Positions 1 to 64,000 of a stretch of DNA of 64,000 nucleotides are shown piece by piece. This DNA is from Peptococcaceae bacterium BRH_c8a (lineage in GTDB: Bacteria; Bacillota; Desulfotomaculia; Desulfotomaculales; Desulfallaceae): NCBI GenBank assembly GCA_000961575.1, contig LADP01000046.1, positions 1 through 64,000 of the forward strand, in the 5' to 3' direction. Numbering within the stretch: the stretch's first letter is position 1; each line of letters opens with the position of its first letter. The position numbers and the translations under genes are program-made. The notes beneath the pieces are model-generated. The model saw only the letters and a program-made list of their open reading frames with translations. It made no database searches and was not told the DNA's origin.

Positions 1-458
1 TCATGCGCGGTATTCAGCAATTGCAACCGGTTGTTATCGTAGATGAAGCGCATCTTTTGGACAAAGAAATGCTAGAAGAGGTACGGTTCCTATTGAACTT
101 TAAAATGGATGCCCAAAGCCCTATGGCACTGATTTTGGTGGGCCAGAGCGAACTGTGGGATAAGTTCCAGCTTCAAGCGTACGCCGCCATCCGCCAACGG
201 ATCGACCTACAATGTAAACTGCCGCACCTGGATCGGGCCCAGGTCGGGGAATATATTAATCGGCACCTGGCTTATGCCGGTGCCGAACACGATATCTTTT
301 CAGACAATGCGATTGATGAGATTTTCCGCTATTCCAGCGGTGCGGCCAGGCTTGTGAACAAGGTTTGCACCCATTGCATGCTTTATGGAGCTCAGAATGG
401 CCGTCGGATTATTGATGATCACATGGTGAAGTTGGTTATCCAGGGAGAATTGTTATAA
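1..458 (+). CDS. ExeA/TniB-like AAA+ ATPase, C-terminal part
   Basis: The frame is open from the left edge and stops at 456-458, leaving about 152 residues. A Walker B-like strand (VVIVDEAHLL) opens the visible part. It is followed by an arginine-bearing helix (AAIRQRIDLQ) and a C-terminal helical segment (GAARLVNKVC). This is the pattern of small AAA+ ATPases of the ExeA/TniB/MuB group, which activate DDE transposases in several Firmicute elements. The Walker A motif and the partner transposase would lie left of the window, so I cannot say whether the element is complete. A hairpin overlaps the stop codon. Confidence 0.7.
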   Translation, partial: MRGIQQLQPVVIVDEAHLLDKEMLEEVRFLLNFKMDAQSPMALILVGQSELWDKFQLQAYAAIRQRIDLQCKLPHLDRAQVGEYINRHLAYAGAEHDIFSDNAIDEIFRYSSGAARLVNKVCTHCMLYGAQNGRRIIDDHMVKLVIQGELL

Positions 459-466
459 TTCTCCCT
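442..466 (+). terminator. hairpin over the stop codon of the ExeA-like gene
   Basis: AGGGAGAATT and AATTCTCCCT form a perfect 10-bp stem around a 5-nt loop. The stem includes the TAA stop of the ATPase gene. There is no long T-run, so termination is uncertain; it could instead be an element end. Confidence 0.4.
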
Positions 467-534
467 TCCCCGGGCTGGTTTTGGTCACTAAGTCCGTCAA
501 CTCGTGGACAATTAACACCGTCTATTACTGGACG

Positions 535-1332
535 TTATAGGGCGTTAGTAACACTTTGTTCGTTTTCAGTTTTATTTAACATTTCTTCCGAATGCGTAAC
601 CATTATTGGCGCCTGCGGTTTGAAGTTCCTAAGTTGCGGGTAGGCAAGTAGCATGGATATTTTCTCAACCTGTTCAGCATTAAGGTAGTTTTCCTTTTGG
701 TTACGCAAATACAACGCTAAGCTTAGGGCGCTATCAAATACCGGCATAGAGCAGTCAGTCGTCTTTAGCCAGGACGCCCTGGTGAAAACGACAATAGGAT
801 GTATCCATTTCTCCGTTGGAAAAGTGATTTTAAAGATACCTGTCTGGTTCAGCCATTTTCTAATTAATATGACATGCCTAAGGTTTTGTTTAGTCGGGCT
901 ATGGCAAGGGATCCACTTGTTCCCCTCTTTTCGTTTCCAGCGATCCTTATATCCAGTAAATGCCCCATCCCAGGCTTTAGTTTCAATAACGAACATCCCG
1001 GGCGGGCCAATCACAATATGGTCAGTCTGGGCAAATACTTCCGGCTCAGGTTCTATTGTGACATCGTTCATGAGTATCCAGTCTTTAGATAAAGCCAGCC
1101 GGAGATTTAAACTAACTTTCGACTCCCCACGCTCACCCTTGCTGTTATCACTGTTTCTTTTCATGTCAAAGGCCAGTCCCGCTAAAGGTTTAACGGCCCA
1201 GGAAATAAATGAGGGAACGGTTTCGTCTACCTTTTGCTTCATGGTGTCCTTTTCGGCCTGCACTTTGGCCTGGATCCTTTTACGAAACTCTTCCCGCGTA
1301 CGTTCATCCTGTGATACGATACGAGCAGGCAT
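535..1332 (-). CDS. NERD-domain protein
   Basis: About 265 residues from an ATG preceded by GGGTG; a GTG three codons earlier is possible. After a charged N-terminal helix, residues ~65-190 carry the NERD (nuclease-related domain) pattern: GERGE near the start, then DHIVIGPPGMFVIETKAW with its acidic-E-x-K core, then a conserved Q in the following helix. NERD domains are related to restriction-type endonuclease folds and are often found in plasmid or defence contexts. No partner helicase or kinase domain is fused or adjacent. The biological role is unknown. Confidence 0.75.
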   Translation of the reverse strand: MPARIVSQDERTREEFRKRIQAKVQAEKDTMKQKVDETVPSFISWAVKPLAGLAFDMKRNSDNSKGERGESKVSLNLRLALSKDWILMNDVTIEPEPEVFAQTDHIVIGPPGMFVIETKAWDGAFTGYKDRWKRKEGNKWIPCHSPTKQNLRHVILIRKWLNQTGIFKITFPTEKWIHPIVVFTRASWLKTTDCSMPVFDSALSLALYLRNQKENYLNAEQVEKISMLLAYPQLRNFKPQAPIMVTHSEEMLNKTENEQSVTNAL

Positions 1333-1498
1333 AAAAATCACCCAATACTTTGTTTTAAGTCCATAATTCTACAATTTATTTCCTGTTTCCTCCAATATTT
1401 CTGAGATGTTATGAAAAAATCGCACTGACCTAGGCCGTTTTGAGAAAGAAGCCACAGACCCAAGGCTATGCACAATAAAAAGTCTGAGGGTAAGCAGT

Positions 1499-1651
1499 AT
1501 GCCTGCAGGAAAGGGAAAGGGCCACGTAAAGAAGAGTCGGAAGAGAAATAAGAGGAGCAACAATAAAGAGCTCTGCTTTAAAGTTGTAAGAATTACCCCT
1601 GGATTCCGTAACAATGCTAATTATTTAACACACAAATATCCATTTTATTGA
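1499..1651 (+). CDS. possible small basic protein
   Basis: A 50-codon frame from an ATG preceded by GAGGG at 8-nt spacing. The N-terminal half is very rich in Lys and Arg. Its end overlaps the 3' end of the minus-strand gene at 1617-2163. I recognise no family; it could be chance coding in a purine-rich strand. Confidence 0.2.
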   Translation: MPAGKGKGHVKKSRKRNKRSNNKELCFKVVRITPGFRNNANYLTHKYPFY

Positions 1652-2163
1652 AGTTAGTTTTAATATCCTCACTTATGGATTTTTTTAATACCGATCTATA
1701 AACACATCTCTTAGGTGCTGATTTTGTTTTGGGCAAGATAGTTTCAATTTCCAATAAACAGCTTTCTTTGCTAGCATTGATATTATGTATGGAAATAGTT
1801 TTTATGTGATTCTTAGGTATAACAGTGTCCTGGTCATAAAACTCCGTATTAAATTGATCGGTACAAGGATATAATTCACTAAGCAAAGAAAGTTTGGGAC
1901 TGTATATTATGAACTCATCAGTAGTGAAAATTAATTTGCACCCTTCTCTTAGAAAGTTAATAGGTTTTTCAAGATTACCATTAATTACATCTATATATTG
2001 ATTACCTAAATGAATCCCCAAAACTTAGGATATAAACTTTAAATCTATCCTCGTGAAATTTTTCTAGTCTTTGTGGTATTCCTTCTATACGTTTCTTCTC
2101 GCTATATCCCCGTATGAGATAATAAACAATAATTATAACAGCAATTATTAACCAAAATTCCAT
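1617..2163 (-). pseudogene. membrane-anchored hypothetical protein split by a frameshift
   Basis: An ATG at 2163, with GGAGAG upstream, starts a frame encoding one transmembrane helix (residues ~3-17) and a charged linker, ending at a TAA near 2004. A second frame of about 134 codons starts just after an in-frame stop near 2025 and overlaps the first by a few codons. Its only early start is a TTG at 2021. The frames differ by one base, and the join falls in a T4G4 run. The simplest reading is one protein of about 180 residues with a single N-terminal membrane anchor, broken by a 1-base indel. Two overlapping genes are the alternative. No family was recognised. Confidence 0.5.
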
Positions 2164-2322
2164 AATATATATCTCTCCTTGTTTTACATAAACTGGAATT
2201 AATATCTTCTTCGGGTTATCATGCTATCAACTCCCGGATGTGCCCGGGGCACTTTGACTTTAAATGTTAAAGGAAAATCCTTAACTTGTCTGGAAATCAT
2301 TTATATACAAATCTTGGGGGTA

Positions 2323-2808
2323 ATGTCAGTGAAGTTTAAAAAGTGGGAGCTTAAAGAGTTTCTTTGGGCCGTTGCTATTTTAACGTTTATGTTATACCCC
2401 GTATTGCCGCTGCAAAAATTAAGGGTGCTGGCAAAATCAAACTGGGATTTAATACATTTACCTTTTTACTCACTTCTCTTACTTTGTGTATTATTTGGGT
2501 TTTTGCTCGGACTGCCGGCTCTCATCGAAAGATGGAGCAGCAACAGGCGCTTTTATTGGGCAAAATTTCTTATACAGGGGTTGCCAGCACTTATTCTGGC
2601 CATGCCCATATTTCTTGTTATGGATCTGTTCAGCATAACAAGTTTGGATGCAAAGTATATCCCGCCCTGGTCAACCATTCAGGGTATCTCCTACAACGGT
2701 TACGTTTTTTTCTTGTCCGCCGTATGGTTTGGGAAAACCTTGGTTGACTCAACTAAAGGGTACTCACCCGAAGACAAGGACAAGGAAAACGCTCCGTCTG
2801 ATGAATAA
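2323..2808 (+). CDS. four-helix membrane protein, unknown function
   Basis: The ATG at 2323 follows GGGGG and gives 161 residues; an upstream extension to 2221 is possible but lacks a ribosome site. Four hydrophobic stretches are visible (about residues 14-33, 45-68, 80-105 and 120-138), followed by a charged C-terminal tail. It stands alone between convergent genes. I do not recognise the family. Confidence 0.55.
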   Translation: MSVKFKKWELKEFLWAVAILTFMLYPVLPLQKLRVLAKSNWDLIHLPFYSLLLLCVLFGFLLGLPALIERWSSNRRFYWAKFLIQGLPALILAMPIFLVMDLFSITSLDAKYIPPWSTIQGISYNGYVFFLSAVWFGKTLVDSTKGYSPEDKDKENAPSDE

Positions 2809-2972
2809 TGTCATATTTCTTCATTATATAATGCCTTCCCTGACGCCAAGTTCTTTCAGCCTTTCTACTTCATAGGGTCTAGCTCAAAGTGTTTGCTTCC
2901 ATCGTTATTCCTAATTAATAAATAGGGCATGCCAGCTGCATGAACCAGTTCCACCCGGGCCAACATTTCATT

Positions 2973-3242
2973 TTACTTAATGAGCCTTACCTTGGCTTTT
3001 TGGGTTTTGCGGCCCAGAAGCCTTGCTGCGTAAATCCGGTGGTTACCTTCCTGAGCATAGTATTCTCCATTAATCCGAATCAGCGGTACATGCGGTATAA
3101 TACTACCCCCCAATGCGGATCGCTTCCACAGCATTCCGGACAGAATGGTGGCCAAATTATTTATCTTCGGGTAACCAGTCCTGTCCTGTGAAGCTACGCT
3201 AAATATATCCAAAAATATTATAGATTTAGATTTTACAGAACA
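2973..3242 (-). CDS. ParB/Srx-like domain fragment
   Basis: About 79 residues from a TTG at 3212; the frame is open up to the TAG of the gene before it. The core IRINGEYYAQEGNHRIYAAR matches the ParB N-terminal (ParB/Srx fold) pattern of a strand followed by the GxHR motif. The usual N-terminal part is short and there is no clear ribosome site. It lies in the same frame as the upstream gene (3243-3737), separated only by TAG. It may be a truncated gene or a small stand-alone domain. Confidence 0.45.
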   Translation of the reverse strand, partial: CSVKSKSIIFLDIFSVASQDRTGYPKINNLATILSGMLWKRSALGGSIIPHVPLIRINGEYYAQEGNHRIYAARLLGRKTQKAKVRLIK

Positions 3243-3737
3243 CTAGTTTTGTGGAATCAAATTGTCCGACAGAACAACTGCCCCCTCTGGCAGAGCATTA
3301 GCAAGATCTATTACCCATTCGTTGTTAACCAATATCACGGGGTAGATCATTATGCGCTCTTCACCATCCAAAACATAACTAACTTTAACGATAACCATGT
3401 CTTCGCCACGCTTCTCACTAGATAGTATAGTTGGTGGTTTTTCTGGAAGCAATCCATCTTCATGTTGCATCTTGAGAGTATTTCTTCGTATATCTTCGCT
3501 CATCCTTATGTCTATGGAAACTTTCTTCAAAGTATCATAATCATTTTTTTGAACTGCTTCAAAAAAATCATACACACATTGTTCAGCAGACTTTATTGCG
3601 CTGGAAGAAGACGATGAAGATATCTGTTCGTCAGAATTTACTTTGTTGAAATAAATCAATGAGGGTATCCCGAAAAAAAATGTAAACGCAAATAAAGGTG
3701 TGATTATGCAGACTAAATAGTTTTTGAATTCCTTCAC
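3243..3737 (-). CDS. membrane-anchored protein with NTF2-like domain
   Basis: 164 residues from a GTG at 3737, fixed by AAGGAGG nine bases upstream. Residues ~7-28 are a hydrophobic signal anchor, followed by a serine-run linker. A C-terminal alpha+beta domain (AEQCVYDFFEAVQKNDYD at its start, NEWVIDLANALP near its end) resembles DUF4878/NTF2-like exported domains. It probably sits outside the membrane. Function unknown. Confidence 0.6.
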   Translation of the reverse strand: MKEFKNYLVCIITPLFAFTFFFGIPSLIYFNKVNSDEQISSSSSSSAIKSAEQCVYDFFEAVQKNDYDTLKKVSIDIRMSEDIRRNTLKMQHEDGLLPEKPPTILSSEKRGEDMVIVKVSYVLDGEERIMIYPVILVNNEWVIDLANALPEGAVVLSDNLIPQN

Positions 3738-4016
3738 CGCAATGATGCCTCCTTAACATATAATAAGATTTTTCAATGCTTAATAGGTGCAAAAAGTAGA
3801 AATTTAATTTGGTATAGTTTGTGTAGATTAGCTTTGGATATTTTAAGATTTCCCCGATTTGCCTCAAGAATCATTTTGGAATTGTCCATTTTTAAAACCC
3901 TATCTCACCCTCATAGGCATCACCCTCTTTTAAACTTAAATTTGGCAATAAACTTTATTAAACCTAACTGTTGAAATATTAATACCTGACAGTTTGAGAA
4001 ATAGCACTGATGGTTT

Positions 4017-4577
4017 CTATAACTCTATTCTTTGAATCAAAGACGAATGAAAACTATAAGATACAGGTAATTCTTGATATAAAATATTTTTTTCTTTTAA
4101 AAACCGCTCAATTATTTTTAGCTTGCTATTTTCACCAGAAATTACAAAATGTGAATCGAAATTAATAGAAGCTGATTCACTATTTTCATGTATAAGGGAT
4201 ATTTCATCATACAGGCTGGGATCATGAATTATTGCAAACATACCGCCTTCATGACAATGATTTTCAAATAATTCCGCTTGCTTAAGAAGCAATACCAGTA
4301 GTTCCTCAGCCTCCATAACACCCGCAATAGCTGCCGAGCAAAACTCCCCCATACTCGTGCCTAAAACATAATTAAGCTCCACTCCGCTTTCTAATAGGAC
4401 TTGGGCTAAAGCATATTCCACCATGAAAATTGCAGGATGCGTATATAAAGTGCGAGAAAATTTTTCAGATTTCCGTTTTTTTTCGGAAAATAGTTGTCCT
4501 AGCACAGATTCACCGATAATTTCATATACAATTTTATCTAACCTGAACATCCATTCTCTAAAGATAGAATGCTTTGT
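4017..4577 (-). pseudogene. remnant of a polyketide-synthase acyltransferase (AT) domain
   Basis: About 177 residues are readable from 4550, and recognisable AT sequence (FREWMFRLDK) continues upstream to a TAA at about 4580. The nucleophile elbow GTSMGE (GxSxGE) and the second catalytic His (SYSFHSS) are both present, with the helix HPAIFMVEYALAQVL before the elbow. The family normally has about 280-320 residues. Here the N-terminal GQGSQ segment and the C-terminal third after the catalytic His are missing. No ACP, ketosynthase or other polyketide gene is nearby. It looks like a leftover of a stand-alone or trans-acting malonyl-CoA acyltransferase. Confidence 0.6.
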
Positions 4578-4962
4578 TTATACGCTGGAAAGGAAGGTAT
4601 GCTTACCTGGAACAACGCTATACAGGCAAAGACGGTAAAGTAAATCTCAATCAAAATACCTTGGACAAAACCATTTTTTGGCGCTTAAGAAGATGGTCGC
4701 GACAGGTGAAATTAGCGATTATGAGTTCAATAAATTAGCCAATGGTGCTCCTGAAGGGATATTAAAAATTACAAGGTTCGGAGCACTTACCTTATGCGAT
4801 GATGTCTCCTGCTTGCTCAAAAATCACAAATTAGCTATATTTTTCAATGGCAGTTGGCTACCCGGCATAGTGGATAAAGATGAATATGGCTGGTATCTTA
4901 AAGATGTTAAAGGCAATACTACTGGTTTGCGTCCCGGTACGATGGCAAGGTTAATTCTATAA
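4568..4962 (+). pseudogene. DUF5348-like small protein, frameshifted
   Basis: The C-terminal 94 codons (4678-4962) end in a beta-rich segment (FFNGSWLPGIVDKDEYGWYL) resembling DUF5348-type proteins. Upstream, another frame (4568-4675) reads smoothly into it (TGKDGKVNLNQNTLDKTIF) if one base is lost or gained in the T6 run at 4674-4679. Neither frame has a convincing start. The upstream end overlaps the acyltransferase remnant on the other strand. Confidence 0.4.
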
Positions 4963-5298
4963 GAGGTAATCCTCAATATAGTGCCTAATCTTTTGGACAC
5001 TATATCAGTAACACCAGACTGAAAAAAGCCCCCAACTTAATGACCAGTGTATACCGATAAACCATTTATGTTAATAACTAGGTGTTAATAATTATTTATC
5101 GAAATTTGTTCATTTCTACTTGACGGTCACATCCTGGTCGTTTGCCCAGTTGTCGCCTACTATTTTGTCTAGCATTACACGCTTTGTTGTTGTAGTTCTT
5201 CATAATCTGCAAACATCCACATGGGCCAGCACCGGTAGCTGTTATATGTTACCGACGGCAAAAGAAGAGGCAAAGACCCCTTCTTCTATCAGTGTGCT
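4963..5298. other. 336-base stretch without a supported gene
   Basis: Holds one perfect hairpin at 4976-5005 (ATATAGTG and CACTATAT), a possible terminator for the plus-strand remnant. The minus strand has short broken frames, including one ending at the AAGTAG complement near 5117, that I could not assign. Confidence 0.4.
4976..5005 (+). terminator. hairpin after the DUF5348-like remnant
   Basis: Perfect 8-bp stem ATATAGTG/CACTATAT around a 14-nt loop, 14 bases after the stop codon. No T-run follows. Confidence 0.3.
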
Positions 5299-5618
5299 TT
5301 ATTTTGATTTTTTGCGTCTATAATTATCTGTATATTTATTTTTACAATTTGGATATTGATCGCAAGCCATAAATTCACCATATATTGATTCTTTTAATAC
5401 CATTGTTCCTGAACATTTTGGGCATTTGCCAAACAATTCTATACCAAATCTATCTATAAAATATTCACGGTAAACCGATTCAATTTTCTTTGCATAAGAA
5501 TCAATTTCTTCATTTGATATTAAACCATCCTGAGCCATGATCCCAGCAGCGAAATCAAATCCTAGCCTATTTCAACTACCCAATGCCACGAATTCTCCAA
5601 AATTTCTTCATTTGTCAT
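5299..5618 (-). pseudogene. topoisomerase-type zinc-ribbon protein, frameshifted
   Basis: The C-terminal 79 residues contain a four-cysteine ribbon (CPKC ... MACDQYPNC) like the zf-C4_Topoisom domain at the end of type IA topoisomerases. A perfect AAGGAGG precedes an ATG at 5618, which opens a frame that stops after 18 codons (MTNEEILENSWHWVVEIG). The following frame continues as RLGFDFAAGIMAQDGL. A single-base loss near 5565 joins them into one protein of about 106 residues. Either the gene is broken or the site is a sequencing error. Confidence 0.5.
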
Positions 5619-5727
5619 ATACAGACCTCCTTAATGAATCTCCCAACATTACGGGGCCAGAGTGATTTTTTTTAACAATTTGCCAGTTACGAAAAATATA
5701 AAGAGAACTAATACCTTATTATCAAAT

Positions 5728-6276
5728 TCAGTAACTTACTTGTTTGCTTTCTTGCCGTCTCATTATTTCATCCCTGGCCAGATCCAACCTATAATGATGG
5801 CCCAGCACAGTATAACCTTCGTTAATTGGCGTTGCTAAACATATTTCATACCCACCTCGTTGAGCCGGCTGTATATAGACCCGTTTCCAGTTCAAATGTC
5901 CTGCATCCCAGACCGGCCCTGTCCATGGCTTGCTCTCTATTTCATCCAAATAATCTTCGTACTCGGAAATAGTAAACCAGTCAACTAAAGGCACCATGCG
6001 GGGCATGTCCCATACAATTCCCAATGTTATTTTGCTTAGATTATCAACCTGTGCCACGATGCCCTCTGTGCCGGCCGGAACGCCGCTAAAATCCACCTTT
6101 GTTCTAATGCGCTGGCCAAGTTTTCCTTGTATAATTTTAAGCATCGCTTTGGCCTTCCTTTCGTATGCTAGTTTCATCCCAATAATGTGTTTGTTGTTCA
6201 GGATATGGACGTTTCTTCCTTTTGTTTGTATAAGCAATATTCGGGGGACAGATGCTTTTTGACGAGTTTCTTCCAT
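5728..6276 (-). CDS. hypothetical protein with SH3-like segment
   Basis: 182 residues from ATG 6276. The middle (GQRIRTKVDFSGVPAGTEGIV to about ITLGIVWDMPR) has the look of a small beta-barrel, as in KOW/SH3-like segments. Such proteins are common near mobile elements. No family with a known function was recognised. Confidence 0.5.
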   Translation of the reverse strand: MEETRQKASVPRILLIQTKGRNVHILNNKHIIGMKLAYERKAKAMLKIIQGKLGQRIRTKVDFSGVPAGTEGIVAQVDNLSKITLGIVWDMPRMVPLVDWFTISEYEDYLDEIESKPWTGPVWDAGHLNWKRVYIQPAQRGGYEICLATPINEGYTVLGHHYRLDLARDEIMRRQESKQVSY

Positions 6277-6487
6277 TATATATGTATCTTTTAGAGGGGT
6301 AAAATACCAAGGAGCAATCCTTCATGGCGCTCTGCAAAGCACATAAATACTTTGGTTTCTCAATATTCTCTAACTGGGGATCGGCATAGACTCACATAAC
6401 ATGTTTTGCTTCCCTTACTCTCAATTCCTTGCCATGAACTTTCTGCAAAAACAGCTCATAACAAACGATTTCCTATATTCGAATTAA

Positions 6488-6661
6488 TCATCTGGTAAAA
6501 GAGCCACCCTTTATAGCAATTGCAGCTAGTTTAAGAACAACTAATGTGAAAATAACCGATAAGACAGATTTAAGTAATATTTCACCTGACGTTTCTGACG
6601 TAAAAAATGAAGCTGCAATTAACCCAGTAATGATTAATAAACTAATGACCCACGAAAACAT
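6488..6661 (-). CDS. small two-helix membrane protein
   Basis: 57 residues from ATG 6661, eight bases after GAGGGG. Two hydrophobic segments (about residues 3-21 and 31-52) end in a short basic tail. No family recognised. Confidence 0.45.
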   Translation of the reverse strand: MFSWVISLLIITGLIAASFFTSETSGEILLKSVLSVIFTLVVLKLAAIAIKGGSFTR

Positions 6662-6722
6662 ATTTAACACCCCTCAATATTATTCTCCCCGTAAGAGTCT
6701 TGTTTTGAAATTTATTAGATTT

Positions 6723-7250
6723 TTATAGAGCGTTTTCGTAAGTATATGGGTGAACTGAAGCATAGATTGGTTTAAACCAATCCGATGGTTTAAGAACCAT
6801 TCCCATTTTTTCAGCCATCGAAGTATCCTCAATGCCATCTAATGCTAGATTAAACAACAGCTCGAAGTCAAAATCAGGAAATGCAATATCTTCGAATTCT
6901 GAAAAATCCATTTGTGAATACTTATTATCCTTCTCTGCTTTCATCTCCGACCACGTTTCCGCCTCTTTGACAATAGCTCTCAAAGCAATGCATTCAGCTG
7001 TTGATGCTGGTATTTCCTCCTCGCCCTTCCATGTTTTAATGCTTTCAGACAGTCTTATAACACAAACTATAAACTTTTTTACAAATAATACGTTATAATG
7101 GCGCTTGAACTGCCGAGGAAGATATTCATTCAAAACCATGCTACTATCTATCGTTTCTCCATTATTTATGCTAAAAAGATCCTCAAATAGTTCGTCAATG
7201 AGTATATTTGCGCCGCTTAAAAGAGCTTCACGTTGAATATTGGTGTTCAA
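6723..7250 (-). CDS. hypothetical protein following the resolvase
   Basis: 175 residues from a TTG at 7250, chosen because a perfect AAGGAGG lies eight bases upstream; longer forms would overlap the resolvase. It is acidic and helical, with no membrane segment or signal peptide. It lies just downstream of tnpR on the same strand and is probably a passenger of that element. Function unknown. Confidence 0.55.
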   Translation of the reverse strand: MNTNIQREALLSGANILIDELFEDLFSINNGETIDSSMVLNEYLPRQFKRHYNVLFVKKFIVCVIRLSESIKTWKGEEEIPASTAECIALRAIVKEAETWSEMKAEKDNKYSQMDFSEFEDIAFPDFDFELLFNLALDGIEDTSMAEKMGMVLKPSDWFKPIYASVHPYTYENAL

Positions 7251-7296
7251 TTTTTTAGCCTCCTTGTATCCAATTTTTCTGTCCTCTGAATTTCGC

Positions 7297-7854
7297 TTAT
7301 TCTCCCCGTAGGTATTGATATACCGTCTCACGACTTATACCGTACTCACGGGCCAGCTCTGATTTCTTTTCTCCGGCATTAGCACGTTGGCGTAGTTGTG
7401 ACACTTGTTCTGGACGTAATGATTTCTTCCTACCCCGGTATGCGCCGCGTTGTTTGGCCAATGCAATACCCTCTCGTTGGCGTTCGCGGATCAAGGCACG
7501 CTCAAACTCGGCGAAGGCCCCCATCACGGATAACATAAGGTTGGCCATGGGCGAATCTTCACCCGTAAAAACTAAATGTTCCTTAACAAACTCAATCTGT
7601 ACACCACGCTCGGTTAAGTTTTGCACAATTTTTCGCAGGTCGTCCAAGTTACGAGCGAGGCGATCCATGCTATGTACCACTACGGTATCACCATCACGCA
7701 CGAATGAGAGCAAAGCCTCCAATTGAGGTCGTTGCGTATCTTTACCTGACGCTTTGTCTGTAAAAACACGATCTACTTCAACTTGTTCTAGTTGTCGTTC
7801 CGGATTCTGGTCGAAGCTACTTACCCGGACATAACCAATGCGCTGCCCCTTCAT
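7297..7854 (-). CDS. tnpR: Tn3-family serine resolvase
   Basis: 185 residues, the usual resolvase length, from ATG 7854 with GGAGG upstream. The N-terminal catalytic domain has the serine nucleophile in RIGYVRVSS, and the arginine and aspartate of HSMDRLARNL. The long E helix follows (LMLSVMGAFAEFERALIRER). The C-terminal helix-turn-helix reads LAREYGISRETVYQYL. It catalyses site-specific resolution of cointegrates at a res site. No Tn3 transposase is in the window, so this is an orphan or a remnant. Confidence 0.85.
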   Translation of the reverse strand: MKGQRIGYVRVSSFDQNPERQLEQVEVDRVFTDKASGKDTQRPQLEALLSFVRDGDTVVVHSMDRLARNLDDLRKIVQNLTERGVQIEFVKEHLVFTGEDSPMANLMLSVMGAFAEFERALIRERQREGIALAKQRGAYRGRKKSLRPEQVSQLRQRANAGEKKSELAREYGISRETVYQYLRGE

Positions 7855-7963
7855 AAAATGTCCTCCATTTTCCATTATGTCAGGTATAAGTCTATAACTC
7901 TTCATTGAAAGTGTCAACTAATACATTTTTTAACCCTATTCTGACATGATTTTAAATACTTCT

Positions 7964-8007
7964 CTGACGTCATATTAAGGTATACCTTAACTGTTCAGTG
8001 AACAGTT
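7964..8007. promoter_or_regulatory. cluster of three perfect palindromes upstream of the 8103 gene
   Basis: TGACGTCA (~7965-7972), TTAAGGTATACCTTAA (7975-7990) and AACTGTTCAGTGAACAGTT (7989-8007) follow each other almost without gaps, about 95-140 bases before the ATG of the exported coiled-coil protein. The last is a 19-bp odd-centre palindrome of the kind bound by TetR-type repressors. The cluster also lies upstream of tnpR, so it could belong to res. Confidence 0.45.
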
Positions 8008-8102
8008 CTGGTACTTAAGTCCTAATTTTTTAATTTATGCCCCCAAAACACATCCTAACTAACGAATGATTATAGCGAAATTAGAATTAAGGAGGAATAT
8101 AA

Positions 8103-9230
8103 ATGAAGTTACAAAGTAAGTTTTTAGCCCTAATGTTATGCTTTATTCTTGCGTTTTCATTACCACTAGCTGCCCTGGCAAATGATGATGGAGATGACCG
8201 AGACGTCACACAAAGTAATTACTCAGAAGAAATTGAAGAATTACAGTCGGAGATTAGTGACCTCGAAGAGGAGATAAACGATATTGAAGAGGAAATGGAC
8301 GAGCTTGAAGAACAGCTCGAAGAATTAGAAACAGATTATGAAGCTGCTGAAGAAGAATACGAAGAGGCCGTGGAAGATAATGACACCGAATTAGCGGCTG
8401 AAAAGCAAAGCCTCATGGAAGAAATTGAGGAAGATATTGAGGAACTTGAAGAGGAAATAGAAGAGTATGAGGAAGATATTGAAGAGCTGGAAGAACAAAT
8501 TAAAGAGTTTGAAGAGCAAATTGAAGAATTAGAAGAAGAGAATGACGAAGAAGAAAACGATGACGATGAAAACGGCGACGAAGAAATTAAGCCCTGGGAA
8601 CAGCTAAAAAATGACCTTGAAGGGCAAAAAGATGAAGCTGAAGCTGAAAAAGATTATGCCGAGAACCAATTTGAACACTACAAGAAACTTTATGAATCCA
8701 CAGGTGAAGAGCAGTATCTAGAGGAAATGGAATATTGGTTTGAACAACGGGATTATTGGTTTGGTGAAATGCGAAAGTTCAAAACCAGCATGAGGGAAGT
8801 AATAAAAGGTAAGTATACTGAGGAAGAATGGGAAAATCTTCAGGAACTCTCAGAAACACTTCAAGCCAAGGGCTTACGTACATTACCGGTAAACAACATC
8901 TTCGTTAGAAATGCTAATGTAAAATTTGATACTCCTCCTGTGATTAAAGACGGTAGGTTACTGATTCCCCTTAGGGCTTTGTCAACTGCTACCGGGGCCA
9001 ATGTTAAGTGGAATGAGGATAATAAAATTATAACGATCGAAAAGGGTGACATTGTTATAGAGCTAGAGATTGACGATAATAAGATATATATTGACGGCGT
9101 AGAGTCAGAAATAGATGTGCCTGCACAACTTGTAAATAGCAGAACCGTTGTCCCTGTAAGGTTCATTGTACAGAACTTGAACCTGAATGTAGACTGGGAT
9201 AGCCAAGATAACACAGTAGAAATTTACTAA
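8103..9230 (+). CDS. exported coiled-coil protein with copper-amine-oxidase-N-like domain
   Basis: 375 residues from ATG 8103 with AAGGAGG upstream. A signal peptide (about residues 1-26) ends near LAALA. Residues ~40-160 are an extremely acidic coiled coil of repeating Glu-Glu-Leu heptads. The last ~110 residues form a Cu_amine_oxidN1-type (PF07833) repeat: PPVIKDGRLLIPLRALS, then a matching second half with NSRTVVPVRFI. In Firmicutes this domain is a cell-surface, stalk-like module and not an oxidase. It is probably attached at or secreted to the wall. Confidence 0.75.
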   Translation: MKLQSKFLALMLCFILAFSLPLAALANDDGDDRDVTQSNYSEEIEELQSEISDLEEEINDIEEEMDELEEQLEELETDYEAAEEEYEEAVEDNDTELAAEKQSLMEEIEEDIEELEEEIEEYEEDIEELEEQIKEFEEQIEELEEENDEEENDDDENGDEEIKPWEQLKNDLEGQKDEAEAEKDYAENQFEHYKKLYESTGEEQYLEEMEYWFEQRDYWFGEMRKFKTSMREVIKGKYTEEEWENLQELSETLQAKGLRTLPVNNIFVRNANVKFDTPPVIKDGRLLIPLRALSTATGANVKWNEDNKIITIEKGDIVIELEIDDNKIYIDGVESEIDVPAQLVNSRTVVPVRFIVQNLNLNVDWDSQDNTVEIY

Positions 9231-9604
9231 TCGAGTAGGAGGGGGCGGCAAGCCCCCAACCTCTCACACCGCCTAGCATGCGGGTCCGCACTAGGCGGTT
9301 CCTAAAAGTTAACGCAGTTCCAAAAACGAGCAAGTAAACTTTTCAGCCCTTGCGCCTGCCAATAGGAGGTGTCAAGGGCATTATTTAAGTTACGGGACAT
9401 TCACCAGCATCCTCTACGAGAGTTGGACATCATAAAGGCCGCCCAATCTGGGACGCCTAAAGAACGCAGTTTCCGAAGCCTGGTTCGGACACATTTCCAT
9501 TGCTTCCACAGACACATGCGTAAACGACGGCTAATCCATTGATCCAGAGCTTCACAGTGACCTTTAGCAGAGGCGATCTTGAAGTATCCTATCCAGCCGA
9601 CCAT
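9231..9604 (-). mobile_element. 3' remnant of a group II intron (maturase C-terminus and intron end)
   Basis: On the minus strand, 9604-9401 encodes the C-terminal ~67 residues of a group II intron reverse transcriptase/maturase: GWIGYFKIASAKGH, then RRLRMCLWKQWK, then RLRKLRSLGVP. The following 170 bases carry the structured 3' end usual for this group: a stem ACCGCCTAG/CTAGGCGG-type near 9280, then GGGGGC/GCCCCC, ending in CCTCCTACTCGA. The RT catalytic domains and the intron 5' part are missing. The intron end abuts the stop codon of the 8103 gene. Confidence 0.65.
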
Positions 9605-9652
9605 TAGGCAATGTGCCGAAATGCTAGGAGTTGATTATTTCGAGATGAACGA

Positions 9653-9874
9653 AACGAGCTGACACACCGATAGGTAGGCGTCGATGTTTTTAACACAGCA
9701 CTGGGCGGTTTTGGCCATTTTATTGCCTTCATCCACCAGCTGCGCCAACCGCGTGGGCCTGACTTTAACGAATGAAAATTCCGCCGCCACAAATACACCG
9801 TTCAAGAACACCAGGAACAGGGCCAGCAGTATCTGCAGCGCGGTGAAAATACTGAATGACACGCCGTCATCCAT
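9653..9874 (-). pseudogene. N-terminal fragment of a CorC/HlyC-type protein
   Basis: From ATG 9874, about 70 residues match the start of the DUF21/CNNM membrane domain (LFLVFLNGVFVAAEFSFVKV, ending at AYLSVCQL). The protein then runs into unrelated sequence and the group II intron maturase tail. The family normally has about 430 residues. It lies directly below the intact paralogue at 10087-11379, so this was once a tandem pair. Confidence 0.7.
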
Positions 9875-10086
9875 AGTAACTTATCTAATCTCCCTTTGTA
9901 AAAATAAAAGGTATTCGCTTTTAACTTGCTAGTTATATTATTATGTATTAACAGATTAACTAGCTTAGAAAAAACACCCAACGGATCACTATGAAGAGTT
10001 TAAAACACTCCTGGTCTCTATTACAGCAGGCAAGCCCCTAATCTTGTTTTCTTTAACTCGCCCGCTCGCAGCAGGACACTAAATTA

Positions 10087-11379
10087 TTACTTCGTTTGCG
10101 GTTTGGAGCTGATTAACACCTGTTTAATTCTTCTATGACCCATTTCTCTTACTTGAAACTTGTATCCCTCCCAGGATATAGTTTCGCCTTCTTTGGGCAG
10201 GTGTCCCATTTTTTCCAGCATAAATCCGGCAATTGTTTCGTATTCCGCATCGGGTGAAATTCCTTTTAAGTCCAGTGCTTCGATGATATCCTCAATTGGT
10301 GTGTCACCTTCCACCAACCATTGACCCTCCGGAGTTTTGAGCATAAGGCTTTGATCTTCAATGACATCGCCAATTATCTCGTCCACCAGGTCTTCAAGGG
10401 TAACTATCCCTGCAATACCACCATATTCATCTACAACAATGGCCATACTTAACTTTTCCTGGCGGAATTCCTTAAGCAATTCCACCGTATGTTTGGTTTC
10501 AGGCACGAACAAAGTTGCCGACATAATGTCTTCCACCTTGCGGACCTGATTTACCAAGAATTCACAAGCCAAATTATGAACTCTCACCATGCCAATTACA
10601 TTCTCATAATCGTTCTTATATACCGGGAATGCAGAGTAACGAACTTTGCATACCTTTTCCAGAGCTTCTTTAATACTGTCATCAGCACATAAATAAAAAA
10701 TTTCGGTTCTCGGCACCATTACCTGGCGCACAACCCGGTCGCCAAATTCAAAAACAGCTTCAATCATACGCTTTTCTTCTTCGGGAAGGGTCCTGTGCTC
10801 TGTAATATAAAGCCGGATCTCCTCTTCCGATATTTCTTTTTCGCAATGCTGGGGGTTCCCGCCCAGAAACTTTACCACTATATTTGTGGAAAAGGTTAAA
10901 AAACGTGTCAATGGTTTGGTTGCTCTGGCGATGAAATAAATCGGTCTTGCTGCAATTAAGGCAATCTTTTCGGACCATTGCATGGCCAACCGCTTGGGTG
11001 CCAGTTCCCCGAAAACCAATGTTATGTAAGAGATGATTACCGTGACGATTAACACACCCAGCGTGTTGGAGAGGCCTGTTGGAATACCGATTCCTCCAAG
11101 TTGCTTGGCCACGGCTGTTGATAAACCAACTGCGGCGGTTGCACTGGCCAAAAATCCTGCCAGTGTTATACCTACCTGAATAGTAGCCAGAAAAAGGCTG
11201 GGGTTTTCAATTAAACCGATAAGTATTTGTGCTGATTTGTTTCCGTCATCTTTCAGCTGTTCTATTTTTATCCGCCGGGTGGTCAATACAGCTATTTCAC
11301 TGGCAGCGAAAAATGCATTAAATAAGATGAGTGAGAAGATAAGCAATAAGCCCGTCCAATTAATTTCCAAATTAAACAC
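10087..11379 (-). CDS. tlyC: CorC/HlyC-family membrane protein with CBS pair
   Basis: About 430 residues. The start is GTG 11379, or TTG 11370, which has better spacing from AAAGG. The N-terminal DUF21/CNNM domain has three or four membrane helices (residues ~5-190). Two CBS motifs follow (MVPRTEIFYLCADD and MSATLFVPETKH, with VVDEYGGIAGIVTLEDL). The C-terminal part is a CorC_HlyC transporter-associated domain. Members are linked to Mg/Co efflux or tolerance; the old name hemolysin is a misnomer. No metal riboswitch was evident upstream. Confidence 0.85.
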   Translation of the reverse strand: MFNLEINWTGLLLIFSLILFNAFFAASEIAVLTTRRIKIEQLKDDGNKSAQILIGLIENPSLFLATIQVGITLAGFLASATAAVGLSTAVAKQLGGIGIPTGLSNTLGVLIVTVIISYITLVFGELAPKRLAMQWSEKIALIAARPIYFIARATKPLTRFLTFSTNIVVKFLGGNPQHCEKEISEEEIRLYITEHRTLPEEEKRMIEAVFEFGDRVVRQVMVPRTEIFYLCADDSIKEALEKVCKVRYSAFPVYKNDYENVIGMVRVHNLACEFLVNQVRKVEDIMSATLFVPETKHTVELLKEFRQEKLSMAIVVDEYGGIAGIVTLEDLVDEIIGDVIEDQSLMLKTPEGQWLVEGDTPIEDIIEALDLKGISPDAEYETIAGFMLEKMGHLPKEGETISWEGYKFQVREMGHRRIKQVLISSKPQTK

Positions 11380-11606
11380 CTTTGCATAATAATTTCACGT
11401 CTTGCATTTATCATGTATGAAATTATATATACCTATGCAGATGGTGTATTACTTGGCGCGTTTGATTATTGATCAATTAGCCTTTGCCCTTTAGTAAGAG
11501 TTTTTTGATTCATTAAAGCCATATAGCAGTCAACAATCCTAAGCACAGACACACTCCCTTAATCTCTTAAACTTAAATACGCTGGCTGATGGATTATATG
11601 AAGATT

Positions 11607-11704
11607 TTGACTTCATGTGCTAAACAGAATAAAGCCGACCGTAGACAATTATTATTTGGCGTAATACGCCGGCCAGGTAACATTTAATTAGCACATGAAG
11701 TCAA
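11607..11704. repeat. perfect 16-bp inverted repeat flanking a 66-nt core
   Basis: TTGACTTCATGTGCTA at 11607-11622 is exactly complementary to TAGCACATGAAGTCAA at 11689-11704. The core contains a second perfect hairpin, GGCGT-AAT-ACGCC (11658-11670). This is the shape of a small non-autonomous element or a structured RNA; no T-run follows. Confidence 0.6.
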
Positions 11705-11946
11705 GGACGGCGATCAGTTAATGCCAACTAAGCATCTGAATGATGGGGGCATTTCATTAGAACATCATGAAACCACCACCGAAATGAACGGGCATAATTC
11801 TTACCCTGCCGCCTCTGGTAGCGGTCAAAATAACCATTGGTAGGATAAAGAAAGCTCTGAGTCACACAACTGATAAACTAGATTAGTACTGGATGGTTCA
11901 AAGAATCACAGTGAAGACGCCCATGAAAGAGTAAAAGTATTCCCTC

Positions 11947-11983
11947 AAACCCTTCACAGGTTAAAATCCTGTGCAGGGTTTTT
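11947..11983 (+). terminator. strong intrinsic terminator
   Basis: AAACCCTTCACAGG pairs with CCTGTGCAGGGTTT (one mismatch) around a 7-nt loop, followed by TTTT. It may act on both strands. Confidence 0.6.
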
Positions 11984-12068
11984 AATATTAGAGCTGGCTA
12001 CTTTCATATTCATTTTCCTTATATAGAAATTCTCAGCGGAAATTGCACAGAATAATTGCCCTTAGCTT

Positions 12069-12335
12069 CTATTTGCTTTTCCCCCTTATAAAAATCAAAC
12101 AATAAAAGTTTTCTCCTAAATCAAAGTCTTTCAGAACTATAAACCCTATATTTGCCAATATATCCTTCGCTTCATCTTTGCTTATACGGTGTGCTGTTGG
12201 TGGCCCCATAGGGGTGTCTCGTTTATAAAACTCTATCACTGCAATTTTTCCATTTTCATTTATCAGTTTATTTACTTCTTCTAGTAAGGCTGATTTATTT
12301 TTTATTTCATGTAGAACAGTTACCGTAAGGACTAC
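12069..12335 (-). pseudogene. C-terminal fragment of a SAM methyltransferase
   Basis: About 85 residues match the end of a class I SAM-dependent methyltransferase: VLHEIKNKSALLEEVNKLI after strand 4, then GKIAVIEFYKRDTPMGPP and a closing GENFYCLIFIRG. The SAM-binding N-terminal half is missing. The fragment starts where the ynfA reading frame ends, which suggests a deletion joined the two genes. Confidence 0.6.
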
Positions 12336-12550
12336 CATCCCCACAAAATTGACATAACAATAAATACTCCGCCATAGGCCGCGTAAATACGGCCAAAACT
12401 TGGGAATTGCTGAAACGTTGGAATAACACCGTATAAAATCAAAACAAGTCCGCCCAAAACGCCCCACATAAAACCCGCGTCATACCGAAGCCAAATCCAA
12501 ACAAAATACCCACCAGCTATTTCCGCCAGTCCTGCAAGAAAGAATAGCAA
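12332..12550 (-). pseudogene. ynfA: truncated YnfA/UPF0060 membrane protein
   Basis: About 72 residues from TTG 12550. The sequence is typical of UPF0060 ([53 protein letters not shown]), but the last ~35 residues, with the fourth helix, are missing. The family is a small multidrug-resistance-like membrane protein of about 108 residues. It is fused by deletion to a methyltransferase tail. Confidence 0.65.
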
Positions 12551-12586
12551 TGATGATCTTTATCCTACTTTTACTAAAAGGTTAAC

Positions 12587-13228
12587 TCATTTTGTTTCCA
12601 AATACACGATTCTGTCCGCTAAAACTTTAGCATCTTGTTGGTCGTGGGTGACAAAAATAGTCGTAATGAATGCTTTTTTTAGGATCTTTCTTAAAACATC
12701 CCTTATTTTTATTTGCAGGTCGGCATCAAGATTACTAAAGGGCTCGTCCAATAGCAGCACCGCCGGTTGGGGGGCAATGGCCCGGGCCAAGGCTACCCTT
12801 TGCTGCTGACCTCCGCTTAGTTCATGGGGGTAGCGCTTTGCGAAATCCTGCAGGCTTACCAGTGCCAGCACCTCGGCCACCCTTTGGTTTTTCTTCTGTT
12901 TGTTATATTTTTTCAGACCGTATTTTATGTTCTTTTCCACCGTCATGTGCTGGAACAGGGCATAGTCTTGAAACACCATGCCCACCCCCCGGTTTTCCGG
13001 GGCAATGCAAGTTTTTGCATCAAAAACAACTTGATTGTTAATTCCAATCAGCCCGCCATTGGGCCTTTCCAGCCCGGCAATTAGCCTTAACACGGTACTT
13101 TTACCACAACCGCTGGGGCCTAAAATGGAAATTATCTCCCCTTCATTAATATCCAGGCTGAAATTATCAACAGCTGCGGCTTCGGCATTTGGATATTGAA
13201 AGCTTAAATTCTTTATTTCAATATACAT
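12587..13228 (-). CDS. fbpC: ferric-iron ABC transporter ATPase
   Basis: 213 residues from ATG 13228, which shares its A with the TGA stop of the permease gene (TGATG). Walker A (GPSGCGKST), signature (LSGGQQQRVALARA), Walker B (VLLLDEPFSNLD) and H-loop (VTHD) are all present. It lacks the ~120-residue C-terminal regulatory (TOBE) domain found in many FbpC proteins. It should energise uptake through FbpB of ferric iron delivered by FbpA. Confidence 0.85.
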   Translation of the reverse strand: MYIEIKNLSFQYPNAEAAAVDNFSLDINEGEIISILGPSGCGKSTVLRLIAGLERPNGGLIGINNQVVFDAKTCIAPENRGVGMVFQDYALFQHMTVEKNIKYGLKKYNKQKKNQRVAEVLALVSLQDFAKRYPHELSGGQQQRVALARAIAPQPAVLLLDEPFSNLDADLQIKIRDVLRKILKKAFITTIFVTHDQQDAKVLADRIVYLETK

Positions 13229-14877
13229 CAGTAATCCCCCCTTGTTGTTACGTGATGGAAAAACAAAATAGCCATAAAACTGATACCAATAATAATCATT
13301 GAGGGAACCGCGGCTTCGGCTAACATTTCATCGCTGGCGTACTGAAACACTTTGGTGGCCAATGTATCAAAATTAAAAGGCCTTAAGAGCAACGTCAACG
13401 GTAATTCCTTAAGCACCTCTACAAAGACTAATACACAACTGCTAAAAATGGCAGGCTTAAGCATCGGTAAATCTATCTTCATAAAGGTTTCGATGGTGCC
13501 TGCCCCCAGTATGCGGGAAGCTTCAAAAAACTTCTTTCCTGCTTTTTCAAACCCGGCTTGGATGGAGTTAAAGCCCATGGCCAAAAATCTAATCACGTAG
13601 GCAAAAATTAGCATGGCTATGCTGGCTGTTAAAACCAACCCGCTGGAATTAATGTTTAGAGTATTGTAAAACCAAGTTAATTGGTTATCCAAACTAATAA
13701 AAAAAACCATAACCCCAATGGCAATTACCGCCCCGGGAACTGTATAACCAATGACGGTAATGTTGGCATAAATCTTAGCGGTGGCAGCGTGTTCGTTAAT
13801 GCGGCAATAGTTAGCTACAATAACCGCGATAATTACAATTAGTACCATAGCCGTAAAGGCCAACGACAAGGAATTAAACAGTAACTGAAAAAACTGAGCA
13901 TTTAAAGTGCTGTGGTAAGTGATCAAACTCCAGTATAAAAGCTGCAGAGTGGGAAGTAAGAAACCTAAGCTGAAAATAAAAAAGCAATAGCTAAAAGCCG
14001 CCGTACCTTTTAAACCAGTAAGCACCTGCGGCGAAATTGGTCTCACTTTAGCGGTGGTGTCGCTGTACTTTTGTGTGCCCCTTAAATACTTTTCACTAAT
14101 TAAAATAACAGCCACCATTAACATTAATATTGCCGCCAACCTGATTGCGGAATTAAGGTCCCCCATGCCAAACCAGCTTTTAAATATGGCGGTACTAAAG
14201 GTGGGAATACCAAAATACTGTACAACCCCGTAATCATTTAACACTTCCAACGCCACCAAGCTAACGCCGCCAATGATGGCCGCCCGGGAGCAGGGCAAAA
14301 CAATGGTAAAAAAAATATCGCCGGGTTTGCGACCTAACATGCGGGCACATTCAATTAACGAAGCGGATTGTTTTTCTAAAAACGCCCGGGTGATGGTGTA
14401 GACATAGGGGAACAAGCAAAGGGTAAAAATAAAAATTGCCCCTTCTATATTCATGATGTCAAAGTATTTTTGATTGACCTGAACGTCAAACCTGTTTCTT
14501 AACTGCGTTTGAATAACACCGGTGTAGCCAAGCATTCCGCTATATGTATAGGCGGCAATATTGGCCGGCAGCGCCAGCGGCAATATCATCGCCCACTTAA
14601 AAAATTTTTTCATTGGGAAATCATACACCGTTACCAGCCAGGACAAGCTGGTGCCGATTATAGCGGTGGTAATGCCGGTTATCAAAACCAGTGTAACTGT
14701 GTTCAGAAGATAATCTTTGAGCAAGTATTCTTTAATGTGCCACCAGGATTCATTGGCCGGTTGCAGTAAATTAATGAAAATATGCAGGCTGGATAAAAGG
14801 AGCAATGAGATGATGATAAAACTGGTCACCGACCAAAGGTCCAGGTTTGCTTTTATTTTTTGCCATACTGTTGTCAC
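13228..14877 (-). CDS. fbpB: ferric-iron ABC transporter permease, fused double domain
   Basis: About 549 residues. GTG 14877 is favoured, eight bases after AGGGG; GTG 14886 is too close. There are about twelve membrane helices in two homologous halves. Each half carries an EAA-type cytoplasmic loop (ECARMLGRKPGDIFF... and EASRILGAGTIETF...) that contacts the ATPase. This is the FbpB/SfuB architecture for Fe(III) uptake. A stable hairpin separates it from fbpA, which may lower expression relative to the binding protein. Confidence 0.85.
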   Translation of the reverse strand: MTTVWQKIKANLDLWSVTSFIIISLLLLSSLHIFINLLQPANESWWHIKEYLLKDYLLNTVTLVLITGITTAIIGTSLSWLVTVYDFPMKKFFKWAMILPLALPANIAAYTYSGMLGYTGVIQTQLRNRFDVQVNQKYFDIMNIEGAIFIFTLCLFPYVYTITRAFLEKQSASLIECARMLGRKPGDIFFTIVLPCSRAAIIGGVSLVALEVLNDYGVVQYFGIPTFSTAIFKSWFGMGDLNSAIRLAAILMLMVAVILISEKYLRGTQKYSDTTAKVRPISPQVLTGLKGTAAFSYCFFIFSLGFLLPTLQLLYWSLITYHSTLNAQFFQLLFNSLSLAFTAMVLIVIIAVIVANYCRINEHAATAKIYANITVIGYTVPGAVIAIGVMVFFISLDNQLTWFYNTLNINSSGLVLTASIAMLIFAYVIRFLAMGFNSIQAGFEKAGKKFFEASRILGAGTIETFMKIDLPMLKPAIFSSCVLVFVEVLKELPLTLLLRPFNFDTLATKVFQYASDEMLAEAAVPSMIIIGISFMAILFFHHVTTRGDY

Positions 14878-14896
14878 TGCTGTCACCCCTAAAGGG

Positions 14897-14922
14897 TAAG
14901 CAGCCCACTACCAGGCTGCTTA
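14897..14922 (-). terminator. hairpin between fbpA and fbpB
   Basis: TAAGCAGCC and GGCTGCTTA form a perfect 9-bp stem. The T-run lies on the plus-strand side, so on the minus transcript it more likely acts as a processing or stabilising hairpin than as a full terminator. Confidence 0.45.
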
Positions 14923-14980
14923 CTTTTTCATACTTCCAGGAAATCATGCCAGCTATTAGCGGTCAGTGGATACTTTCTTG

Positions 14981-16057
14981 TTATTTCCACCCAACTTGAT
15001 TAAATATTTCCACGGCTTTTTGGTTGTGTACACCCAATAAAGTTAGATTAATGTCCTGGGCCCTAAAATCTCCCCATGATTTAAGCAAATCCGCCGGTTC
15101 TACATTAACGTTTACAGGGTATTCGTAGTTGGCTTCAGCAAATTGTGTTTGTGCTTTTTCGCCGGCCAGGAATTCCATCAGTGTAACAGCGTTTGAATGG
15201 TTTTTAGCATATTTGGTTAACCCCACTCCGCTAACATTGATGTGGGTACCGGTAGTATCCTGGTTGGGGAAGAACACACCCACTTGCTCAGCTACTTTCA
15301 CTTCTTCAGGGTCGGACGAGTTGAGCATTTTACCTATGTAATAGGTATTCATAATAGCAATATCACCTTCACCTGCCACCACCGCTTTGGCTTGGTCCCG
15401 GTCATTACCCTTTGGTTCTCTGGCCATATTGACCACCATACCTGCTGCCCAATCCTTCGCTTGTTCTTCACCGTTGATAGCGATAATTGAAGCCAGCAGC
15501 GATTGATTATATATGTTGTTGGCAGGCCTCACTAATACTTTCCCCTGCCATTTGGGGCTGGTTAAATCTTCGTAGGTGGATAGTTCAGCCGGTTTTACCC
15601 GATCTTTAGCATAAACTATTACTCTTGCTCTTACTGTCAAACCAAACCATTGATAATCTTGGTCCCGCAAGTTTGCCGGTATGCTGTTAGTGAGTACTTC
15701 GCTGATAACCGGCTGCAGCAGCCCTTGTGCCTTAGCCCGGTGCAATCTGCCGGCATCTGCGGTGATTAACAAGTCTGCTTCGGTGCCATTTCCCTCCCGA
15801 GCCAGTCTTTCTATTAGTTCATCAGAGTTACCTTTAACTACATTCACCTTAATGCCAGTTTCCTCGGTAAATAATTTAAACAGCTTTTCGTCGGTATCAT
15901 AATGTCTGTCAGTATAAAGGTTAACTACACCGCTATCTGCTGCACCTGCACCGCTACTGGTCTCAGCTTTCTTTGGTGCGCCACCACAAGCAGAAAGTAC
16001 AAACATGGAAAGAATAAATAGAGTAATTAAAGGTAATACTTTCAAATTTTGTTTCAT
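14981..16057 (-). CDS. fbpA: ferric-iron-binding lipoprotein
   Basis: 358 residues from ATG 16057, nine bases after GAGG (an ATG two codons earlier is too close). The signal peptide ends in a lipobox (LSAC), so it is anchored outside the membrane. The body is a periplasmic-binding-protein type II fold of the FbpA/FutA group: VNLYTDRHYDTDEKL near the start, ADLLITADAGRL, and a Tyr pair in MNTYYIGKM, where the family places its iron-ligand tyrosines. A Fur box lies ~30-50 bases upstream. Confidence 0.85.
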   Translation of the reverse strand: MKQNLKVLPLITLFILSMFVLSACGGAPKKAETSSGAGAADSGVVNLYTDRHYDTDEKLFKLFTEETGIKVNVVKGNSDELIERLAREGNGTEADLLITADAGRLHRAKAQGLLQPVISEVLTNSIPANLRDQDYQWFGLTVRARVIVYAKDRVKPAELSTYEDLTSPKWQGKVLVRPANNIYNQSLLASIIAINGEEQAKDWAAGMVVNMAREPKGNDRDQAKAVVAGEGDIAIMNTYYIGKMLNSSDPEEVKVAEQVGVFFPNQDTTGTHINVSGVGLTKYAKNHSNAVTLMEFLAGEKAQTQFAEANYEYPVNVNVEPADLLKSWGDFRAQDINLTLLGVHNQKAVEIFNQVGWK

Positions 16058-16087
16058 TGTCATTCACCTCGATGTAATATTACTGGC

Positions 16088-16106
16088 GTAAACGATTATC
16101 ATTATC
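16088..16106 (-). promoter_or_regulatory. Fur box upstream of fbpA
   Basis: GATTATCATTATC at 16094-16106 matches 12 of 13 positions of half of the Fur consensus and is preceded by GTAAAC. It lies just upstream of the fbpA ribosome site. Confidence 0.65.
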
Positions 16107-16164
16107 ACTATAAGAATATATTTATCCCAACAAATTTTAAACAAACTATTTATATAGTCAGAAG

Positions 16165-16449
16165 TCAATCAATCATTGATTTAATTTGTTGAGACATTTT
16201 CGCCCATGAACGATTGGTATAAATTATCGGAACATTGTGATCTTTTGCCTTTTGCTTTATCAACCCGGAAATGCAATGATTTACGTAATCTGTAAACACA
16301 ATAATTAAGTTTGACTCCTTTGGAATTAAAAGGCTTCCTTTCTTGTACTTTTTTCTTCCCTTTTCATGAATTATAATATTAAAACCTAGCTGTTTAAGGT
16401 TTTCCCTAATATTGCCAAGATTGTCGCCGCCAACTACAAAGACAGACAT
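16165..16449 (-). CDS. DUF2325 protein
   Basis: 94 residues from ATG 16449 with AGGAGG seven bases upstream. The Rossmann-like fold shows MSVFVVGGDNLGNI at the start, SNLIIVFTDYVNH in the middle and NVPIIYTNRSW near the end, as in DUF2325 (PF10087). Members are often beside iron or hydrogenase genes, but their function is not established. It lies between two Fur-type sites and runs into fbpABC. Confidence 0.75.
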   Translation of the reverse strand: MSVFVVGGDNLGNIRENLKQLGFNIIIHEKGRKKYKKGSLLIPKESNLIIVFTDYVNHCISGLIKQKAKDHNVPIIYTNRSWAKMSQQIKSMID

Positions 16450-16547
16450 CCCCAAGCCTCCTGCTTTTAATTAGTTTATTAACGTTAACGAGTTGCAAGA
16501 GGTTTATGCAACTTTTTAGAATTTTTATCAACAAAGATACAAAAAAA

Positions 16548-16667
16548 CTATTTTCCTTGTTTTAAGCTATCTTGTTTGCAGGAACACTGATCGCAACTAC
16601 ACTTTCTATTATTATTTTTAACTGGAGTTTTGCGCAAATGAATAAGTCTACCTAATATCTTTTTCAT
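16548..16667 (-). CDS. 39-residue Cys-rich peptide under Fur control
   Basis: ATG 16667 follows GGGGGTG. The peptide has a basic N-terminal half (KKILGRLIHLRKTP) and a compact CSCDQCSC motif (residues 23-30). It is the first gene below the multi-Fur site at 16691-16734. The motif could bind an iron-sulfur cluster, zinc or iron. I do not recognise the family. Confidence 0.5.
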   Translation of the reverse strand: MKKILGRLIHLRKTPVKNNNRKCSCDQCSCKQDSLKQGK

Positions 16668-16690
16668 GGTCTTAACCACCCCCTTATTAT

Positions 16691-16734
16691 GATTATGATA
16701 ATGATGATTATGATAATGATTATCATTATCATAA
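16691..16734 (-). promoter_or_regulatory. multi-Fur operator
   Basis: The 19-mer GATAATGATTATCATTATC (16712-16730) differs from the classical Fur box at one position. It sits in a 27-bp perfect palindrome (16708-16734), and the 15-bp unit GATTATGATAATGAT occurs twice in tandem (16691-16720). This arrangement fits cooperative binding of several Fur dimers. It should control the Cys-rich peptide, the DUF2325 gene and probably fbpABC. Confidence 0.85.
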
Positions 16735-16989
16735 TAAGAGTAAAAATTTTTGTCAAGTTTTTTATTTTATCTTTATTTATAGGATAGTGGATAAGGTCGT
16801 CTGTATCAGCTTTGCATGGCAACATTTTCCTTTAATATGGAGCATAACTTTATTTCCCTCTCTCAGTAATGGCGCCTTAACGTGGCGTCTTTTTTATTTA
16901 AATCGCTCAAAACTCCGGTAGCATTTACCACCTGAAATTCATAATATATTCCGGTACCATAATAGACCTTTGCAAAGGAGGATTCTTTA

Positions 16990-17085
16990 ATGGGCTATGG
17001 AGCAAAAGGATTTGACGGAAGTTTTATTCTATTTTTGATTCTGATTTTGCTAGTATTCGGTATTGGTTTCTTCCCCAAATACTAA
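16990..17085 (+). CDS. YjcZ-family mini-protein
   Basis: 31 residues from ATG 16990 with AAAGGAGG upstream. A short Gly-rich head (MGYGAKGFDGSF) is followed by one hydrophobic helix (ILFLILILLVFGIGFF). This is the YjcZ/sporulation small-protein pattern. A near-identical paralogue is at 44799-44903. A terminator follows. Confidence 0.75.
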   Translation: MGYGAKGFDGSFILFLILILLVFGIGFFPKY

Positions 17086-17401
17086 AAGGTAGCGCAATTT
17101 AATTCTAATTATTGCATCCAGACTAGACGCCCCGCATGGGGCGTCGCGCTTTATAGAATCATGGCCGGATTGGGTTACCGCATCCCTTGAAGCCGCAAGG
17201 CTGTCCTCATCGGCGGTCAATAATCGCCAGCCCCGGCGCTTAAAGTTATTAATTCTTTTGGTGTTGGTGGGTATTTGTTCCCCGCCGTATTGCCTCTATT
17301 TATGAGGGATGACAGACAAGAAAAAATAATTTCTTGTAATGAAATAGATTTTATAACATAGCAACCATATTTTACATATCATATTGGAGGAGGTGTCTTT
17401 C
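17086..17401. other. 316-base stretch between mini-protein and DUF2935 gene
   Basis: Holds the terminator at 17126-17145, then sequence without a supported gene, ending in the AT-rich promoter region and ribosome site of the 17402 gene. Confidence 0.4.
17126..17145 (+). terminator. terminator after the YjcZ mini-protein
   Basis: GACGCCCC and GGGGCGTC form a perfect 8-bp stem with a GCAT loop. Confidence 0.65.
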
Positions 17402-18322
17402 ATGACAACAGCAACTCTTAACAGTTTTACTCAATTTAAACCAGGCTTTTGCCAACCAGATTGTATACAACAGGATTGTCCCACTACTTTTACATGCCCG
17501 CCCCCATCGAGAATACCAATGGCGCAAGGTAATTTTATACCCGATTCAATAGATAATAATCTCTTCTGGCTGAGAATAATGATGGAACATGCTCTTTTTA
17601 TGCGTTTAGCATTTGCTTGTATAAATATTGAATTAATAAACGAAGCGCAGCAATTTGAACAGGCTTACTCAAATCTTCTAAATCGAGCAAGGGCGGTATC
17701 AAACGCTCCGACAGAGCAAAATGTCAGGGCTTTAAATCAAGCTAGTATAGACCTTACACGTTCCTTTACCTGCTTTAAAACAATGGTTTTAGATCGTATT
17801 ATCACCTGTGGCCCTGCAAAGATTGGGGGATATAATTTTCCCTTACTAATTGACCATATAAGAAGGGAAGCTCTGGCATTTATTAGCAGATTAACCGCCC
17901 TTCAAACAGGTAGAAGTGAGCCGCTAGCTTTAACTATTGTACGCGATCAAACATTTTGGCATAGAATCATGGCAGATCATGCTAAATTTATTTTACATTT
18001 ATTAGATCCATCTGAGAGACAGTTCGTGGAGCAAGCAAACTCTTTAAGTGTATTGTTTGACCAAAAAAGGTTACAAGCACTGGATTTAAAATCCATGCTG
18101 GAACCTAATTTCCCTGTGTACCCCATTTTAAAAAGATTTACAAAAGAAAGCTTGCGTGTAGCTACGCAAATTAGGGACTTTAAAGCCTCTGCTACTGAAC
18201 TTATTGGTGATTGTGAGTTATTAAGCGTTATTCCCGAGCTGTTAGCAGATCATGTTAGAAGGGAAGCTGATAGATTTGCTCAAACCATGGAAAGAAGACT
18301 GAGTGAGCTGTCACAAGTTTAA
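17402..18322 (+). CDS. DUF2935 protein
   Basis: 306 residues from ATG 17402, placed by GGAGGAGGTG upstream. After a Cys/Pro-rich head (residues ~14-32), two homologous helical-bundle halves follow. Each has an FW-x-RIM-x-(E/D)HA motif (residues ~54 and ~190) and a later DH(I/V)RREA motif. This is the DUF2935 (PF11155) pattern, with histidine and acidic pairs that look metal-binding. The family occurs in spore-forming Firmicutes; its role is unknown, though a spore-surface role is often suggested. Confidence 0.7.
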   Translation: MTTATLNSFTQFKPGFCQPDCIQQDCPTTFTCPPPSRIPMAQGNFIPDSIDNNLFWLRIMMEHALFMRLAFACINIELINEAQQFEQAYSNLLNRARAVSNAPTEQNVRALNQASIDLTRSFTCFKTMVLDRIITCGPAKIGGYNFPLLIDHIRREALAFISRLTALQTGRSEPLALTIVRDQTFWHRIMADHAKFILHLLDPSERQFVEQANSLSVLFDQKRLQALDLKSMLEPNFPVYPILKRFTKESLRVATQIRDFKASATELIGDCELLSVIPELLADHVRREADRFAQTMERRLSELSQV

Positions 18323-18504
18323 AATATAAAACAAAGGAAAGGTAAGTACGTTTTTCCAAAGTCTACGCTAGAGAAGATAGCTGAATTGCCAACTCCGGTG
18401 GCCTGGTAGACACTGTAGCTAAAAATCGTAGTACCTGATGTAGATAACGACAAAAAATGCGTCTTCTCGGCAGCAGTCGAGGGGCGCATTTTGACTCATT
18501 ATGG

Positions 18505-18771
18505 AGCATCCTTATTAGAAAGCTGCGGTTGTTAATGTAACCGAAAGAAAGCCCAACCTTAATTCGTACGTAGATGATGCAATGAACCTTCCGGCCACCA
18601 GCCCGAATAGTAATTCCGGCAGCACAGAGGCAACCAGGAAAAGGCCCATGGCGGCCGACGAAGCTGTTTATTACAGCACCCACTAGGCCAGCAATGGCAT
18701 AAAACTTATCACCAATTTGGGATACCAGCTACCCTGAACCACAGCAGAAAAAAATTTCGGTTAATCCACAT
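18505..18771 (-). pseudogene. N-terminal remnant of an MFS transporter
   Basis: Three frames must be combined. ATG 18771 opens MWINRNFFLLWF; the next frame reads LVSQIGDKFYAIAG; a third reads MGLFLVASVLPELLFGLVAG. Together these match the first two helices and the intervening loop of macrolide-efflux-type (DHA3) MFS proteins. The rest of the ~400-residue transporter is absent. Confidence 0.55.
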
Positions 18772-18814
18772 GAGCATCATCCAATAAGCAACATTCCATA
18801 TACTCTTATATTTT

Positions 18815-18910
18815 AACATTTTTTGGTGGAGGCGGGGCGTACCCCGCCGTATACACAGACAGCTTCAATCCCCATTTATCAATGTTTTATTGCGACCCAC
18901 GCCCATAAGA
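18815..18910 (+). repeat. dispersed repeat, copy 1
   Basis: About 95 bases, starting AACATTTTTTGGTGGAGG, with a GGCGGGG-CGTA-CCCCGCC hairpin. A similar copy occurs at 37723-37815 in the same orientation and also upstream of a plus-strand gene. Similarity runs to a GCGA...ACGCCC end in both. Confidence 0.55.
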
Positions 18911-19181
18911 ATTGGTTACACCATTAGTAGGGCAACAATATTGCCCGGCCCTTGCGCCTTACAGGTGTGAGGGCATTTTTATTATTCTCAGGGTTGGCTG
19001 CTGTCCTAGCTTTTGCCGGGGGTCGGTATTTTGCTTTCATTTGTGACGTTTTTGTTATAAAACCGCCATAGTTTTGTAACAACTGTTAGTTAATATTAGT
19101 TGAGAATGTATTTAAAGGAGGTGCATGAAATTATTTCACTGTGTTATTGCTCTTTGAAAACATAATAAAGGGGGAAAGTTT
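18911..19181. promoter_or_regulatory. leader region of the SLH gene with two hairpins
   Basis: Holds GGGCAA/TTGCCC (18930-18946) and a longer GCCCT/AGGGC hairpin followed by ATTTTTA (18948-18980), the latter like a terminator. The ribosome site AAAGGGGG precedes GTG 19182. Confidence 0.4.
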
Positions 19182-21326
19182 GTGAGTAAAAGCAATTTCC
19201 GGTCATACATAAAGCCCGGAACTATTTTTGTGGCGTTAGTTTTTTTGTTAAATATTGTATTGTTTACTAATGTTCAAATTTCCCTGGCCGGGTCAAACGA
19301 TTTTCCTGACCTATCGATACAGGAAACAGTCTATGCGCAACAATCGGTCATTGATGCTGTTTATGAGGGTGAGCCGCAGACTTTTACTCTCAGCGGTACT
19401 ATCCTAGGGACTACAGAAAGCGATATCGTAGAAATTATGCTTTCCACGGTTAACGGTGAAGTAGTGGTTACACAAACTCTCGCCAAGGAACAAAGTGAGT
19501 ACACTATTTCCGGTGTCCCAGCGGGTGAATACAAACTTTGCGTCCACGTAAACGGTGCCACATCTGCAATTGAATTTGTTCGAGTGGACGGCCATATGAC
19601 CGTTCCGGATATTGAATTGGTACCGGTTAGAGGAACACTTGCCGGCTTGTCTGAGGGAGTTTCGGCTTTTGTATACTTTGTGCCGGAGAATAAAAACGGT
19701 ATGGTTATGCCCTTGACGGTATTATCCAACGGAAATGAAACAGAGTTTGTGCACATATTATCACCCGGGAACTATCACATGATTGTAAAAGCAGAGGGTT
19801 ATGAGGATTTTGTCTCCCCGGATACCATTACGGTCAATGAGGATGAAATGGTTCTTGACCCGGTTGAAATGGTGATAGAATTAAAACTATTGACATCAAC
19901 CCTGCCTACGGGTTCAGAAAATAAAGCTTATTTCGTCGAACTGCAGGCTACCGGGGGAAAGGAGCCATTTACCTGGAGTATATCGAACGGCTCTCTGCCG
20001 CGGAACTTAACACTGGATAACAGTAGCGGAGTTATTTCCGGAACGCCGTACAGTCGCGGCGATTATACTTTTGAAGTCACAGTTACCGATTCTTATGGCC
20101 ACACGGATAGCCGTAACTTTAATATCAGCGTCGCCAGGCGTTCCTCGGGCGGAGACTCCAGCAGCAACATCAGTTCATCCGGTTCAAGTAGCACAGGAAC
20201 GGATACTACTTTTTCGGATCCGGAACTACAAGAGGTCATAAATAATGCCGAGGAAACCGTAACACTGGTCGCACCGGCGGGTATTACCAGCCTTACAATA
20301 ACCTGGGAACAGTATAATCTGTTGATGGAATCTGGAAAAGATATCGTCATCTTGATACAAGGTGTACAAATAGTTCTGGATCCGACTGTCATAAACCTTC
20401 CCGATGATGCCCGGTTAAATTTTAAAGTTGAGGAAATCACTGAAGATACGGCTGCAAATTTGGTTAGCGATACTGATTACCAACTAATTGGCAAGATTTT
20501 TGATATATCTATTGAAGTCAGTAATGCCGACCCGCAGGGTGAATATCCTCAAAAGCAGTCTGTCCGCTTATCTCTCCCGGTGGAATCTGCATTCTGGTTA
20601 GATAATTCCCATTACCGGTTCGATGTTTTTTATTACAATGAAGAGCTTTCACAATGGGAGCCAATGCAGGCTGTTCATGACCCTAACAATCAGGTGTTAA
20701 CTTTCGACACACCGCATTTAAGCAAATATGCTGTGCTTCAGAGACCGGTGAAGGAATTTTTGGATATCAACGGACACTGGGGTCAGGAAGACATTGAAAA
20801 AATGGCGGCCCAGGGTATTGTTGGCGGGTATGATGACCAGAGCTTCAAACCGGACAAGAATATTACACGAGCCGAGTTCACAGCCTTTTTGACGAGGTTG
20901 ATGGGAATTGATGGCAATGTAAATATTAAATTCACCGATGTGGCAGAAAAAGACTGGCATTACAAGAGCATAGGTAATGCTTACAAAGCTCAAATTGTCG
21001 GGGGTTATGAAGATGGCTCCTTCAAACCCAACCAATATATTACCCGGGAACAGGTGGCGGCAGTGATTTCCAACGCCCTGGATTACGCTGGTATCAACCC
21101 GGAAGGAAATGATGTTGCATGGGAAACATTCTCAGATGCCCGTTCGATCTCTCCCTGGGCAAAACAAAGTGTTGCCATGGCCAGTGAGATGGGAATTGTC
21201 AGAGGCGTGCCATCTAATGATGGAAGATTCATTTTTGCTCCGGCTAAATATGCCACCAGGGCTGAAGCGGCGGTAATGCTTAACAGGTTAACAGACATCT
21301 ATGAGAGCGCTAAACTCAATTTTTAA
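19182..21326 (+). CDS. S-layer-homology surface protein with putative-Ig domain
   Basis: 714 residues from GTG 19182 after GGGGG. A signal segment (residues ~13-37) is followed by beta-rich repeats. A He_PIG-type Ig domain lies near residues 230-315 (ENKAYFVELQATGGKEPFTW to SGVISGTPYSRGDYTFEVTV). After a Ser-rich linker and a further beta domain, three SLH repeats close the protein (starting FLDINGHWGQEDIEKMA, FTDVAEKDWHYKSIG and FSDARSISPWAKQSV). SLH repeats anchor proteins to pyruvylated wall polymers, so this is a cell-surface protein. A terminator follows. Confidence 0.85.
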   Translation: MSKSNFRSYIKPGTIFVALVFLLNIVLFTNVQISLAGSNDFPDLSIQETVYAQQSVIDAVYEGEPQTFTLSGTILGTTESDIVEIMLSTVNGEVVVTQTLAKEQSEYTISGVPAGEYKLCVHVNGATSAIEFVRVDGHMTVPDIELVPVRGTLAGLSEGVSAFVYFVPENKNGMVMPLTVLSNGNETEFVHILSPGNYHMIVKAEGYEDFVSPDTITVNEDEMVLDPVEMVIELKLLTSTLPTGSENKAYFVELQATGGKEPFTWSISNGSLPRNLTLDNSSGVISGTPYSRGDYTFEVTVTDSYGHTDSRNFNISVARRSSGGDSSSNISSSGSSSTGTDTTFSDPELQEVINNAEETVTLVAPAGITSLTITWEQYNLLMESGKDIVILIQGVQIVLDPTVINLPDDARLNFKVEEITEDTAANLVSDTDYQLIGKIFDISIEVSNADPQGEYPQKQSVRLSLPVESAFWLDNSHYRFDVFYYNEELSQWEPMQAVHDPNNQVLTFDTPHLSKYAVLQRPVKEFLDINGHWGQEDIEKMAAQGIVGGYDDQSFKPDKNITRAEFTAFLTRLMGIDGNVNIKFTDVAEKDWHYKSIGNAYKAQIVGGYEDGSFKPNQYITREQVAAVISNALDYAGINPEGNDVAWETFSDARSISPWAKQSVAMASEMGIVRGVPSNDGRFIFAPAKYATRAEAAVMLNRLTDIYESAKLNF

Positions 21327-21332
21327 ATTATC

Positions 21333-21368
21333 AAAAACAAGAGACTGTTTGAGGTCTCTTGTTTTTTT
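21333..21368 (+). terminator. terminator of the SLH gene
   Basis: AAACAAGAGAC pairs with GTCTCTTGTTT, followed by a run of T. Confidence 0.85.
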
Positions 21369-21562
21369 ATAACCTACCAAAAACTCCAAAATAAATTAAT
21401 GTTCGTCAAAAACCAAATCCTTGGGTTTACACAACCTAATTAGAACCTGGTTTTTGTTTAAAAATGTATAAGATTTAAACAGTATCAATTTCTTTCAATA
21501 TTTAGCTTCTTTCTATTAATTAACACTATCATATTATGGTCAATTTATTACAAAGCGAAGGA

Positions 21563-21852
21563 TTGACCCAGTATGCCGATCAACCCATGATACAAGGGTG
21601 ATGAACGTACCATTGCCGTGGACGCAATGACAATGGCCAAATATACCGCTGTTCTTAACCTGGAATCTGCCTTAAACATGAGTAACCCGCAAGCAAGACA
21701 GGCACACCAAAGGATGAGCCACGATGATGTCCAAATTGCAAACCAACTGCATCAAGCGGGGATGGGATCAACCTCTCCCGGCAATTCCCCAACAAACCCG
21801 GCAAGTTGTCCAGCAGTTTGCAGCGGTACAGCCAAAACAATATACATTATAA
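21563..21852 (+). pseudogene. CotF-type spore coat protein, frameshifted twice
   Basis: Three frames read as one protein: TQYADQPMIQG, then DERTIAVDAMTMAKYTAVLN to QIANQLHQAG, then WDQPLPAIPQQTRQVVQQF to a TAA at 21850. The joined sequence of about 95 residues has the helical pattern of small CotF/coat proteins of Clostridia. Single-base shifts are needed near 21600 and in the GGGG run near 21766. The start (TTG ~21563) is weak. Confidence 0.55.
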
Positions 21853-21873
21853 CAAAGAGGGTAAGTTTCCTTG

Positions 21874-21898
21874 ACACCCCGAAAAATGGGGTGTTTTG
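21874..21898 (+). terminator. terminator after the coat-protein remnant
   Basis: ACACCCC and GGGGTGT form a perfect 7-bp stem with a 7-nt loop, then TTTTGC. Confidence 0.65.
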
Positions 21899-21962
21899 CT
21901 TTAGAGCAAAAATATCGTTTAATTGTTCGGGCAGCAACCTGTTAATAAAATAGCATCAACTT

Positions 21963-22052
21963 GCAACCATTGCCCGTGAGGTGGGGATGGTCGGCGACGG
22001 CATCAACGACGCGCCCGCGCTGGCCACCGAATCAAAAATAGAGTTTGCCTAA
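21963..22052 (+). pseudogene. fragment of a heavy-metal P-type ATPase
   Basis: A 29-codon open piece contains VGMVGDGINDAPALA, the hinge motif (GDGxNDAPAL) of P1-type, mainly copper or other heavy-metal, ATPases. It then stops. The sequence before and after has no continuation, so only a scrap survives. Confidence 0.6.
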
Positions 22053-22155
22053 AAATCGTCCGAAACCATTGAATTAGCATAAGCTCCATTTTAGCAATAA
22101 AGCGCGCGCTTTTGATACATTTTCTTTAGCAGCATTATACCAATCTGGTTATTGC

Positions 22156-23196
22156 CTAATGCATGTTATTTAGATTCGTTCCGTGTTGTCTGGAATCCTG
22201 TGTTTGTTCCATACTTGAAGGGTTAAGATTCTCATCCATACCATATCGGTATTGGGATTCCAGCATGCGAGTTTCGCCGCTTTGTTCCATCTGGCGCTGC
22301 ACGGCGATGGGTTCATCTTGAGATATTTTTTCTCCGTCATAAATATGTTTTCTATCCATCCCGGGCAAATCATCAGACGCGGAACCGCTATCAGGATGCA
22401 TCATGCCTCGCTGAGTATCGCCATTCATATCCGGGTGCATTTCCGGCATGCCAAATAACTCCTCTGGTGTAGTACCCGCCTCTTCCAGTGCCAATCTTAT
22501 AGATGTATTTTGGAGCTGTTCCGCAGTAAGGGATAAACCCTTGAATTTACTTTGTTCAAGCACATAATATTGACTAGCTGTAAGACCTAATTTACCGGCC
22601 TCTACCATGAAGCCCTTGTCGTGGCGGGACATTACCATAAATGGACTTTTTCCGCCGCTGTTCATGCTGCTTAAAACAGCTTGTTTAACTTTATCCTCAC
22701 TGATATGGTGGTTGCCGTCTTTTGACAGATCAGCAAAATTTATAATGATTATATCCTCGCCGGAGCTATCCAGTAGACCTGTACTCCCGGCTTTGGATGC
22801 TATTACTGAAACCGCCTGGTACACGTCCTTGCCTTTAATGTCCGTTGCTGCTAGTTGGCTGCTGCCTTTAAATTTCATGTCAACCACCCGGTTATCTTTG
22901 TCCAGCCATAACTCCGCGCTGCTCTTGTCAAAACCTAAGCTAAAATAGGCTTCAGCTGGAGGGGATATCATTGGGTTAACCAATCCAAAAACTAAAAGCA
23001 TAATTGCTGCAGCCGCAATCATTGTTTTCCACCCGGAACTGTTCCAGTGATTGGCGAGTGGTTGGTTTTTAATCAATAATTCCTGGCCAACCTGGTGGTG
23101 TTTTCTCCGGGGTATATTGATAAACTGTCCGTCTTCCGTATAAGTTACAGAGTTATTGCCTTTAAACGATACGACAATAACTTTGGTCTGCTTCAT
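22156..23196 (-). CDS. rsgI: anti-sigma-I factor with Met/His-rich extracellular tail
   Basis: 346 residues from ATG 23196, overlapping the end of sigI by 35 bases. Residues ~1-50 form an RsgI N-terminal domain (VIVVSFKGNNSVTYTEDGQF), which binds SigI. A single helix follows (~58-78), then an outside domain (~85-225) of the type common in clostridial RsgI proteins. The last ~120 residues are low-complexity and rich in Met, His, Asp and Gln. No carbohydrate-binding or peptidase domain is visible, unlike cellulosome RsgI proteins. The tail resembles metal-binding sequences and may sense a metal ion (inference). Confidence 0.8.
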   Translation of the reverse strand: MKQTKVIVVSFKGNNSVTYTEDGQFINIPRRKHHQVGQELLIKNQPLANHWNSSGWKTMIAAAAIMLLVFGLVNPMISPPAEAYFSLGFDKSSAELWLDKDNRVVDMKFKGSSQLAATDIKGKDVYQAVSVIASKAGSTGLLDSSGEDIIIINFADLSKDGNHHISEDKVKQAVLSSMNSGGKSPFMVMSRHDKGFMVEAGKLGLTASQYYVLEQSKFKGLSLTAEQLQNTSIRLALEEAGTTPEELFGMPEMHPDMNGDTQRGMMHPDSGSASDDLPGMDRKHIYDGEKISQDEPIAVQRQMEQSGETRMLESQYRYGMDENLNPSSMEQTQDSRQHGTNLNNMH

Positions 23197-23938
23197 ATTC
23201 TTCCTCTCCTTGATAACCGGCTAAATTAGTAAAACGTTTAAACGATCCCAATAAAGGGTCGGATAAAATCAGGGTCATCGCAATAATATATTTTCTTCCC
23301 CGCTCTATTACTTTCCGGCTTAGACCGGTGGATTCACATAACAATTTGACCGGGAGTTGTCCATATTTTTGTAAGTAATCCAGCATATCCTGGTTCCGGC
23401 ACATTACAACTGCCGCTTTAAGCAGGTTTTCCCGAGTGTCCCGGTGTTTGGGGGATACTTCCGGCAGAATATTGATATCTATTCCATACTCATCCAACAA
23501 ATTTTTATAGTACTCAATAATATTGGCCAGGTTTTCGCGGTTCTTGCCATCATTGTAGGAGTTGATTGACTGGGCATTAATACCTGCTTCCAATTCATTT
23601 GTTTCTTCGGATTTAGAAGACAGGATTTCTTTTTCATACTTGGCCTGATTCCTGAAATAATCAATTAACCTTCTTTTAATTACCACGCCCGCAAAAGTGC
23701 TGAATTTGACATTCCCTTTTGTATCAAATGCGTCGATGGCTTCATTAAAAGCGAGCAGCCCTATGCTCAATTCATCATCGTTTTCCCAAGTTAGATACCT
23801 GTTACAGGTCTTTGAACAGACCTTGGCTATAAAGTGATAATGTTTTTTTATCAGCCTTTCACGACATAGTTGGTCCCCTTTCTGCGCGCCGGTGATGAGA
23901 GCATTTAAATTAAATGAAAACAACTTGATCAACCCCAT
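23162..23938 (-). CDS. sigI: RNA polymerase sigma factor SigI
   Basis: 258 residues from ATG 23938. Region 2 is clear (ENDDELSIGLLAFNEAIDAFD, then VKFSTFAGVVIKRRLIDYFR). The C-terminal part has the SigI-specific region ending in a helix-turn-helix-like LPVKLLCESTGLSRKVIERGRK. SigI factors respond to heat or to extracellular signals relayed by RsgI. It is translationally coupled to rsgI. Three 13-bp direct repeats lie 80-120 bases upstream. Confidence 0.85.
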   Translation of the reverse strand: MGLIKLFSFNLNALITGAQKGDQLCRERLIKKHYHFIAKVCSKTCNRYLTWENDDELSIGLLAFNEAIDAFDTKGNVKFSTFAGVVIKRRLIDYFRNQAKYEKEILSSKSEETNELEAGINAQSINSYNDGKNRENLANIIEYYKNLLDEYGIDINILPEVSPKHRDTRENLLKAAVVMCRNQDMLDYLQKYGQLPVKLLCESTGLSRKVIERGRKYIIAMTLILSDPLLGSFKRFTNLAGYQGEEEYEADQSYCRIV

Positions 23939-23995
23939 TATATTTATCGAAAGAAATAAGAGTTTTTGGGTAGGGCGGCTCCCGTAAAATTAAAA

Positions 23996-24015
23996 AGCCC
24001 TCAAATTAAGAGGGT
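23996..24015 (-). terminator. terminator between sigI and the upstream gene
   Basis: CCCTC/GAGGG stem around AAATTAA. On the minus strand a TTTTTAATTTTA tract follows, so it should stop transcription coming from 24221-24709 before sigI. Confidence 0.55.
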
Positions 24016-24020
24016 TCCTT

Positions 24021-24059
24021 TTGGCAGTACTCTTTGGCAGTACTCTTTGGCAGTACTCT
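24021..24059. repeat. three tandem 13-bp repeats upstream of sigI
   Basis: TTGGCAGTACTCT is repeated exactly three times without spacers. It lies 83-121 bases upstream of the sigI ATG. It may be a regulator-binding array or slipped-strand repeats. Confidence 0.7.
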
Positions 24060-24178
24060 ATCAGTTTTATGTAACAATTTTGTAACGTTAATATCACACT
24101 TTTGTGAACAACTTGGAAATGTTTTCTTTAATATGACATTTTGACGCCTCGGATCTCTGCATCGAACAGACAGAAGGT

Positions 24179-24206
24179 AAAGGGGTGATTCATGTCACCC
24201 CTTTAA
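24179..24206 (-). terminator. terminator of the 24221-24709 gene
   Basis: AAAGGGGTGA and TCACCCCTTT form a perfect 10-bp stem with a 6-nt loop, starting 15 bases after the stop. Confidence 0.65.
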
Positions 24207-24220
24207 AACAGCCTTTTAGT

Positions 24221-24709
24221 TTAACTTGCCATCCTACCGCCTTTTCCGGCTTTCATTTTTTCGCCGCCCTGGTGCATATTCGACTGGGACATTGATTCGT
24301 GCGGCTCGGCCATTTGGCTGCCATTTGGCATGTCGTCCTGATGAATCTCGTTCATTTTTTCCTTGTTTTGCCCATGCAGCTCTGCTATTTGCTCAAAGGT
24401 CTGCTCATCCATCACCCGGGGACCCATTTTCCCGGTATGATTCCCATTGACATTTGAATCGCTGTTAGCTTTTTTATTGATGGTGTCTTGGTTGCCTTTC
24501 CGGCCGAAATCCTGCACCTTATGCTGGTTGGTATCCATTGCTTTAATCATGGCGTCCGTATCCTGGTCGGTCATATAAACCTGATGTTGGGTGGATTTCG
24601 CTGGTGCAGCTTGACGTGAGTTATCAAAAGTGCCGGCGCTGGCGGCGCCTACCATTGCAGCACTCAGGGCCACTGTGGTGATAGCTAGGAAAGCTTTCTT
24701 CTTTATCAT
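24221..24709 (-). CDS. exported Met/His/Asn-rich protein
   Basis: 162 residues from ATG 24709, with AAGGAGG upstream. A signal peptide (residues 1-25, ending GAASAG) is followed by a hydrophilic, low-complexity chain rich in Met, His, Gln, Asn and Asp, especially in the last 60 residues. It shows no enzyme motif. Its composition resembles the tail of RsgI next door, which suggests a shared ligand or regulon (inference). Confidence 0.65.
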   Translation of the reverse strand: MIKKKAFLAITTVALSAAMVGAASAGTFDNSRQAAPAKSTQHQVYMTDQDTDAMIKAMDTNQHKVQDFGRKGNQDTINKKANSDSNVNGNHTGKMGPRVMDEQTFEQIAELHGQNKEKMNEIHQDDMPNGSQMAEPHESMSQSNMHQGGEKMKAGKGGRMAS

Positions 24710-24733
24710 TTTTATGTTCCTCCTTAAGTTAAC

Positions 24734-25050
24734 CTATATAAATTTGGAAGGGTCATTCCCGGGCCCGGAAATTTTCTTCCCCTTGGCACCTATTCCTTCG
24801 GGAAGGCGTTGCAAATTTGGAGGGGGTTGCTGGTTATTTTTTAATAATTCGCATAGGGAAAAGTTATGGGAGTAAAAAAGAAGTCCGGAGGATGCCGCGT
24901 TCATTGAGGGTAATTGGGGCCTAAGTGGTAAGGCAAGACTGATAACGGGGGTCTGTACCTGGTTCCGGAACAAGTTTGGCTTAGCAAAAGAACCGACCAT
25001 TAGCCCAGCACAAGTGTGCCCAGTGCCACTGCCCACCAGTACTTTTTCAT
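24734..25050 (-). pseudogene. small exported protein, signal peptide frameshifted
   Basis: ATG 25050, preceded by GGAGG, opens MKKYWWAVALGTLVLG and stops at once. The next frame continues LMVGSFAKPNLF to 24734. One extra base near 25001 would give a single secreted protein of about 105 residues with a normal signal peptide. The mature part is not recognised. It lies in the same orientation as, and 24 bases before, the Met/His-rich gene. Confidence 0.4.
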
Positions 25051-25113
25051 TTTGTACCTCCAGACATTCTTTCGATACGTTTTTACAAGCTATTTATCAC
25101 CCGTGCCGCTTAT

Positions 25114-25755
25114 TTATGTAGCCTTTATAGCTTTATTGCGGTACATGAATTCATCTGCCCTGCACAATAGAACATCCGCTGTCTGGCCATCTTCCGGGTA
25201 CACCGAAATACCCGCGGAGAATCCCAATGGATATTTCCTGGTCTGCTGCGAAACAGCATTTTTAATCCTCTGGACCAGGCCAGCGCTTTGAGTTCTTGAT
25301 AAACCCGGACACAAAATCACAAACTCATCCCCGCCAATACGACCGACTACATCGGTAGAACGTACATTGGCTTCAATTGTTTTGGCAACAACCTGCAGAG
25401 CAAAGTCGCCTTGCTCATGCCCGTACCGGTCATTGATTTGCTTAAATTTGTCCACGTCAATAAATATTAGAGATAGAATTGTACCGCTTCTATCTGCGTG
25501 TGCAAGGTATCTGTTCAGCATCTGAATCAGCATTCTACGGTTGGCCGCACCGGTCAAAGTATCAAAGCTGGCCAAGTGGTTGATGCGGTCGTAAGTATAA
25601 CCAATCCAAAGTCCAATTGGGATATAAAGAAGAGACAATATGTAAATATGCCACATTTGAGGCAACAGGTAGCAATAAGCAATGCAGATAACTGCCACAG
25701 CTAATCCGATAAATGTACCATATAGCTTCCCTTTGTTTCTTGGATTTATTTTCAT
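25114..25755 (-). CDS. membrane-bound diguanylate cyclase (GGDEF)
   Basis: 213 residues from ATG 25755. Two helices (~12-32 and ~34-52) lead into a GGDEF domain: FDTLTGAANRRML, FIDVDKFKQIND, and the active-site loop GRIGGDEFV. An inhibitory I-site RxxD (RSTD) sits five residues before GGDEF, as in product-inhibited enzymes. It should make cyclic di-GMP at the membrane. It has no sensor domain besides the two helices. Confidence 0.85.
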   Translation of the reverse strand: MKINPRNKGKLYGTFIGLAVAVICIAYCYLLPQMWHIYILSLLYIPIGLWIGYTYDRINHLASFDTLTGAANRRMLIQMLNRYLAHADRSGTILSLIFIDVDKFKQINDRYGHEQGDFALQVVAKTIEANVRSTDVVGRIGGDEFVILCPGLSRTQSAGLVQRIKNAVSQQTRKYPLGFSAGISVYPEDGQTADVLLCRADEFMYRNKAIKAT

Positions 25756-25901
25756 CTCCGAGCCCCCAATAACAGATTTTCAAGAAATATCAGTCAGATT
25801 ATATCGGTTAAAATAATGATGCCCTAATGCTTGTTCTTTCTAAATTCGACAACATCCTGCAAACACCAACTATAATACTGGAATGCTTGGAGAAAAGAAA
25901 A

Positions 25902-25921
25902 AGCCGGGAATATACCCGGCA
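25902..25921 (-). terminator. terminator between the SHOCT and GGDEF genes
   Basis: GCCGGG/CCCGGC stem with ATATA-type loop. On the minus strand a TTTTTCTTTT tract follows. Confidence 0.7.
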
Positions 25922-25979
25922 AAGATGGTCGGCAATAAAATATTTCATTTAGCTACTAGCAATAAAACCTTGGGTAAGG

Positions 25980-26237
25980 TTACCCTCTAAGTAAATCCTC
26001 TTTCATGGCGCTGAAATCTTCTTTGGAAATTTCGCCATTGGCGTACCTTTTTTTCAGGATCACCATTGGCTCTGGTGTATTAGATTCACCATCGAGGTGT
26101 TTCTTTCTCCGTTCAAATAGGCTCATCACCAGATAAACCACACCTATTATAATAATTACCGGCAGGAGCATTGAAAATAGCATGGAGAAACTCCACAGCA
26201 GCGAAGAAATGCCATCGCCAAATCCAAATCCCATCAT
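25980..26237 (-). CDS. SHOCT-domain membrane protein
   Basis: 85 residues from ATG 26237. A hydrophobic helix pair (~10-42) is followed by a basic linker and a C-terminal SHOCT motif (LKKRYANGEISKEDFSAMKEDLL). SHOCT proteins are short membrane proteins that probably mediate oligomerisation. They often accompany copper or stress genes. Confidence 0.75.
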   Translation of the reverse strand: MMGFGFGDGISSLLWSFSMLFSMLLPVIIIIGVVYLVMSLFERRKKHLDGESNTPEPMVILKKRYANGEISKEDFSAMKEDLLRG

Positions 26238-26768
26238 AATAAGTTAACCCCCTTTGTGGTATTAATATGTTTGTTCGTAAGTTAATTTTAAAATGAATTC
26301 TTCACAAATCATTCTCAAAACTTTAACAAATTTGTTACAACAAGTGACTGAACTAGCAGTTTAAAAAAATTGACGGAGGGTAACATAAATTAACAATGGA
26401 TATAGTCAAGGGGGATATATATGTTTTTTCGGTTACGACACCAAAGTAAAAATAGCCCGGATTTTCCGGGCCATTAATTATTCTTTGCGCATTGATTGTT
26501 GCGCAGCCTGCTGCTAGTCGAAGTCCCCTCGGGTCGAAATGGCCTTGCCGGCAGGCATTCTCAGCACCTGGGAAAACACGGGCCGATGCTTTTGGTGCAG
26601 TATAATGCTGTATCTGGATCCGTTGTACGTTACCTAAAGTTCTAGTACATTTATTTACTCAGCAATGGATTGTGATAAAATCTTTAACCTTTTGTGATAA
26701 AGTCGTAACATTTTTTTAATAATCTTAAGCCAGACAAACCAAATCAAATTAAAGGAGGTTATTCAGTA
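26238..26768. other. 531-base intergenic region
   Basis: No supported gene. Contains a GCCCGG/CCGGGC hairpin (26455-26471) and a GC-richer segment at ~26500-26600 that differs in composition from its AT-rich surroundings. The ribosome site AAAGGAGG at 26752 belongs to the next gene. Confidence 0.4.
26455..26471 (-). terminator. GC hairpin
   Basis: GCCCGG-ATTTT-CCGGGC. On the minus strand TATTTTTACTTT follows, so it may be a terminator. Confidence 0.45.
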
Positions 26769-27154
26769 ATGAGTAAAAAAGGATTTGGTTATTGGCGGGA
26801 GTAGGTCTTCTGGTTTTAGCCCTGGCGGCTCCTACAGCTTTCGGAGCAGTTACAGTTTCAGGCGATAGCCAGAAAGAACAGAATCAGCAGTTTGTCGACC
26901 AAATGTTTGAACAGCACCAGGGCTGGCTTGACCAGGCTCAAAAGGACGGTAGTGTAACGCCGGAACAGGCTAAGGCTTGGCAGGAGCACTTCAACTACAT
27001 GCGTGATTTTCACGCCCAAAACGGTTTCGGTCCAATGGGTTCCATGATGGGCAGCGGCGGTATGATGGGCCCCGACATGATGGGCAATTATGACGGCAAT
27101 AACGGATTTGGCGGGATGATGGGTGGATTTAACAACCAGTCCAAAACTAATTAA
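26769..27154 (+). pseudogene. exported YckD/DUF2680-like Met-rich protein, signal peptide frameshifted
   Basis: ATG 26769 with AAAGGAGG upstream stops after 11 codons. If the A6 run at 26774-26779 had seven A, the frame would read MSKKRIWLLAGVGLLVLALA and continue through 27154. The mature part (QQFVDQMFEQHQGWLDQAQKDG; TPEQAKAWQEHFNYM) matches DUF2680/YckD proteins and ends in a Gly/Met-rich tail with repeated GMM. Either the gene is phase-variable, broken, or the A-run is miscounted. Confidence 0.6.
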
Positions 27155-27165
27155 TTAACAAGCTT

Positions 27166-27185
27166 GGGCGGGGTACACCCCGCCC
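27166..27185 (+). terminator. terminator after the YckD-like gene
   Basis: GGGCGGGG-TACA-CCCCGCCC, an 8-bp GC stem 12 bases after the stop. Confidence 0.6.
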
Positions 27186-27214
27186 TAATTAAGTCTTATA
27201 GAAAGGTGATGCAT

Positions 27215-27355
27215 GTGGAGAAATGGTACCTGTTGCTGTTTTTGTTATGCCCCATCATGCATTTACTGATGATGCGCGGCCATAAGCACGGCAGCCATGC
27301 CGGCTGCAACAAAGCTTCAGCCCAAAAGCCAAACGGGTCGTCCGGTGAAAACTAA
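27215..27355 (+). CDS. DUF2933-like small membrane protein
   Basis: 46 residues from GTG 27215 (eight bases after AAAGG); ATG 27209 is the alternative. One helix (WYLLLFLLCPIMHLLMM) is followed by a Gly/His/Lys segment (RGHKHGSHAG). This matches small DUF2933-type proteins often linked to heavy-metal genes. Confidence 0.55.
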   Translation: MEKWYLLLFLLCPIMHLLMMRGHKHGSHAGCNKASAQKPNGSSGEN

Positions 27356-27387
27356 AGTGTCATAGATTATCCCCCAGGTTACCACCT

Positions 27388-27409
27388 ACCCCTGCGCAGC
27401 GCAGGGGTT
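27388..27409 (+). terminator. terminator after the DUF2933-like gene
   Basis: ACCCCTGCGC-AGCGCAGGGGT, a perfect palindromic stem, then TATTTAT. Confidence 0.65.
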
Positions 27410-27453
27410 ATTTATATCATTTAGGTCGCTGACAAGACTACACATATATATTT

Positions 27454-27720
27454 GTCGAAAAAAGGATGCGTCATGCTAAACAAATTGGCATGCGATAAAA
27501 ACAGCCCACTATACAACTTCGAATACTTCCTTAATAGAGGTATTCCCTTAACCGGGACAAAGGGAAATGTCGTATATGTGGTGAATTTCTCAACGGAGTT
27601 AACATGGAGTTTCACCATATCAAGGTTTTACTATCCATTGAATTAATTAACCGGGTACCCAATATCGCTAGTAAATTTGGATTTAAGCTGCAACAATCAC
27701 ACCTATTCACAAAACAGCAA
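27454..27720 (+). pseudogene. HNH-type tail of a group II intron RT, frameshifted
   Basis: One frame gives NFEYFLNRGIPLTGTKG and the next gives KCRICGEFLNGVNMEFHHIK. Together they match the Cys-pair and His-His zinc/HNH segment at the C-terminus of some group II intron reverse transcriptases. A one-base shift lies in GGGAAATG near 27573. No RT domain remains. Confidence 0.45.
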
Positions 27721-27900
27721 AGCCATAATTCCTTATCCCACGAGGAACTACGGCTTTTTTACTACCCATATCGTAACCAGTTTATCCATAAGAAAAGAGA
27801 GTTGCCAGACACTCGCATTAATTTCCAAATACTGGTGGGGGGGGCCTTATTTTCTATTGAATCACCAATAAATTTACCTTAACAAAAAAGCTAAATTTCT

Positions 27901-28151
27901 TTATATCAGTTTCACATAGTCCTGTGCGCCATAAAAAAAGCGATGAATGATAACCGCCTTAGCCGCTTCATCAATCTTATAAAACAGCACATAGTTTTTG
28001 ATAGTTGCCTTGCGATAGCCTTTTTTTTCCAAGCTAGCGTCATGACACCGTTCATAAACGGATTGCTTTTCAAATAGCCATAGCATTTTTCCACTTTATC
28101 GAACAAGTAAAAGAGCTCGCCAAGGGTCTTGGGGTCTAATTTAATTTGCAA
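27901..28151 (-). pseudogene. RelE/ParE-type toxin remnant
   Basis: The C-terminal frame reads YERCHDASLEKKGYRKATIK, then NYVLFYKIDEAAKAVIIHRFFYGAQDYVKL, a typical RelE/ParE C-terminus. The N-terminal frame (LDPKTLGELFYLFDKVEKCY) joins it by a one-base shift near 28086. No antitoxin gene is adjacent. Confidence 0.55.
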
Positions 28152-28156
28152 TCAAA

Positions 28157-28183
28157 AAGGCTGCCTTTTTCTCAGACAGCCTT
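28157..28183 (-). terminator. terminator of the tct operon
   Basis: AAGGCTG and CAGCCTT form the stem. On the minus strand TTTTTGA follows, about 20 bases after the tctB stop. Confidence 0.75.
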
Positions 28184-28202
28184 ATAATAGTTGAACGTTT
28201 TT

Positions 28203-28643
28203 TTACCCGCCGAACAGGATTCCAACGGGTAGGGGCACCTTGAATCCGTAGTAGAACACCCCATAGAAAGCTACAGTTACTGCAAAGGCAAAGGATACGG
28301 ATTTGATGTACCCGAGTTTGCCGGAATTATCGAGGAATTTAAACATTACCGCCAGGAATAAGATACTGGAAATGACAAACCCAACGGCCAGCATAATGCC
28401 TATATAGGAAATGATGCCCAGTATCGCCGGCAAAATTTTTCGCGCCTCTACCCCGGCAAAAGCGGGTTGCGGGTCTTCTTTAATGAAGCTTTGTATGAGC
28501 AGGATTATACTTAGGGCAACCAGTACGACAATAATAACTTTGGGGAAAAATGCTCCCAATTCAGTGAGGTTGCTAGATTGGCGCCAGAATATGCCGGAGA
28601 CTGCCAGCAATACAATGGCTGAAATGGTATCCTTGTTAAGCAT
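28203..28643 (-). CDS. tctB: tripartite tricarboxylate transporter small subunit (TctB family)
   Basis: 146 residues with four hydrophobic helices (DTISAIVLLAVSGIFW; VIIVVLVALSIILL; a third near residue 70; a fourth near residue 110). It overlaps tctA by eight bases, the normal coupling in this family. It forms the membrane complex with TctA, for the substrate bound by TctC. Confidence 0.8.
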   Translation of the reverse strand: MLNKDTISAIVLLAVSGIFWRQSSNLTELGAFFPKVIIVVLVALSIILLIQSFIKEDPQPAFAGVEARKILPAILGIISYIGIMLAVGFVISSILFLAVMFKFLDNSGKLGYIKSVSFAFAVTVAFYGVFYYGFKVPLPVGILFGG

Positions 28644-30150
28644 TGGCGTCAGCCTCCTTTTTACGATTGCGCAGGCTGGAAACTATCGGCCAGCCGGCGG
28701 ACAACAGGGACAGGGCGATTAAAATCAGGGAAATGGGGCGAGTAAAGAAAACGACCCACATGCTTCCCGCTGATTGACCCATGAGCATGGATTGCACTAA
28801 TCCGTCTTCCGCTATGGGCCCCAGGATTAAACCCAGCACAATGGGCCCCGGATGAAAACCGGCTTTATTTAAGGCATAGCCAATTAAACCAAACAAAACC
28901 ATGATCAATACGTCTGTCATATTGTTTCTGATGGCATATGAACCAATTACTGTCATGAACACAATCATTGGCGCCAGGTAGTTAGCCGGTAAATTAATTA
29001 CCTTGGCCACATGGCGTGATCCATAAAAGCCAAAGACGCCCATTATCACGTTGGCAATGATCAGTGAAATGAGGAAAGTGTAGGTGATGTCGGCATAATT
29101 GGTATAAAGTTCAGGGCCTGGTCTAATTCCCTGCAGCATCATAGCGCCCAATAAAATGGCTGCCGGGGCGGCACCTGGTATGCCCAACGTCATCAGAGGC
29201 ACTAGTGAGCCGCCAACCTCTGAATTATTGGAAGATTCAGAGGCTGCCACGCCGTCGATGATACCTGTGCCGAATTCCTTGGGGTTTTTAGACCAGCGAA
29301 CCGCTTCATTATAGGATAGCAGGCCGGCAATGTTACCACCGGCGCCGGGAACAATACCTACAAATGCGCCTATAATCGCGGACCGGATGAGTAAAACAGG
29401 CTTTTTAATCAGTTCCAGTATAACTCCCTTGGCAACCCCTTTTTGGGGTTTGAAGTTAATTTTGTCGATGTGGCTGATTTTCTTCTCCACCATACCCAAA
29501 ACTTCAGGAATACAAAAGAAACCAATTAATACTACAATTAAAGCCAGGCCGGCCTGTAATTGATAAAAACCAAAGGTAAAGCGCATATCCCCACCAATGG
29601 GTGAAATGCCGATCTGGCTTAACAACAAGCCAATCGCGCCGCCGATTAGCCCTTTAACCAACGAGCCACTGGCCAGGGTAGCTATAATGGTTAAACCGAA
29701 AATAGCCATCCAGAAGTATTCGGGCGGGCCAAACTTTAAGGCTACTGATGCCAGGGGTGGAGAAAGAAGCAGTAGAATAACGGCCCCGATTACCCCGCCC
29801 ACACCGGAGCTGATCGCTGCGGTGACCAGTGCATGCTCGGCTTTACCTTTCTTGGTTAACGGAAAGCCATCAAAGGTGGTGGCAATGGCCGATGGTGTTC
29901 CGGGGGTATTTACTAAGATAGCCGCAATGCACCCGCCGTACATAGCGCCGACATAGATACCGCCAAGAATCATTAAAGCCGGAGCGGGTTCCATGGTAAA
30001 GGTGAAAGGGACCAATAAGGCCATGGCCATTGTGGCGGTAAGGCCGGGTAAAGCGCCTACTATAATACCAAAGCCTACCCCCAGTGCCATCATTAAAAAG
30101 TAAACTGGGTTAATATTATTCAGCAGTGCTGCTATGATATCAGGTGACAT
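28636..30150 (-). CDS. tctA: tripartite tricarboxylate transporter large subunit (TctA family)
   Basis: 504 residues from ATG 30150, about twelve membrane helices. The family signatures GALPGLTATM (near residue 33) and NTPGTPSAIATTFDGFPL (near residue 80) are present. It is the ion-coupled transport channel. In sulfolactate degraders the equivalent set is called SlcHFG, so sulfolactate is the likely cargo here (inference from neighbours). Confidence 0.85.
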   Translation of the reverse strand: MSPDIIAALLNNINPVYFLMMALGVGFGIIVGALPGLTATMAMALLVPFTFTMEPAPALMILGGIYVGAMYGGCIAAILVNTPGTPSAIATTFDGFPLTKKGKAEHALVTAAISSGVGGVIGAVILLLLSPPLASVALKFGPPEYFWMAIFGLTIIATLASGSLVKGLIGGAIGLLLSQIGISPIGGDMRFTFGFYQLQAGLALIVVLIGFFCIPEVLGMVEKKISHIDKINFKPQKGVAKGVILELIKKPVLLIRSAIIGAFVGIVPGAGGNIAGLLSYNEAVRWSKNPKEFGTGIIDGVAASESSNNSEVGGSLVPLMTLGIPGAAPAAILLGAMMLQGIRPGPELYTNYADITYTFLISLIIANVIMGVFGFYGSRHVAKVINLPANYLAPMIVFMTVIGSYAIRNNMTDVLIMVLFGLIGYALNKAGFHPGPIVLGLILGPIAEDGLVQSMLMGQSAGSMWVVFFTRPISLILIALSLLSAGWPIVSSLRNRKKEADANA

Positions 30151-30194
30151 GGAATCCCCCCTATCGGAAGAATTATTTGCATATTATTGTATTA

Positions 30195-30232
30195 TGTAGG
30201 GTTCCCGGGCGGAAAACCCGGGAACACCTACA
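30195..30232 (-). terminator. attenuator-like hairpin between tctC and tctA
   Basis: TGTAGG.TTCCCGGG and CCCGGGAA.CCTACA form a ~14-bp stem, 10 bases after tctC. There is no T-run on the minus strand. It probably stabilises the tctC end, giving more binding protein than membrane subunits. Confidence 0.55.
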
Positions 30233-30241
30233 TATCTTGCT

Positions 30242-31216
30242 TTATTTTTTTACCTTTTCCAGGATCACACTGTACTCTTTTTTCATTTCGTTAATGTATT
30301 GCTTGGATTCTTCGCTGCCCATAGCCAGCGGCATAAAGCCTTCTTTTAACATTTGGGCCTGGATATCTTGGTCATTGGCGATCTCCAAAAATGCTTTTTC
30401 CAGCGTTTCTATAATTTGCGGATCCGTATTCGGTGGGACAGCTACACCGCGGTCGATACTGGCTATCATGTCAATACCCAGCTCTTTAAAGGTTTTGACC
30501 TCGGGCAATGGCTCAAATGTTTCCCCGGAGCCAATGGCCAGGATCTTCATCTTGTCTTGATGCTGAACAAGATCATTGGAGTTGGCCAGGATGGCATCTA
30601 CGTGTTTACCCAAAAAGCTTTGGATCGAGGGAGCAGCACCCTGGGCCGGGATATACTGGTATTTTGCCCCGGTGATATCCTCAAGCTGCATCAAGGCTAT
30701 ATCATGTCCGGAGAGGGTGCCGGAACCACTGACCGTTATTTTGCCAGGATTCTTCTTGCCTGCCTCAATAAACTCATCCAAAGTATTGTATGGGGAATCA
30801 GGATGTACGGCTAAACCAATGGGAGTTGCTTGGAATAAGGCAACCGTAATGATTTGATCTGTCTGATAACCGGCATTTTCCCGGGCCAGCGGCTGCAAAA
30901 TGATATGGGGGATATTGATACCCGTCATGTAATAGCCATCCGGCTTCTTGTTAACCAGTTCCGCCCAACCCACTGCTCCACCGCCGCCGGCTTTATTTTC
31001 AATGACAATGCTTGTCCCAAGTATTTGTTCCAGGGGCCTTTGCTGGCGGCGTGCCTCCAGGTCGGACTGTCCGCCCGGCTCAAAAGGAATAACATATTTA
31101 ATGGGCTTGGTGGGATAGTCAATTGTGCCCGCTTGTTTGTCTTGACCACCGCAACCCACTAACAGCGTCAAGCTTAGGAGAAACACGGCACCGATAACAA
31201 AAAGCTTTTTGTTCAT
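30242..31216 (-). CDS. tctC: tripartite transporter solute-binding lipoprotein (TctC family)
   Basis: 324 residues from ATG 31216 with TAGGAGG upstream. The lipobox LVGC at residues ~19-22 anchors it outside the cell. The family landmarks are present: YPTKPIKYVIPFEPGGQSD near the N-terminus, ENKAGGGGAVGW, and GSGTLSGHD, which lines the carboxylate site. It should capture the substrate, probably sulfolactate, for TctAB. Confidence 0.85.
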   Translation of the reverse strand: MNKKLFVIGAVFLLSLTLLVGCGGQDKQAGTIDYPTKPIKYVIPFEPGGQSDLEARRQQRPLEQILGTSIVIENKAGGGGAVGWAELVNKKPDGYYMTGINIPHIILQPLARENAGYQTDQIITVALFQATPIGLAVHPDSPYNTLDEFIEAGKKNPGKITVSGSGTLSGHDIALMQLEDITGAKYQYIPAQGAAPSIQSFLGKHVDAILANSNDLVQHQDKMKILAIGSGETFEPLPEVKTFKELGIDMIASIDRGVAVPPNTDPQIIETLEKAFLEIANDQDIQAQMLKEGFMPLAMGSEESKQYINEMKKEYSVILEKVKK

Positions 31217-31276
31217 TAAATTACCTCCTAAGTTTCACTTTTTTGAAAATTAAGGTGTTTGTATATTATCTTTTAT

Positions 31277-31321
31277 AAATAGACTTTTACCGTGGGCACA
31301 GCCTACGGTAAAAGTCTATTT
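31277..31321 (-). terminator. strong hairpin between suyB and tctC
   Basis: AAATAGACTTTTACCGT and ACGGTAAAAGTCTATTT form a perfect 17-bp stem with an 11-nt loop. The A/T ends make it a bidirectional terminator candidate. It separates the enzyme genes from the transporter genes. Confidence 0.7.
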
Positions 31322-31331
31322 AAATAATAAA

Positions 31332-32498
31332 TCAGGCACTGCGATACAGCTTAGTCAAAACAAATTCCTGGTGGCCAAGGGCTTCTGCGCAGGTGAACCG
31401 GCCCTTGCAGGTGCGGATCATCATATTCAATAAAGCGTCCGCTGCCTGATCCAGGTTCATTTCCCGGCGTAAAATACCGCTTACATCCACGTCGATATGC
31501 TCTTTCATATCCACCACAGTCATGGGGTTAGCGGAAAGTTTGATCACCGGCTCAATGGGGTTGCCGATGATATTGCCCTGTCCGGTTGGGAAAAAGTGTA
31601 CCACCGCGCCGGAAGCCGCCCACAGGGTTACCGCTTCAGCAGCGGCGGATGAAGTATCCATATACCACAGTCCCTTTCCTGTCGGGGCTTCAGCTGGTTT
31701 AAGAACCCCTACGTACTGGCAGTTGCCGATTTTCTGCAGGTTGCCCAGTGCTTTTTCTTCAATGGTTGTCAGGCCACCGGCAATGTTTCCTTTGGTGGGC
31801 TGGGAACCGGATAGATCCACGCCCTGGCTGAGAATAAATTCGTTATAATCAAACCATGTCTTATAAAATGCTTCGCCCACTTCAGGAGTGGCGGCATGCG
31901 CTTTACAAATATCTTCACCGCCGGTAACCTCGGAGGTTTCACCAAAGCTTACGGTGGCGCCGGCTGCAACAAGTCTTTCCACTGCCCGGCCAACCGTTGG
32001 GTTGGAAGCCAAACCGGAGGTGGTGTCGGATTCGCCGCATTTTACTGAAACATACAGTTCGTCGACAGAGCATTCAACCCTTTGTAATTCAGAAGCCCAC
32101 TGAACGTATTCCTGGGCTTTCCAGGATGCCCTTTCGATGGTTTTATGCTGGCCGTTACGCTCAATGGAAAAGCCGGTCACGGGTTTCCCTGTTTCAGCAA
32201 TACCCTCCACTATAACATTGGTCCATTCGGGCTCAATGCCGATGACCACAACAGCGGCCACGTTGGGGTTGCTGCCGATACCGATTAATGTACGGAAAGT
32301 AAGATCCAAGTCTTCGCCAAATTGCAGGCGGCCATAAGCGTGCGGTAATGCCAAAGTCCCTTTAACGTTATGAGCCACGGCTTCACAAGAGGCATTGGAG
32401 AGGTCATCCAAAGGAAGAATAACCACGTGATTACGTATGCCTACCCTGCCGTTTTCGCGCCGGTATCCCGTAAATGTTGAAAAATTATAATTTGCCAT
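31332..32498 (-). CDS. suyB: sulfolactate sulfo-lyase, large subunit (UxaA-family)
   Basis: 388 residues from ATG 32498, three bases after the suyA stop; GTG 32507 is possible. It belongs to the UxaA/altronate-dehydratase C-terminal family: [19 protein letters not shown] at the start, [27 protein letters not shown], and a closing [14 protein letters not shown]. Altronate dehydratase carries both domains in one ~490-residue chain, whereas SuyA and SuyB are separate, as here. With SuyA it should cleave (R)-3-sulfolactate to pyruvate and sulfite. Conserved Cys and acidic residues fit an iron-dependent site. Confidence 0.75.
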
Positions 32499-32500
32499 TA

Positions 32501-32785
32501 TTACCACCTCGCAGTTTTTAAGTTATGGGTATGCACATGTTCGCCCTTGGTTATGGGGGCCACTACTTTGCCAATTGGTATGTCATATTTAATTATTGCA
32601 GCACCTACTTCAACATCGGTAAGGGCAATTTTGTGGCCGATTTTTATATCCTGTTTAGCAGTAATGCTGATTGTTTCATCGCTGGACATTACCCAGCCTT
32701 CCACCATTGCACCGGCTTTAATTTCTTTAACAGCCACACCAACGGAATCTTTAGCATCGTGCACAATAAAGTATGGTTGATTCAT
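32501..32785 (-). CDS. suyA: sulfolactate sulfo-lyase, small subunit (SAF domain)
   Basis: 94 residues from ATG 32785 with GGGAGG upstream. It is one SAF domain ([16 protein letters not shown], then [20 protein letters not shown], then the end [15 protein letters not shown]), the N-terminal module of UxaA enzymes. Its size matches SuyA. It is translationally coupled to suyB. Confidence 0.75.
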
Positions 32786-32926
32786 GATGGTCCTCCCTTT
32801 TATTTTTGATAGTTTGCTGCCAACATCTTTAAATTGTATCTTCAATTGTCAAGGAACTAACTAATCTTCTAAGTTAAACCACCTCCAATAAATGGTAATA
32901 AATTAATATAACCTAATATGAAACTG

Positions 32927-33982
32927 CTATGCTGTTTCACCACTAAGGGTTTCCAGTCCCAGGGAAGTGGCTATATCGTTAAGTTCAGCCAGCAAAGTGT
33001 CGGTTACGGGGATCCCTTCCTTTAACCGCCGGGCCGCATTGGCCTGCTTGCGCTCGCCGGGGAGCAGTATTCGCTCGCACCCTTGCGCTTTGGGCACCGC
33101 CTTTATCTCAGAAACCATGTCTTCCATGCGGTTAATGTATTCGTCCTGAGGCATCAAGGGTTCAATATTGATGGCGATAAAGAAGTGCCCAATGTTGACC
33201 GGCTCAAGGTTGTCATCATATATCCAGCCCACGTGAGGGCCATAGGCGGCGCCGCTGACCACGCCGGATAATATTTCCACGGCCAGGGCCAGGGCATAAC
33301 CTTTGGGTCCGCCCAGGGGCAGCACTGCCCCTGCCAACGCTTTCTGCGCATCGGTGGTTGGCAGGCCGTCCGCATCAATAGCCCAGCCCTCGGGGATGGA
33401 GCGGCCTTCTTTGGCGGCCAGGATAATATTACCCCTGGCCACGTTGCTGGAAGACATATCCACCACAACCGGGTCACCCGCCCTGGGGAAGCCAAAAGCA
33501 ATGGGGTTGGTGCCAAAATAAGGTTTTTTACCACCCCAAGGGGGAATGCCCGGGGGAGAATTCGTGAATGCCATGCCCACCATGCCCGCGTCCGCAGCCA
33601 TTTTACAGTAGTAAGTTGCCGCGCCAAAATGATTGCTGTGTTTGACGGGTACAACGCCAACCCCCACCGCCCGAGCTGTTTCGATAGCTGTTTCCATGGC
33701 CCGTACCGATACCAGTTGGCCAAGTCCGTTATCTCCGTCAATTGTAACTATGGCCGGAGCTGTGCGCTTTGATTTTATTTGGGCCCGGACGTTGATCCGG
33801 CCGTTTTGTAAACGGGTCAGGTAAACAGGTAACCGGCTGATGCCGTGGGTATCAATACCGTCCAGGCTGGTATCCACCAGTACGGTGGCTACGATTGCGG
33901 CATCTTCCCGGGGAACACCGACACCTGCCAGCAGATGGGTACAAAAATTGTATATCTCCTGTGCCGGAAAATTATATGGCAT
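32927..33982 (-). CDS. comC: Ldh2-family dehydrogenase, probable (R)-sulfolactate dehydrogenase
   Basis: About 351 residues from ATG 33982 (AAGGAG lies 12 bases upstream; a TTG at 33991 is closer). The family signatures are DTHGISRLPVYLTRL, the catalytic and NAD-site HSNHFGAA, GTNPIAFGFP and LGGPKGYALALAVE. Ldh2/MDH2 enzymes include ComC, which interconverts (R)-sulfolactate and sulfopyruvate. Paired with SlcC it would act as a two-enzyme racemase feeding SuyAB. Other 2-hydroxyacids cannot be excluded by sequence alone. Confidence 0.75.
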   Translation of the reverse strand: MPYNFPAQEIYNFCTHLLAGVGVPREDAAIVATVLVDTSLDGIDTHGISRLPVYLTRLQNGRINVRAQIKSKRTAPAIVTIDGDNGLGQLVSVRAMETAIETARAVGVGVVPVKHSNHFGAATYYCKMAADAGMVGMAFTNSPPGIPPWGGKKPYFGTNPIAFGFPRAGDPVVVDMSSSNVARGNIILAAKEGRSIPEGWAIDADGLPTTDAQKALAGAVLPLGGPKGYALALAVEILSGVVSGAAYGPHVGWIYDDNLEPVNIGHFFIAINIEPLMPQDEYINRMEDMVSEIKAVPKAQGCERILLPGERKQANAARRLKEGIPVTDTLLAELNDIATSLGLETLSGETA

Positions 33983-34021
33983 TGCCTGCAACAGCTCCTT
34001 ATAAAATTTATTATTACCGGT

Positions 34022-34975
34022 TTAAAATTTCACCACACAGCTTGAAGGCCGGCCTTTAAAAACTTTAATTACCTCATTGGCCACCAGCACCGAGGTTTTA
34101 ACCTGGGCTTGTTCGGTTAGGCCGGCTATATGCGGTGTTAAAATAACATTGTCCAGTTCAAGGAGCGGCGACCCCGCCGGCGGCTCTTGCTCCATTACGT
34201 CCAGGGCCGCCCCGGCTATTTTTCCGGTAGCAAGGGACTCGTAAAATGCCTGTTCATCAATTACACCGCCCCTGGCCGAATTGATGATATAGGCTGTGGG
34301 TTTCACCAGTTCCAATGTTTGTTTATTTATCAAGTGCCGGGTTGCTTTATTTAAGGGAACGTGGAGGCTGATATAATCCGATTGACTGAGCACTTCTTCC
34401 AAACTGGCCTGTTGAACGCCGAAATCCGTAATGGCCATTTCATAAGGCGGTAAAAAAGGATCGTAACCTAAAATATGTATCCCAAAGGCTTTGGCTCGAA
34501 CAGCAAGCCTGATCCCAATTTCACCTGTGCCAATAAGGCCGAGTGTTTGGCCATAAATCTCGCTGCCTGTAAATAATTTGCGATTCCAATGCCCTTGTTT
34601 CACATCGGTCGTGGCTGCCACAGGTTGCCTGGCAAAGGTCAGCATAGCGGCAAAAACATATTCCGCCACAGAAATGGCATTGGCATTCCTGGCATATACA
34701 ACCGCGATCCCCTTTTCTTGCGCAGCCGCCAAATCTATATTGTCCAGCCCAACTCCCAACCGCCCGATTACTTTCAATCGGGGAGCCGAATCCAATAACG
34801 ACCGGGTAACTTTGGTTTGATTTCTGACGATCAGGGCATCTGCATCTTGAATAAATCGGGGCAGGTCCTGATTTTTCCACAGTTCCGGGTCATAAATCAC
34901 TTCACCCATTTGGGATAATAGCTCATTGCCCTGGTTCCAATTCAATTCAGTAATTACCGTTTTCATAATTCTCAC
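34022..34975 (-). CDS. slcC: D-isomer-type 2-hydroxyacid dehydrogenase, probable (S)-sulfolactate dehydrogenase
   Basis: 317 residues from GTG 34975; ATG 34966 is possible. It has the SerA/PGDH-like fold: NAD site GLIGTGEIG (G-x-G-x-x-G), the arginine of INSARGGVIDE, the glutamate of DVMEQEPP, and the catalytic histidine in LTPHIAGLT. It is shorter than SerA, lacking the ACT domain. In sulfolactate degraders SlcC oxidises (S)-sulfolactate to sulfopyruvate with NAD. It is the first gene of the operon. Confidence 0.7.
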   Translation of the reverse strand: MRIMKTVITELNWNQGNELLSQMGEVIYDPELWKNQDLPRFIQDADALIVRNQTKVTRSLLDSAPRLKVIGRLGVGLDNIDLAAAQEKGIAVVYARNANAISVAEYVFAAMLTFARQPVAATTDVKQGHWNRKLFTGSEIYGQTLGLIGTGEIGIRLAVRAKAFGIHILGYDPFLPPYEMAITDFGVQQASLEEVLSQSDYISLHVPLNKATRHLINKQTLELVKPTAYIINSARGGVIDEQAFYESLATGKIAGAALDVMEQEPPAGSPLLELDNVILTPHIAGLTEQAQVKTSVLVANEVIKVFKGRPSSCVVKF

Positions 34976-35030
34976 ATTCCACCTCGGTTTTTAATAAACA
35001 AATTCTTGATTCAGGCGGGGTTTTAACCCA

Positions 35031-35090
35031 TACGTTGGGGACATTCCTCGGTTAGCTAGCGGATAAATTATACGTTGGGGACATTCCTCG
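35031..35090. repeat. two 20-bp direct repeats 40 bases apart
   Basis: TACGTTGGGGACATTCCTCG occurs exactly at 35031-35050 and 35071-35090. Nearby GAGGTGTGTCCCC (~35115-35130) is a partial inverted copy, so the set may be a REP-like element and not a regulator site. Confidence 0.55.
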
Positions 35091-35215
35091 ACCCAAAAGT
35101 TTAACCCGTTAGCTGAGGTGTGTCCCCTGACCGCTCTGTAAATAGGTTCAAAACAATTATTTCTGTAGACAAAATTTTTAAAGCATATTATGACGATGTA
35201 TGTTATCATAGGTAT

Positions 35216-35228
35216 GTGGTATTACCAC
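35216..35228. promoter_or_regulatory. GntR/FadR-type operator
   Basis: GTGGTATTACCAC is a perfect odd-centre palindrome containing TGGTNNNACCA, which fits the FadR-family consensus TNGTNNNACNA. It lies between the divergent regulator and slcC, about 150 bases from the regulator start. Confidence 0.65.
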
Positions 35229-35375
35229 TCCTTTTGTTATGAATTATACAAGCTTATTTTGTGGCTTGTCAATCCTGGTTCTCCAAAAATATTATGAAAC
35301 TTTTAAATACCTGTCTTTTATGTTCTTTTATAATTTTTTGTAGTATATTTATATTTAAATACGGAGGATTAGGTT

Positions 35376-36086
35376 ATGTTCAAGAAAATCGGCCGCAGCG
35401 ACACCCTGCGCCATGAAGTCGCGGAATACATAAAAAAATTAATAGAGCAGGGCAAAATCAAACCCGGGGACAGGCTTCCCACAGAGAGAGAAATGGCGGA
35501 AAAATTTGGGGTAAGTCGAACAGTTATCCGGGATGCGGTTAAAACGTTGACTGGTATAGGTGTGCTTCAAGTTAGACATGGGGTGGGTATTTTTGCCGCA
35601 ACGCCAGATAGTCAACTTATTGCTCAACAACTATCCAGCCTTTTATACTATGATCACGATACCATCAGTAACCTGTTTGAGGTGCGCATGGTGCTGGAGA
35701 CCTCCGCTGCGGGGTGGGCTGCAGAGCGCCATAGTGATGAAGATTTAAAGAAAATCGGTGAAAACCTGGAATTACACCAAAAGGTTATCAACAATGGCGA
35801 CTCAGCAACGTTGGGTGAAATAGATCGCTGTTTTCACATGCTGGTGGCCAGGTCCACTAAAAACCCGGTTACCATTCGCTTAATGGAGAATTTATTGGAT
35901 CTTTTCCAGGTGAGCAACCGCCAAACCCTGAGTATCCCAGGGCGGGCCATGCAATCCGTGCAAGAGCACAGCACAATATTCCAGGCCATTGCCGGGAAAA
36001 ATAAGGATATGGCCAGGGAGAATATGAAAATTCATTTATTAAGCATCCTCAACTCGCTGCAGTTAAAGCAAAAGGAACAAAACTAG
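35376..36086 (+). CDS. FadR-type GntR regulator of the sulfolactate cluster
   Basis: 236 residues from ATG 35376 with GGAGG upstream. A winged helix-turn-helix (RLPTEREMAEKFGVSRTVIRDA, then VRHGVGIF) is followed by an FCD ligand domain (residues ~90-225). The domain has an Asp and three His in the usual metal-site spacing (DRCFHML, EHSTIFQ, MKIHLL). It is divergent from slcC, the normal place for SuyR-like control. It probably represses the operon until sulfolactate or a related acid binds. Confidence 0.8.
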   Translation: MFKKIGRSDTLRHEVAEYIKKLIEQGKIKPGDRLPTEREMAEKFGVSRTVIRDAVKTLTGIGVLQVRHGVGIFAATPDSQLIAQQLSSLLYYDHDTISNLFEVRMVLETSAAGWAAERHSDEDLKKIGENLELHQKVINNGDSATLGEIDRCFHMLVARSTKNPVTIRLMENLLDLFQVSNRQTLSIPGRAMQSVQEHSTIFQAIAGKNKDMARENMKIHLLSILNSLQLKQKEQN

Positions 36087-36205
36087 GCTGCCAGAGAGTT
36101 GTCAGGGGTTGAACCAAAAATAAAACCCCAAAAAAGTATCGTCCCAAATGCATATATAAGGCCAATCAAATCAGCATTCATCATATTATTTACAAAAAAA
36201 CCTGG

Positions 36206-36259
36206 TTATAGCAAGGATAATGCCAACGAAGCCAATAAAACTACTAAAAATAACAACAT
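36206..36259 (-). CDS. 17-residue hydrophobic peptide frame
   Basis: ATG 36259 follows AAGGGG by six bases; the peptide is MLLFLVVLLASLALSLL. It is very short and may be chance in AT-rich DNA, but the ribosome site is good and such hydrophobic micro-peptides exist in toxin and membrane-stress systems. Confidence 0.2.
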   Translation of the reverse strand: MLLFLVVLLASLALSLL

Positions 36260-36357
36260 ATAAGTCCCCTTTAATTATTTAGAATTATTTATCTTATTGG
36301 TAGTTTTTCTTATAAAGTATACTTATATCTAGTTCCATTACCCCACCCCCTCATACA

Positions 36358-36621
36358 CTAGCTAAGCGGTTTATGGAGGGTTTTATTTATTTTAATAGCC
36401 AATTCAATAATTAATAGTAGAATTGGGATAACAAATAGCCCTAGGGTATAAATTGTTTCATACAAAGGGTGCATATGGCCGCCAACGACAACAGAACCAC
36501 CCTGAAGTATTGTAACCATGTAAATATATATTAATTTAAAATACCATCATACATTCCTTAGTGGCTCAGCCCAAAACGCAAGTAAAGCAAAAATTATAAG
36601 AAACCAGGCAATCAATAACAT
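36358..36621 (-). pseudogene. small membrane protein with an in-frame TGA
   Basis: From ATG 36621 (AAAAAGG upstream) the frame reads MLLIAWFLIIFALLAFWAEP, then RNV, a TGA at 36549-36547, then WYFKLIYIYMVTILQGG and on to TAG at 36358. Apart from the TGA the ~87-codon frame is intact, with three hydrophobic helices. The TGA falls where Trp would fit (W-W-Y-F). No family recognised. Confidence 0.4.
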
Positions 36622-36659
36622 CCTTTTTATTTTTGCAGCCCCCAAGTATCAATAAATCA

Positions 36660-36939
36660 CTCTGACTTCTCCTTATGTATTGCCGAAAGAATTAAATAGT
36701 CCAATACTAAACCACCAATAGTATGCAAAGTATTATTTATTAATAGAACTACATATCATCAGTCGGAGTAAAAAATAGCGTCCCCAAGTAGTCTAGGCAC
36801 TACAAAATACAGGAATGGATAAATAGTCATATAAAAGGCAAGCAACCCAATACCCAAAAGCTTAACCCAATCTATTTTCCAGTTCCCATTGTGACTGTCA
36901 AGTAACTTTGAACAAATTTTAGCAAATAAAATTTAACAC
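36660..36939 (-). pseudogene. small membrane protein with two in-frame TGA codons
   Basis: An open frame from just below the IstB remnant reads WKIDWVKLLGIGLLAFYM, then FVVPRLLGDAIFYSD, then TGA TGA, then YVVLLINNTLHTIGGLVLDY and ends at TGA 36620-level after HKEKSE. There is no start codon, so the 5' end was lost. Again the stops sit where Trp-Trp-Tyr would be natural. Confidence 0.35.
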
Positions 36940-37066
36940 CTAGTTATTTCTAAAAATAGTTTCCAGGTGCTTCATTCTGTAGCTGTCACCAGTAAGGTTT
37001 ATTACCTCGCTCCTGTGGATAAGCCTATCTAATATGGCAGTAGCTATTGCCTGGTCACCTATTAAA
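36940..37066 (-). pseudogene. IstB C-terminal remnant (IS21 family)
   Basis: About 41 residues ([20 protein letters not shown], then [12 protein letters not shown]) match the C-terminus of the IS21 helper ATPase IstB. It differs clearly from the IstB at 45823-46616, so it comes from another IS21 element. Everything else of that element is gone. Confidence 0.6.
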
Positions 37067-37152
37067 TTGGATCTTTACTAATGTTGTTTTTTATATAGTT
37101 TGCCATATAATGAATAACATAGAATTGATACTGTACTTTTAAAAAGGAAAGA

Positions 37153-37473
37153 ATGCCGGTGTCTGCCTTTCGTCTTAAGTTCCCGGAGAGTATTGGACTT
37201 TTGGGCCTCTTGGGTCTAATCGGGGTAATAGGCAATATGCTGTATGTGAGCATCCTTAAACCCTGGTTAACCGCGTTTGCAGCTTTTTGTATATTCAGCC
37301 TGCGATTCTTAAATGAGCGTCGTTTGGGGTTTCCGGAAAGGCTGGGGTTACTTGGCTTTTTAGGATTTCTTGGGTTTTTGGGCTATATTCCCGGAGCGGA
37401 ATTTCTCAAATTTTTGTTTGCATTCTTTGGATTCGCATTTTTCTTTGCTTTCTTGAACCGCCAGCGAAAGTAA
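37153..37473 (+). CDS. small membrane protein with two LGLLGLLG repeats
   Basis: 106 residues from ATG 37153 with AAAGGAAAG upstream. Two homologous blocks each begin FPE(S/R), followed by a Leu/Gly helix (LGLLGLLGLIGVIG and LGLLGFLGFLGFLG), and each is followed by a second helix. It resembles DUF3796-like membrane proteins of Firmicutes. Function unknown. Confidence 0.55.
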   Translation: MPVSAFRLKFPESIGLLGLLGLIGVIGNMLYVSILKPWLTAFAAFCIFSLRFLNERRLGFPERLGLLGFLGFLGFLGYIPGAEFLKFLFAFFGFAFFFAFLNRQRK

Positions 37474-37528
37474 GTCTAAAGATAAAAGAAAATACTTTTT
37501 CCCCGCTTAACTACATTTCTTTAATTAC

Positions 37529-37604
37529 GTAAGCGTCAAACTATCCCCACCTGGTTTAATTGTACTCTTACAATTAAACCAGGTGGGGATAGTTTGACGC
37601 TTAC
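37529..37604. repeat. perfect 36-bp inverted repeat with a 4-nt loop
   Basis: 37529-37564 (begins GTAAGCGTCAAACTATCCCC) is exactly complementary to 37569-37604, with CTCT between. It is far longer than a terminator needs. The shape is that of a REP/MITE-type element or a very strong hairpin. Confidence 0.85.
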
Positions 37605-37722
37605 AAAGCAATACACTTAATTAAAAAAAGACAAGTCCATTGACCTGCCTTTAATTAAAATTATTAAATTTTAATCAAGTTAAATTGAAAATTTAAATCT
37701 TACTACCATTTATTTTAATTAT

Positions 37723-37815
37723 TTACATTTTTTGGTGGAGGCGGACCGTCCCCCGCCGTAAACACAGACAACCTGAATCCACATTTGTTATTACATTATA
37801 GCGATTTACGCCCTT
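37723..37815 (+). repeat. dispersed repeat, copy 2
   Basis: Similar to 18815-18910: TTACATTTTTTGGTGGAGGC, a GGCGG/CCGCC hairpin, a shared ACACAGACA block, then GCGA...ACGCCC. It ends ~110 bases before the DUF3231 gene. Confidence 0.55.
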
Positions 37816-37925
37816 AAAAAACCTGTACAACCCTTGACAGTGGCCCTACCGGCCATTTTCCGCACTCTAGGCCTGCGCCAATAATTTATAGAGAACCCAA
37901 GGCAAAAAATATAAAAGGATTGGTG

Positions 37926-38444
37926 ATGATGGTTCAGATAGGCAATTATCATTTGGGAAGAGCAGAAACTGCAAAAAAACCTAATATGGATGCCGGCGAA
38001 GTTTTCAGCTTATGGGATATGTTATTGTCTCGCTACGATATAATTGCGAAAACCCAAATATTTCAAAATTTTGCTCACGATGCTGACCTTAAGGCTATGC
38101 TAAGCATGGGGCTGTCAGGTGCCCTGGAAAAGCAGGTTACACTGTTAGAAAATGAGATGAATACTCACCGCCTGCCACTACCGTTAAGTAACCCCAAGTC
38201 TGTTAATTTACCGACTCATAATGAGGTGATAGACGACGAGTTTATATTCAGAGATGTTTTCTTTGGTATACAGGGCTTCTTGGATTATCACGCCCGGATA
38301 ATTCGTTCAATAACCACCAATGACAAATTTAGAAAACAACTTATCGATATGGCTGTTGAAGAGCTTTACCTGTTCGATAAGCTTGTTAAGTTTGGTAAAG
38401 TAAAGGGATGGTTAAGGGTACCACCTATATATCAGCCGGAGTAA
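37926..38444 (+). CDS. DUF3231 protein, single domain
   Basis: About 172 residues from ATG 37926 (ATG 37929 is possible; AAAAGG upstream). One DUF3231 unit: EVFSLWDMLLSRYDIIAKTQ, then FAHDADLKAML, DDEFIFRDVFFGIQGFLDYH and the closing KFGKVKGWLRVPP. It is a helical-bundle family typical of endospore formers, probably coat or spore-associated. Two more units occur in the gene at 43540. Confidence 0.8.
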   Translation: MMVQIGNYHLGRAETAKKPNMDAGEVFSLWDMLLSRYDIIAKTQIFQNFAHDADLKAMLSMGLSGALEKQVTLLENEMNTHRLPLPLSNPKSVNLPTHNEVIDDEFIFRDVFFGIQGFLDYHARIIRSITTNDKFRKQLIDMAVEELYLFDKLVKFGKVKGWLRVPPIYQPE

Positions 38445-38975
38445 CTGTACTCGTATCAGGGTACAAACACTTCTTCTATCCCGGTGCTGCACAGTTTAAA
38501 CATACTGTTCATCAAGTTGTTAAGCCTGCTTACCCTTTACCCCAAGGTAATGTGGGCTTTTTATCTTTGTAGGCTACTTAATGCGATATATAAATGAAGT
38601 TTACCCATTGGCATCATCCCCTTAAAAAAACTCCGTATATCTACGGAGATTGAAAGTTTAACTATCTGCAATCGGTCTAGTCGTGGTTGCGCCATCAAGA
38701 TTGTTCTTAAGGTGCGAAAGTTGAGTGTATAAAATAATAAAAAATTACCTTTGACTAATTTCGACCTTTTCTCCAAAGGTAATCTGTCGACCTCTGTCTA
38801 AACTAATACTTAAAATAATTGCAAAAACATTTCAAAAATATTGCTCCATAATTTTTCCGAAAAGAATCTATAACGAAGGCAATTGTAATGCTCCCGGGTT
38901 CGTATTATATCACTCGAAGAGCCAATTTATTGTTACTTCAATAACAGTTTTATTAAATGAAAAGATGGGGTGTGG
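38445..38975. other. 531-base intergenic region
   Basis: Contains a terminator (38522-38562), a CTCCGTA/TACGGAG hairpin (38631-38648) with a T-run on the minus strand, and a 10-bp inverted repeat ATTACCTTTG/CAAAGGTAAT (38744-38783). A short minus-strand frame between these hairpins (38561-38776) has no recognisable product. Confidence 0.45.
38522..38562 (+). terminator. terminator of the DUF3231 gene
   Basis: Stem of AAGCC.. TTACC with GGTAA..GGGCTT, followed by TTTTTATCTTT. Confidence 0.55.
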
Positions 38976-41900
38976 ATGTTGGAGGAGGAAAAGTCAGGTC
39001 GACAAAATCATAATGAGCCAAAAGACAAGCAGCAGGAATTGCCTGTAGACAGCGTCGTCGAGGTTGCTGTCACCGATTCAGAGCAACCTGCCGGCAAACC
39101 AGTATCCAATATAACTGGAGAATTGACCAGTAATGAACGGCCCGGAAAAGAACCTTGCGCAATTGTCGGTATCGGAGCCTCCGCCGGGGGCCTGGTTGCT
39201 TTTAAACGACTGCTTGGTAAATTACCCAACGATACCGGTATGGCTTTTGTGCTTGTTCAGCACCTGGACCCCAAACACAAGAGCGCGTTAACCGACATTC
39301 TCTCCAAGATTACTTCTATGACGGTCAGCGAGGTGGAAAATAAAACGGTTGTAGAACCTGACCGTGTCTATATCATTCCACATGGTAAGGTCATGTCTAT
39401 TTCCGGGGGAGTTTTGAACCTTGTCCCCAGGGTAGATAAAGCAAGGTTTTTACCAATTGATATTTTCCTGCAATCACTGGCAAAGGATCAAGGCAGTAAG
39501 GCGATTGGCGTGATTTTATCAGGAACTGCTTCAGACGGTTCCCGGGGATTGAAAGAAATTAAAACCGTTGGCGGCATAACCTTTGCCCAAAAACCACAAA
39601 CAGCACAGTTTGACAGTATGCCACTCAATGCCATCGCTACCGGTGTCGTGGATTTTGTCTTGTCTGCAGAAGAAATAGCCCGTGAACTGGTAGAAATCGC
39701 TCGTTCCAGTGTCTACGACGCCAACGCGAAAGAAACCGGCAAGCTATTTTCTGCCGGCGCAGATGAACTCAAACAAATCTTTACAATACTGCGAAAAGTC
39801 TGTAGAACAGATTTTTCCGAGTATAGAGAATTAACAATAAAGCGGCGTATCTTGCGGCGAATGGTCTTGCACAAGTTTGAAAAGCTGGACGACTACATCA
39901 ATTACCTGCGGCAAAATCCAGCAGAAGTTGCGGAATTACAACAAGATATCCTGATTAATGTTACTAACTTTTTTCGGGATCCCAAAGCATTTGAGACTTT
40001 AAAAAGCCTGGTCCTCCCGGCTATCATGAAAGACAGGGCACCTGCGGAGACTGTCAGAGTGTGGGTGCCGGGGTGTTCAACCGGCGAGGAAGTTTATTCA
40101 ATAGCTATTTTATTGATTGAGTTATTAGGGGATGCTGCTGTCAATACGCCAATACAGATATTTGCCACGGACATTAATGAGATGCTTATCGATAAGGCAC
40201 GGTCAGGCATTTACACTAAAAGCATTATGGCTGATGTTTCACTTGAACGTCTCCGACGCTTCTTTGTTAAAGTGGATGAAGGCTACCAGATCACGAAGAC
40301 AATTCGCGATATGTGCGTTTTCGCCAGGCATGACATGCTCAAGGACCCGCCTTTCTCCCGGTTGGACCTGATCAGTTGCCGGAATGCGATCATTTATTTC
40401 GGTCCAGCTTTGCAAAAGAAACTTTTTCCGGTTTTTCATTATGCCCTCAAGGATAAAGGTTTTCTTTTCCTGGGGTCTTCGGAGTCCGTTGGCGCTTATG
40501 CAAACTTGTTTAATCTGGTAGAAAAAAAGTACAAAATCTATTCTAAAAAAGCCGTTCCGACTCCTTTATTGCACGAGTTTACCGTTAGCGAATATGCGGC
40601 AGCTACAATAGAAAACAGTGTGAAAATCAGCTGGAGCGACCCGGACGAAGGTCAAAAGTATAACGTGCTGGATGAAGCCAACCGTATTGTCCTGAACCAA
40701 TATGCCCCGGCCGGTGTTGTTATTAACAGCGATTTGGAAATCATTCAGTTCCGCGGGCGTACCGGAACTTATCTCGAGCCTGCATCCGGATTGGCGAGCT
40801 TGAAACTCTTTAAGATGGTCCGCGACGGTTTGTCGCTTGGTCTGTTCAGCGCCATTAACCAGGCGAAGAATGAGAATATACCAGTCAGAAAGGAAAACTT
40901 GCAAGTTATTTATAATGGTCGAGCCAATCGTGTCAATGTTGATGTGATCCCAATCGGGGATGCACATAAAAAGGAGCAATACTTCCTGATATTGTTTGAG
41001 AAAATTGTCCCGCAAGCCTTGCCGGAAGGGAAGAATGACGGCAGCGCCATGGCTGGATTGGAACAGGCGATAAGGGCCGATAATAGCGAACTAATTAGAA
41101 TGGAACATGAGCTGTCTGCCACGAAAGAGTACCTTCAATCGGTTATTGATCAGCATGAGCTGACCAATGATAAACTCCGGTCCGCCAACGAAGAAATCCA
41201 ATCAAGTAACGAAGAACTACAAAGCATGAATGAAGAACTGGAAACCGCTAAAGAAGAACTTCAATCATCCAATGAAGAATTGATGACATTGAATGATGAG
41301 GTGCAAAACCGTAACCAGGAATTGGGTAAAGTCAGCAGTGATTTGTTTAATCTATTCCGCAGTATCAATATTCCAGTCGTCATACTCAACAATAATTTGC
41401 ATATCAGGCGTTTCAACTCCGCGGCAGAAAAGGTATTAAACCTGATTGCCACTGACGTTGGACGGCCTATTACCAATATCAATACAAATTTTAACAACCT
41501 TGATTTGGAACAAGCGATCCTGGAAGTGGTCGATACCCTCATCAGCAAAGAGCAGGAAGTGCAAGATCGTTATGGTTGCTGGCATTCTGTACAAATTCGC
41601 CCTTACAGAACCATAGAAAACAAAATAGACGGCGTTGTGATCACATTTGTAGATATTGATACGGTTAAAAAGAGCCTCGAGTTACAACAGGAGGCCCGTG
41701 AATATGCGGAAGCTATTGTGGAGACCGTGAGGGAACCTCTCCTGGTTCTCGACGCCGATTTGCAGTTAAAATCGGCAAATAAGGCTTTTTATCAGACCTT
41801 CATGGTTACACCAGGGGAATCATTAAACAGGAGTATTTTTGAACTGGGGAATAACCAGTGGAATATTCCCGCATTACGCGTCCTTTTAGACAATATTCTC

Positions 41901-42053
41901 GGTAAAAATACAGTGTTTAATGATTTTGAAGTTATTCATGATTTTCAGCACATCGGCTACAGGAAGATGCTCGTCAATGCCCGCCGGATAGTTGGCCCGA
42001 ACAACCAAACGAAATTGATCCTAATGGCCATTGAAGACATGACTAAACTTTAA
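38976..42053 (+). CDS. CheB-CheR-PAS fusion signalling protein
   Basis: About 1025 residues from ATG 38976 (five bases after GGGG). An acidic head is followed by a CheB methylesterase domain (~65-250: GIGASAGGLVAF with the Ser, LVQHLDP with the His, LSGTASDGSRG with the Asp). A CheR methyltransferase domain follows (~270-530: ELTIKRRILRRMV; VWVPGCSTGEEVYSIA SAM site; ISCRNAIIYF). A long coiled coil with SNEEL repeats (~720-790) and two PAS-like domains close it. The family can add and remove methyl groups on glutamates, but no receptor is nearby. No receiver or kinase domain is included; the next gene supplies a kinase. Confidence 0.85.
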   Translation: MLEEEKSGRQNHNEPKDKQQELPVDSVVEVAVTDSEQPAGKPVSNITGELTSNERPGKEPCAIVGIGASAGGLVAFKRLLGKLPNDTGMAFVLVQHLDPKHKSALTDILSKITSMTVSEVENKTVVEPDRVYIIPHGKVMSISGGVLNLVPRVDKARFLPIDIFLQSLAKDQGSKAIGVILSGTASDGSRGLKEIKTVGGITFAQKPQTAQFDSMPLNAIATGVVDFVLSAEEIARELVEIARSSVYDANAKETGKLFSAGADELKQIFTILRKVCRTDFSEYRELTIKRRILRRMVLHKFEKLDDYINYLRQNPAEVAELQQDILINVTNFFRDPKAFETLKSLVLPAIMKDRAPAETVRVWVPGCSTGEEVYSIAILLIELLGDAAVNTPIQIFATDINEMLIDKARSGIYTKSIMADVSLERLRRFFVKVDEGYQITKTIRDMCVFARHDMLKDPPFSRLDLISCRNAIIYFGPALQKKLFPVFHYALKDKGFLFLGSSESVGAYANLFNLVEKKYKIYSKKAVPTPLLHEFTVSEYAAATIENSVKISWSDPDEGQKYNVLDEANRIVLNQYAPAGVVINSDLEIIQFRGRTGTYLEPASGLASLKLFKMVRDGLSLGLFSAINQAKNENIPVRKENLQVIYNGRANRVNVDVIPIGDAHKKEQYFLILFEKIVPQALPEGKNDGSAMAGLEQAIRADNSELIRMEHELSATKEYLQSVIDQHELTNDKLRSANEEIQSSNEELQSMNEELETAKEELQSSNEELMTLNDEVQNRNQELGKVSSDLFNLFRSINIPVVILNNNLHIRRFNSAAEKVLNLIATDVGRPITNINTNFNNLDLEQAILEVVDTLISKEQEVQDRYGCWHSVQIRPYRTIENKIDGVVITFVDIDTVKKSLELQQEAREYAEAIVETVREPLLVLDADLQLKSANKAFYQTFMVTPGESLNRSIFELGNNQWNIPALRVLLDNILGKNTVFNDFEVIHDFQHIGYRKMLVNARRIVGPNNQTKLILMAIEDMTKL

Positions 42054-42164
42054 TGGCGTAAAAAAGTTCAGTTAAAACCTCCGGCGAATAAGAGCTTCAC
42101 GGGAACAAGACACATGGCCTGCCGGCGCCCGGTGGAAAGCGGTAGTTATCAGGAGGCGGTATTT

Positions 42165-43382
42165 ATGGCAATTTTTAAAAGAAGTGCCAAGGATGGGATG
42201 ATAAAGTCCGGCAAGTTACTGCAATCCATTAAAACTTCTTACAGGGGAGAAATTCAGAACCTGAGAGATGAGTTGGAACCGAAGCAGATCGACATGGAGG
42301 CGAAATGCCAGGCGCTGCAGGAAGTCCTTGAAGAGTTGGAAGGATCTCGGAATCGCTATGCGGCTCTTTACGACTTTGCCCCGGTAGGTTATGTGAATAT
42401 CGATGGTAAAGGCTGCATACAGGAGATTAACTTAACAGGCGCATCCTTGCTAGGCAGAGAACGGCTTCAATTAATCGGAATGCCAATGTTTGTTTGTATA
42501 GCAAAAAGCGACTTAAAGCTTTTTCTGGACCATTTGCGTAAATGCAAGCAAAAAAAAGAAAAAGTGTTAACCGAATTGAGCCTCGTTTCAAAAAGCGGCA
42601 CGCCGGTCCAGGTGCAACTCCTAAGCACCCCGCACAAGAGTGCCGGTGATCATATTGTTTTTTACCAAACGGTTATCACTGATATCACCGAACGCAAGCT
42701 ATATGAAAGAGAACTGGCCCGCCTTGACCGGTTAAATCTGGTAGGGGAAATGGCTGCCGGTATCGGACATGAGGTCAGAAACCCGATGACTACCGTGCGC
42801 GGTTTCCTGCAACTGTACAAAAATAAAGAGGCGTTCCTTCAATACAAGGATAGCTTTGAACTCATGATAGATGAACTTGACAGAGCGAATTCGATAATTA
42901 CTGAATTCCTCTCTCTGGCTAAAAACAAAAGATTAGATTTAAAAGTGCAGAACCTCAATACAATCTTGAAAAACATGTTCCCATTAATCCAGGCGGACGC
43001 TATGGTATCAGATAAAAATATTATCATGCAATTAGAGGAAGTTCCTGAATTAACCCTGGATGAAAAAGAAATCCGCCAGCTTTTTCTCAACCTCTCCCGT
43101 AACGGGCTAGAGGCCATGTCACCCGGTGGAAACCTGACTGTAAGAACGTATACGGACAGCAACGTGGTTTTATCAGTACAAGATCAGGGTAAAGGGATCG
43201 ACCCCAATGTAATTGAAAAGATAGGCACTCCTTTCTTCACGACCAAAGATAACGGGACAGGCTTGGGATTGGCGGTTTGTTATAGTATTGCTGCCAGGCA
43301 TAACGCCGTTATTAATATAGAAACTACTTCTGCGGGTACAACCTTCCTTGTTAGGTTTGAAGTTCCAATAAAACATTTGTAA
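42165..43382 (+). CDS. PAS histidine kinase, sporulation-kinase type
   Basis: 405 residues from ATG 42165 with GGAGG upstream; a longer form from 42114 lacks a site. A coiled coil (~20-60) is followed by a PAS domain (YAALYDFAPVGYVNID), a HisKA box (GIGHEVRNPMTTVRGFLQL, phosphorylated His near residue 200) and a HATPase domain (N box NLSRNGLEAMS, G boxes DQGKGID and GTGLGLAV). There are no membrane helices, so it is cytoplasmic, like KinA/KinE. No response regulator is adjacent, which fits a phosphorelay feeding Spo0F/Spo0A or output through the CheB-CheR-PAS partner (inference). Confidence 0.85.
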   Translation: MAIFKRSAKDGMIKSGKLLQSIKTSYRGEIQNLRDELEPKQIDMEAKCQALQEVLEELEGSRNRYAALYDFAPVGYVNIDGKGCIQEINLTGASLLGRERLQLIGMPMFVCIAKSDLKLFLDHLRKCKQKKEKVLTELSLVSKSGTPVQVQLLSTPHKSAGDHIVFYQTVITDITERKLYERELARLDRLNLVGEMAAGIGHEVRNPMTTVRGFLQLYKNKEAFLQYKDSFELMIDELDRANSIITEFLSLAKNKRLDLKVQNLNTILKNMFPLIQADAMVSDKNIIMQLEEVPELTLDEKEIRQLFLNLSRNGLEAMSPGGNLTVRTYTDSNVVLSVQDQGKGIDPNVIEKIGTPFFTTKDNGTGLGLAVCYSIAARHNAVINIETTSAGTTFLVRFEVPIKHL

Positions 43383-43454
43383 AAAACAAGACAAGGGGAC
43401 AGGGACTTGTCTGGTTGTAACCAGACAAGTCCCTGTCCCCTTGTCTTGTTTTTT
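43381..43454. repeat. perfect 36-bp inverted repeat with a 2-nt loop
   Basis: 43381-43416 (begins AAAAAACAAGACAAGGGGAC) is exactly complementary to 43419-43454, with GT between. It starts on the last bases of the kinase stop codon and ends in a T-run, so it also serves as a terminator. The inner GGGGACAGGGACTTGTC core resembles REP-like elements seen in Peptococcaceae. Confidence 0.85.
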
Positions 43455-43539
43455 TGTCCTATTAATAAAACGTGCGCCACGAAGGCATAATTTCCTCTGC
43501 CTCTCAAAGAATAGTACCAATAGATTGGAGGTACTCCAA

Positions 43540-44532
43540 ATGCAAATCTCAATCTTTAAAAAACAACTGAAGGATAGACTGGACATACAGGAAGTATTTA
43601 ACATTTGGAACGTTCTAAGAGCAAGATACTACAGCTCTGAAACAACCATGTTTTTCAAAAATTTTGTCCACGACCGTGATTTTGACTTAGTGTTAAACAC
43701 CTTACTAAATCATTATGAAAAGCAAGCGCTCATCCTGGAACAACAAGCACAAAAATACAAAATTGAGGTCCCCCAAAGGCCGCCATATAAAATCAAAACA
43801 TCAGTTCAGGTGGATGTAATCACGGACACCTATATTTTCCGGAATATATATAACGGTGTAGTGTCGCAGTTATTCTCGCTTATGACTGCATTTCGTTCAA
43901 CGACGACAAATGATAGTTTGCGAAAGATTATTGCAGATGATTTGAAACAGCATTTGAAGGATTTCGAGACGCTCTATAAATACGGGAAATTAAAGGGGTG
44001 GCAGGAAGACCCACCTGCTTACAAAACAGCTAAACCCGTTAAGTACGAACCATTGTCAACTACTGAAGCATTTCATCTTTGGGATAACATCAGCTTAAGA
44101 TATTCACAAACACAGCTCACCGAACTTTTTATCGGCTTTGCACATGACAAAGAGTTCATTGCTATATTAACAATGGGCAAGAAAAATTTAGACAAACAGG
44201 CGAGAGCACTTGAAGAAGAAGCCATTAAATATGAAATAGCCCTGCCACAGCGACCCCCCTCACACGTAGCCGTTCCGATGGATCCAGAATCATTACAGGA
44301 CAGATTCATGTTCAACGAGATTTTCAAAGGTATCCAAAATGCCATCGATTTGCATATCCGGGCTGTCATTGAAACGATTAGGAATGATAGTTTGCGAACG
44401 ATGCTTATGGGTTATTGGGAAGACGAAATAGTCATGTATGATAAGATTTTAAAATATGGGAAGATGAAAGGATGGGTAAATACACCACCAATGTACAGAT
44501 GCAGAACTTCATATGTCTTTTTTAATGGTTAA
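43540..44532 (+). CDS. DUF3231 protein, tandem domains
   Basis: 330 residues from ATG 43540 with GGAGGTACTCC upstream. Two DUF3231 units in series: EVFNIWNVLRARYYSSETTM to KYGKLKGWQEDPP, and EAFHLWDNISLRYSQTQLTE to KYGKMKGWVNTPP. Each has the FxHD (FVHDRDF, FAHDKEF) and F(R/N)xI motifs. It is a duplicated relative of the 37926 protein and probably spore-associated. Confidence 0.8.
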   Translation: MQISIFKKQLKDRLDIQEVFNIWNVLRARYYSSETTMFFKNFVHDRDFDLVLNTLLNHYEKQALILEQQAQKYKIEVPQRPPYKIKTSVQVDVITDTYIFRNIYNGVVSQLFSLMTAFRSTTTNDSLRKIIADDLKQHLKDFETLYKYGKLKGWQEDPPAYKTAKPVKYEPLSTTEAFHLWDNISLRYSQTQLTELFIGFAHDKEFIAILTMGKKNLDKQARALEEEAIKYEIALPQRPPSHVAVPMDPESLQDRFMFNEIFKGIQNAIDLHIRAVIETIRNDSLRTMLMGYWEDEIVMYDKILKYGKMKGWVNTPPMYRCRTSYVFFNG

Positions 44533-44697
44533 AGGGCCAACGACATAAGGATTTTTTTCGTTCTATAGTGAAGGGTTTAAGATATGTATTAATGGGTGAA
44601 CTTGGTAACTAAAATATGATAAACTGCTCCAGGTGAGCCAGCGACTGATGAACTGATAAACAGGTATCAACAGGATGTAAAGGCGGTTTTAAATTAA

Positions 44698-44720
44698 GCG
44701 CCCAATGTGGGGCGTTTCTA
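44698..44720 (+). terminator. terminator after the tandem DUF3231 gene
   Basis: GCGCCC/GGGGCG(T) stem with an AATGT loop, then TTTCTATTT. Confidence 0.55.
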
Positions 44721-44798
44721 TTTGGTAACCCCTTCATCCACACGTGCATAATATAACGGCAGCAAGAATAAAACCTTTAGCTGAGGAGGCATGTGTTA

Positions 44799-44903
44799 AT
44801 GGGTTACGGCGGAGGCGGTTTTGACGGTAGCTTTATTCTGTTTCTGGTTTTGATTCTGTTGGTATTTGGTATGGGCTTTTTCCCTCACGGTGGTAAGTCA
44901 TAA
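44799..44903 (+). CDS. YjcZ-family mini-protein, second copy
   Basis: 34 residues from ATG 44799; GAGGAGG lies ten bases upstream. MGYGGGGFDGSF is followed by the helix ILFLVLILLVFGMGFF and a short HGGKS tail. It is nearly identical to the 16990 peptide in layout, including the GC-rich hairpin after the stop (44922-44943). Confidence 0.75.
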   Translation: MGYGGGGFDGSFILFLVLILLVFGMGFFPHGGKS

Positions 44904-45497
44904 CCCAAGGCATTTAGGCAAGCGCTCCCTTGTGGGGCGTTTTGCATTTGCTACGCAGAGCAGCATTGTGCAGGCCCTCGCTTACTGGAGGGTTAGATGC
45001 TTTTCACAAAAAAAAAGACTTTTACATATAATGATATTGGAGCCGTAAGCTGCAAGCCTAGCCCCTGGTTCGGTGTATACTGGTCATGGCCAGCAGTTGA
45101 TTTACTGAGAGTTTTGATAGGTCAGGATACTTTGTGGACATTTCATTTAGCCCCTTTCATAAAAATAAAAGGGCCAAGGGAGTTTTGTTTCCCTTGACCC
45201 ATGAAAATACCCCGCCAGGAATAGCTTCCAGAGAAAACACCGAAAACAAATAATCAATGAAATAGCAGCCCATTACCCTTCCCTCAGGGAATTAAAAAGA
45301 AGCAAAATTGGAAACATGTTTATATAAAAGGCGACCGTCCCCTTATGGAGCTAATCGCCTGTTAATAACCTGGAAGGCCATTGCACAAAAAGCCCGGCTT
45401 GACATGGTTAGTCATAGTGTATGGGGAGGAATTGCTGCTTTCTTTATAGCAAATAATATAAGAAAAAGGAAACGGCTGAATTTGTGCGATTGTCAAT
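44904..45497. other. 594-base region without a supported gene
   Basis: Contains a weak GCGCTCCC/GGGGCGT hairpin (44922-44943) and a better GGGCCAAGGGA/TCCCTTGACCC hairpin (45171-45200). Short frames here are not convincing. It ends at the left terminus of the IS21 element. Confidence 0.4.
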
Positions 45498-45822
45498 AGA
45501 ATAGTGATCCATTCGCCAGTAAAAAATTGATCCACTAACGCTTGTAAAAAAGTGATCCACTTTTGGAATACCGCTGAGAAAATATTGAGCCACTTATTAG
45601 CGGCAGATTAAACATAAACTGAATTAAGGAAGGTATATTTGTTTAATTATGGTATATTGCTAGCGTAGCCGTGACTGTGGTAAGTGTGGATAACGCGAAC
45701 GTTATCCTAGCCCTGTGTGTCAACTCGCAGGGGTTGCCAACAGGGCGGCACTGTCCACATAGCCGATTATGAGGTTGTCAAGTTTAGTGACCTGTTTATG
45801 CGTAATCACGTGGTATAACCAA

Positions 45823-46616
45823 TCAATCGTTGTAGGTTGTTTCATCAACCTCACTTCTTTTTAATAAGGTCTGTTCTAATCGGTAGGACTCCAGGACATT
45901 CATGTTCAGTATATGTGAACGGAATGTTACCCTGTCAATTAAAGCTGCCACCATAATTTCGTTTTCAAACAGATCTGTCCAGCTGGAAAACTCAAGATTA
46001 GTAGTCACAATAATACTCGCCCTTTCAGAGCGCTCTGATATTACCTGAAAAAGCATCTCGGATTGATAACGGTTAAAGGTAAGGTAGCTGAGCTCATCTA
46101 TTATCAACAAGTCAATTTTTGCTAGGCCTTTTTCAAGTTTGGTCAGCCGGTGGAACTGTACTGCCTCCGCAAGTTCGTTTGCTAGGTTTGTTGCTGTATA
46201 GAATTGTTAAATCCAGCGTAACAGGCTTTCATGCCTAGCCCTATGGACAAATGCGACTTTCCAGAACCCGGGTTACCTATCATTACGATGTTTTGCCGGT
46301 TTGTAATATAGTCACAAGATGCAAGTTCCCATATGAAGGATTCGGATACGTGCTCGAGCCGTCTGTAATCAAACTCGTCAAGAGTCTTCATAACTGGGAA
46401 CCCGGCCTTTTTAATCCGTCGTTTTTGCCCTGCTTCCTGTCGCTGTATAACTTCCTGCTTCATGAGCTGGCACAGAAATTTATCGTACCCGTCACCAGGC
46501 TCTAGCTGCCTGACAACATTTTCATAACCTGCAAACGTCGGAGTTTTAAGTTGTTTTGCATATAGTTTTATGGTTTCTTTAACGGGGTTTATCTTGGCAG
46601 AATCTACTCCAGTCAT
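45823..46616 (-). pseudogene. istB: IS21 helper ATPase IstB, frameshifted
   Basis: The first part (46616-46182) carries the N-terminal domain and Walker A (GNPGSGKSHL) and ends in NNSIQQQT. The other frame continues as FYTATNLANELAEAVQFHRL, then the Walker B LLIIDELSYL and the C-terminus to 45823. A one-base shift near 46195 splits it. IstB assists the transposase and converts the target to a reactive form. Its start overlaps the istA stop by four bases. A programmed frameshift is not known for istB, so it is probably broken. Confidence 0.75.
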
Positions 46617-48100
46617 ACTGCAGCCACCCCGTTTTTCATTAGATTGTTATACCTATCAAGCTGGGGTTTTGACACTTTGACATCTATCTGTGGATGTATT
46701 GTTGTTGGTTTATCTACTGGTATCAAATGTGCCCGTATCTGTTCTACGAATATTTCAGGGCTTTGTATGTAGCCTATAGCGGCCATGAGCTTGTCTTCCC
46801 CATAGTCAACAAATAGCCGCAAAAGCTTTACCATTTCCAGCGGTCCAGATAGTCGTTTACCTATCTCAAGCAACTCAGCTGAAATATTGCTCTTTACAGG
46901 TTTGGCGTTAAATACGCTGCGGGGCCGTTTCTCAATAAGATCTATGTAATGCTCAAGCCTGTATTTGGTTTGTCCTCTTTGGTAACAGCGCTGGTACTTG
47001 GCTATTTCATTATTCCGGTATAACATCGCAACCTCATTGCCATAGCCCTTAATGCTAACTTCTTTTCCGGCATATTTTACCGGTACAGAGTAGTGGTTGT
47101 AGTCAAATCTAACCGTGGAAAAATCGTCAACTCTTGCGGTCATACTTTTGCTGGGGTTAAATCTGTACCGGGGCAACTGGGTCAGCCTTACTCTTGTAGT
47201 CTTTGCCATCTCACCTACGGTCTGTTCTCTCCCTTTTATCTTGTGCTCACGGTATTTGAGGCACCGGCGCAATATCTCGGCGTTTAGCTCGTCCATGGTA
47301 GCTACTCTTGGTATGGGCACTAATATATTACGCCTTGCCCAACCTACAAGACCCTCAACAAGGCCTTTTTCGTGCCCAGCCGCTATATTACAGTATTCAC
47401 ATTTAAAGGCATAATGAGCTGCTAAGGCTTTATATCTATCCTGAGTTTTTGCATGTGCGCCAAAGCCTTCTTTTACTGCAACTTTGGCATTGTCAAATAT
47501 CATGCGCTTAGGCGCCCCATCAAAATACTCGAAGCCATTAATTTGACCCTCAAGAAAGCTTTCTTCATTCTGGCGGTAAAAGCCCCGGCAGTATATATCT
47601 GCACTGTAACATTCGCGCATACAAAACAGATTTACTTTGATTTTTTTGCCGGCCAAATATATTGTTGCCTCGCCCCAGTCTATCTGGATTGCTTCTCCTG
47701 GTTCATATGATAACGGCACAAATACCTTTCTCTGCTTGTCTTTTAGTTTGGCAACTATCTCGCGTATCGTTGATTCGCCACCATTAAAGCCTTTTTCATC
47801 CACTAGCCGATCATATATCCGTTTCGCTGTGTGCTTCTGTTTTTTTATGTTCTCTACTTCATCAGAGGCAAGGCAGCTTTTTATAAATTCCATGATTTCG
47901 TCGGTTACAACATACTGCCGACGTCCGCTTAACCCCTGGCGTTCCCATGGCACATGTGAACCATCACAATACTTCTTGACCGTGTTGCGTGACACCCCGA
48001 GCATTTTGGATATCGCTCTTTGTGACTTGCCTTCATGTTCGTGTAAATGCCGTATCTTTTCATAAAGTTCCACTTCTATTGGCACCCTTTCACCCCGCAT
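46613..48100 (-). CDS. istA: IS21-family transposase IstA
   Basis: 495 residues from ATG 48100. The N-terminal helix-turn-helix (SQRAISKMLGVSRNTVKKYC) is followed by the DDE catalytic core: IQIDWGEATIYL (first Asp), MIFDNAKVAV (second Asp) and the Glu in AAGHEKGLVEG. The C-terminal beta domain has FDYNHYSVPVKYAG. The gene is intact; activity would depend on a working IstB. Confidence 0.85.
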   Translation of the reverse strand: MRGERVPIEVELYEKIRHLHEHEGKSQRAISKMLGVSRNTVKKYCDGSHVPWERQGLSGRRQYVVTDEIMEFIKSCLASDEVENIKKQKHTAKRIYDRLVDEKGFNGGESTIREIVAKLKDKQRKVFVPLSYEPGEAIQIDWGEATIYLAGKKIKVNLFCMRECYSADIYCRGFYRQNEESFLEGQINGFEYFDGAPKRMIFDNAKVAVKEGFGAHAKTQDRYKALAAHYAFKCEYCNIAAGHEKGLVEGLVGWARRNILVPIPRVATMDELNAEILRRCLKYREHKIKGREQTVGEMAKTTRVRLTQLPRYRFNPSKSMTARVDDFSTVRFDYNHYSVPVKYAGKEVSIKGYGNEVAMLYRNNEIAKYQRCYQRGQTKYRLEHYIDLIEKRPRSVFNAKPVKSNISAELLEIGKRLSGPLEMVKLLRLFVDYGEDKLMAAIGYIQSPEIFVEQIRAHLIPVDKPTTIHPQIDVKVSKPQLDRYNNLMKNGVAAV

Positions 48101-48175
48101 ATCAGCATCCTTATCATTCTGAATTATACAGGGATTTTTTATTAGAAGTGGCTCTCTTTTTTCTTGGCGTTTACT

Positions 48176-48484
48176 TTAATTATGGCGTTCAATAGCCATG
48201 ATTATTTCACCCCAGGCTTGGATTAAGTTTAGAAGGCATTTATTGTAATTTTACCTTATACGTTATTCATTAGCAAATAAATTAAAAGTTATAAACTTAG
48301 ATCCGGTAAGTAGACCCCCAAAACCTAGCTATCATGTGGCTTAAGCCTCAATTTTTCCGTAAAAAATTTGATAAAAAAGAAGAACACCGATCCTGATCGG
48401 GAATTGGTAAAGTATCCAATCAATAACATACCGAAGGAAGGTGTCCTAAGAATTATGGTATCACGTTTCTTTACCAATGATTAA
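48176..48484. other. 309-base stretch without a gene
   Basis: AT-rich. A short ATG frame near 48455 (MVSRFFTND) is too short to support; the region resembles the 5' edge of a lost insertion sequence. Confidence 0.3.
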
Positions 48485-48559
48485 TTAGAATCGCTCAGCC
48501 GCCAGCAATAACGTTATCTGCAGCAGGCATAAAAGAGCTGTTTCGCGCTTACAAAAAAT

Positions 48560-48825
48560 TGTCGGGGTAAATGTACATTTTTCAGCCATCCCTGATTTTG
48601 CTTGAATCCTGAAAAACGATTTTAATGCCCAGCCTTTGGGCCTGCGCAATCTCACGGCGCATGCCCGCGGATATCCGGCTGCCGAACACCCACAACTCGG
48701 ATCATAAGGCAGCAGTTTAAGCCCCATTTTGATCCCCAACTCCCGCTCTTCCGGATTCGATTCACAGAAGAATCTCGGCAGGAGCAAATTTGCGGCTTTT
48801 GTGTACCTTTCGTTTACACGATTGA
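48560..48825 (-). pseudogene. DUF4406/DUF7768-like protein remnant
   Basis: One frame reads VNERYTKAANLLLPRFF, then SNPEERELGIKMGLKLLPY. A second reads WVFGSRISAGMRREIAQAQR, then LGIKIVFQDSSKIRDG. Together they match the small nucleoside-deoxyribosyltransferase-like family in which a CDELWVFG...ISxGM core is conserved. A frameshift near 48700 and a later stop break it. Such genes often lie in phages and mobile regions. Confidence 0.5.
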
Positions 48826-49060
48826 GGAATTTTCCTTTCAGATACCCCCAAAAACTTGGTTTGTAAAATGCGAAAATAATTGATTTTACATACCTTTTAT
48901 TCTTAATTTTTTAAATAAAAAATACGACCAAACTGTAATGTTCAATCGTGTAAATAATTTTTTATACCTTTAAATACTATGGCAAATTGAGATTTTCATC
49001 AATTTCACACTCCATGTTATTAACAACATTATGTCTAACAGTAGTTTATCGATTACAAAA

Positions 49061-49222
49061 CTAAAAATTGTAATCATTCACCATTTGATGTTTTTTACTC
49101 TCCTTCTCAATCGACTCCAGAAGACCGGAGTACTTTTCCCTGTTTTCATTCAAATCATTAAGTACCTCTATGGAAATGCCCTCTTTTATAGTATCTAAGG
49201 CCTTTAAGTGTTTTAAATCCAT
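49061..49222 (-). CDS. small helical protein
   Basis: 53 residues from ATG 49222; GGAGTG lies ~9 bases upstream. It is charged and amphipathic (MDLKHLKALDTIKEGISIEV, then LESIEKESKKHQ), probably a coiled coil. No family recognised; it lacks the SxxLD motif of Spo0E. Confidence 0.4.
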   Translation of the reverse strand: MDLKHLKALDTIKEGISIEVLNDLNENREKYSGLLESIEKESKKHQMVNDYNF

Positions 49223-49599
49223 AATTCTTTCACTCCAAATCTAAATTCTCATGCAGTATGTCCTAAATATTTACACCATGTATTCTAAATTTTAACTTTC
49301 ATTATAAAAGCGTTTTTACTCCATAGAATGCCGCTGTATCAGTAAAAGCAATCCTCCCGTAACAACTCACATTACTTGCTTTTATAGCTTTTCTGGACAC
49401 CACAGCCCGCGGTGTGGCGGCAGTATTCTATGGGCCATCCTGGTGTTTTAATTGATATCTCCGGTATAGGGAGAGCATAGGGAGAGACCGCCGCAAGCCC
49501 GGTGATGGCCGATGTGAAGCCGCCCTGCAGGGTTATCGCCAGCTTGTAAAGCTCCATCGGAACGGTGGAAAACAGGCCGGCCGACATAAAGCCCTTGAT

Positions 49600-50060
49600 G
49601 GCGTTTAAAGAATTCTTACGCACACCTGATAACCTTGGACTTCCCGGAAGTTGACAGGCACATCGCCTGAGCTTTATAGAATTCAGGCAGGGTTCTGAAA
49701 AGCTGCTATGCTTTATCGCAGCGGGAGGTAGCTTTTCTTTTTCCAAATAAATGGACGGGCTGATAGTTGAGTTGAATATAAAGTTGCCAGTAACCGCTTG
49801 GCTCCATTCACCGCAATCAGGGTCGTAGACCGCCGCTGACACCGAGGTGCTCTGACTATACCCCCTATTGAAACGTCAACTGGTCCGGTGAAGGTACCCC
49901 CGTCAGGAACCAGGGTAGGCTTTGGCACCGGAGTTAAGTAGTTAAATAAGGCGGCAGGCGTTTGGACACTAGGCTCTCCGGGCCCGTAAACCACCACGTA
50001 TACCGAGCCGCCGCCGGGAGGGATGGAACTGGGCGACCCATAAACCGCTTCTGCCACTGA
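49600..50060 (-). pseudogene. fragment of an exported beta-repeat protein
   Basis: One frame reads SIPPGGGSVYVVVYGPGEPS, then PTLVPDGGTFTGPVDVSIGG. Another reads SAAVYDPDCGEWSQAVTGNF. These look like successive strands of a chitobiase/HEX C-terminal or Ig-like surface module (PDGGTFTGPVDVSI is the typical start). A frameshift lies near 49860 and no signal peptide or anchor is left. A further 230 bases (49372-49600) are open but not recognised. Confidence 0.4.
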
Positions 50061-50299
50061 ACCGAAATAGACTGCGTTGGCTTTAAATGCTCAAGGGAAG
50101 CACTATTTATTTTCTATTCCAAAATGATAAATGAACCTTTTTGATTCCCAGGTAACAAAGATTAATTATCCAGAGAGACACTGAGAGTGAATAACGGCGC
50201 CGGGGACATAAATGAATATTTCCCCGGCGCCTAAAGTGATTCCATGAAATTATTACGAAATTACTACTTGCATAATTTAACTTTATTTACATTATATGG

Positions 50300-50659
50300 T
50301 GGTGGAGGCGGGGGGAGTCGAACCCACCGTCCGAAAGAAGAGCCACAAGACCTTCTACGAGCGTAGATTGTGTTTTAGGTTTCGATCCGTTGGCGCCCAC
50401 AACCAGGCTTCGCCGGAGCTATCTCGATGAATGTCCCCTAGAGCCTCCGAGAATTGGCTGAAGGGTAATCCTGTATTTTATGACACCCCGAACCCCGCTC
50501 CACAGGCCGGTGCGGGTGGGATGCTAGCTGCAATTAAGCAGCTAGAGCGTAATTATCGTTATTGGCAGTTAAATTAACTGTTCCATCGTATTACGGGCTG
50601 ATGGGACCCCGGCTCGCTTATCCTGCCACAACTTCCCCCGTCGAAACCGTTTCGCCCCC
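50300..50659 (-). ncRNA. ssrA: transfer-messenger RNA (tmRNA)
   Basis: About 360 bases. The 5' end GGGGGCGAAACGGTTTCGAC and the 3' end GGTTCGACTCCCCCCGCCTC plus CACCA fold into the alanyl-tRNA-like domain. The tag frame GCC AAT AAC GAT AAT TAC GCT CTA GCT GCT TAA encodes ANNDNYALAA, of the usual Firmicute type. It rescues stalled ribosomes together with SmpB, encoded just upstream on the same strand. Confidence 0.95.
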
Positions 50660-50686
50660 ATAATTAAAATCTAATTTAGATCCACA

Positions 50687-51145
50687 CTACTGCTGCTGAT
50701 TCTTGCTTTTCATGGCCCTTTCTATTTCCCGCTTGGCATCTCTAGTGGCCATGTCTTCGCGCTTGTCATACTTTTTCTTGCCTCGGGCCAGAGCCAGTTC
50801 GATTTTAACCCAACCGCGCTTGAAGTACAACTTCAGCGGGATCATGGAATACCCTTTTTCCCGGGTCTGCCCAAAGAGCCGCATGATTTCTCGCTTGTGC
50901 ATTAAAAGTTTGCGCGGGCGCTTGGGCTCGTGGTTAAAACGGTTACCCTGTTCGTAAGGGCTTATATGCATATTGTACAGCATCAGCTCGCCGTTTTCAA
51001 CTCGGGCATAACTGTCCTGCAGGTTGGCCTTGCCGGACCGAATGGACTTAATTTCCGTGCCGGTCAATGAGATGCCTGCTTCAAAACTTTCATCAATATG
51101 ATATTCGTGACGAGCCTTACGGTTGGTAATGGTTGTGGCCGGCAT
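50687..51145 (-). CDS. smpB: tmRNA-binding protein SmpB
   Basis: 152 residues from ATG 51145 with AGAGGTG upstream; a longer form from 51187 lacks a site. The OB-fold core is plain ([50 protein letters not shown]), with the basic C-terminal tail ([20 protein letters not shown]) that enters the ribosome. It lies 27 bases before ssrA. The rnr gene that often precedes smpB is missing here. Confidence 0.95.
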
Positions 51146-51247
51146 AAAAACACCTCTATCTCTACTTAAAGCACCAAACAAAGCCACCGGCCGTTTGGGT
51201 GCAGTAATTAATAATTATACTCACCTTGAACTAATTTGTCAATGGTT

Positions 51248-51799
51248 TTATAGGCCCATCTCGTCGGAGATGCCCTGCATGGCTTCCACGCCCAAAGTTA
51301 GAAACTCTTCCAGCGAAAGGCCCATTTCCGAGCAAGCAGCCATAGTCTCCCGGTTGGCTCCCCGGGCAAATGCTTTTTCACCATACCGCTTCATTAGGAA
51401 TTCGGTATCAACGGCGGCAAGCTTCTTTTCCGGTCTAATTAGCGCTCCGGCCACAATTAGGCCCGTTAGCGGGTCGGTAGCGTAAAGCGACTTGTCCAGC
51501 AGTGATACGCGAGGCAGTCCGTGGGCCTCATTGTGCACTTTGACCGCATAAACCACATCTTCGGGCAAACCCGTTTGTTCAAGCAGCTCCGCCCCCTCCA
51601 GGCTGTGCCGCTTCGGATCATCCTTGGTGCGGTCGTAGTCGATGTCATGCAGCAGGCCTGCCAGGCCCCATTTTTCCTCGTCCTCGCCAAAATGACGGGC
51701 TAAACGGCGCATTACCGCTTCCACGGCCAGCGAGTGTTTAATCAGATTTTTAGTTTTCATATGCTGCTTTAATAGTTTATATGCTTCTTCGCGATTCAC
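51248..51799 (-). CDS. HD-domain hydrolase
   Basis: 183 residues from GTG 51799, eight bases after GGGGG. Metal ligands of the HD fold are seen in KHSLAVEAVMRRLA, LLHDIDYD and KRHSLEGAELL, with a later Asp in LYATDPLTGLIV. It belongs to the HDIG group of phosphohydrolases. The substrate cannot be told from sequence. It may form a unit with the overlapping thioesterase gene. Confidence 0.75.
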   Translation of the reverse strand: MNREEAYKLLKQHMKTKNLIKHSLAVEAVMRRLARHFGEDEEKWGLAGLLHDIDYDRTKDDPKRHSLEGAELLEQTGLPEDVVYAVKVHNEAHGLPRVSLLDKSLYATDPLTGLIVAGALIRPEKKLAAVDTEFLMKRYGEKAFARGANRETMAACSEMGLSLEEFLTLGVEAMQGISDEMGL

Positions 51800-51830
51800 T
51801 TTGTTAACCCCCTGAATAACTGGTTTAAAA

Positions 51831-52208
51831 CTACCCATCTACTTTCATAAACTTGGCCTTGGCCCTGGCTGCCACTTTGCCGTCGGGCAGCACGATATGG
51901 GCAGCCATTTCGAATATGCGCTCCCTTTTATTTGCTTCGCACCAGGATTCCACCAGCAGCTTTTCGTTGACGGGTACACCCAGGCTGTAGCGGGTGGTCA
52001 TTTCAGCGGTCATGATGGGTATCCCTTGCAGCCATAGCCACCAGGCCATCGTTTCGTCCAGTAGGGCGGCGATCAGGCCGCCGTGCATGTAACCGCTCCA
52101 GCCCTGGTGTTCGTCCCCGGCTGTAAATATGGTGCGGCAGATGTCACCGTCGAGATCAAACTTAAGTTTTAATCCGATTGGGTTTCGGTCACTGCACCCG
52201 AAACACAT
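51831..52208 (-). CDS. PaaI-family hotdog thioesterase
   Basis: 125 residues from ATG 52208; conserved residues (LIKDGNH) lie just upstream in frame, so the true start may be a few codons earlier. CFGCSDRNPIGLKLKF is followed by the hotdog helix MHGGLIAALLDETMAW, with the HGG and catalytic Asp/Glu of PaaI-type acyl-CoA thioesterases. It is probably cytoplasmic and hydrolyses acyl- or aroyl-CoA; the substrate is unknown. Confidence 0.8.
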   Translation of the reverse strand: MCFGCSDRNPIGLKLKFDLDGDICRTIFTAGDEHQGWSGYMHGGLIAALLDETMAWWLWLQGIPIMTAEMTTRYSLGVPVNEKLLVESWCEANKRERIFEMAAHIVLPDGKVAARAKAKFMKVDG

Positions 52209-52362
52209 ATGGTTGCCGTCCTTGATCAGGCTCCCCAGTTTCGCTCACCCCCCGGTTTCTATTGTTACATATTATAACCCGTTATGGCAAGACTTACCTG
52301 TGGAAAAGCCCAAACCAAAGCTGAAGCAGGTTAAAATGCATTAATATTTTACGATAATAAGC

Positions 52363-52611
52363 CTACTGCAGCCTGCCGGCGTTGATGCCGTGGATGTCGT
52401 TTTGTACCGTTTGTCGCAACCTTTCGCTTTTGGTAATACGTTCTTCCAACTTACTCAATTCCGCAGATTCGCCTTCGGTGCCGTTATTCCTTAAGTCGGA
52501 CAGTTTTTGCTTACTATGCTCAATATCCTGTTCCAAGTCGTAGGACAGGTTTACCTTATCTTGATAACTCATGCCCTTTCTGTAACGCACGCCAGGATCA
52601 TTTGAATTCAC
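52363..52611 (-). CDS. small coiled-coil protein
   Basis: 82 residues from GTG 52611 with GGAGGGG six bases upstream. Two charged helices (residues ~20-45 and ~53-72) suggest a short hairpin coiled coil. No family recognised. Confidence 0.5.
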   Translation of the reverse strand: MNSNDPGVRYRKGMSYQDKVNLSYDLEQDIEHSKQKLSDLRNNGTEGESAELSKLEERITKSERLRQTVQNDIHGINAGRLQ

Positions 52612-52770
52612 AATTATCCCCTCCATAAAATGTATAGTTTAATAATCATGTTGATTTAATAAAATTTTGCCCTTAAAAGTTGATCATATGTACCACTTGG
52701 AACTGGTGTCAGTGGCGATGCCGGTTTATAATAAGCAAGACAAGGAAAATTTTTACCGGGAGGGATACGG

Positions 52771-52950
52771 TTGGACAACTTGCAGCTTATTGTGGCGGTA
52801 ATGGCTTTTATATTTGCCGCCGCGTTAATTCCCATGAGTAGGAAAAAAATGAAGGGCAAGGGTGTGCGTACTTGGCGCCTGGTGGCCCTGGGCTTGTTAA
52901 TGTTAGCCGCTTTATTGTCTATGTTCGGGCAGGGAGTGAATTTAAAGTAG
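52771..52950 (+). CDS. small two-helix membrane protein
   Basis: 59 residues from TTG 52771 with GGGAGGG upstream. Two hydrophobic helices (LIVAVMAFIFAAALIP and LVALGLLMLAALLSMF) flank a basic loop (SRKKMKGKGVR). The basic loop inside predicts both ends outside. Function unknown. Confidence 0.5.
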   Translation: MDNLQLIVAVMAFIFAAALIPMSRKKMKGKGVRTWRLVALGLLMLAALLSMFGQGVNLK

Positions 52951-52987
52951 GTGCGGCAAGCGGCTTACCGGGATGGCTAAAATACAA

Positions 52988-53081
52988 AAACGAATACAAC
53001 TTTCTGGTTGGGCTTTGGTGCCAGGTGTTGCAAGTTGAAAGCTGCAAAATACGCAACTTTCAACTTGCAACACCTGGCACC
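52988..53081. repeat. dispersed repeat with 25-bp inverted repeat
   Basis: A 42-bp block at 52988-53029 (contains CTGGTTGGGCTTTGGTGCCA) recurs exactly at 59082-59123. Its end forms one arm of a perfect 25-bp inverted repeat, GGTGCCAGGTGTTGCAAGTT... at 53017-53041 with 53057-53081. This is a REP/MITE-like element. Confidence 0.8.
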
Positions 53082-53111
53082 TTACTGTTTGTATGCTTTA
53101 TTTGGACAAAA

Positions 53112-53143
53112 AAAATACCGGGCTGCAGTAGCCCGGTATTTTT
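53112..53143 (-). terminator. terminator of hppA
   Basis: AAATACCGGGC and GCCCGGTATTT form an 11-bp stem with a 7-nt loop, and T/A runs on both sides. It is bidirectional. Confidence 0.85.
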
Positions 53144-53163
53144 GTTTTGCGTGCTTACAGTTC

Positions 53164-55326
53164 TTACAGTCTGAGAAGCAGGGGACCAAGGATTAGGGAA
53201 ATGGTACCTGCAACCTTGATTAGCGGGTTCATGGCCGGGCCGGAGGTGTCCTTACAGGGGTCACCTACGGTGTCGCCGATAACCGCAGCCTGGTGAATCG
53301 GGTTGGGCTTGCCGTCAATCTTCTTGCCGCCCATTGCACCGGCTTCAATGTATTTCTTAGCATTGTCCCAAGCGCCGCCAGCGTTGGCCAGGAACAGGGC
53401 CAGCAACACACCAACAGTGGTCAGACCGGCCAGGAAACCAGCCAGAGCCATAGCGCCAAGGCCAAAGCCTACTAGCGGAGGAACTGCAACGGCGATAACG
53501 CCGGGGAAGATCATTTTGCTGATGGCAGAACGAGTGGCAATGTCCACGCAACGTGCGTAGTCAGGTTTGCCGGTGCCTTCCATAATGCCGGGGATTTCCC
53601 GGAACTGGCGACGAACCTCATCCACCATAGAGAACGCAGCATCACCAACAGCACGCATGGTGCGAGCGCCTACCAGGAACGGTACTGCGCCACCGATAAA
53701 CACACCAACCAGAACCATTGGGTTGGTCAGGTTAACGATAAAGTCACCGCCTGTAAGTGCCAGGCCTTCTTGCATGTTGGGGTTGTGCTTGACGCCGTCA
53801 ACATAGGCACTGAACAGAGCCAGAGCGGTTAGAGCAGCGGAACCAATGGCAAAACCTTTGGCAATGGCGGCAGTGGTGTTACCCACGGCATCCAGCTTGT
53901 CGGTTTTCTCACGTACTTCGGGAGGCAGTTCAGCCATTTCGGCAATACCGCCAGCGTTGTCAGCCACAGGTCCAAAGGAGTCCATAGCTACAATATAACC
54001 GGCTGTAGAAAGCATACCCATAGCAGCCATAGCAATACCGTAGATGGACCACATGACAGCCATACCTTCCGGAGCGCTGGACAGCACGGCCCAGAAAGCA
54101 AAGTAAATGGCCGCAGCAAAGGTAAGCATCGGAATGAATACTGATTCCATACCAACAGCCAGACCGTGAATTACGTTGGTGGCCGGGCCGGACTTGGAAG
54201 CTTCAGCAATCCTCATTACCGGAGGCTTGTTGTTGGCCGTGTAATACTCGGTAAGGTAACCGACGGCCACGTTAACAATCAAACCGGCTGCAACAGCCAT
54301 GAAGATACCAAAAGAGACACCTTCAAAAGCCACGCCGCCAGCCACGCCAGCCGGGTGAGCAATACCGTCAACCGGGAAGATCATCCTGGCGAGGAAGAAG
54401 GTACCGATTAGGGTCAGAATGTTAGTGGTCCACAGACCAACGTTCAAAGCGGCCTGCGGGTTGCCACCTTCTTCAGTGCGCACAGTAAAGGTACCAATTA
54501 TAGCGGCAACAATACCAATAGCACCAAGCAGCAGCGGGAAGATAACGCCCGGGAAACCAAACAGGGTGTTACCAATCAGCATAGCGGCGATGGTGGTAGC
54601 AGCATAGGACTCGAACAAGTCGGCGCCCATACCGGCGGTGTCACCAACGTTGTCACCAACGTTGTCGGCAATGGTAGCCGGGTTACGCGGGTCGTCTTCA
54701 GGGATACCGGCTTCAACTTTACCAACCAGGTCAGCACCCACGTCAGCGGCCTTGGTGAAGATACCACCACCGACCCTGGCGAAGAACGCGATAACCGAAG
54801 CGCCGAAAGCGAAGCTGTTAATGATTAGCGGGCTCTTGAAGGCAATAAACAGCACCGAAACACCCAGCAGACCCAGACCGGCAACGGCAAGACCCATAAC
54901 AACGCCGGCGCGGAAGGATACTTGCAGGGCTTTGCCCAAGCCGTGGCTCCGGGCAGCTTCTGCGGTACGTGCATTGGACTTGGTTGTACTGTTCATGCCG
55001 ATGTAACCGGCAATGGCAGAGCACAACGCACCCACCAAGAATGAGATGGCCGAAGCCGGACCTACGGGTAAGTGAGAACCCTCACCCATGTCTACAAAAT
55101 ATTGAGCAGCCCATAAAATTACAAAAATTGCAAGTGTAAAAGGAATAAGTGTTCTGTACTGACGGTTCATGTACGCCATGGCACCCTCTTGGATGGCCTC
55201 TGAAAGTTGCTTCATTTTAGGTGTGCCCATGCTTTCCTTAAGCACCTGGGACATTGTAAATAGTGCAAAAAGCAATGCAACAAAGCCTACCCCAGCAGCG
55301 TAATATGCCAATGTCATATTCTCCAC
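53164..55326 (-). CDS. hppA: membrane-bound proton/sodium pyrophosphatase
   Basis: 720 residues from ATG 55326, about sixteen membrane helices. The catalytic segment [20 protein letters not shown] followed by [20 protein letters not shown] is intact. So are the later [16 protein letters not shown] and the C-terminal [15 protein letters not shown]. The motif [11 protein letters not shown] has Ala where potassium-independent enzymes have Lys, so it should be potassium-dependent (established for the family). Proton or sodium transport cannot be decided by eye. It uses pyrophosphate from biosynthesis to energise the membrane. Confidence 0.95.
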
Positions 55327-55584
55327 TTAATCAAACCCTCCTCTTTCCCCCAATAGTTAAATAGTTTTTTCACAAACAACGCTAAACCCTGAAAACTCCC
55401 CGATGTATTCTGCTTTTCCACCTCCTCATTCCTTCTAAAAAAGGCTATACTTTGTCCACAAAAATTATAGCATAGCCCATAAAACTTGACAATTATAATC
55501 ATGTTGGTTATTCATATAGCGTAAATATAGCGTAAATTAGGCCGTTTGAATTATGCTTAAATTAATCTGTGGCGAAAAAACAAA

Positions 55585-55606
55585 CCCGGGGGTTACCCCG
55601 GATTTT
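55585..55606 (-). terminator. terminator of the glycolytic-secG operon
   Basis: CCGGGG-GTTA-CCCCGG stem directly after secG. On the minus strand GGTTTGTTTTTT follows. Confidence 0.8.
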
Positions 55607-55843
55607 TTATTTGGCTAAAACTATCAGTGTTAGTGACGTCACTGCAAAGCCGAGGGCCACAAATACCGTCACCTTACCCAAAAATTCATCCATACCTTTT
55701 TTCTTACCAAAAAATGTTTCGGCACCACCGGCAATAGCACCGGAAAGGCCTGCACTTTTGCCCGACTGGAGCAAAATAACAGCAATTAAACTCACGCTAA
55801 GAATAACGTGGAAAACGGTTAATAAAATGTTTACAACATCCAC
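55607..55843 (-). CDS. secG: protein-export membrane subunit SecG
   Basis: 78 residues from ATG 55843 with GGAGGAG upstream. Two helices (ILLTVFHVILSVSLIAVILL and LGKVTVFVALGFAVTSLTLI) flank the conserved loop QSGKSAGLSGAIAGGAETFF. It is part of the SecYEG translocon. It follows eno, as in many Firmicutes, across a long hairpin. Confidence 0.95.
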   Translation of the reverse strand: MDVVNILLTVFHVILSVSLIAVILLQSGKSAGLSGAIAGGAETFFGKKKGMDEFLGKVTVFVALGFAVTSLTLIVLAK

Positions 55844-55884
55844 GGCTTACTCCTCCCATCAAACATTAATCACATTTTAATATA

Positions 55885-55932
55885 CCCGGGCGGAGAAAGC
55901 AAGCACTTCTTGCTATTGAGCCCCCGCCCGGG
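55885..55932 (-). terminator. composite hairpin between eno and secG
   Basis: CCCGGGCGG pairs with CCGCCCGGG, and inside it AGCAAG pairs with CTTGCT. No T-run follows on the minus strand, so read-through into secG or RNA processing is likely. Confidence 0.6.
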
Positions 55933-55995
55933 ACGTGATGTTATTGCCTAATAGCGACAAAACAAACCCGCTTCACTTAACCCTGAATTACACTT

Positions 55996-57303
<1,308 letters not shown>

Positions 57304-57309
57304 TCATGG

Positions 57310-57385
57310 TAGCAGAATTAAGTAGTCAGTAGTCAGAATTCAGAATTAAATCTTTCAAGACGGTACACTCCTGACTACTGTGCAA
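57310..57385. repeat. inverted-repeat element in the gpmI-eno spacer
   Basis: AGTAGTCAGTAGTCAGAATT at ~57323 is answered by ACTCCTGACTACTG at ~57368. The same AGTCAG/CTGACT family occurs in the tpiA-pgk and pgk-gap spacers. Confidence 0.65.
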
Positions 57386-57430
57386 TTATTAAATTTTAAC
57401 CGATCTAGCCAAAAATAACCACATCAGATA

Positions 57431-58978
57431 TTATTTCATTTCCAGCAAGCTCCGGCCCGTCATCTCGGGGGGCTGTTCTACCCCCAACAGATGCAGCATG
57501 GTGGGGGCCACGTCTTCCAAGCTACCGGGTCGCAATGTTACCCCTTGATGCTTATCGCTGACCAATATAAAGGGCACCCGGTTGGTTGTATGCGCGGTAT
57601 GCGGCCCGCCGGTATTGTCCCGCATCATCTCCACGTTGCCGTGGTCGGCAGTGATGATGGCAATGCCGCCGGCCTGGCGCACTGCCTCAATAGCCCGGCC
57701 AAGACAGCTATCCACCTCTTCAACTGCTTTAATCGCTGCCTTGATTACCCCGGTATGGCCCACCATGTCCGGATTGGCATAGTTCACGATCATTACGTCG
57801 TATACATCGTCTTTGAGCTTGGTAATCAACGCATCGGTAACCCCGCAGGCGCTCATTTCGGGCTGTAAGTCGTAGGTGGCTACGTGGGGAGACGGTATCA
57901 GCACCCGATCCTCGCCCCGGTTGGGTTTTTCCACCCCGCCGTTGAAGAAAAAGGTGACATGGGCGTATTTTTCTGTTTCGGCCAGGCGTAATTGACGCAG
58001 ATTGCGGTAGCTAAGCACCTCGCCCAGCGTGTTAACCAGCACCTGAGGTCTAAAGGCAACCGGCGCCTCAATGGTCTTGTCGTACCGGGTCATGCAGGTA
58101 AAATGCACCCGGGGACGCTCCGCCGGACGCTCAAATCCGTCAAAATCCTCGTCCACAAAGGCCCGGGTAATCTCCCGGGCCCGATCCGGCCGAAAATTAA
58201 AAAATATGATGGCATCGCCGTTTTTTACCTGACCCACCGGTTGACCACCGTCATCTACAATGACTGACGGTTTGACAAACTCGTCGGTTTCACCCCGGTC
58301 GTAAGCCTGCTCCACTGCCTCGGAGGCGCTGTTTACTTGATACCCCCGGCCTTCCACCATAGCATAATAAGCTTCCTGCACTCGTTCCCAGCGCTTATCG
58401 CGGTCCATGGCATAGTAGCGGCCCATCACGGTGACAATCTTGCCGAGCTCCATTTTGGCCATCCGCTCGGTCAGCGCAGTTATGTACTCTTTAGCATTGG
58501 CCGGTGGCACGTCCCGGCCGTCCAAAAATGCGTGCACAAATACCCTGTCCAGTCCCTGGTCCCGGGCTAATTCCAGCAGTGCATACAGGTGATTAATATG
58601 GCTGTGCACCCCGCCGTCGGACAAAAGCCCCATCAGGTGCAGTGCGCCGCCGTTCTCTCGCGCCTTCTCCACCGCTTCCAGTAGTACCGGGTTGTCGTAA
58701 AAGTCCCGGTCCCGGATTGAACGGCTGATTCTGGTCAGTTCCTGGTATACCACCCGGCCCGCGCCCATATTCAGGTGGCCCACCTCGGAGTTGCCCATTT
58801 GCCCCTCGGGCAGGCCTACGTCTTCGCCGGATGTCCCCAGCACGGTATGGGGGTAACGCTCCAAGAGCCTGCTCAAGTTGGGAATGCGGGCACCGGCAAT
58901 GGCGTTATGCTCCTTTTGTTCGTTTACACCCCAGCCGTCTAGGATAAACAGCACCAGGGGCTGTTTGGTTGCAACCAA
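57431..58978 (-). CDS. gpmI: cofactor-independent phosphoglycerate mutase
   Basis: 515 residues. It is the manganese-dependent alkaline-phosphatase-fold enzyme, interconverting 3- and 2-phosphoglycerate. Marks: LDGWGVNEQKEHNAI at the N-terminus, the nucleophile Ser in GQMGNSEVGHLNMG, FLDGRDVPP, and the C-terminal metal-site motifs NYANPDMVGHTG and TADHGNVEMM. The start is the ATG of MVATKQP, with GAGG upstream. Confidence 0.95.
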   Translation of the reverse strand: MVATKQPLVLFILDGWGVNEQKEHNAIAGARIPNLSRLLERYPHTVLGTSGEDVGLPEGQMGNSEVGHLNMGAGRVVYQELTRISRSIRDRDFYDNPVLLEAVEKARENGGALHLMGLLSDGGVHSHINHLYALLELARDQGLDRVFVHAFLDGRDVPPANAKEYITALTERMAKMELGKIVTVMGRYYAMDRDKRWERVQEAYYAMVEGRGYQVNSASEAVEQAYDRGETDEFVKPSVIVDDGGQPVGQVKNGDAIIFFNFRPDRAREITRAFVDEDFDGFERPAERPRVHFTCMTRYDKTIEAPVAFRPQVLVNTLGEVLSYRNLRQLRLAETEKYAHVTFFFNGGVEKPNRGEDRVLIPSPHVATYDLQPEMSACGVTDALITKLKDDVYDVMIVNYANPDMVGHTGVIKAAIKAVEEVDSCLGRAIEAVRQAGGIAIITADHGNVEMMRDNTGGPHTAHTTNRVPFILVSDKHQGVTLRPGSLEDVAPTMLHLLGVEQPPEMTGRSLLEMK

Positions 58979-59081
58979 CTATAATTCCTCCTCAAGATCT
59001 TGGCCCGTGTCATTTCTGAATGAAACAAAGTGCTAAATACTTCGCTGCGCTCAGAATTACCACGCGCACCCGCACCACGAT

Positions 59082-59123
59082 AAACGAATACAACTTTCTG
59101 GTTGGGCTTTGGTGCCAGGTGTT
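59082..59123. repeat. second copy of the 42-bp repeat, reaching the tpiA stop codon
   Basis: Identical to 52988-53029. Its last two bases lie in the complement of the tpiA TAA (59122-59124), so the stop codon is partly supplied by the repeat. The inverted-repeat partner arm is absent here. Confidence 0.8.
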
Positions 59124-59880
59124 AGCCGATGGAATTACGCACGATTTGCGCGAAGCTGTCGGCATCTAGACTGGCACCGCCTACCAGGGCGCCGTCGATG
59201 TCGGGCTGAGCCATCAGCTCGGCTGTGTTGCCTGGTTTGACACTGCCGCCGTACTGGATGCGCACCGCCTCCGCCGCATCGTCTCCAAACAGGCGGCGCA
59301 GGATACCGCGAATATATCCGTTTACAGCCTGGGCATCGCTGGCCGACGCGGTACGCCCGGTGCCGATAGCCCATACCGGCTCGTAAGCCACCACTAGCCC
59401 GGCGACCTCGCTGGCCTGCAGACCCGCCAGGGCGCCATCTACCTGCCGGCCCACCACTTCCTCGGTGCGGCCCGCTTCACGTTCATCCAGCAATTCACCC
59501 ACGCATACGATGGGCACCAGACCGCCGGTCAGGGCGGCACGCACCTTTTTGTTCACCTTGGCGTCGGTTTCACCGAAGAATTGCCGGCGTTCCGAATGAC
59601 CCAGGATTACATACCGGCAACCAATCTCCTTGAGCATCCCCGGTGCAATTTCCCCGGTGTAAGCGCCTTCCGTTTCCCAATAACAGTTTTGGGCGCCCAG
59701 GGCAATGTCGGCCCCGGACAGTTTCTCCGCCACTGCAGTCAGGGCGGTAAAGGGCGGGCAAAGCACCATCTCCACCCCGGCCAGCCCGGCAGTTTTTTCC
59801 CTGAAAGCAACAACAAAATTGACCGCCTCAGCGACGGTCTTATACATTTTCCAGTTTCCCGCTATGATTGGTTTACGCAT
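59122..59880 (-). CDS. tpiA: triose-phosphate isomerase
   Basis: 252 residues from ATG 59880, with GGGGTG upstream; an upstream GTG form is less likely. NWKMYK (catalytic Lys), GHSERR (catalytic His), VVAYEPVWAIGTGRTAS (catalytic Glu and loop 6) and YGGSVKPGN are all present. It interconverts dihydroxyacetone phosphate and glyceraldehyde 3-phosphate. Confidence 0.97.
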   Translation of the reverse strand: MRKPIIAGNWKMYKTVAEAVNFVVAFREKTAGLAGVEMVLCPPFTALTAVAEKLSGADIALGAQNCYWETEGAYTGEIAPGMLKEIGCRYVILGHSERRQFFGETDAKVNKKVRAALTGGLVPIVCVGELLDEREAGRTEEVVGRQVDGALAGLQASEVAGLVVAYEPVWAIGTGRTASASDAQAVNGYIRGILRRLFGDDAAEAVRIQYGGSVKPGNTAELMAQPDIDGALVGGASLDADSFAQIVRNSIG

Positions 59881-59907
59881 GCTATGATCACCCCGTATCC
59901 ATACCAA

Positions 59908-60058
59908 ACAATTTCAGTAGTCAGAATTCAGAATGCCCCGAGAATAGACTTCCAATTATTTACTAACCTCGTACAAATTAGGTTGCCTTGTTGCAAAAGT
60001 CTATTAGTGTTTTCAGGTCTCCATTCTGACTACTGACTACTGACTCCTGCCTTCTGAT
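59908..60058. repeat. inverted-repeat element filling the tpiA-pgk spacer
   Basis: The left arm CAGTAGTCAGAATTCAGAAT (59911 on) and the right arm ATTCTGACTACTGACTACTG (60022 on) are complementary over about 17 bases. The ~95-base core has no gene. Confidence 0.65.
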
Positions 60059-61243
60059 TTACTTGTCCATCAATGCAGCCACGCCGGGCAGCACCTTGCC
60101 CTCCAAAAATTCCAGGGAAGCGCCTCCCCCGGTCGAGATATGGGTAATTTTGTCCGCCACGCCCGCTTTATGTACCGCCGCCGCTGAATCGCCGCCGCCG
60201 ATAACAGAAATAGCGCTGCTGTCGGCCAGCGCCCTGGCCACTGCCAAGGTACCGCCGGCAAAGGGCTCCATTTCAAATACGCCCATAGGACCGTTCCACA
60301 CCACGGTGGCCGCTTCTTTTAGCTTATCCGCGTACTGTTGGGCGGTTTGCGGCCCGATATCCAGCGCCATAGTATCCACCGGGATACTGTCCACCGGCAC
60401 TACCCGGTGCTGAGCGTCCGGCGTCGCCGCTGGGGCTACCACCACGTCTATCGGTAAAAGCATTTTTACTTTGCGGCTTTTGGCCTTACGGATTAGTTCT
60501 CCGGCCAGTTCAACCTTATCGGATTCTACCAGCGACTGACCCAACTCATGGCCTTGCGCTTTAAGAAAAGTATTGGCCATACCGCCGCCAATCAGCAGCA
60601 CGTCTACCTGCTGCAGCAAATTGTCAATGACTGCGATCTTGTCCGATACCTTGGCCCCGCCAATGACTGCCATAAAAGGCCTGGCCGGTGAACCCAGCAC
60701 CTGCCCCAGCATGGCCAGTTCTTTTTCCATCAAAAAACCTGCCACGGCCGGCAAAAAATCGGCCACCCCCGCGGTGGAGGCATGGGCCCGGTGCGCCGTT
60801 CCAAAGGCGTCGTTAACAAAAACATCGCCCAGTTCCGCCAGGCGGCGGGCAAACTTTTCGTCGTTTTTCTCTTCTTCAGGGTAAAAACGCACATTCTCCA
60901 GCAGCAGGATGTCCCCGTCCTGCATACCGTCAACCATGTGCCTGACTTCGTCACCCACACAGTCTTCCGCCTTTTGCACCGGAGCGCCAACCAGCTGTTG
61001 CAGTCGCACGGCCACGGGGTCTAATCTAAACCGTTCGTCCACCTTACCCTTGGGCCGGCCCAGGTGGGACATCAGAATCAGCCTGGCCCCTGCTCCGGTA
61101 AGGTACTTAATTGTGGGCAGCGCCGCGTTAATTCGGGTATCGTCTGTAACATGGCCTTCCTTATCAAAAGGCACGTTAAAATCCACCCGCATTAGTACCC
61201 GCTTACCGGACACGTCAATGTCCCGTACAGTCTTCTTATTCAT
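60059..61243 (-). CDS. pgk: phosphoglycerate kinase
   Basis: 394 residues from ATG 61243 with GAGGGGG upstream. [51 protein letters not shown] and [11 protein letters not shown] cover both domains and the hinge. It makes ATP from 1,3-bisphosphoglycerate. Confidence 0.97.
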
Positions 61244-61261
61244 CCAATCCCCCTCTCGGGA

Positions 61262-61453
61262 TAAATAAATTCAGAATTCAGGAGTCAGTAGTCAGGAGTC
61301 AGTAGATAAAATACCCTAAGCCGTAATCTCGTACTTCAGAAACGCCCTCGGGTAAACGATAAACCGTAAATATAAAAAGTGCGTTTTATGCCATACCAGA
61401 GGCCTTTTTACTTTCATTCTGACTCCTGAATTCTGACTCCTGACTACTTCATG
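61262..61453. repeat. inverted-repeat element filling the pgk-gap spacer
   Basis: The left arm (61268 on, CAGAATTCAGGAGTCAGTAG with AGTCAGGAGTCAG following) and the right arm (61415 on, ATTCTGACTCCTGAATTCTG with ACTCCTGACTAC following) are complementary. The element is ~190 bases with a ~100-base core. Confidence 0.7.
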
Positions 61454-61459
61454 ATAATA

Positions 61460-62752
<1,293 letters not shown>

Positions 62753-64000
62753 TTAGTACCGCTTTCGTTTCCGGATGGGTGGTATGTTCAATTCATCGCG
62801 GTATTTGGCCACAGTCCGCCTAGATATTTTAACCCCCCGGCGGGCAAAGATGTCGGAAATTTGCTGGTCGTTCAAAGGCTCTTTGTGATCCTCATCGATG
62901 ACGATTTCCTGAATCGATTTCTTGATGCTTTCGGCGGATACCGATGCCCCACCCTCGTTGGTCAAACCGGAAGAGAAAAAGTACTTCATTTCTAAAACGC
63001 CCTGGGGAGTTTGAATGTACTTATTTGAAGTAGCCCTTGACACTGTAGATTCATGCAGGCCTACAATATCAGCCACTGTCTTCAAGTTTAAAGGTTTTAA
63101 GTATTTAACTCCTAAATCCAGGTAGTCACGCTGCAAATCCACCAGGCATCTGGTCACTTTGTACAGGGTCATCCGGCGCTGCTCAATACTCTTAATCAGC
63201 CAGGCTGCCGCATTTAGCTTGTGCTCCACGTATTTCCTGGTTTTATTATCACCTTTGTCCTGGTTAAGTACCGCCCGGTAAGTGTTGTTGATGCTCAACC
63301 TGGGCACATACACATCATTGACAATGATAATGTATTCGTTTTCCACCTTGTTTAGCACAATATCCGGTACAATGTACCTGTTTTCGTTGGCCCCGCTGAA
63401 GTTGCGACCCGGTTTAGGATCCAGCGTCTTCAGCAAGTCGGCCACCCGCTGTATTTCCAGCACCGGTACGCCCAGTAGCTGAGACATCCGGTTATACTTG
63501 CCGTCTGCCAAATCGTGCAGGTACTTCTCCACTATATCGTAAGCCAGGGGGTCACAAATGTTTAAAAATTTTAACTGCAGCAGCAGGCACTCCTGCAAAG
63601 AGCGGGCACCCACCCCGGGTGGGTCGAAGGTTTGTACCAGCGTGAGGGCGTCCATCACTTCGTCCTCGGTTACGCCCAGTTGACTGGCTATATTATCTAC
63701 CTGATAAATTAGATAACCATTGTGGTTGATATTACCAATTATATATTCGGCGATAGCCTTCTGCTTCTTGGTGCATATGCTCACCCCAAGTTGAAACATC
63801 AGGTGTTCGATCAAGCTGGGCGCGCGGCTGGCAAAATGTTCATAGCTGTAATCATTTTGTTCAGTGCGCACTTCAGAACGCGGCAACCCCAGGTCACTGC
63901 TGTCCTGAAAGTAATCCTGCCAATCGATATCGTAGCTGTTTTCCTCCGGTTTTTCCTCCACCGCCGGTTTCTCTTCCGCCACCGGCTGCTCGGCTTCTTC
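62753..64000 (-). CDS. rpoN: RNA polymerase sigma-54 factor, 5' end beyond the window
   Basis: At least 415 residues; the frame is open through the right edge. The core-binding region is followed by the central domain (GVGARSLQECLLLQLKFL), a helix-turn-helix (LKTVADIVGLHESTVSRATS with NKYIQTPQGVLEMKYFFSSG), and the RpoN box region (ISRRTVAKYRDELNIPP) that reads the -24 element. Region I is outside the window. Sigma-54 genes need enhancer-binding activators; none is in view. Confidence 0.95.
   Translation of the reverse strand, partial: EEAEQPVAEEKPAVEEKPEENSYDIDWQDYFQDSSDLGLPRSEVRTEQNDYSYEHFASRAPSLIEHLMFQLGVSICTKKQKAIAEYIIGNINHNGYLIYQVDNIASQLGVTEDEVMDALTLVQTFDPPGVGARSLQECLLLQLKFLNICDPLAYDIVEKYLHDLADGKYNRMSQLLGVPVLEIQRVADLLKTLDPKPGRNFSGANENRYIVPDIVLNKVENEYIIIVNDVYVPRLSINNTYRAVLNQDKGDNKTRKYVEHKLNAAAWLIKSIEQRRMTLYKVTRCLVDLQRDYLDLGVKYLKPLNLKTVADIVGLHESTVSRATSNKYIQTPQGVLEMKYFFSSGLTNEGGASVSAESIKKSIQEIVIDEDHKEPLNDQQISDIFARRGVKISRRTVAKYRDELNIPPIRKRKRY

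Follow-up and report, generated by a model that had tools for sequence, protein, structure and literature searches.

A cysteine-rich peptide of 39 residues is encoded in the window directly beneath a predicted Fur operator and directly in front of a DUF2325 gene, and this arrangement recurs in two further genomes. The window is the whole stretch of DNA that was analysed, 64,000 nucleotides of contig LADP01000046.1 from Peptococcaceae bacterium BRH_c8a. We see an about even chance that the product is a cytosolic peptide under Fur repression whose thiolates bind Fe2+ or an Fe-S cluster and which acts together with DUF2325; it would resemble FeoC and the FeoB-associated peptides while standing outside those families. 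The features of the locus are the following:

16728-16756, minus strand: sigma-70-like promoter TTGACA-17-TATGAT with 11/12 matches, its -10 element inside the predicted Fur operator
16707-16735: 29-bp perfect palindrome, predicted Fur operator, holding an exact 19-bp Fur box and overlapping copies
16686-16715: tandem 15-bp direct repeats (16686-16700 and 16701-16715) extending the predicted Fur operator
16676-16685, minus strand: Shine-Dalgarno sequence AAGGGGGTGG, 8 nt 5' of the peptide ATG
16548-16667 including the stop codon, minus strand: Cys-rich peptide ORF, 39 aa, CSCDQCSC, with homologues in genomes G027 and G055
16165-16449, minus strand: DUF2325 protein, 94 aa (PF10087, 51 bits against a curated cut-off of 33.6)
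16088-16106, minus strand: second predicted Fur box, between DUF2325 and fbpA, with 3 mismatches; G027 has an equivalent box
14981-16063, minus strand: fbpA/futA, ferric-iron-binding lipoprotein, similar to iron-binding proteins of the PDB (E 1.8e-105 to 2pt1)
13228-14886, minus strand: fbpB, permease with two BPD_transp domains
12587-13228, minus strand: fbpC, ABC ATPase

The peptide codons run from 16667 to 16551 on the minus strand, the stop codon reaches to 16548 (ATG...TAG), and the product would be MKKILGRLIHLRKTPVKNNNRKCSCDQCSCKQDSLKQGK. A 39-residue CxCx2CxC peptide with a good ribosome site had been described in the sequence-only reading, and the ORF, its CSCDQCSC motif and the Shine-Dalgarno sequence at the spacing given above were all confirmed. 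The four cysteines lie within eight residues of a strongly basic chain (net charge +9). CxCx2CxC was found in eight of the 4860 ORFs with a length of 30-60 aa that the window and the fetched loci contain: six copies of this peptide family, one FeoB-associated-like peptide and one unrelated ORF. Pfam and NCBIfam searches with the peptide gave no match. An N-terminal transmembrane helix was looked for by hydrophobicity in the window peptide and not found; the mean hydrophobicity of KKILGRLIHLRK is -0.29, whereas two FeoB-associated peptides reach +0.69 and +0.44. Anchoring in the membrane by an amphipathic N-terminal helix was also considered and rejected, since the hydrophobic moment does not exceed that of shuffled sequences. 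Elsewhere in the window, a 31-aa ORF with a good ribosome-binding site (MGYGAKGFDGSFILFLILILLVFGIGFFPKY; 16990-17085, plus strand) presumably resembles the small YjcZ-type sporulation membrane proteins, and at 46182-48100 on the minus strand an IS21-like IstA is accompanied by an IstB of 144 aa that seems shortened, judged from translations only.

The Fur box at 16712-16730 matches the consensus GATAATGATAATCATTATC at 19 of 19 positions, is accompanied by overlapping copies with one and two mismatches, and overlaps the -10 element, as is typical of a Fur-regulated unit. The window holds five Fur-box matches with at most three mismatches, whereas 0.04 are expected, and the exact 19-mer occurs only once in the 4.17-Mb genome, at this position. 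All other matches with at most two mismatches genome-wide either overlap this box or form one cluster on contig C48, in which the matches are about 75 nt apart and lie immediately 5' of feoA-feoB. The multi-Fur operator claimed earlier is thus present with its palindrome and tandem 15-bp repeat, although the palindrome measures 29 bp and not 27 bp. Judged from these sites, Fur would bind here and repress the peptide gene when iron is plentiful.

The peptide was detected in 3 of 113 genomes of the order Desulfotomaculales, namely the window genome (G000), G027 and G055, which belong to three different families. The G027 peptide is 79% identical to that of the window, and the layout Fur box, peptide, DUF2325, Fur box, fbpABC is common to both; the Shine-Dalgarno sequence of G027, AGGAGGTGG, is spaced from the ATG as in the window. 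In G055 the peptide reads MKKMFSKLVSTRKVSIKKKPKTCSCSNCTCKEASSNKKYS, with 38% identity and no loss among the four cysteines; there the order is Fur box, peptide, DUF2325, with 16 nt between the two genes and no fbp genes nearby. A Fur box lies 5' of the peptide in 3/3 loci and DUF2325 directly after it in 3/3. Reading frame, start, four cysteines and position are kept in both G027 and G055, and G055 also keeps the Shine-Dalgarno sequence. The claim of a conserved, Fur-controlled Cys peptide is borne out by this recurrence: neither the frame nor the Cys motif is lost in the two relatives that share the Fur site. With the window peptide alone as query, E-values of 1.6e-16 (G027) and 6e-5 (G055) were obtained; a profile of the three sequences, which its own members match by construction, gave 8.5e-25 to 2.6e-20. 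A phylum-wide search of 398 genomes with the peptide profile returned no convincing further member, and the inspected matches lay within or across unrelated genes; the weak matches L010, L169 and L170 were rejected as well, as they look like chance similarities within other genes or across them. A contig search with a profile of the DUF2325 alignment found three loci only, one of them with the same sequence as G055. By organism name, the DUF2325 relatives of one scan fall in Bacillota, Desulfofundulus among them.

Between the window and G027, synonymous divergence amounts to 0.42-0.55 in DUF2325, FbpA and FbpC; for enolase it has reached saturation between the two families (pS 0.78). Therefore, by its divergence, the cassette (window 12587-16735, peptide-DUF2325-fbpABC) has moved horizontally between two families in a recent transfer. 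In G027, fbpB (L078, G027:C2:62000-74000) is split into two overlapping ORFs of 206 and 356 aa by a frameshift or an assembly error, and the Fbp cassette that was transferred may therefore have no activity in this genome. The peptide dN between window and G027 is 0.088, about one fifth of the dS in the neighbouring cassette genes, which suggests constraint at the protein level. The peptide's own dS is 0.11 (two changes), low compared with its neighbours, and its internal dN/dS of about 0.8 comes from very few sites and is uninformative alone. These two values would also suit a chance ORF that yields no product; however, the independent homologue in G055 keeps Shine-Dalgarno sequence, start, four cysteines and position, and CxCx2CxC occurs in only about 1 of 4860 unrelated small ORFs, and we regard a chance ORF as extremely improbable.

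Alternatively, the ORF might be a leader peptide whose reading by the ribosome controls the downstream genes, for example as a Cys-codon attenuator, with a functionless product. The ORF is short and the first after the promoter, and a small hairpin (GTTGCA...TGCAAC) between peptide and DUF2325 is identical in G027. No minus-strand terminator was found before DUF2325, however, and the RNA folding of the leader is no better than that of shuffled sequences (z -0.06). Furthermore, the gap in G055 is too short for an attenuator, and the cysteines are conserved at the protein level even at the low identity of that homologue. A leader function is considered very unlikely, and we infer that the peptide is translated as a product in its own right.

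In the window, 98 nt separate the peptide from DUF2325, and a gap of 101 nt holding the second Fur box separates DUF2325 from fbpA, fbpB and fbpC. By sequence, FbpA belongs to the FutA/cFbpA type (2pt1, 2voz, 1y4t and 1q35 at E 1e-105 to 1e-70). The peptide had been proposed as the first gene of a Fur regulon that continues with DUF2325 and fbpABC. This gene order was found, but fbpA has its own Fur box at 16088-16106, and therefore peptide-DUF2325 probably forms one Fur unit and fbpABC a second one next to it, rather than both forming a single peptide-headed operon. Likewise, the peptide upstream of DUF2325-fbp genes was recovered as a full set in G027, but in G055 with DUF2325 and no fbp. 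A factor for the Fbp system specifically, as the sequence-only reading suggested, did not hold up well, because the conserved partner of the peptide is DUF2325; besides the separate Fur box of fbpA and the G055 pair, the linkage to fbp in G027 is not independent evidence, since the copy there sits in the horizontally transferred cassette. FbpABC/FutABC ferric transporters are represented in the window and G027 by the downstream fbp genes with a Fur box in front, but G055 has peptide and DUF2325 side by side without them. To our knowledge, canonical FbpABC/FutABC systems contain neither a Cys peptide nor DUF2325.

The context of DUF2325 was analysed in 80 single-domain loci obtained from the order and phylum searches (L078-L097, L171-L230). 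In 29 of these 80, the fetched stretch of a few kb includes a feoB gene in the same orientation as DUF2325. A Fur-like box, scored where 15 or more of the 19 positions matched within 450 nt upstream, was found in 27/80, compared with 0-1/80 when these upstream regions were dinucleotide-shuffled ten times, and 51/80 loci have feoB, a Fur-like box or both. With 1-4 copies of feoB per genome of about 3 Mb, a random gene would lie this near feoB in about 1% of cases, a figure that is our own estimate and not that of a control run. On this genomic evidence, DUF2325 as a single domain belongs in general to the iron genes of Bacillota. Handling of iron or Fe-S clusters, as proposed earlier for the peptide, becomes more likely because DUF2325 generally stands in a FeoB/Fur context; the role itself is what we infer from that context. 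Near the three peptide loci feoB was looked for and not found; in G000, G027 and G055 the feoB genes are located in other parts of the genome. Many DUF2325 proteins (L085, L093-L097, L177, L219 and others) end in a Cys-rich tail such as CNGCCTGNCP, CDKCFQNCC or CNNCQGC, and possibly this tail is a built-in version of the free peptide. A strict either/or between tail and separate peptide was rejected, as L093-L097 carry both. Within the library that was searched, no paper was found to connect DUF2325 with Feo or with a Cys peptide of its own gene.

In at least eight loci (L093-L097, L203, L212, L218), a gene between feoB and DUF2325 encodes a small protein that is rich in Cys and has a hydrophobic helix at its N-terminus. 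The motifs in L093 and L097, CGCNGCTC and CGCSGCTC, are nearly identical to CSCDQCSC/CSCSNCTC. PF12669 (FeoB_associated) is matched by five proteins of this type from DUF2325 loci, in one case above the curated cut-off and in the others below it; the PF12669 model did not match the peptides of the window, G027 and G055. Like PF12669 members, the window peptide is a tiny Cys-rich product just 5' of DUF2325 in an iron locus, with a basic linker before a C-terminal Cys-rich motif that is close to the CGCxGCTC of some members. However, it was not placed in this family, because it has no transmembrane helix, no adjacent feoB and no match to PF12669. By analogy, it plausibly works like the members of this family from outside it. 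FeoC, a protein of about 80 aa with a winged-helix fold, is known from gammaproteobacteria. It, too, is small, cytosolic and Cys-rich and is accessory to an iron importer unit, but the window peptide has 39 aa, no Pfam match and no feoB and does not qualify as a FeoC. The Cys motif of E. coli FeoC forms a [4Fe-4S] cluster (PMC8749426). As for the FeoB-associated peptides, the spacing of CSCDQCSC differs from their general Cx3-5Cx2-3Cx6-8C (PMC8749426). Translation and function of the small FeoB-associated Cys peptides were stated to be open in 2022 (PMC8749426).

Cj1384c, a DUF2325 gene of C. jejuni, carries a Fur repression motif, and its expression is derepressed when fur is mutated (PMC4491227). 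It shows a strong iron response and its product has 7 Cys (PMC4491227, PMC3815106, PMC9426514); it is also controlled by PerR and strongly induced by light/ROS (PMC9426514). A Cys-rich, highly iron-responsive DUF2325 unit under Fur repression (PMC4491227, PMC9426514) would be common to Cj1384c and, by prediction, the window, but in Cj1384c all seven cysteines are inside the DUF2325 protein, no separate peptide is described, and the gene lies beside katA. ROS quenching by the Cj1384 cysteines was suggested by the authors (PMC9426514), and together with the four cysteines in eight residues of a chain of net charge +9 this would agree with a thiol buffer, a metallothionein-like scavenger of soft metals (Zn, Cu, Cd) or ROS during importer derepression, for which iron is only the trigger. 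The Fur box and the DUF2325/FeoB linkage point instead to an iron-specific role, and a thiol buffer seems quite unlikely to us.

The DUF2325 model shows a receiver/Rossmann-like alpha-beta fold (pLDDT 86.6). A fold search returned only common alpha/beta arrangements, none at E <= 0.001, and no informative structural relative. The likeness to receiver domains is weak, with Z 7-8, which is common by chance. It is nevertheless conceivable that the peptide, as has been proposed for FeoC, acts as a metal or redox sensor and not as an iron carrier, and that with an Fe-S cluster or zinc it signals the iron or oxygen state to a receiver-like DUF2325. Besides the weak receiver likeness, the FeoC cluster and the PerR control and light/ROS induction of Cj1384c are consistent with such a sensor; the unit has no output domain, however, and taken together with the poor specificity of the Z scores this makes a sensor unlikely.

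For the Fur-repressed thiolate peptide that we favour, we propose the following course of events. At low iron, Fur would be released, and the peptide and its partner DUF2325 would be made together. In the cytosol, Fe2+ or an Fe-S cluster would be bound by the four thiolates of CxCx2CxC. The pair might buffer, sense or hand on newly imported iron, with the peptide, perhaps in physical contact with DUF2325, passing iron or iron status to DUF2325 and its clients. It would act as the PF12669 peptides and FeoC are thought to act at FeoB, though with no membrane anchor and no tie to FeoB. More tentatively, and with clear doubt on our part, DUF2325 may form, together with a CxCx2CxC mini-protein, a module for cytosolic iron relay that has gone unrecognised in Bacillota and that serves iron(II) import by Feo as well as iron(III) import by Fbp; the mini-protein would be a free peptide, one anchored in the membrane at FeoB, or a Cys tail on the DUF2325 protein itself. 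Iron handling between the import pore and the cytosolic pool is poorly known in Gram-positive anaerobes. A soluble, free-standing, Fur-controlled peptide with DUF2325 would be a simple two-protein system for metal-binding tests, and the DUF2325 family, so far without a known function, would gain a testable role in iron.
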